Origin: a virus
Direction: 5' to 3' (one strand)
Length of the DNA stretch: 20,669 bases
IMG/VR virus record: IMGVR_UViG_3300037558_002260
Span: 1-20,669 of that record
Part shown: piece after piece, positions 1-20,669 of the stretch
Position numbering within the stretch: the stretch's first letter is position 1
Layout: every line of letters begins with the position of its first letter
Program-made: the position numbers and the translations under genes
The notes under the pieces: model-generated
Databases searched by the model: none
Seen by the model: the letters and a program-made list of their open reading frames with translations, nothing else
What the model was told of the DNA's origin: nothing

Positions 1-34
1 TTTTTAACTAACAATAAAAAAGGAGATTAGCAAA

Positions 35-889
35 ATGGCTAATGAATCAGACACAGGATCATTGAATGATCTTATATCACCCATCGTCCAAGAGGCGATG
101 TTCGTTGCATCAGAAACAGCGATAATGCCAGGACTTGTGAAGAACTTCACAGTTCCAGCAAACGCAGGTAAGGTATTACAAGTGCCTATCTACGCAACAC
201 AAACGATAGCGGCAGACACAGCGGAATCAACTGACCTTTCAAACACTGAAATATCTACTTCAAAAGCAGATATCACTTTGGTTGAAGCAGGTATCATGAC
301 TACATTAACTGACATGGCAAGAAACCATTCAGTATCAAATGTTGTTGCAGATTTGGGAAAACTGTTTGGTGAAGCGATTGCAAAACGACACGACAGAGCA
401 TTAACGGCTCTATTCAGTTCGTTTTCAACAGGCATCAACGCGGCTACAGACACGCAGAGCGAACTAACAGTGGAAGACCTATTCAAAGCATACGCAACTT
501 TAAAAGCGGCGAATGTTCCAGGTCCATACTACGGTGTGTTCAATCCAAAAGCGATCTACAATGTTAAAAAAGGTTTGACTAACACTTTCAATCCTAACTC
601 TAACATTGATGTTATCAACAACGCTATGTCAAATGGCTTCGTTGGTAGAATCGCAGGAATAGACATCTTTGAAAGTTCAAATGTTGTTGAAACTTCTGCT
701 ACAACTTCAATCAATGCTGTATTCAGCAGAGATGCATTAGGTGTAGCGGTTGCTCAAAACATCAACATTGAGACTCAGAGAGATGCGTCTTTAAGAGCAA
801 GTGAAATTGTTGCATCAACTAGATATGGTGTATCAGTTCTACACAACTCTTACGGTGTTAAATTAGCAGTGGATAACCAAATCAACTAA
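35..889 (+). CDS. Major capsid protein
   Basis: A 284-aa protein that probably forms the icosahedral shell. The length, a flexible polar N-terminus, a mid-protein helical segment ending in KRHDRALTALF and a C-terminus describing a regular late strand (ASTRYGVSVLHNSYGVKL) fit HK97-fold coat proteins of marine siphoviruses. The family assignment is by resemblance, not a search. AGGAG lies 10 nt before the ATG and decides the start. The gene is followed by a strong terminator at 912-950 and then by head-tail joining genes, the usual place for a coat protein. No protease-cleaved delta domain is evident, so any scaffold or protease would be encoded upstream, outside the window. Its private terminator suggests it is expressed in excess of the genes that follow. 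Confidence 0.85.
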   Translation: MANESDTGSLNDLISPIVQEAMFVASETAIMPGLVKNFTVPANAGKVLQVPIYATQTIAADTAESTDLSNTEISTSKADITLVEAGIMTTLTDMARNHSVSNVVADLGKLFGEAIAKRHDRALTALFSSFSTGINAATDTQSELTVEDLFKAYATLKAANVPGPYYGVFNPKAIYNVKKGLTNTFNPNSNIDVINNAMSNGFVGRIAGIDIFESSNVVETSATTSINAVFSRDALGVAVAQNINIETQRDASLRASEIVASTRYGVSVLHNSYGVKLAVDNQIN

Positions 890-911
890 TAGGATATCCT
901 CGCTTAAGATT

Positions 912-950
912 AGGGCCAGTATGTTTCCCCTTACTGGCCCTTTTTTCATT
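912..950 (+). terminator. Intrinsic terminator after the capsid gene
   Basis: A perfect 10-bp stem (912-921 with 932-941) encloses a 10-nt loop and is followed by a T-rich run (TTTTTTCATTTT). This is a textbook Rho-independent terminator just after the capsid stop codon. The next ATG (953) is only 3 nt past the T-run, so downstream genes depend on read-through or on another promoter. Confidence 0.92.
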
Positions 951-952
951 TT

Positions 953-1450
953 ATGATAGTTTGGTTTAACGGTCCTAGTCAAAAAGAATTGTTACACATT
1001 CCTATTCAACCAAACGAAATTGGTTGCAATTACATCAGACAGGTTAGAAAAGTTAATCATGTGGTTTGCTATGACGCAGAAGTAGTCAATAACATTGAAA
1101 TAGAAGATGGCGTCACCTATTATTCACGTGTTGATTGGGCAACACCACCAACATGGAAGCCAATTATAAATCCATATGGCACTGGCATCAACTCAGGATT
1201 GTTGGCCATTATATTAGCACAGAATATCAGCGAAGAAACCATTTATGTGATTGGTTGTGACTGGGGTACACAGAAACAAAGTGTGTTCACCTACGCCAAA
1301 GGCAGTAAATTAAGAAAATACAATAACGGCATGAGAAATGTTATGTTTGAACTTAACAAGAAATCTCCAATCGTTGTGGTAAATGACAATGTGCCAGATG
1401 TCAAGGTACCAGTGATATCAAAGTTTGAATTCCTCCAGACGATTCAATAA
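953..1450 (+). CDS. Glycosyltransferase-like (sialyltransferase/DUF115-type fold) cargo protein
   Basis: A 165-aa protein of uncertain function inserted between the capsid gene and the head-tail connector. Residues 80-105 (NSGLLA, then IYVIGCDWG) resemble the serine/glycine turn followed by a hydrophobic strand ending in G-x-D in GT42/GT29 sialyltransferases and DUF115/MptE-like Rossmann proteins. An earlier hydrophobic strand with VVCYDAEV (residues 37-44) fits the nucleotide-binding half of such folds. A role in modifying virion or host-surface glycans is inference. There is no Shine-Dalgarno sequence: the ATG follows the T-run of the terminator directly, and an in-frame stop at 911-913 with no alternative start codon between fixes this start. 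It could instead be a diverged, non-enzymatic virion protein. Confidence 0.6.
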   Translation: MIVWFNGPSQKELLHIPIQPNEIGCNYIRQVRKVNHVVCYDAEVVNNIEIEDGVTYYSRVDWATPPTWKPIINPYGTGINSGLLAIILAQNISEETIYVIGCDWGTQKQSVFTYAKGSKLRKYNNGMRNVMFELNKKSPIVVVNDNVPDVKVPVISKFEFLQTIQ

Positions 1451-1453
1451 ATA
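1446..1453 (+). promoter_or_regulatory. Candidate late-promoter octamer AATAAATA
   Basis: AATAAATA overlaps the stop codon of the preceding gene and lies about 50 nt before the connector gene. The same octamer precedes a fibre gene at 14443-14450, and it differs by one base from TATAAATA, the T4-type late promoter. Being AT-rich, it could occur by chance. Confidence 0.3.
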
Positions 1454-1459
1454 TACTTG

Positions 1460-1478
1460 TATCAAGCAGGACTTGATA
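1460..1478 (+). other. Small hairpin before the connector gene
   Basis: TATCAAG (1460-1466) pairs perfectly with CTTGATA (1472-1478) around a 5-nt loop. No T-run follows, so it is not a terminator. It may be an operator half-site pair, an mRNA processing site or a leader hairpin 22 nt before the ATG at 1501. Confidence 0.4.
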
Positions 1479-1500
1479 GTAATTAAAGAAGGACTTTAAA

Positions 1501-1950
1501 ATGGCTACATTCGCAAGTGACTCAAATCTACAGGAATACGAACCTGAAATACTAAAATTTGGCATACAGGATTTTTCAGATCTACACGCCAAAAGTTATG
1601 ATGACATCATAAGATTATTACAGATCAAATGGTGGCCAACCACACAATACTCAACAATTGACGTCAGTGTTATTGGCAATCAAAGCAGGTTATCACCAAG
1701 CAGACTGGACAGCACACAATTCACAAGAGCCGCTGTTTACCATGTACTTGCATCTTACATCTATCCAAGGTTATCTACATTTGACCCTGATGGAGACGCT
1801 TTCCAAAATAAAATGAATTACTACAAGCAACGGTTTGAAGAAGAATTTGAATTAATTTTGAGAGAGGGCGTATCCTATGACAGCGACAGTTCAGGCACTT
1901 ACACAGACAGTGAAAGAACTTCATTTCATACAGGGCGATTGATTAGATAG
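1501..1950 (+). CDS. Head-tail connector (adaptor) protein
   Basis: A 149-aa protein, probably the adaptor ring that docks on the portal. A short helical N-terminal part (residues 18-45), a segment on ordered arrival at the neck (VIGNQSRLSPSRLDSTQFTR), a central helix (AAVYHVLASYIYPRL) and a long charged helix (NYYKQRFEEEFELIL) match the all-helical style of gp6/gp15-like adaptors, though sequence alone is weak evidence. AGAAGGA 7 nt upstream sets the start. It is the first of a run of tightly packed joining genes, and its stop shares one base with the GTG of the next gene (TAGTG), implying translational coupling. Confidence 0.55.
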   Translation: MATFASDSNLQEYEPEILKFGIQDFSDLHAKSYDDIIRLLQIKWWPTTQYSTIDVSVIGNQSRLSPSRLDSTQFTRAAVYHVLASYIYPRLSTFDPDGDAFQNKMNYYKQRFEEEFELILREGVSYDSDSSGTYTDSERTSFHTGRLIR

Positions 1951-2387
1951 TGTCAGCAAGAGAAAACATAGCAAAGAACATAATACAACAACTGGAGAAC
2001 ATGACAGATCCAGCACCTAATTTTGTGACCAGAGAACACTTTGATGTTCAGAAACTGGCAATCACACAATATCCAGCGGTCCTTGTGTACACCGCAAATG
2101 AAGACAGAGAAGACATCAGCACAGATGAAAGACAGGCCACAATAACATTTCAACTGAGATGTTTTTTAAGAGGCAATGAATTAGACACACAACGTAATGA
2201 ACTAATTGAAAACATTAGCGAATCACTTGAGAAAAGCAGAAACAGAGATCTTACAATGACACACGCAAACATACACAATGTTTCAACAACCATCACAAAT
2301 GTAGAGGTAGTTGAAAGAGAATTGCCACTTGGCGAATGTCTTGTGACTGTCAGTGTTAGATACACATACACAAAAGGAGCACTATAA
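1950..2387 (+). CDS. Tail terminator/tail completion protein
   Basis: A 145-aa protein starting with GTG that overlaps the preceding stop by one base. The pattern is a first helix, a hydrophobic strand (QYPAVLVYTANEDRE), a strand giving ATITFQLRCFLRG, a central helix (LIENISESLEKS) and a last strand ending VSVRYTYTKG. This alpha/beta order is typical of the lambda gpU / HK97 gp10-neighbour tail terminator family, which caps the growing tail tube and joins it to the head. Family membership is inferred from strand order and position. There is no strong Shine-Dalgarno sequence, so coupling to the upstream gene is likely. Its stop overlaps the next ATG (TAATG). Confidence 0.55.
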   Translation: MSARENIAKNIIQQLENMTDPAPNFVTREHFDVQKLAITQYPAVLVYTANEDREDISTDERQATITFQLRCFLRGNELDTQRNELIENISESLEKSRNRDLTMTHANIHNVSTTITNVEVVERELPLGECLVTVSVRYTYTKGAL

Positions 2388-2599
2388 TGGCAACGAAAAT
2401 GTATAAAGGACAAAATTCACGATGGGTCAGAGGCTTTGAAGCCAAGGCTTGTCTTGATGACGGGTGGACATTTGATGTCCCGTCTAAAACAGCATCATTG
2501 AAACCAAAGGTCAAAAGCAGATACAGACTTACGGCGAAAGATGTTGAAATCAAACAAACTAATCTTCATAGTCCAGAAGATTCTAACTTAGGAGACTAA
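2387..2599 (+). CDS. Small hypothetical protein in the neck/tail-tube cassette
   Basis: A 70-aa basic protein with no family I recognise. AAGGAG lies 7 nt before the ATG, and the gene is squeezed between the tail-terminator and tail-tube genes, ending only 2 nt before the latter, so it is clearly a real operon member. It has one cysteine and two tryptophans and shows no membrane segment. Position suggests a small neck, tube or assembly factor, but nothing in the sequence decides this. Confidence 0.6.
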   Translation: MATKMYKGQNSRWVRGFEAKACLDDGWTFDVPSKTASLKPKVKSRYRLTAKDVEIKQTNLHSPEDSNLGD

Positions 2600-2601
2600 C
2601 C

Positions 2602-3039
2602 ATGGCTACTAATACAACTTCATACACTGGAGAATCAGGTGTTGTAAAATTTAGTGATACAGCATCGTCAGTAGCGGCAGTGGCAAGTGTGAGAAATTTC
2701 ACAATTGACCAAGAAACTGACGCAATTGAATCTACAGTGATGGGAGCGGGAAACAGATCATATCTTCCAGGTCTAAGACAATTTTCTGGAACGATGGATG
2801 TTTTCTTTAGAGATGACACTAGTGGTGGAGCAGGACAAGAAGCATTGTTTAATGCGGCCAAATCTACTCAAAGTACATCTACAGCGATAGAGTTATACCC
2901 GTCTGGTGAAACAACAGGTATAAAACTATCAGGAAATGTAATCATTACTGGTCACTCAATCACGTCAAATTTTGACGGAATGGTTGAGGCTAGTATTACA
3001 TTCCAAGGTGACGGAGCATTAACAAGAACGAATATCTAA
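2602..3039 (+). CDS. Major tail tube protein
   Basis: A 145-aa protein that probably polymerises into the tail tube. It is rich in beta-strand pattern and in G/S/T, with VVKFSDTASS early, a central strand turning through GNRSYLPGLRQFSGTMDVFF and a final strand with MVEASITFQGDGAL. This resembles TP901-1/lambda gpV-type tube proteins, where a strand describing the target feature (SGTMDVFF) and an ASITFQGDG-like end recur. TAGGAG 8 nt upstream supports the start. It sits after the tail terminator and before the chaperone/tape-measure pair, as expected. No extra Ig-like domain is attached. Confidence 0.78.
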   Translation: MATNTTSYTGESGVVKFSDTASSVAAVASVRNFTIDQETDAIESTVMGAGNRSYLPGLRQFSGTMDVFFRDDTSGGAGQEALFNAAKSTQSTSTAIELYPSGETTGIKLSGNVIITGHSITSNFDGMVEASITFQGDGALTRTNI

Positions 3040-3350
3040 TGATTTCTTTTAATGTAAAGTTTAACGCACAAAGGGTAATTGCCAGCCTTACAAAGGAAAC
3101 GGCTCAAGCAGTTCGCCTTGTATCCAAAGATCTTCTTGAAAGTCTCAAGAAGTTCACACCAGTCAAAACTGGTCGTGCTCAACGAGGATGGAAAGAGAGA
3201 AAGAAAGGCAAGTTTTCATATGTTATTGAAAACAGAGTGCCTTACATCAATCGTTTGGATGAAGGATACAGTAAACAACGCCCCAAAGGAGTATCACGAC
3301 CTGCTCTTAGGGAGGTTATTGCAAAACCAAGAACAATAAGGAGTAAATGA
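3039..3350 (+). CDS. HK97 gp10-like neck/tail completion protein
   Basis: A 103-aa protein with the hallmark of the HK97-gp10 family: a long first helix, then TPVKTGRAQRGW (residues 40-51), then N-x-VPYINRLDEG (residues 65-76). In this family the conserved 'TP-x-x-TG' turn and 'PY-x-x-x-x-E/D-x-G' are typical, and members act in head-tail joining or tail completion. It begins in the TAATG overlap with the tail-tube gene and ends inside the ATGATGA start region of the chaperone gene. Its position downstream of the tube gene is unusual, because this family normally lies before the tube gene. Confidence 0.75.
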   Translation: MISFNVKFNAQRVIASLTKETAQAVRLVSKDLLESLKKFTPVKTGRAQRGWKERKKGKFSYVIENRVPYINRLDEGYSKQRPKGVSRPALREVIAKPRTIRSK

Positions 3351-3694
3351 TGACAATAACAAGTAAGATAGCAAAACACTACCAGAACGCAATAGGTGGT
3401 GAATTAAAAAAATATCATTGTGAAGAGTGGGACACAGATATTTTTTATAGAACAACATATCCACTAAAAGACGAAGCCAAAGTGTTGGAACTGCAATCAG
3501 CAGGAAAGACAGTAGAGGCTTTGGTTGAAAGTATCCTTGTAAAAGCAAGAGACAAAGATGGTCAAAGGCTTTTTCAAGACACGGACAGGGCGATGTTAAT
3601 GAATGAAAGTGATCCTAACGTTGTAGTTAAGGTTGCTTCATTGATCAATAATGCACGATTCCAAGCCACGCAGGAACAAGCGGCAAAGGAATAG
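3347..3694 (+). CDS. Tail assembly chaperone (gpG-like)
   Basis: A 115-aa, mostly helical acidic protein directly before the tape measure, the invariant place for the gpG-type chaperone that coats the tape measure during tail assembly. The pattern YPLKDEAKVLELQSAGK, then LVKARDKDGQRLF, resembles the 'transfer of amino-acid targets, K-x-x-D' style of siphovirus chaperones. There are two candidate starts, ATG 3347 and ATG 3350. AGGAG at 3339-3343 is better spaced for 3350. The upstream stop lies in this ATGATGA. The reading frame ends at TAG 3692-3694, but a -1 shift just before the stop would extend it by 61 residues (see the next entry). Confidence 0.8.
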   Translation: MMTITSKIAKHYQNAIGGELKKYHCEEWDTDIFYRTTYPLKDEAKVLELQSAGKTVEALVESILVKARDKDGQRLFQDTDRAMLMNESDPNVVVKVASLINNARFQATQEQAAKE

Positions 3695-3873
3695 GTGCCA
3701 GTGTTGATATACGATTTGTAATGATGCTCGCTGACAGGCTGAAGAAGTCTGTTGAAGAAATATTACAGATGACAACACTGGAGTTTGAACTCTGGGCGGG
3801 ATACTTGTTGTTTGAGGATAGGGAGAATAGAAAAACTATGCAAAAACAAAAACAACAAATTAGGAGAAAATAG
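3347..3873 (+). CDS. Frameshifted tail assembly chaperone (gpGT-like), ribosomal -1 slip near 3682-3688
   Basis: The frame -1 to the chaperone is open from 3652 to TAG 3871-3873 and encodes LADRLKKSVEEIL then MTTLEFELWAGYLLFED, the typical gpT-like segment (an E-x-x-x-W-A-x-Y core). It has no convincing start of its own: ATGs at 3721 and 3724 lack a Shine-Dalgarno sequence. Shifting inside GGCAAAG (3682-3688) joins 114 residues of gpG to 61 new residues, about 175 aa in all. The site differs from the lambda heptamer GGGAAAG at one base. In lambda, the rare GT form binds the tail-tube protein while G binds the tape measure. The exact slip base is inferred, but the conserved T segment in the right frame is strong evidence for the fusion. 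Confidence 0.75.
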
Positions 3874-3875
3874 AA

Positions 3876-5705
3876 GTGGCTAGAGAAGATTTATTGCTGA
3901 ACATTGCGGTCAAGAACCAACAGGCTCTTGGCAGTGTCAATAATTCACTCAGTAAACTATCCAATAGTGGACTAAAATTAAGCACGGCCTTAAAAGGTGC
4001 CGCGGCTGGTTTGGTTGCCTTTGGAGCAGTAAGGGTTGGATCATTCATTGTCAACACGACAAAAGAATTTGAAGACCTTAGGACTACTCTAAGTTCAGTC
4101 ACAGGGTCAACAAAAGACGGTGCGGATGCTTTCAAGTTCATCAGTGAATTTGCCACACAGACGCAGTTTGGTGTAGAGGACTTGACCAAGACTTTCATTA
4201 AATTGAAAGCGGCTGGTATTGAACCAACAGAAAAACTTCTAACTACTTTCACAGACACGGCGGCGATTACAAATGACCAAATAGGTTCATTGGAAGCGAT
4301 GACAGACCTATTTGCCAGAACGGTATCAGGTGGTCTTGGACTTGAAGAGATTAACAGATTATCAGACAGAGGTGTTCCTGTACTTCAAATCTTAGAAGAA
4401 AAACTAGGCATAACAAGGATGGAAATATCTGCGTTTGGTAAGACGGCAGAAGGTGCTAAAAAAATTACAGATGCACTTGCTGAAGGTATTCAAGAAAAAT
4501 ACGCTGGTGCCACACAAAGGGTAGTAAGCAATCTTTCAACAGAGTTTTCAAACGCCAGTATTGCAATCAAAAACGTTGCAGATGATTTTGGACAAGGACT
4601 ATCTCCTGCGTTGAAAGAAGCAGTTGGTGGATTTACCAAAATCATCAATGAAAACAGAGAAACCATTGGTGCGTTAGGTGAACTAACAGGTAAGGCATTG
4701 AAAGGTCTAATCACAGTGTTAGGATTGGTTCTTGATGCCATAGGTGGTGTCATAAAATTATTCAAAAGTTTTATAGCCATTGTCACAGACACAGTCAAAG
4801 CGGTCACAGATTTCAAAAACAAAGTTGTTGGACAGTTTGATGACATGAAGACAGGTATCACTGGCAAGATGAAAGGAATCAAGGACACCGTAGTTGGTTT
4901 CTTTAGCGACACAGACAAAGAAGTGGTCAGCGGTTCTATAGTGCCAGACATGGTTGATGGTGTCATAAAAGAATTTAATAGAATGAATCGTAGTGTAGAT
5001 TCTACACTAGGCAAGATGGCAATTGGTGACAGGATAGAAGAATCACTTAAAACCAATGTGATTGTGCAATCATTAGATGAAGTCATAGGATCAGCAACAC
5101 TACTAGAAAGGCAGATATCTGTAGTGGCAGGTGGCTTCAGTGCTTTCAGAAGCACAGCCTCAAGTGCGTTGACGGATGTCATATTCCAATCAAAATCATT
5201 GAAAGATGCACTGGGCGAAATTGCCAAACAAACTCTAAGAACACTGATACAAGGTTTTATTGACCTAGGTATCACAATTTTCATTTTAAAACCATTGAAG
5301 GAATTTTTTGAAAATCAAGTTCGTACACAAGAAAAATTAAACAGAGGATTAAGAACAGAAATTGGACTAAGAACTGTGTTGGCGTTCTTGACTGGCGGAG
5401 CAAGTATAGGGATTCCTGGCTTTGCTTCAGGTGGTATGACAGGTGCCAATCAGCCAATATTGGTTGGTGAAAGAGGCCCAGAAATTTTTGTACCTGGATC
5501 GTCTGGAACGGTAATACCAAACAACGAACTTGGTGGTTCTGGTGGTTCTGGTGGATTTGGTGGAGACAACATAGAAGTCACATTCAATATCAACACCATA
5601 GATGCCACAGACTTTGATCAATTATTAACAACAAGGCAAGACATGATCGTTGGGCTGATCAACAAAGGACTTGCTGAAAGAGGCAAAAGGAGTTTATTCG
5701 CATAA
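3876..5705 (+). CDS. Tail tape measure protein
   Basis: A 609-aa protein that sets tail length and is threaded into the host during infection. Residues about 37-60 are a hydrophobic stretch. Residues about 65-220 form the classic TMP domain (FEDLRTTLSSVTGS, then TQTQFGVEDLTKTF and RLSDRGVPVLQILEEKLG). Residues about 274-302 are a second hydrophobic, membrane-like segment. Near residue 516 comes the signature FASGGMTGANQPILVGERGP, followed by a Gly/Ser-rich linker near 552. GTG start; AGGAG lies 9 nt upstream, and the chaperone T frame stops 2 nt before. At about 0.15 nm per residue the tail would be roughly 90 nm, short for a siphovirus. The C-terminal motif is a hallmark of tape-measure ends. 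Confidence 0.93.
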   Translation: MAREDLLLNIAVKNQQALGSVNNSLSKLSNSGLKLSTALKGAAAGLVAFGAVRVGSFIVNTTKEFEDLRTTLSSVTGSTKDGADAFKFISEFATQTQFGVEDLTKTFIKLKAAGIEPTEKLLTTFTDTAAITNDQIGSLEAMTDLFARTVSGGLGLEEINRLSDRGVPVLQILEEKLGITRMEISAFGKTAEGAKKITDALAEGIQEKYAGATQRVVSNLSTEFSNASIAIKNVADDFGQGLSPALKEAVGGFTKIINENRETIGALGELTGKALKGLITVLGLVLDAIGGVIKLFKSFIAIVTDTVKAVTDFKNKVVGQFDDMKTGITGKMKGIKDTVVGFFSDTDKEVVSGSIVPDMVDGVIKEFNRMNRSVDSTLGKMAIGDRIEESLKTNVIVQSLDEVIGSATLLERQISVVAGGFSAFRSTASSALTDVIFQSKSLKDALGEIAKQTLRTLIQGFIDLGITIFILKPLKEFFENQVRTQEKLNRGLRTEIGLRTVLAFLTGGASIGIPGFASGGMTGANQPILVGERGPEIFVPGSSGTVIPNNELGGSGGSGGFGGDNIEVTFNINTIDATDFDQLLTTRQDMIVGLINKGLAERGKRSLFA

Positions 5706-6310
5706 TGGCTTTGTTCACAGCATCTCAAGGATTTGACACGTTAGATTTTCAATCTAACACACCAACAAGAATGACAACCGCTGTCAGTGGTAAGACACAT
5801 AGGATAAAAACTGGCACACAATTTTTTAGTCTAAGGTTAAAATCGCCTGCAATGACAAGGGCAGATTTTATGGCTGATTTTGCATTCCTGTCAGCACAAG
5901 AAGGACAATTTGGTACCTTTACTGTTGTGCCGCCTGGCATCAGTTCAACAAGAGGCACTGCCACAAACAATGTCACAGTGGTAGAAGATTCAAGTGTTGA
6001 TCCTAATTACAACAATCAAAAAGGATCAAAAAAAGTAGGCGTTTCAGGAGGCAATGGCACATTGAAAAAGGGCGACCTAATAAAATTCAACAACCATGAC
6101 AAGTGTTATCTAATAACTGAAGATATAGATCTAGACGGATCAAGTGTTGATGTGTTGAACATATTTCCTGCTTTGGTAAGTGATGCCACAGGCATAATCC
6201 AATACAACAACGTACCAATCAAAGTTTATCAAGACAACGACGAGATCAAATTCATACACGGCAAAGATGGCACGTTTAGATATGAAGTGACGCTGAATGA
6301 GGAAGTATAA
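5705..6310 (+). CDS. Distal tail protein-like (tail tip, after tape measure)
   Basis: A 201-aa protein, the first tail-tip gene. The N-terminal half (SGKTHRIKTGTQFFSLRLK, then PAMTRADF, AFLSAQEGQFGTFTVVPP) has the 'basic strand, aromatic strand, then a helix reading about full-length cover of a Gln-Gly stretch' pattern of DUF2460/Dit-like distal tail proteins. The C-terminal half is a beta-rich extension with a KVYQDNDEIKF strand. Order relative to tape measure and hub matches the lambda M/L and gene-transfer-agent tip modules. It starts in a TAATG overlap with the tape measure. The assignment is from pattern and position and could be a lambda gpM-like protein instead. Confidence 0.6.
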   Translation: MALFTASQGFDTLDFQSNTPTRMTTAVSGKTHRIKTGTQFFSLRLKSPAMTRADFMADFAFLSAQEGQFGTFTVVPPGISSTRGTATNNVTVVEDSSVDPNYNNQKGSKKVGVSGGNGTLKKGDLIKFNNHDKCYLITEDIDLDGSSVDVLNIFPALVSDATGIIQYNNVPIKVYQDNDEIKFIHGKDGTFRYEVTLNEEV

Positions 6311-6891
6311 TGACAAGGGCAATAGCATCAGCAACACAAACCAAACTTGCTGACAGACAATTATTCGTTGCAGATTTAATTGAACTACATCTTAGTTCAA
6401 CCAAATATTTCACAAGCACAAACATAGACCTTTCTTACGATAGTGCCACGGCACCTGACGCAGGGCCAAACACATACCTAGCACAAGGACAATTCTTACA
6501 GTTTGGGCAAATAACAGAAAGCAGAGATGTAAGGGTTTCAAGTGTTGATATGAAATTCACCGCTGTTGACCTAACAACACTGTCATTGGTTGTAAACAAT
6601 AATTTTATAGACAAAAGAGTTGTAATTTATCGTGCAGTTCTTGGCGAAGATTATTCATTCACGGATGATGATGTGTGGATGCTGTTTGATGGCACAGTGA
6701 CAGGATATCATATTGAAGAAAAAGAAAACGAAAGTGTTTTGACATTGACCATAGCATCACAATTCGCAGATTTCATGCGAACGAGTGGCAGGCAATCTAA
6801 TCCTTCTTCACAGAACATACATTTCAGTAGTGATAAGGGCATGGACTTTTCACCACAGATAGTAAAAGACATTAAATGGGGCAGAGCGTAA
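6310..6891 (+). CDS. Tail hub protein-like (DUF2163 style)
   Basis: A 193-aa protein beginning with a basic/polar N-terminus and an early LIELHLSSTKYF strand. The end is diagnostic in style: MLFDGTVTGYHIEEKENES, then LTIASQFADFMRTSGR, then SQNIHFSSDKGMDF and a terminal DIKWGR. This fits the DUF2163/gpL-like hub proteins that ring the tail tip, where the C-terminus carries a GR...SQ...F..D motif. There is no Cys cluster of the lambda gpL iron-sulphur kind. One-base TAATG overlaps on both sides suggest strict coexpression with the distal tail protein and the next gene. Confidence 0.6.
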   Translation: MTRAIASATQTKLADRQLFVADLIELHLSSTKYFTSTNIDLSYDSATAPDAGPNTYLAQGQFLQFGQITESRDVRVSSVDMKFTAVDLTTLSLVVNNNFIDKRVVIYRAVLGEDYSFTDDDVWMLFDGTVTGYHIEEKENESVLTLTIASQFADFMRTSGRQSNPSSQNIHFSSDKGMDFSPQIVKDIKWGRA

Positions 6892-7343
6892 TGTACACAA
6901 GATTTTTAGACGAAAAAGATTTCAAGGATTTTTACACACTCACATACAAGGCACTGATAGAGAGAAATGACATGGGCACAGATTTTGATAAGCCACATTT
7001 CAATGCCATAATTAAAAATATTCTAGTACATCCACAACACATCAAGATTGGATTGTTTGACAATGACATCATGAGTGGATTTGCTATCTTGTTGATTGAA
7101 AGAATGCCTTACAACAATGATTTGATAGGTATTTTTGATCTAATACACACTGACACAGCACACAGAAACGTTGAAGATGTACAGATGCTATTTGACGCTT
7201 GTTATGAAAAAATTAAAAACACAGGAGTAAAAAAATTAGTGTTGAACGAAAAAAATTGTGGTTTGGACGGAGAAAAGAAAAGGATTTTATTGGCCAAAAA
7301 TCATTTCGTTGTGCCAACAATCAATTGGGAGAGAAATCTATAA
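6891..7343 (+). CDS. GNAT acetyltransferase-like protein in the tail-tip operon
   Basis: A 150-aa protein. The ATG at 6891 overlaps the previous stop (TAATG) and is preferred over an upstream in-frame ATG at 6876, which would intrude on the hub gene. The layout resembles GNAT: helices first, strand HIKIGLFDNDIMSGFAILL (about residues 50-68), strand IGIFDLIHTD (about 78-87), helix MLFDACYEKIKNTG, then strand VKKLVLNE. The acetyl-CoA pyrophosphate loop Q/R-x-x-G-x-G/A is not recognisable: HTDTAHRNVED stands in its place, so activity is doubtful. It occupies the slot where related tip modules (lambda K, gene-transfer agents) encode an NlpC/P60 peptidase, and no peptidase Cys/His pattern is seen here. 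Confidence 0.55.
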   Translation: MYTRFLDEKDFKDFYTLTYKALIERNDMGTDFDKPHFNAIIKNILVHPQHIKIGLFDNDIMSGFAILLIERMPYNNDLIGIFDLIHTDTAHRNVEDVQMLFDACYEKIKNTGVKKLVLNEKNCGLDGEKKRILLAKNHFVVPTINWERNL

Positions 7344-9244
7344 TGGGTCTATTCAAAAAGTTAAAAAAAGCATTCAAGAAAGCCGTTGATGTAGTAGTTG
7401 GTGCGGTCACTGGTATAATCAGCGGCATAGGCAAAATATTCCAACCGTTTGGTTTCTCACCAGACATACCAGATTACGGATTTGATGAACAAGGTGGCAC
7501 ACAGGCAGATGCCATCCAAGGTGTACTGCTTAACAAGGACAGCGCCATTGCCCATGTACCTGTGGTATATGGCACAAGAATGGTTGGGGGAATAAGAGTT
7601 TTTGTTTCAACAAACGGTTCAACCAACCAATACCTTTATGTGGCACTGGTATTGGCAGAAGGACAAGTCAATGCGGCCACACAACTACTCATTGATGACA
7701 ACACAGTCACAATAAGCAGTCTTGACCATGGTGTTGAACGTACCTGTACCACAGGCAGACACAAAGACAGATTGAAAGCACAATTTTTTGACGGCAGAGA
7801 TGATCAGACGGTATCAAGCCTCTTGCAAGAAGCACCTAACTGGACCAGCAATCACAGATTGAGAGGTCTTGCCTACATTGCATTAAGATTTGAATGGAAA
7901 AAAATTGAAACTCAAACAGACGCAGAAAACAATCCTTTTGGTGGCGGCGTGCCAAATGTACGGGTAAAATTAGAAGGCAAAAAGGTATATGACGCCACAA
8001 CACTGACAGCAGATTCAACAACAGCACATGACACCGCATATGCGGACGAACCAACAACATTCACAGACAATCCTGTTTCTTGCCTTTTAGATTATCTTAG
8101 AAATCCAAGATTTGGCAAGAATCTACCAACCACAGCATTCGCGTTTGACACTTGGAAAACAGCGGCAGACCTTTGCAATCAAAACGTCAATTTTGGTACG
8201 GGCACAGAAAAAGCATTCACTTGTGATGCTGTTCTGGACACGGCACAGACATTGATGAACAACACAAAAATACAGTTGGCAGGATTCAGGGGCATAATGC
8301 CCTTCACACAGGGCAAGTACAGATTACTGATTGAACATGGTGGAGATGATTCAGACATCACTGCCACGCCAGCATCACCCAGCACAGTTTTCACCGTTGA
8401 CAATGACACCATAGTTGGTGGCATGACCTTGGTTGGAGAAGACAAGGAAAACAAGGTAAACAGATGTGTGGTCACTTACGTGGACCCAGATGCTGACTTC
8501 CAACCCAATCAAGTGATCTTTCCTGCCGCGGGTAGCAGTGATGACACAGCATTCCTTGCCGCTGACAACGGCATCAGGCTAGAGAAAAGCATAACATTGC
8601 CAACCGTGACCAGCAGGGTACAGGCATTGCAATACGCAGAGGTGTTCCTCAAGCGAAGCAGGGCCAGTAAACAGGTCAGTTTCCAGACCACCATAGCCAC
8701 CAGCAACGTCACAGTGGGTGATCTCGTACAGGTTGTCAACGAGCACCTGAGCCTCAGTCAGATCTTCAGGATTTCAGAAATAGTGGTCACTGAACAGGGC
8801 CAGATCGCCATCAATGCGTTTGAGCATCAGAGTGGCACCTATGCTGTCAACGCCAAGACCGCGGACATCACGAGACCCACCATCAGCCTGCCAGATCCTG
8901 CCTTGATAACGGCGCCAACCAATCTGACCTGTACATCAGGTTCAGCACAGAACTTGACGGGCACAGACACCACAGGCTACTTCAACACACCCAGCCTCAG
9001 CACGGTGCGTAGGATCAAGGTCGCATGGACGGCATCAACTGACCCGTTCGTGACGGAATACAGGATACAGTTCAAACTGAGTTCAGCATCAGACTTCACG
9101 GAAGCAGGCACCACCAATCTCACAGAATTTTTCTTGGCACCCGTGACACTGGCCGCACCGTACGATGTCAGGGTCGCCGCCAGGAACGAACTGGACAACC
9201 AGAGCAGTTTCGCCACCGTTTCAAACCACACAGTTTCAGCCTAA
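7343..9244 (+). CDS. Central tail-tip / host-specificity protein (gpJ-like)
   Basis: A 633-aa tail-tip protein. ATG 7343 in a TAATG overlap is chosen rather than an in-frame start 29 codons upstream that overlaps the previous gene. Residues 3-36 form an amphipathic, membrane-active helix (GLFKKLKKAFKKAVDVVVGA). Residues from about 71 (VPVVYGTRMVGGIRVFVS) open the hub-like core shared by gpJ/GTA 'megatron' proteins. Residues about 526-631 form a fibronectin type III-like domain (APTNLTC, VRRIKVAWTAS, FVTEYRIQFKLSS, YDVRVAARNELDNQSS). It is about half the usual gpJ length, so receptor binding is probably passed to the separate fibres at 13763-20669. G+C rises within its last third: by hand count 33/60 at 8641-8700, against 24/60 at 4201-4260. 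Confidence 0.82.
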   Translation: MGLFKKLKKAFKKAVDVVVGAVTGIISGIGKIFQPFGFSPDIPDYGFDEQGGTQADAIQGVLLNKDSAIAHVPVVYGTRMVGGIRVFVSTNGSTNQYLYVALVLAEGQVNAATQLLIDDNTVTISSLDHGVERTCTTGRHKDRLKAQFFDGRDDQTVSSLLQEAPNWTSNHRLRGLAYIALRFEWKKIETQTDAENNPFGGGVPNVRVKLEGKKVYDATTLTADSTTAHDTAYADEPTTFTDNPVSCLLDYLRNPRFGKNLPTTAFAFDTWKTAADLCNQNVNFGTGTEKAFTCDAVLDTAQTLMNNTKIQLAGFRGIMPFTQGKYRLLIEHGGDDSDITATPASPSTVFTVDNDTIVGGMTLVGEDKENKVNRCVVTYVDPDADFQPNQVIFPAAGSSDDTAFLAADNGIRLEKSITLPTVTSRVQALQYAEVFLKRSRASKQVSFQTTIATSNVTVGDLVQVVNEHLSLSQIFRISEIVVTEQGQIAINAFEHQSGTYAVNAKTADITRPTISLPDPALITAPTNLTCTSGSAQNLTGTDTTGYFNTPSLSTVRRIKVAWTASTDPFVTEYRIQFKLSSASDFTEAGTTNLTEFFLAPVTLAAPYDVRVAARNELDNQSSFATVSNHTVSA

Positions 9245-9253
9245 CTTAAATAC

Positions 9254-9267
9254 CACTGAGGTCAGTG
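9254..9267. promoter_or_regulatory. Palindrome overlapping the RBS of the 65-aa gene
   Basis: CACTGA (9254-9259) and TCAGTG (9262-9267) form a perfect inverted repeat around a central GG. The Shine-Dalgarno sequence GAGGT (9258-9262) of the gene starting at 9271 lies within it. It could be a protein-binding site on DNA or RNA, and a 2-nt loop makes a simple RNA hairpin unlikely. Confidence 0.4.
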
Positions 9268-9270
9268 AGC

Positions 9271-9468
9271 ATGAAACCTGAACAATTCATAACCAAGGTA
9301 CGGCAGTACGGATATTTCAAATGTGATGGCAAGACCGTCACGGGCAAGGGCAGACAGCGATTGTGCCAGGGCGATCCCAGGCATGACTGTCCGTTCGTGT
9401 TGCTACGTGTGAGGTACCTCACACACAAGGTGTTGCCAGATGGCAGGCTAGGGCCGCTTGACAAGTAG
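9271..9468 (+). CDS. Small hypothetical protein at the end of the tail operon
   Basis: A 65-aa basic protein. GAGGT 8 nt upstream favours ATG 9271 over the in-frame GTG at 9265. Codon choice (AAG, GGC, CAG, AGG) matches the neighbouring genes. Residues 16-45 contain three cysteines (FKCDG, RLCQGD, HDCPF), too few in a visible pattern to call a zinc finger, although a nearby histidine could make a fourth ligand. It follows the tail-tip gene by 26 nt and is read by the same transcript, which ends at the terminator at 9654. Its last 21 nt overlap the 3' end of a minus-strand gene. Function unknown. Confidence 0.6.
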   Translation: MKPEQFITKVRQYGYFKCDGKTVTGKGRQRLCQGDPRHDCPFVLLRVRYLTHKVLPDGRLGPLDK

Positions 9469-9600
9469 GCGTTTGTGCTTGGCCAATTCACGTCTCTTCT
9501 TTGTGTACTGACGTCTTCGTTCCGCTTCCTTGTGATGCACGGCATCGTGCAGTTGTCTCGTGTAGTTGTGTTGGTCCCTGATTCGTTGTTCGTTGTCCAT
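9448..9600 (-). CDS. Small highly basic protein on the opposite strand
   Basis: A 50-aa minus-strand ORF from ATG (complement of 9598-9600) to TAG (9448-9450). It begins MDNEQRIRDQHNY and continues with a charged helix (HHKEAERRRQYTKKRRELAK), so it is almost certainly one long basic alpha-helix with many Lys/Arg/His, suggestive of nucleic-acid binding. No family is recognised. The case for a real gene is a perfect sigma70 promoter, TTGACA-N18-TATAAT (9630-9635 and 9606-9611), ending 5 nt before the ATG, which would give a leaderless mRNA. A Shine-Dalgarno sequence is absent. It is the only convincing minus-strand gene in the window and converges with the tail operon, overlapping the 65-aa gene tail to tail. 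Confidence 0.6.
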   Translation of the reverse strand: MDNEQRIRDQHNYTRQLHDAVHHKEAERRRQYTKKRRELAKHKRLLVKRP

Positions 9601-9605
9601 GTGTG

Positions 9606-9635
9606 ATTATACACTATTCTTTGGCGCAGTGTCAA
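9606..9635 (-). promoter_or_regulatory. Consensus sigma70 promoter for the minus-strand gene
   Basis: On the minus strand TTGACA (9630-9635) and TATAAT (9606-9611) are both perfect and 18 bp apart. Transcription should begin about 6-8 nt past the -10, at or beside the ATG at 9600, giving a leaderless message. Confidence 0.75.
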
Positions 9636-9687
9636 GATGGCCTACTGCCATCTGAAGATTCGCTCTGCTCATCTTCGTTTTTTTTTT
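9635..9687 (+). terminator. Intrinsic terminator ending the tail operon, with a preceding hairpin
   Basis: GAAGAT (9654-9659) pairs with ATCTTC (9671-9676) over an 11-nt loop and is followed by G and ten Ts (9678-9687). A separate perfect 7-bp hairpin, AGATGGC with GCCATCT (9635-9641 / 9647-9653), abuts it upstream. Its 5' edge touches the -35 of the minus-strand promoter (9630-9635). Confidence 0.75.
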
Positions 9688-9724
9688 CTAGACAAGGACT
9701 TCATGTAGATTGAAAGATCGTACT

Positions 9725-9742
9725 CCACCTGTTAACAGGTGG
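9725..9742. promoter_or_regulatory. Perfect 18-bp palindrome, candidate operator
   Basis: CCACCTGTTAACAGGTGG reads the same on both strands. It lies about 90 bp upstream of the minus-strand -35 box and between two copies of GACTTCATGT. The length and symmetry suit a dimeric repressor site. As RNA it would form a hairpin only by opening its central bases. No T-run follows on either strand, so it is not a terminator. Confidence 0.5.
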
Positions 9743-9796
9743 GTGACTTCATGTGAGTTTGATGAGTCATCTCCAGATGCTGTGTTTCACGGGAGG

Positions 9797-9805
9797 ATTA
9801 TACCA
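9797..9805 (-). promoter_or_regulatory. Extended -10 promoter element (minus strand)
   Basis: Minus-strand TGGTATAAT is a TG-n-TATAAT extended -10. No -35 hexamer is recognisable at 16-18 bp, so it is weaker evidence than the other promoters. A leftward transcript would cross the palindrome at 9725-9742 and could reach the 50-aa gene. Confidence 0.35.
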
Positions 9806-10130
9806 ACCTCTAGCATCGCTTTCTTTACATCACGCGGTGGATTCGTGAATACCCGTTGTGCCTATGTGTGTGCCTGCGGACTGTCGCGTTCTTGCTGTGT
9901 GAGTGCTACGCTGTTCTGTGTCTGTGTGTGCCTATTGTTGCCTGTTCTAGAGTATATAGCATTGTGGTACCAGAAGTCAAATCTTTTCTGTTTAAACACC
10001 TTCTGTGTGCTTTTAAAGGTGTAAATATCTCAGCATTAGGCCGTGACTTACTCCTTGCAATGTTCGTCCCGCCTGATGTAAGGGAGTGCCTTTTCCATAT
10101 GCCATATTGTTCTGGTGCTCCCGCCCCCTC

Positions 10131-10138
10131 TATAAATA
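10131..10138 (+). promoter_or_regulatory. TATAAATA octamer (T4-type late promoter match)
   Basis: An exact TATAAATA, 127 nt upstream of the 10265 gene. The same octamer precedes a fibre gene at 13736-13743. One chance match per strand is expected in about 20 kb at this base composition. Confidence 0.3.
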
Positions 10139-10264
10139 CTGACGGACAGCACTTACGACACGGCTCCTATTACAGACGCGACGTAAAACCATATCGTGCG
10201 GTCCACTTATGAGCGTGGATCCTGTTCGCATCATGTATTGTTGCCTACAATCCTTTGACCAGCA

Positions 10265-10465
10265 ATGGGATCCACAACACACACAATGCGATTTGACAAA
10301 GGTGCCACAACATTTGATCTACAGGACACAGAGTTCCATGACAAGTACGAACTGTTTGACCACATACGGAGATCACACATCCGTCACAGGCCGCAACGAG
10401 ATGTGTGGCAAGACTGGAACGAACACCTCAAGGACAGCATAAACCAACATCACACACTGAAGTAG
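10265..10465 (+). CDS. Small hypothetical protein
   Basis: A 66-aa (ATG 10265) or 59-aa (ATG 10286) protein rich in Asp, His, Arg and Trp. The segment DKYELFDHIRRSH followed by DVWQDWNEHLKDS suggests two amphipathic helices. Codons (ACA, GAC, AAC, ATA) match the accessible phage genes, which is the main reason to accept it. No Shine-Dalgarno sequence precedes either start. A weak TACAAT box lies 13 nt before ATG 10265. The alternative frame 10209-10442 on the same strand is its shadow. Function unknown. Confidence 0.5.
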   Translation: MGSTTHTMRFDKGATTFDLQDTEFHDKYELFDHIRRSHIRHRPQRDVWQDWNEHLKDSINQHHTLK

Positions 10466-10588
10466 ATCTAACGTGTAGGTTGTAGAGACCCAGAATGCGT
10501 CAGCAGTTTGCGTAGGGTTGGTGTAGGATTGGGAGCCAAACGACAGCAGGATATGAACCGTATGACTGCATCAAAGAGTACTATAAAC

Positions 10589-10671
10589 GGTGGCATAGAT
10601 AGGTTAAAGGCGCTCCTTGTATCATCCAGATTCAAATACACAACATCTAGTCATAGCCACCGTATGCCACC
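10589..10671. repeat. 9-bp inverted repeat with a 65-nt loop
   Basis: GGTGGCATA (10589-10597) is matched by TATGCCACC (10663-10671). The intervening 65 nt have no clear gene. It could close an RNA domain or mark a DNA-binding site in the 235-bp gene-poor stretch 10466-10700. In that stretch the only other thing seen is a weak 65-codon frame starting with TTG at 10508, which I do not accept. Confidence 0.4.
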
Positions 10672-10701
10672 ATTCCCGCCAATATTGATGGTAATTGATG
10701 G

Positions 10702-10729
10702 TTGACATCCTGCAGATCTGTGCTATAAT
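10702..10729 (+). promoter_or_regulatory. Sigma70 promoter P1 (consensus, extended -10)
   Basis: TTGACA (10702-10707) and TGCTATAAT with -10 at 10724-10729, 16 bp apart. Its first bases, TTGACATCCTGC, are shared with P3 at 11143. Transcription would start near 10736, 87 bp or so before P2, so it supplies a long leader or a separate short RNA before the 10842 gene. Confidence 0.75.
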
Positions 10730-10787
10730 CTATTAATAATCCTACAGCCATGACCAATTGCTCCACCATTTGTACAAGAGCATCTAC

Positions 10788-10816
10788 TTGACAACATTGA
10801 CATCCTATGCTATACT
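10788..10816 (+). promoter_or_regulatory. Sigma70 promoter P2
   Basis: TTGACA (10788-10793), 17-bp spacer, TATACT (10811-10816) preceded by TGC as an extended -10. A second TTGACA sits at 10797-10802 inside the spacer. It shares TTGACAACATTGAC and ATGCTATA with P4 at 11288. It serves the gene at 10842, whose leader carries AAGGAG. Confidence 0.8.
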
Positions 10817-10841
10817 AATAGATAACAAAAGGAGAAAACAA

Positions 10842-11141
10842 ATGAAGAGAACAGTACCATATGATTTTGAATCATATTCAGCAATCGCAACAGACCCTAG
10901 GGGCATAGTGCAGAGCATGACCATAACAAAGCAACAAGCACACGACCTAGTCGCACAGGGATACATGATGTCACCAGATCGTAAACACTTCGCAGGTAGG
11001 GAGAATGGTGAACCCAGATACAACAAGTTGGCCAAGGTGGTCACCATGCCATTTGATCAATGGGAGACGATGCTTCATCAATTGAATCCTAGACAGCCTA
11101 GGTGGAACTTCCATAAAGGAGAATGGGCACAGGCGAGATAG
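10842..11141 (+). CDS. Hypothetical protein of the accessory island
   Basis: A 99-aa protein. AAAGGAG about 7 nt upstream and promoter P2 just before it (-10 at 10811-10816) fix ATG 10842; longer in-frame alternatives would begin upstream of the promoter. Recognisable parts are a first strand/helix region (YDFESYSAIATDPRGIVQSM), a helix TITKQQAHDLVAQGY and an MMSPDRKHFAGRENG loop, then a C-terminal part ending in WNFHKGEWAQAR. The 'TKQQAHDLVAQGY' helix resembles pieces of small DNA-binding or regulatory phage proteins, but no family can be named. It stands alone in its transcript, with P3 starting directly after its stop. Confidence 0.75.
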   Translation: MKRTVPYDFESYSAIATDPRGIVQSMTITKQQAHDLVAQGYMMSPDRKHFAGRENGEPRYNKLAKVVTMPFDQWETMLHQLNPRQPRWNFHKGEWAQAR

Positions 11142-11142
11142 G

Positions 11143-11171
11143 TTGACATCCTGCTAGGGGTGTAGTATAAT
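11143..11171 (+). promoter_or_regulatory. Sigma70 promoter P3
   Basis: TTGACA (11143-11148), 17-bp spacer, perfect TATAAT (11166-11171). It starts 1 bp after the stop of the preceding gene. Transcription is expected to begin near 11178, the first base of a strong hairpin. Confidence 0.8.
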
Positions 11172-11177
11172 ATTTTT

Positions 11178-11226
11178 GGACGGTGCACCTCCCATGGTGG
11201 CCAATATCAAAAGGAGGAGGCCGTCC
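11178..11226 (+). ncRNA. Candidate 5'-terminal hairpin RNA from P3
   Basis: GGACGG (11178-11183) pairs with CCGTCC (11221-11226), and CCTCC (11188-11192) continues into GGAGG (11216-11220), with a 4-nt bulge on the 5' side and a 23-nt loop. The stem starts exactly at the predicted +1 of P3 and buries an AAGGAGGAGG Shine-Dalgarno-like sequence. A 5-bp stem GCTGG/CCAGC (11238-11242 / 11255-11259) follows. No T-run is seen. It may be a small RNA, a protective 5' structure or a leader that controls translation downstream. Confidence 0.45.
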
Positions 11227-11328
11227 CCTGAATCTAGGCTGGCCCACGCCCATTCCAGCACTGCAAAAATTTCCTACAGATTGGGGGTTGACAACATTGA
11301 CCTTCCATGCTATAATAACACAATATGA
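11194..11328 (+). CDS. Possible 44-aa leader/small ORF
   Basis: The frame begins MVANIKRRRPSPESRL and ends with TGA overlapping the next ATG (ATGA, 11325-11328), the kind of junction used for coupled translation. Against it, no Shine-Dalgarno sequence precedes the ATG, which lies in the loop of the hairpin at 11178-11226, and the C-terminal part is just promoter P4 translated. It is either a short coupled ORF or chance. Proteomics or conservation would be needed to decide. Confidence 0.3.
   Translation: MVANIKRRRPSPESRLAHAHSSTAKISYRLGVDNIDLPCYNNTI
11288..11316 (+). promoter_or_regulatory. Sigma70 promoter P4
   Basis: TTGACA (11288-11293), 17-bp spacer, TGC-TATAAT (-10 at 11311-11316): a full consensus with extended -10. 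The -10 ends 8 nt before ATG 11325, so the mRNA should have almost no leader. It is a near copy of P2. Confidence 0.85.
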
Positions 11329-11567
11329 AGACGTATCTTGACAACCAGGAGTACATTGACAGCCTCATAGCCAACCAGAGCAGGGTCACGCCAGCACAGC
11401 ATCTCGCCGTGTTTGAACGTGCCTGCGAGGCGCTACGGGCCGCGATGACTGACCGCGAACACCTGTGGGGCCGTAGCAAACGGTATCGCCTGTGGAGCAT
11501 CTGCGTCACCATACGCAACAGACTGAGACAACACAAGGAGCAAAATGACCAATCAAAAATATCTTAA
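11325..11567 (+). CDS. Hypothetical 80-aa protein, near-leaderless
   Basis: An 80-aa protein, helical and basic, with segments MKTYLDNQEYIDSLIANQSR, HLAVFERACEALRAAM and a positively charged C-terminus (WSICVTIRNRLRQHKEQ). The ATG lies about 8 nt past the P4 -10 box, and no Shine-Dalgarno sequence is possible, so translation would begin at the 5' end of the message. Higher G+C than the early structural genes. Its stop lies 23 nt inside the next gene. No family recognised. A role in regulating or working with the helix-turn-helix peptide next door is only suggested by adjacency. Confidence 0.65.
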   Translation: MKTYLDNQEYIDSLIANQSRVTPAQHLAVFERACEALRAAMTDREHLWGRSKRYRLWSICVTIRNRLRQHKEQNDQSKIS

Positions 11568-11748
11568 CGCGAAAGCGATGCGAACTCCGTTCTTTCGCCA
11601 GTACGGCATAACCATGGCAGAGGCGGGCAGGCGCATGGGCGTCAGCAAGGAGACCATCAGGCAGAGGTACGGCAAGGGACAGGATCCCATGCAACCACAC
11701 CCCAGGGCTGAACTGCAGGGCAAATTTCTCAGACGGGAGGCCAAATGA
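11545..11748 (+). CDS. Small helix-turn-helix DNA-binding protein
   Basis: A 67-aa protein. Residues about 21-43 (GITMAEAGRRMGVSKETIRQ) form a clear helix-turn-helix: helix, G-V-S turn, then recognition helix beginning KETIRQ. This is the fold used by small phage repressors, excisionase-like activators and the DNA-binding parts of terminase small subunits. AAGGAG 4 nt upstream of the ATG supports the start. It overlaps the preceding gene by 23 nt and its stop overlaps the next ATG (ATGA), so the three are one operon under P4. It is a natural candidate to bind the island's own promoters or palindromes, but that is inference. A DNA-end-binding role is an alternative. Confidence 0.75.
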   Translation: MTNQKYLNAKAMRTPFFRQYGITMAEAGRRMGVSKETIRQRYGKGQDPMQPHPRAELQGKFLRREAK

Positions 11749-12416
11749 TCACACGTAGCACGGTGGAGGCGGTGCAACACCATGCACAGCAGGAGGCGTT
11801 CAAGGAGTGGCGAGAGTACCATGCACGACAGACACCCATGGCGGTGTACTATGACAGCAAGGAACAGCATCTTTCAGCCATAGCACGGCAGGCACAGCCA
11901 GGCACCATCTCACAATTTGGTGTTGATGGCGGCGCCACACTGAGACTGCTGAGTTCACAATTTGGCAAGAGGCGTGTGTGGGGATTTGACGCCTGGCACA
12001 AGAAGGGACCTGGACTGCCAGAGACCTGGACGGGCAACATAGACCACAGCAGGCACTTCACATGGACACGCGAAGAGTACAAGCGACTGAGGGCCAGTAT
12101 GCCCAAGAACGTGCGTCTCAAGGTGGGCCTGTTTGAACACGACAAGGTACAGCACACCATGGGCGACGCCCCAGCCAGTGTGATACACATAGACGCAGAC
12201 ACATATTCGCCAGCAAAACTGGTGTTGGAGGCCATGAGCCGCAACATAGTGCCTGGCACCAGGATAGTGTTTGACGAATACGCCAACTATCCAGGATGGA
12301 GGCATCATGAACACAAGGCCTGGCATGAGTTCTGTGTGGACCACAAGGTCAAGTACGAATACACAGGCATCGCACACATGGATGTGAGTGTGCTGGTAAA
12401 ATCAATACTCAAATAG
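11745..12416 (+). CDS. SAM-dependent methyltransferase, TylF/MycF-like
   Basis: A 223-aa class I methyltransferase. Diagnostic points are FGVDGG (residues 58-63, the SAM-binding glycine loop), GFDAW (80-84) and LPETW (91-95), the 'GFDSF-GLPE-W' signature of TylF (macrocin O-methyltransferase) proteins, then HIDADTYS (148-155), the metal-binding Asp cluster, GTRIVFDEY (171-179), and HEHKAWHEF (188-196). These proteins O-methylate sugars. In marine phages related enzymes are thought to modify glycans, here perhaps virion or host-envelope sugars. It begins in an ATGA overlap with the helix-turn-helix gene, with GGGAGG 4 nt upstream. G+C is high (35/60 by hand count at 12001-12060), suggesting an acquired gene. 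All key residues look intact. Confidence 0.85.
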   Translation: MITRSTVEAVQHHAQQEAFKEWREYHARQTPMAVYYDSKEQHLSAIARQAQPGTISQFGVDGGATLRLLSSQFGKRRVWGFDAWHKKGPGLPETWTGNIDHSRHFTWTREEYKRLRASMPKNVRLKVGLFEHDKVQHTMGDAPASVIHIDADTYSPAKLVLEAMSRNIVPGTRIVFDEYANYPGWRHHEHKAWHEFCVDHKVKYEYTGIAHMDVSVLVKSILK

Positions 12417-12417
12417 G

Positions 12418-12446
12418 TTGTGTGTGACCCAGGATCGTGTTATACT
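12418..12446 (+). promoter_or_regulatory. Sigma70 promoter P5 (extended -10)
   Basis: TTGTGT (12418-12423), 17-bp spacer, TGT-TATACT (-10 at 12441-12446). The -35 has two or three mismatches but the -10 has the TG extension. It lies 12 nt before ATG 12459, so the leader would be about 6 nt long. Confidence 0.6.
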
Positions 12447-12458
12447 AAATACTATTAT

Positions 12459-12974
12459 ATGAAACATCGTAAGGGATTTACTGGATGGAACAAAGGAAAG
12501 ACTGGCCTGGCGGCTGGTTGGACTGAGGCCAGGCGCCAACATCAGAGCCGTCTGATGGCACAATGGCGCAAGGACTATCCTGATTGCAATAAGACCATCC
12601 AGTACAAGGTGGGACCTGACCCAGAGGTGCAAAAGCACTACTACCGTTTTCTCCGTAGCAGGTGCCAGGCCAGGTATTGGCAACAAGAATGGACAATATC
12701 ATGGGAAGACTATCTTGATTTTTTCAAGACTGCCTGGGGCAAGTGGGGAAGGAACACCAGGAAAGGTGCCAACCCAAGTCGTGATGACCATCTAAATCTG
12801 ACTAGAGTGGACACACGGCAAGGTTGGCATCTTGACAATGTGCGATTGATGCCAAGGACAGAGGCCATGCAACGCAAAAGACACGTTGGACCAGACGGAT
12901 TCATAATCAACAGACAGGAAAGGAATCCTGCCTTGCGTAAACCAAGAAAAAAACAAAAAAGGAAAACAACATGA
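12459..12974 (+). CDS. HNH/NUMOD-like nuclease-related protein
   Basis: A 171-aa, strongly basic protein. Residues 6-40 (KGFTGWNKGKTGLAAGWTEA, then RRQHQSRLM) resemble NUMOD3-type DNA-binding motifs of homing endonucleases. Residues 62-141 carry RFLRSRCQARYWQQEWTISW, a GK-W-GR loop, then LNLTRVDTRQGWHLDNVRL and a final PRTEAMQRKR, the 'L-x-R-x-D-...-G-W/Y-...-N-V-R' pattern common to phage HNH-type endonucleases. No full H-N-H triad is obvious, so catalysis is uncertain. The basic tail (KPRKKQKRKT) suits nucleic-acid binding. The start at 12459 is nearly leaderless after P5. An in-frame longer form would begin upstream of the promoter. It ends in an ATGA overlap with the next gene. Confidence 0.6.
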   Translation: MKHRKGFTGWNKGKTGLAAGWTEARRQHQSRLMAQWRKDYPDCNKTIQYKVGPDPEVQKHYYRFLRSRCQARYWQQEWTISWEDYLDFFKTAWGKWGRNTRKGANPSRDDHLNLTRVDTRQGWHLDNVRLMPRTEAMQRKRHVGPDGFIINRQERNPALRKPRKKQKRKTT

Positions 12975-13159
12975 AACAGAAGATGATAGAACTACAGGTG
13001 ATGGAGGCACAGATGATGTGTTCCATAATTGACACAGCCAGCAAGAGAGGTGTGTTCGCCGCACAGGACATGGCGCCAGTTGGTGCACTGTTCAACAAAC
13101 TTAACGCCAAGATAGCGGAGTTGACACCAAAGAAGGAAAAGGATGACACAGACCAATAG
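12971..13159 (+). CDS. Small hypothetical protein (62 aa)
   Basis: A 62-aa helical protein beginning MKQKMIELQVMEAQMMCSI, with an FAAQDMAPVGALFNKLNAKI helix and a charged tail. It starts in an ATGA overlap with the HNH-like gene and has AAGGA upstream. It resembles the small 'helix-loop-helix' proteins scattered in marine phages, of unknown function. It ends 17 nt inside the next gene. It may be an accessory to the adjacent HNH-like protein or unrelated. Confidence 0.65.
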   Translation: MKQKMIELQVMEAQMMCSIIDTASKRGVFAAQDMAPVGALFNKLNAKIAELTPKKEKDDTDQ

Positions 13160-13544
13160 TGATCAACTCAAGGTAGCACAGATATACGAACGGTTTGCGG
13201 AACACGTCAAACTGTACGACAAACCTGTCAGGAACGACAAATGGATCTGGAAGGCAGTGGATGAAATGACCCCGCAACAGTTCGTGTACCTGATACACTT
13301 CGCCAGGGACAACAAGTTCTGGAACATAGACATTGAATCATGGGTTGATGAGGTGTGTGACAGGGATCCTTTCTGGATAAGACAGACCAAAGACAAGATG
13401 AAGACACGTCACAACAACAACATGATCTGGAAAATACTGATGTTGGCACGTGAGGTGATGGGACAGAGAATCAAACACGCCAACGCACCAATCAACAGAT
13501 TATTTTTCCGTGAAACACACCTTGAACCTGAAAACATCTATTAA
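13143..13544 (+). CDS. Hypothetical protein of the accessory island (133 aa)
   Basis: A 133-aa mostly helical protein rich in Trp (NDKWIWKAVDEMTP, NKFWNIDIESWVDEV, DPFWIRQTKDKMK), with AGAAGGA upstream of the ATG. There is no recognised family. The aromatic pattern suggests a compact protein-interaction or DNA-binding domain. It overlaps both neighbours (17 nt and 35 nt), so it belongs to the P5 operon. An enzyme signature is not visible. Confidence 0.65.
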   Translation: MTQTNSDQLKVAQIYERFAEHVKLYDKPVRNDKWIWKAVDEMTPQQFVYLIHFARDNKFWNIDIESWVDEVCDRDPFWIRQTKDKMKTRHNNNMIWKILMLAREVMGQRIKHANAPINRLFFRETHLEPENIY

Positions 13545-13740
13545 AGATAATCCTGAGGACATAGTCAGCAAGGTTGCACCACCGTACACATTGATAGCCA
13601 GTTTCTATGATCCAAATATTGGATGGAAGATTGCCACAGACTACATGATTATCACCTGTTTTGAAAAAGAACAAAAAGTTATACTGCAATATCCAGATTC
13701 AGATAAGACACAACAACAAGCACAAAAAGTGAAAATATAA
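13510..13740 (+). CDS. Small hypothetical protein (76 aa, GTG start)
   Basis: A 76-aa frame beginning at GTG 13510 and overlapping the preceding gene by 35 nt, with no Shine-Dalgarno sequence. Central strand pattern ASFYDPNIGWKIATDYMIITCFEKEQKVILQY suggests a small beta-sheet protein, ending in a Gln-rich tail. The codon pattern is phage-like and the frame is the only one covering 13545-13740, but the start is uncertain and could be further in. Function unknown. It ends just before the promoter-like octamer of the fibre block. Confidence 0.5.
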   Translation: MKHTLNLKTSIKDNPEDIVSKVAPPYTLIASFYDPNIGWKIATDYMIITCFEKEQKVILQYPDSDKTQQQAQKVKI

Positions 13741-13743
13741 ATA
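13736..13743 (+). promoter_or_regulatory. TATAAATA, candidate T4-type late promoter for the fibre genes
   Basis: An exact TATAAATA 7 nt before TAGGAG and 20 nt before ATG 13763, followed by TCATTATTAG. The equivalent site at 14443 (AATAAATATCATTGTTA) precedes the paralogous gene. The spacing gives the short leader seen at T4 late promoters. Confidence 0.45.
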
Positions 13744-13762
13744 TCATTATTAGGAGTTATTG

Positions 13763-14440
13763 ATGCCAAAAGCAAAACTAGTCACAAGAACAAGAACCAC
13801 AAGCAACGTCACAGCAGACAACCTCAACAAGGGGGCGGCATTGGAATTCTCAGAATTGGATTCAAACCTTATCAACCTACGAGACCAAACCTTTGGTGTG
13901 GTGGCAGATGATTCAGCGACCATACAGGTTGGAGCGGACAGTGTGTTGTACATACAGGGCGGTCAAAACGTGACCACGTCAACGACAAGTGATGGTGTTA
14001 TAAAGATAGATGTCGCTGGTGACGGCAACAGTCTTGGAAACATATCAGGTACAGGAGACACATTGAGTTCAAGCGGTTCAACCATAAACTTTGACGATCC
14101 TGTACAGATCAGCATCGCTGGTTCCACAGGCACTGACATTGGAAACATCGCAAGATTTGGTCAAAGCAGTAATCTAGATTTCAATCACCAAGGCAGTTTG
14201 ACAGGCGTGTTCGCAGTTTATGGTGATGACGCACAGACGGCCACAGGCGGTAGGCCATTCACAATTAATCTTGATGGAGTCCATGAAGGCTGTGAAGTTG
14301 GATTGGCAACTTACAATTCAAGTCAAGTGCCAACTACATATACTCCAGGTCTTTTGATATCTATAACAGACAACGGATACAAGCCTGCCTACTATGATGG
14401 CTCCAATTGGAGATATGTTCATGACAACTCTACCGTATAA
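13763..14440 (+). CDS. Tail-fibre/structural protein, paralogue of the 14478 gene
   Basis: A 225-aa protein. TAGGAG sits 6 nt before ATG 13763, which is preferred over the in-frame TTG at 13760. Residues about 3-55 (VTRTRTTSNVT, NLNKGAALEFSELDSNLINL, then RDQTFGVVADDS) match the N-terminal module of the next gene almost residue for residue, and a following piece (IQGGQNVTTSTTSDG) equals a repeated unit of the long fibre. The middle is a Gly/Ser/Thr-rich beta segment, and the end (YYDGSNWRYVHDNS) is a typical fibre C-terminus. It likely forms or anchors a fibre at the tail tip. Confidence 0.75.
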   Translation: MPKAKLVTRTRTTSNVTADNLNKGAALEFSELDSNLINLRDQTFGVVADDSATIQVGADSVLYIQGGQNVTTSTTSDGVIKIDVAGDGNSLGNISGTGDTLSSSGSTINFDDPVQISIAGSTGTDIGNIARFGQSSNLDFNHQGSLTGVFAVYGDDAQTATGGRPFTINLDGVHEGCEVGLATYNSSQVPTTYTPGLLISITDNGYKPAYYDGSNWRYVHDNSTV

Positions 14441-14461
14441 CAAATAAATATCATTGTTATA
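14436..14461. repeat. 8-bp inverted repeat around the fibre octamer
   Basis: TATAACAA (14436-14443) and TTGTTATA (14454-14461) flank a 10-nt centre, and together they frame AATAAATA (14443-14450). The first half overlaps the stop codon of the previous gene. It may be an operator or AT-rich hairpin, with no T-run for termination. Confidence 0.45.
14443..14450 (+). promoter_or_regulatory. AATAAATA, promoter-like octamer copied upstream of the second fibre gene
   Basis: AATAAATATCATT is nearly identical to TATAAATATCATT at 13736. AAGGAG (14464-14469) and ATG 14478 follow. A shared upstream block plus homologous coding N-termini suggests duplication of a whole promoter-gene unit. Confidence 0.4.
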
Positions 14462-14477
14462 ACAAGGAGACCCTGCT

Positions 14478-14819
14478 ATGCCAACAAAGGCCGCGATTGT
14501 CACAAGAGGACAGTCATCCAGTACTTTAACGAGTCAGAATCTCAACAAAGGATCTGCACTTACATTTGAAGATATTGATTCAACACTGATCAATCTCCGT
14601 GATGCCACTTTTGGCATACAAGCGGATGATTCAACAACACAGAATATATCACAAGGCGATACCATAATCGTCAAGGGTGGCACAGGGGTCACAACTTCAA
14701 CATCAGGTTCAACTGTGACTATAAACTCCACGGCAGACGCCGCAATAAATATTGACGGTGGAGATGCCGCCAGCACATATGGTGGACTTACAAGCATAAA
14801 CGGAGGAGACGCAACATAA
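14478..14819 (+). CDS. Short tail-fibre protein, paralogue of the 13763 gene
   Basis: A 113-aa protein sharing the 13763 N-terminal module (VTRGQSSSTLTSQNLNKGSA, then FEDIDSTLINLRDATFG) and the IVKGGTGVTTSTSGS unit. The end is a poly-Gly/Ala/Asp, possibly triple-stranded, segment (INIDGGDAASTYGG, then INGGDAT), as in marine phage fibre stems. It lacks the large distal part of its paralogue, so it may be a shortened copy or a connector between baseplate and long fibre. AAGGAG lies 8 nt upstream. Its stop overlaps the next ATG (TAATG), coupling it to the long fibre. Confidence 0.7.
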   Translation: MPTKAAIVTRGQSSSTLTSQNLNKGSALTFEDIDSTLINLRDATFGIQADDSTTQNISQGDTIIVKGGTGVTTSTSGSTVTINSTADAAINIDGGDAASTYGGLTSINGGDAT

Positions 14820-17800
14820 TGCCAACACAGATACAAATTAGACGAGATTCAGCCGCAGATTGGACATCAAACAATCCAACACTGGCACAGGGAGAGTTTG
14901 GTTGGGAGACAGACACAAACAGATTCAAGATAGGTGATGGTTCAAGCAACTGGCAAAGCCTTGCCTATGCTTCAGATGGTGACACAGCAGGCATAACTTT
15001 CGTTGGTGATGATTCATCAGGCACACTTGTTTCACAAAATGAAACATTCAAGATAGCAGGTGGCACAAACATAACCACTGCTGTATCAGGTGACACAGTC
15101 ACAATCACAGGTGCAGGCATTTCAGCCTCAAGCACAGACACACTAACAAACAAAACTTTTGATGCAGAAGGCACAGGCAATGCCCTATCAAATGTTGATG
15201 TTGCAAATTTGAAATCAGGTGTACTTGACACAGACATCAGTTCTGTATCAGGCAGTGATGACACATTGGCTTCTGCCAAAGCAATCAAGACATACGTTGA
15301 TGCACAGATACAGACCAAAGACAACTCAGACGAGATCACTGAAGGTTCATCAAACCTTTACTTCACTAACGCCAGAGCAGATGCTAGAATAACGAACGCA
15401 TTGAAAGATGAAGACAACATGGCAAGTGACAGTGCAACTCATGTACCATCACAACAGTCAGTGAAAGCATATGTTGACGCAGGTGACTTGAGTCTTATTG
15501 ACGAAGACAACTTCTCAACTGACTCAGCCTCAAGACCACCTTCACAGCAATCTGTCAAGGCATACGTAGACGCACAGGATGCCGCAATAGCATCAGACAC
15601 ATTGACACTGACAAATAAAACATTTGATGCAGAAGGCACAGGTAACTCACTTTCAAATGTTGATGTAGCAAATTTAAAATCAGGTGTTCTAGACACAGAC
15701 ATTTCAAGTGTCAGTGGTAGCGATGACACAATAGCAAGTGCAAAAGCGATCAAAACTTATGTTGACGCACAAATAGCCACAAAAGATAATTCAGATGAAA
15801 TAACAGAAGGTTCTACCAACTTATATTTCACAAATGCAAGAGCGGATGCTAGGATAACAAATGCACTCAAAGACGAAGACGCAATGTCATCAGATAGTGC
15901 AACTCATGTACCATCACAGCAGTCAGTCAAAGCCTATGTTGATGCACAAGATGCCAACATAGCCAGTGACACCTTAACACTGACAAATAAAACATTTGAT
16001 GTAGAAGCAACAGGAAACAGTATTTCAAATATTGATGTTGCTGATCTTAAATCAGGTGTTTTAGACACAGATATTTCAAGTGTTTCAGCATCAGACGACA
16101 CCGTTGCTTCTGCCAAAGCAATCAAAACTTATGTAGACGCACAGATAGCCACAAAAGACGCATTGAGTGAATTGAGTGGAGACACAGATGATGTAAGTGA
16201 AGGTTCAACTAATCTTTATTTCACAAATGCCAGAGCAGACGCTAGGATAACAAATGCCCTAGTTGATGAAGACAACATGGCATCAAATTCAGCAACAAAA
16301 CTACCATCACAACAGTCAGTGAAAGCATACGTTGACGCAGAAGTGGCAGGCGTTGTTGATTCAGCACCAAGTGCCTTGAACACATTGAATGAACTGGCGG
16401 CGGCATTGGGAGATGATTCAAACTTCGCCACAACAACTTCAACAGCATTGGGCAACAGATTAAGAATAGATGTCAACAACCAAGGATTGACTTCCACACA
16501 GAAAACAAATGCCGCGACAAACCTAGGTTTGAACACAGTGGCAACTTCAGGTGCATATTCAGACCTTTCTGGAACACCAACCATACCAAGCAACAACAAC
16601 CAACTGACAAATGGTGCAGGTTTCATAACAGATTCAAACATAACGGTTGTGGGTGATGATTCATCTGGTGTCACATTCAGCACAAAGGACAATGACAACT
16701 TAAAAATAGCAGGTGGTACTAATATCACAACTGCGGTATCAGGAGACACAGTGACGATCACTGGTCCTGACACATCAAGTTTCATAACAGCAAGTTCAAC
16801 AACAACATTGACCAACAAAACATTTGATGTTGAAGGAACTGGCAACAGTATCTCAAACATTGATGTGGCAGACCTAAAGTCAGGTGTGTTGGACACAGAC
16901 ATATCAAGTGTCAGTGGCAGTGATGACACAATAGCATCAGCCAAAGCAATCAAAACGTATGTTGATGCCCAAGTGGCGACAAAAGACAACAGTGATGAGA
17001 TCACTGAAGGTTCAACTAATTTATATTTCACAAATGCCAGAGCAGATGCCAGAATAGCGGCCAACATCATTGATGAAGATGCGATGGGTACAGATAGTGA
17101 CACAAGAGCACCAAGTCAACAAAGTGTCAAGGCTTACATAGCAACCCAGATAGCCACAAAAGATAATTCAGATGAAATAACAGAAGGATCAACTAATCTA
17201 TATTTCACAAATGCAAGAGCAGATGCCAGAATAACAAATGCACTCAAAGACGAAGATAATTTTGCTTCAGACAGTGCCACTCATGTACCATCACAGCAAT
17301 CAGTTAAAGCATATGTTGACGCACAAGATGCCAACATAGCCAGTGACACTCTTACTTTCACAAACAAAACATTTGATGTTGAGGCAACAGGTAATTCAAT
17401 ATCAAACATTGATGTTGCTGATCTTAAATCAGGTGTACTAGACACAGACATTTCAAGTGTGGCAGGTACAGACACTACACTTGCTTCTGCAAAAGCGATC
17501 AAGACTTATGTAGATGCACAGGTGGCAACTAAAGACAACACAGATGAGATAACAGAAGGTTCAACTAACCTTTACTTCACGAATGCAAGGGCAGATGCTA
17601 GGATCACGGCGGCGTTGATTGACGAAGACAATATGTCATCTAACAGTGCTACTAGATTACCTAGTCAACAAAGTGTCAAGGCATACGTTGACGCAGGTGA
17701 CCTTAGCCTTATTGATGAAGACAATTTCTCAACAGACTCAGCAACTAGACCACCATCACAGCAATCAGTCAAGGCATATATTGCTACACAGATAGCAACC

Positions 17801-19540
17801 AAAGACAACACAGATGAGATCACAGAAGGTTCATCAAATCTATACTACACAGATGCAAGAGCACAGGCAGTTTCAATAAACAACCTTTCAGAAGACTCAT
17901 CACCACAACTTGGTGGCGCCCTTGATGTCAACGGACAGGACATCGTCACAACATCAAATGCCAACATAGAACTTGCCCCACACGGCACAGGCAAGACAGT
18001 TTTAAAAGGAAACACAAATCCAGGAACACTGATATTCAATTGTGAAAGCAACTCACATGGACAGACAGTGATAGCACAACCACACAGTGCTGGAGTCACA
18101 AACACACTGACACTGCCAGCGGGCGGTGACCAGGAATTGGCAGGAACAATTGCCACACAGACATTCACGAACAAGACCTTGACATCACCAGTGTTGAACA
18201 CAGGTGTTTCAGGAACAGCAATCAAAGACGAGGACGATATGTCCAGCAACAGTGCCACGCACTTGGCCACACAACAGTCTATCAAGGCATATGTTGATGC
18301 AAACGCAGGTGGCGGAGGCAGTGCGATCACTGTGCAGGATGAAGGTTCATCACTGTCAACGGCGGCCACAACGATCAACTTCGTTGGTGCAGGTGTTGCC
18401 GCTTCAGGCACGGGAGCAACCAAGACCATCACCATAGGTGCTTCAAACGCCAACACGGGTGACTTCACTTTCACGGGCAACGATTTAAGCACATCAAGTT
18501 CAAACGCAGATATGGAACTGGGCACGTCAGGCACTGGTGCCATAGTGTTGAAGGCCAACGGTGGAAGCACATCAAACATCCAGTCAACTGGCAACAGCAG
18601 ATACGAAAACTCAAATATGCTGTACTACGAGGATCTGTCACACACGGCGGGTAGCAAGAGGCTGTATGCCAACAACGCAATCCTAAGATTGAAACTTGAC
18701 GGCAACGACTCCAGTTCAAGCAACGTAAGATTAAGGGCATTGATGGGATTCAACGACATTGACCTCAACGGGACGGCACTTACCAACACAGGTGGTTCGC
18801 GTGGTCCAGTTGCAGGAACTTTTGGCAATGACATAGTCAACACTAGTGCAGACGCGGCGACGCTTGGCAATGTGGGCGGTGCCAGTGCTTACAACTACTT
18901 CTACGATTACAGCGGCGGAACCAATCCAACCATTAACATTTCAAATGCTTTTGGTTTTAGAAACTTTTCACCCGCGGAGTATGACGGCGTGGATGGCACA
19001 GTAGGAAATGCTTATGGATACTACTGTGGAGGACCAACATCATATGGTGGAAGCAGTCTTACTGTTACCAACAGTTATGGTTTTTATTACAAAGCAAACT
19101 CAGGCCCCACATTCACCAATGACCCATATTTCCTATACACCACTGATGATTCAGTAAGAAATAGAATTGGTGCTGTTGAGAAGTTCAACGAATATTCATA
19201 CAACACAACACACAGCAGTAATGGTGTATACATTGTTGACTATGCAAACGGAAACCTACAGACGGTGACCCTTGGAGCCAACATCACAGGATTCGCAATG
19301 AGCGGCTTCCCAACAAGCATTAAGCAGTCAGTGGGTATAACACTGTACCTAGTCCAAGACGGCACAGGATCAAGGACTATGACTTTCTCTGCCACAGGCG
19401 GCGAAACATTCAAGTTCGCGAACGGTGGCAATTCAAGTTCAGTAAGTAGTGCTAATGACATACAGGCGGTTTATATATTTTCAAGATACAACGGATCAAG
19501 CAACACCTACTATTGGACACTTGGTCCAGTTTACAGTTAA
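14819..19540 (+). CDS. Giant repetitive tail fibre (1573 aa)
   Basis: A 1573-aa fibre. Residues about 1-45 (QIQIRRDSAADW, then LAQGEFGWETDTNRFKIGDG) match the Mtd_N-type domain that attaches such fibres to the tail tip. Two GDDSSG...GGTNITTAVSGDTV units lie near 14990-15110 and 16640-16770. The central part holds five long modules (TNKTFD... to ...SQQSVKAYVDA) with at least nine SQQSVKAY-type ends and several EGSTNLYFTNARADARI blocks. A non-repetitive C-terminal third (residues about 1150-1573, Gly/Tyr/Phe-rich, ending YYWTLGPVYS) is the probable receptor-binding tip. The C-terminal third lacks the repeats and is the part expected to vary between relatives. GGAGGAG lies 10 nt before the ATG. 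Confidence 0.88.
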   Translation: MPTQIQIRRDSAADWTSNNPTLAQGEFGWETDTNRFKIGDGSSNWQSLAYASDGDTAGITFVGDDSSGTLVSQNETFKIAGGTNITTAVSGDTVTITGAGISASSTDTLTNKTFDAEGTGNALSNVDVANLKSGVLDTDISSVSGSDDTLASAKAIKTYVDAQIQTKDNSDEITEGSSNLYFTNARADARITNALKDEDNMASDSATHVPSQQSVKAYVDAGDLSLIDEDNFSTDSASRPPSQQSVKAYVDAQDAAIASDTLTLTNKTFDAEGTGNSLSNVDVANLKSGVLDTDISSVSGSDDTIASAKAIKTYVDAQIATKDNSDEITEGSTNLYFTNARADARITNALKDEDAMSSDSATHVPSQQSVKAYVDAQDANIASDTLTLTNKTFDVEATGNSISNIDVADLKSGVLDTDISSVSASDDTVASAKAIKTYVDAQIATKDALSELSGDTDDVSEGSTNLYFTNARADARITNALVDEDNMASNSATKLPSQQSVKAYVDAEVAGVVDSAPSALNTLNELAAALGDDSNFATTTSTALGNRLRIDVNNQGLTSTQKTNAATNLGLNTVATSGAYSDLSGTPTIPSNNNQLTNGAGFITDSNITVVGDDSSGVTFSTKDNDNLKIAGGTNITTAVSGDTVTITGPDTSSFITASSTTTLTNKTFDVEGTGNSISNIDVADLKSGVLDTDISSVSGSDDTIASAKAIKTYVDAQVATKDNSDEITEGSTNLYFTNARADARIAANIIDEDAMGTDSDTRAPSQQSVKAYIATQIATKDNSDEITEGSTNLYFTNARADARITNALKDEDNFASDSATHVPSQQSVKAYVDAQDANIASDTLTFTNKTFDVEATGNSISNIDVADLKSGVLDTDISSVAGTDTTLASAKAIKTYVDAQVATKDNTDEITEGSTNLYFTNARADARITAALIDEDNMSSNSATRLPSQQSVKAYVDAGDLSLIDEDNFSTDSATRPPSQQSVKAYIATQIATKDNTDEITEGSSNLYYTDARAQAVSINNLSEDSSPQLGGALDVNGQDIVTTSNANIELAPHGTGKTVLKGNTNPGTLIFNCESNSHGQTVIAQPHSAGVTNTLTLPAGGDQELAGTIATQTFTNKTLTSPVLNTGVSGTAIKDEDDMSSNSATHLATQQSIKAYVDANAGGGGSAITVQDEGSSLSTAATTINFVGAGVAASGTGATKTITIGASNANTGDFTFTGNDLSTSSSNADMELGTSGTGAIVLKANGGSTSNIQSTGNSRYENSNMLYYEDLSHTAGSKRLYANNAILRLKLDGNDSSSSNVRLRALMGFNDIDLNGTALTNTGGSRGPVAGTFGNDIVNTSADAATLGNVGGASAYNYFYDYSGGTNPTINISNAFGFRNFSPAEYDGVDGTVGNAYGYYCGGPTSYGGSSLTVTNSYGFYYKANSGPTFTNDPYFLYTTDDSVRNRIGAVEKFNEYSYNTTHSSNGVYIVDYANGNLQTVTLGANITGFAMSGFPTSIKQSVGITLYLVQDGTGSRTMTFSATGGETFKFANGGNSSSVSSANDIQAVYIFSRYNGSSNTYYWTLGPVYS
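15133..17870 (+). repeat. Tandem module array inside the giant fibre
   Basis: Protein modules begin near 15133, 15596, 15966, 16798 and 17344, each starting T-L-x-x-T/F-NKTFD and containing LKSGVLDTDISSV, SAKAIKTYVDAQ, EGS-x-NLY-FTNARADAR and SQQSVKAY. Module lengths differ: about 370-380 nt for the shorter ones and 460-550 nt for those with extra EGS/SQQ units. A degenerate sixth copy (TNKTLTSPVLNTGVSG to TQQSIKAYVDANAG) lies near 18160-18300. Third-codon positions differ freely between copies, so the copies are old or selected at protein level. Confidence 0.85.
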
Positions 19541-19549
19541 GGAGAACAA

Positions 19550-20669
19550 ATGACATTTCCTGGAGTAGGAAGAGCAGTGTTCATAGCAGGCGCTACTGGA
19601 GACACAACTGGTAGAGACAACGACTGGCAGAACTACGACGGCACGAACGACACAGCATGGCAACAATGGGTAGATGATACCTCAAGTGCTTTGGGCAGTT
19701 CCTACACAGTATCAAAAACAGAAAACAATATTCTAAGACAAGGAAATGCGAATGGATACCTTGCCATAACAGATGGCACAACACAGACGCTGGGATACTT
19801 CACAACAGACGCTGTGGATCCAACATCAATGCACATCAAACTTAACGGTGGCCACGCAATGACCAGACCAGAGATTAGGCAGTGGGGGGCAAACATTTTG
19901 ATGACCTCCGTGACAGACCAAGGATCAATGGTGCTGTTCAAAAACAACGGCACAGTGGATTCAGGCAAGATATCAGGCCTCCTGCCTTTTCAACCCACCA
20001 ACACAAGGCACAGCGTGGTGGCAGAGTATTGGCACATGCCAGGCCTGCTTAATACACAATACGGTGATCCAGGCAGAGCATATTCACTGTTGTTCATGGC
20101 ACAAGATCCTAACTCACTGACCATAGATTTTTTCAACGGCAACAATTCAACTGCCAGCAATGTTGCAGTGATTGGACATTCAGTTATTGAGGATCCTGAA
20201 ACACTGTATTCTTCACCAAGCACAGGCATGACAAAACTTGATGCAAAAATGGAGGGTGACAACCACATAGACACCTACTCAAGTGCTGACTACCACTCAG
20301 CATACACACCCACTAGAGTATATGGCTCTGGATCAAACAATTTTATCAACCAAGTTCAACCTGACTGGACACTGACACTAGACAAGACTGGGGAATCAAT
20401 GCCAAGGATCATCTACACAGGTGATAGCAACTTTGAGCATCAGAGACATCCACAATACGACAACCCACCCAACAACGCTACTGAATGGTACGGCATTTTC
20501 ATGAACTGGACACCGTTCAAGAATGTCAATGGCAGTTCAAGCAGTGGCAACCAATTGGCTGTGATGTGGAACACAACCCATGCCTCTCATATATGGAATC
20601 TAAATCACCCTGGCAACACAAGGGATGAATTTTGTGCATCAGCCAAAAATCGTGTGCTTGGCAATAACG
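19550..20669 (+). CDS. Tail-fibre/receptor-binding protein, partial (3' end outside window)
   Basis: The first 373 aa of a gene that runs off the window. It begins MTFPGVGRAVFIAG and is acidic and rich in aromatic residues, Asn, Gly and Thr, with repeated short beta-like runs (NDWQNYDGTNDTAWQQW, FFNGNNSTASNVAV, TEWYGIFMNWTPF). AAGGAG overlaps the previous stop codon and lies 5 nt before the ATG. Position after the giant fibre and its composition suggest a distal fibre or receptor-binding protein, possibly a decorated tip. No chaperone or enzyme domain is recognisable in the visible part. Confidence 0.7.
   Translation, partial: MTFPGVGRAVFIAGATGDTTGRDNDWQNYDGTNDTAWQQWVDDTSSALGSSYTVSKTENNILRQGNANGYLAITDGTTQTLGYFTTDAVDPTSMHIKLNGGHAMTRPEIRQWGANILMTSVTDQGSMVLFKNNGTVDSGKISGLLPFQPTNTRHSVVAEYWHMPGLLNTQYGDPGRAYSLLFMAQDPNSLTIDFFNGNNSTASNVAVIGHSVIEDPETLYSSPSTGMTKLDAKMEGDNHIDTYSSADYHSAYTPTRVYGSGSNNFINQVQPDWTLTLDKTGESMPRIIYTGDSNFEHQRHPQYDNPPNNATEWYGIFMNWTPFKNVNGSSSSGNQLAVMWNTTHASHIWNLNHPGNTRDEFCASAKNRVLGNN

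Follow-up and report, generated by a model that had tools for sequence, protein, structure and literature searches.

The window analyzed here, the whole of a 20.7-kb viral record from a tailed phage, lacks genome ends and carries downstream of its J (tail-tip) gene a conserved array of near-consensus sigma70 promoters that most likely marks the early region of the phage rather than an island within a block of late genes. We consider it likely that one explanation covers the main features of this array, namely early promoters, leaderless gene starts, two promoters (P2 and P4) copied from one cassette and a noncoding RNA, here termed RNA B, made from P3; from sequence comparison we infer transcription, its early timing and action as RNA. 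In this explanation the host sigma70-type RNA polymerase would read the array at once on phage entry, the array occupying the non-structural region that separates J from the fibre genes. Each unit is close to consensus and typically has an extended -10 (GG-TTGACR-N16/17 ending in GTGY-TATAAT); it would drive one or a few small early genes, and many of these promoters would set the transcription start on the ATG, yielding leaderless mRNA. From P3, a noncoding transcript some 110 nt long would arise instead, composed of a 5' hairpin and a 3' module of fixed length that ends at P4.

By sequence, the source is a member of an uncultured phage clade that is distant kin of pelagiphages such as HTVC112P: the capsid protein is 47-50% identical to those of Pelagibacter phages HTVC112P, 111P, 202P and 026P, and J is about 32-34% identical to theirs. 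The genes for the tape measure, the distal tail protein and J follow one another in the window. HTVC112P shares homologous capsid and J proteins and a similar structural gene order; however, its early genes lie elsewhere and no GTGYTATAAT site is found in it. Positions 9200-13200 have no DNA similarity to named phages, and a search for tRNA and tmRNA genes recovered none. Scans of a bacterial and archaeal genome collection with J and with the end of the RNA B 3' module returned no relative of either, and hence no host or prophage was found. From the J end across the promoter array (8300-13250), the G+C content is 43-56%, versus about 39% among the head and tail genes, and positions 14819-19540 encode a fibre-like protein of 1573 aa with repeats such as SQQSVKAYVDA.

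The preliminary description had reported five near-consensus promoters, P1-P5. P1-P4 are indeed present with the hexamers and spacers listed in Table 1; P5 resembles them in its -10 element and departs from them in its -35. The TG extension reported for four of the five -10 elements is likewise borne out, being present in P1, P2, P4 and P5 and absent from P3. Thus, P1, P2 and P4 have the full architecture of sigma70 extended -10 promoters (both hexamers at 16-18 nt, with TGn), P3 is without TGn and P5 has a poor -35. P0 on the opposite strand, the leaderless register and the noncoding element behind P3 had been overlooked. The density of such sites is far above expectation: in 2000 dinucleotide shuffles of positions 10601-11400 (800 bp), the mean number of sites matching 12/12 was 0.0005 against three observed, and that of sites matching at least 11/12 was 0.011 against four observed, with no shuffle equaling the observed counts. 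Terminator-like sites in the window do not exceed the shuffle level.

Table 1. Promoters, genes and noncoding elements of the array, in window coordinates
Feature	Position	Strand	Description
P0	9635-9606	-	TTGACA-18-TATAAT; 12/12 sigma70 hexamer match
P1	10702-10729	+	TTGACA-16-TATAAT; 12/12; TG-extended -10
P1 transcript start element	10734-10755	+	22 nt; TAATAATCCTACAGCCATGACC; conserved
P2	10788-10816	+	TTGACA-17-TATACT; 11/12; template TTGACAACATTGAC; TG-extended -10
99-aa ORF of P2	10842-11141	+	AGGAG ribosome site; no family match
P3	11143-11171	+	TTGACA-17-TATAAT; 12/12; no TG extension
RNA B 5' hairpin	11178-11226	+	From predicted P3 start; GGACGGU/GCCGUCC stem; conserved GUGGCCAAUAUC
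RNA B 3' module	11225-11287	+	63 nt; CCCCUGAA...AAAAAUUUCC...GGGGG, up to the P4 -35
P4	11288-11316	+	TTGACA-17-TATAAT; 12/12; P2 template; TG-extended -10
80-aa ORF	11325-11567	+	ATG 8 nt past the P4 -10
67-aa ORF	11545-11748	+	sigma70 region-4-like helix-turn-helix
TylF-like methyltransferase	11745-12416	+	Homologue in L045, 50% identity
P5	12418-12446	+	Weak -35, TTGTGT (3/6); extended -10 CGTGTTATACT fits the family

To place these promoters in a wider context, we used an alignment of J proteins that yielded 80 loci, 70 of which entered the promoter counts. Downstream of J, 97 promoters with at most one mismatch occur in 191 kb, as opposed to 25 in the 478 kb up to the J end, a 9.7 times greater density, some of the 70 loci being close kin, so that the counts are in part interdependent. 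For the motif and ATG analyses, identical promoters were dropped. The family shares the motif GG-TTGACR...GTGY-TATAAT, which in the class with a 16-nt spacer reads aGG-TTGACR-...-YGTGY-TATAAT. In this class the GTGY element, which was not a selection criterion, is conserved at 81% (G), 94% (T), 94% (G) and 93% (C/T). The structural stretch of locus L102 is devoid of GTGY-TATAMT sites. The family has in common with general sigma70 extended -10 promoters the TTGACA, the 16-17-nt spacer and the TGn ahead of TATAAT, and is distinguished from them by a clade-specific GG before the -35, the GTGY before the -10 and spacer motifs held in common within a genome.

These spacer motifs bear on the proposal that the promoters were built from two copied templates. 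Over the 9 nt following the -35, 26 within-genome pairs are alike at 6/9 or more positions, against 10.5 in shuffles (0 of 2000 shuffles reach this), and the mean identity within genomes is 2.85 versus 2.57 (11/2000 shuffles). This greater likeness within than between genomes supports copying or homogenization of promoter cassettes. P2 and P4, identical at 27 of 31 positions, are probably copies of one cassette. The other template is weaker: P1 and P3 do begin with the same GGTTGACATCCTGC (14/14), but the homologous P1 of locus L045 has an ATTGAC template in place of TCCTGC. L045 is the best syntenic partner of the window, and its methyltransferase came to light only after a single-sequence scan with the window protein had found no relatives. 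It retains P1 (5558), P2 (5645), P3 (6111) and P4 (6248) in the window's order, so that the motifs are conserved in a relative carrying the same gene. The two P2 promoters have TTGACAACATTGACA and TATGCTATACTAATAG in common, and the two P4 promoters ATTGACCTT and CATGCTATAATAACACA. The expected recurrence of the cassettes in relatives is also seen, L045 holding two TTGACAACATTGAC and three TTGACACGATTGAC promoters. Judged by this conservation, the view that the promoters are real is supported.

The spacing between these promoters and their genes reveals a further regularity. Among the 97 distinct promoters, 33 have an ATG exactly 5-6 nt past the -10, while all other offsets from 0 to 44 hold 0-7 each (background 1.7% per position; binomial p ~5e-24), and the peak recurs in a second promoter set, with two mismatches (8/41). 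As sigma70 transcription usually starts about 7 nt past the -10, the start codon is probably at the very 5' end of these mRNAs, and many promoters of the family probably produce leaderless mRNAs, to judge from spacing alone. Within the window, the register is found at P0, where the ATG of a 50-aa ORF (9600-9448) lies 5 nt past the -10, and nearly so at P4, whose 80-aa ORF is predicted to be leaderless or close to it. Several relatives have, a few codons behind the first ATG, a Shine-Dalgarno sequence and then another start; the first ATG may thus begin a short leader ORF that runs up to the main gene. At L008:13116 and 13409, L007:12698 and L080:8984, a short ORF with a leaderless ATG holds the main gene's Shine-Dalgarno and stops at its start codon, an arrangement that suggests translational coupling. 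The promoter-plus-ATG pattern also reaches beyond the clade: it was detected in 64 viral stretches, most of which have few other such promoters.

The position of the array in the genome is best seen in contig G003 (32.4 kb), which contains loci L008 and L029 and repeats at its end the roughly 77 bp around its P1 with which it starts; the genome is thus probably whole. J is followed there by the promoter region and the fibre genes, then by two small ORFs, the gene for the large terminase, the head genes and the tail genes, after which J returns; the head and tail genes were placed via synteny with the window. The interval from J to the fibre genes is the sole stretch without structural or packaging genes, and was hence taken as the early region; most of its proteins have no family match, so that the label "early" comes from the gene map alone. 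This map contradicts the earlier placement of the promoters inside a structural block, and makes an early region a better description than an independently expressed island.

Such an island, comparable to a moron, would consist of accessory genes inserted with their own promoters between late genes and expressed on their own. The G+C content above that of the head and tail genes, the provision of every gene with its own promoter and the difference between the window and L045 in the gene behind P2 would agree with it; yet it is unlikely, as the promoter region is found again past J in many relatives and an island would leave G003 without any early region. A regulatory reading of the same region, in which a phage repressor would bind the repeated spacer sequences as its operators and the array would be a regulated immunity region, strikes us as slightly less probable still. 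It could draw on the likeness of spacers within genomes and on the conserved 22-nt element behind P1, but copying alone could yield the spacer similarity, and neither an integrase nor a repressor was recognized in the parts searched. The 22-nt element itself recurs as a TAATCCT......TGACC-like stretch behind P1-type promoters in the window, L045, L038, L011 and L029, and has diverged in L065 and L007. P2 lies close behind; possible roles of the element are those of an operator or of the beginning of a short RNA. Matches to it outside the clade were set aside as chance. That the array as a whole is a product of chance or of faulty assembly is very improbable: short motifs are common, but the shuffles, the conservation and the ATG register speak against chance, and the comparative data already contradict this reading. 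A second viral record, identical to the window over 9200-11547, counts against an assembly error, though it is not independent evolutionary evidence.

Within the early region, P3 appears to drive a conserved structured noncoding element, not a gene. Whole or in part, RNA B occurs in seven contigs besides the window sequence. It follows a P3-type promoter in L029, L011, L045, L038 and L046, is represented by the 3' module only in L065, and is present as two tandem copies in L023 (contig G002), each with its own promoter and with differing stem and loop, the second without a clear 3' module. The stem variants are altered on both arms (GGACGGUC/GGCCGUCC, GGACGUCA/UGACGUCC and GGACGCC/GGCGUCC), and the conserved hairpin loop, GGCCAAUAUC, is largely kept. 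All eight sequences have a 3' module of 62-63 nt. On permuting the stem arms, 53/56 pairs were observed against a mean of 48.6, with 120 of 5040 permutations as good or better, a result that is suggestive rather than overwhelming. The total folding energy is unremarkable, and the 3' module has no well-supported fold, its hairpin models being weak and a pseudoknot having been judged by eye only. No Rfam 15 covariance model matched window positions 9200-13800, L046, L029, L045 or L038. When 2.9 million viral contigs were scanned with a pattern for the module end, this clade and five further matches (L107-L110 and L112) were recovered, the five being assumed as a group to be chance. L025, L028, L030 and L031 also looked like chance matches. 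As for an antisense target, the same contigs contain few 9-nt matches to the loop complement outside the element, and these lack conservation. Coding capacity was likewise rejected: one frame of the 3' module is open, yet relative to it the frame of the conserved loop differs between the window and L029, and a single ORF hence does not explain both. RNA B is probably to be read as a new phage noncoding RNA without a known family.

What such an RNA might do is a more tentative matter. Possibly, though with rather less than even odds, it is an undescribed trans-acting RNA that employs the GGCCAAUAUC loop and the AAAAAUWUCC strand in taking over the host or in counter-defence, the early region around it consisting of often leaderless genes expressed from copied extended -10 cassettes. 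The proximity of a gene, within 40 nt downstream in the window, and the failure to find a terminator-like site behind the element would fit a cis-acting leader, such as a riboswitch or attenuator, of the gene behind P4. This we hold to be unlikely, inasmuch as P4 directly behind the element is predicted to start a separate transcript, the downstream genes vary among relatives, and in L029 and L011 the P4-type promoter leads into another noncoding stretch. Somewhat more doubtful is a role of the P3-P4 stretch as DNA or primer, i.e., as a replication origin at which the transcript from P3 would pair with the G-rich and A-rich 3' module in an R-loop. The conserved noncoding sequence with its A-rich run ahead of GGGGG and the strong promoter directly upstream are compatible with an origin, but the GC skew of G003 has no turn at the element, and the kept loop, the two-sided stem changes and the tandem copies in G002 better fit an RNA. 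The stretches behind the P4-type promoters at L029:590-690 and L011:6610-6720 have GGACAGGGC- and GGTGCA-type inverted repeats in place of a gene and are possibly a second small RNA.

The probable early region invites comparison with the host-takeover modules of SPO1-type phages. To our knowledge, little is known of host takeover by uncultured aquatic phages such as these. In the SPO1-type and kayvirus modules, as here, small early genes are clustered behind strong host-type promoters, which in kayviruses lie in the long terminal repeats (PMC6445280). The strong host-type promoters ahead of small genes are thus shared with takeover modules; the long terminal repeats of the SPO1 type and their genomes of 130-140 kb are not, as the array is flanked by J and the fibre genes, in a genome of about 32 kb, and the end overlap of G003 is only 77 bp. 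The leaderless register and the conserved RNA element also set the present case apart from those modules. The lambda cI mRNA is a leaderless message. Of the mRNAs of Lactococcus cremoris, about 13% are leaderless (PMC10986495). The predicted mRNAs resemble these in that the start codon would be the transcript 5' end; here, however, leaderlessness would be a trait of a whole phage promoter family, deduced from spacing alone. RNA B resembles the phage-encoded small RNAs treated in a review (PMC12197685) in being short, noncoding, encoded in a phage genome and, as predicted, promoter-driven, and differs from those in its lack of an Rfam family and its restriction to this clade. No description of this promoter array or of RNA B was found in the open-access library searched.

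Early genes, many of which match nothing known, can be sought in metagenomes by a simple sequence rule, namely a start codon that coincides with the predicted transcription start. Studies of phage riboregulation gain a concrete target in the conserved noncoding element that sits midway in the array, and the within-genome spacer motifs provide a test of how phages copy and homogenize promoters. Two further observations concern the relatives. The gene after a P5-type promoter at L029:783-1760 encodes a protein without a Pfam match that has a HELWHAID metallopeptidase-like motif. About 250 bp past J, there is a second conserved promoter-like element, TTGACA-18-TATATACTTGTGA, followed by iteron-like AGGCAAACAC direct repeats (L008:12140, L011:3400, L038:3150, L007:12138, L009:4505 and L010:10190). 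Its orientation varies by genome, being reversed in L034, L040 and L052.
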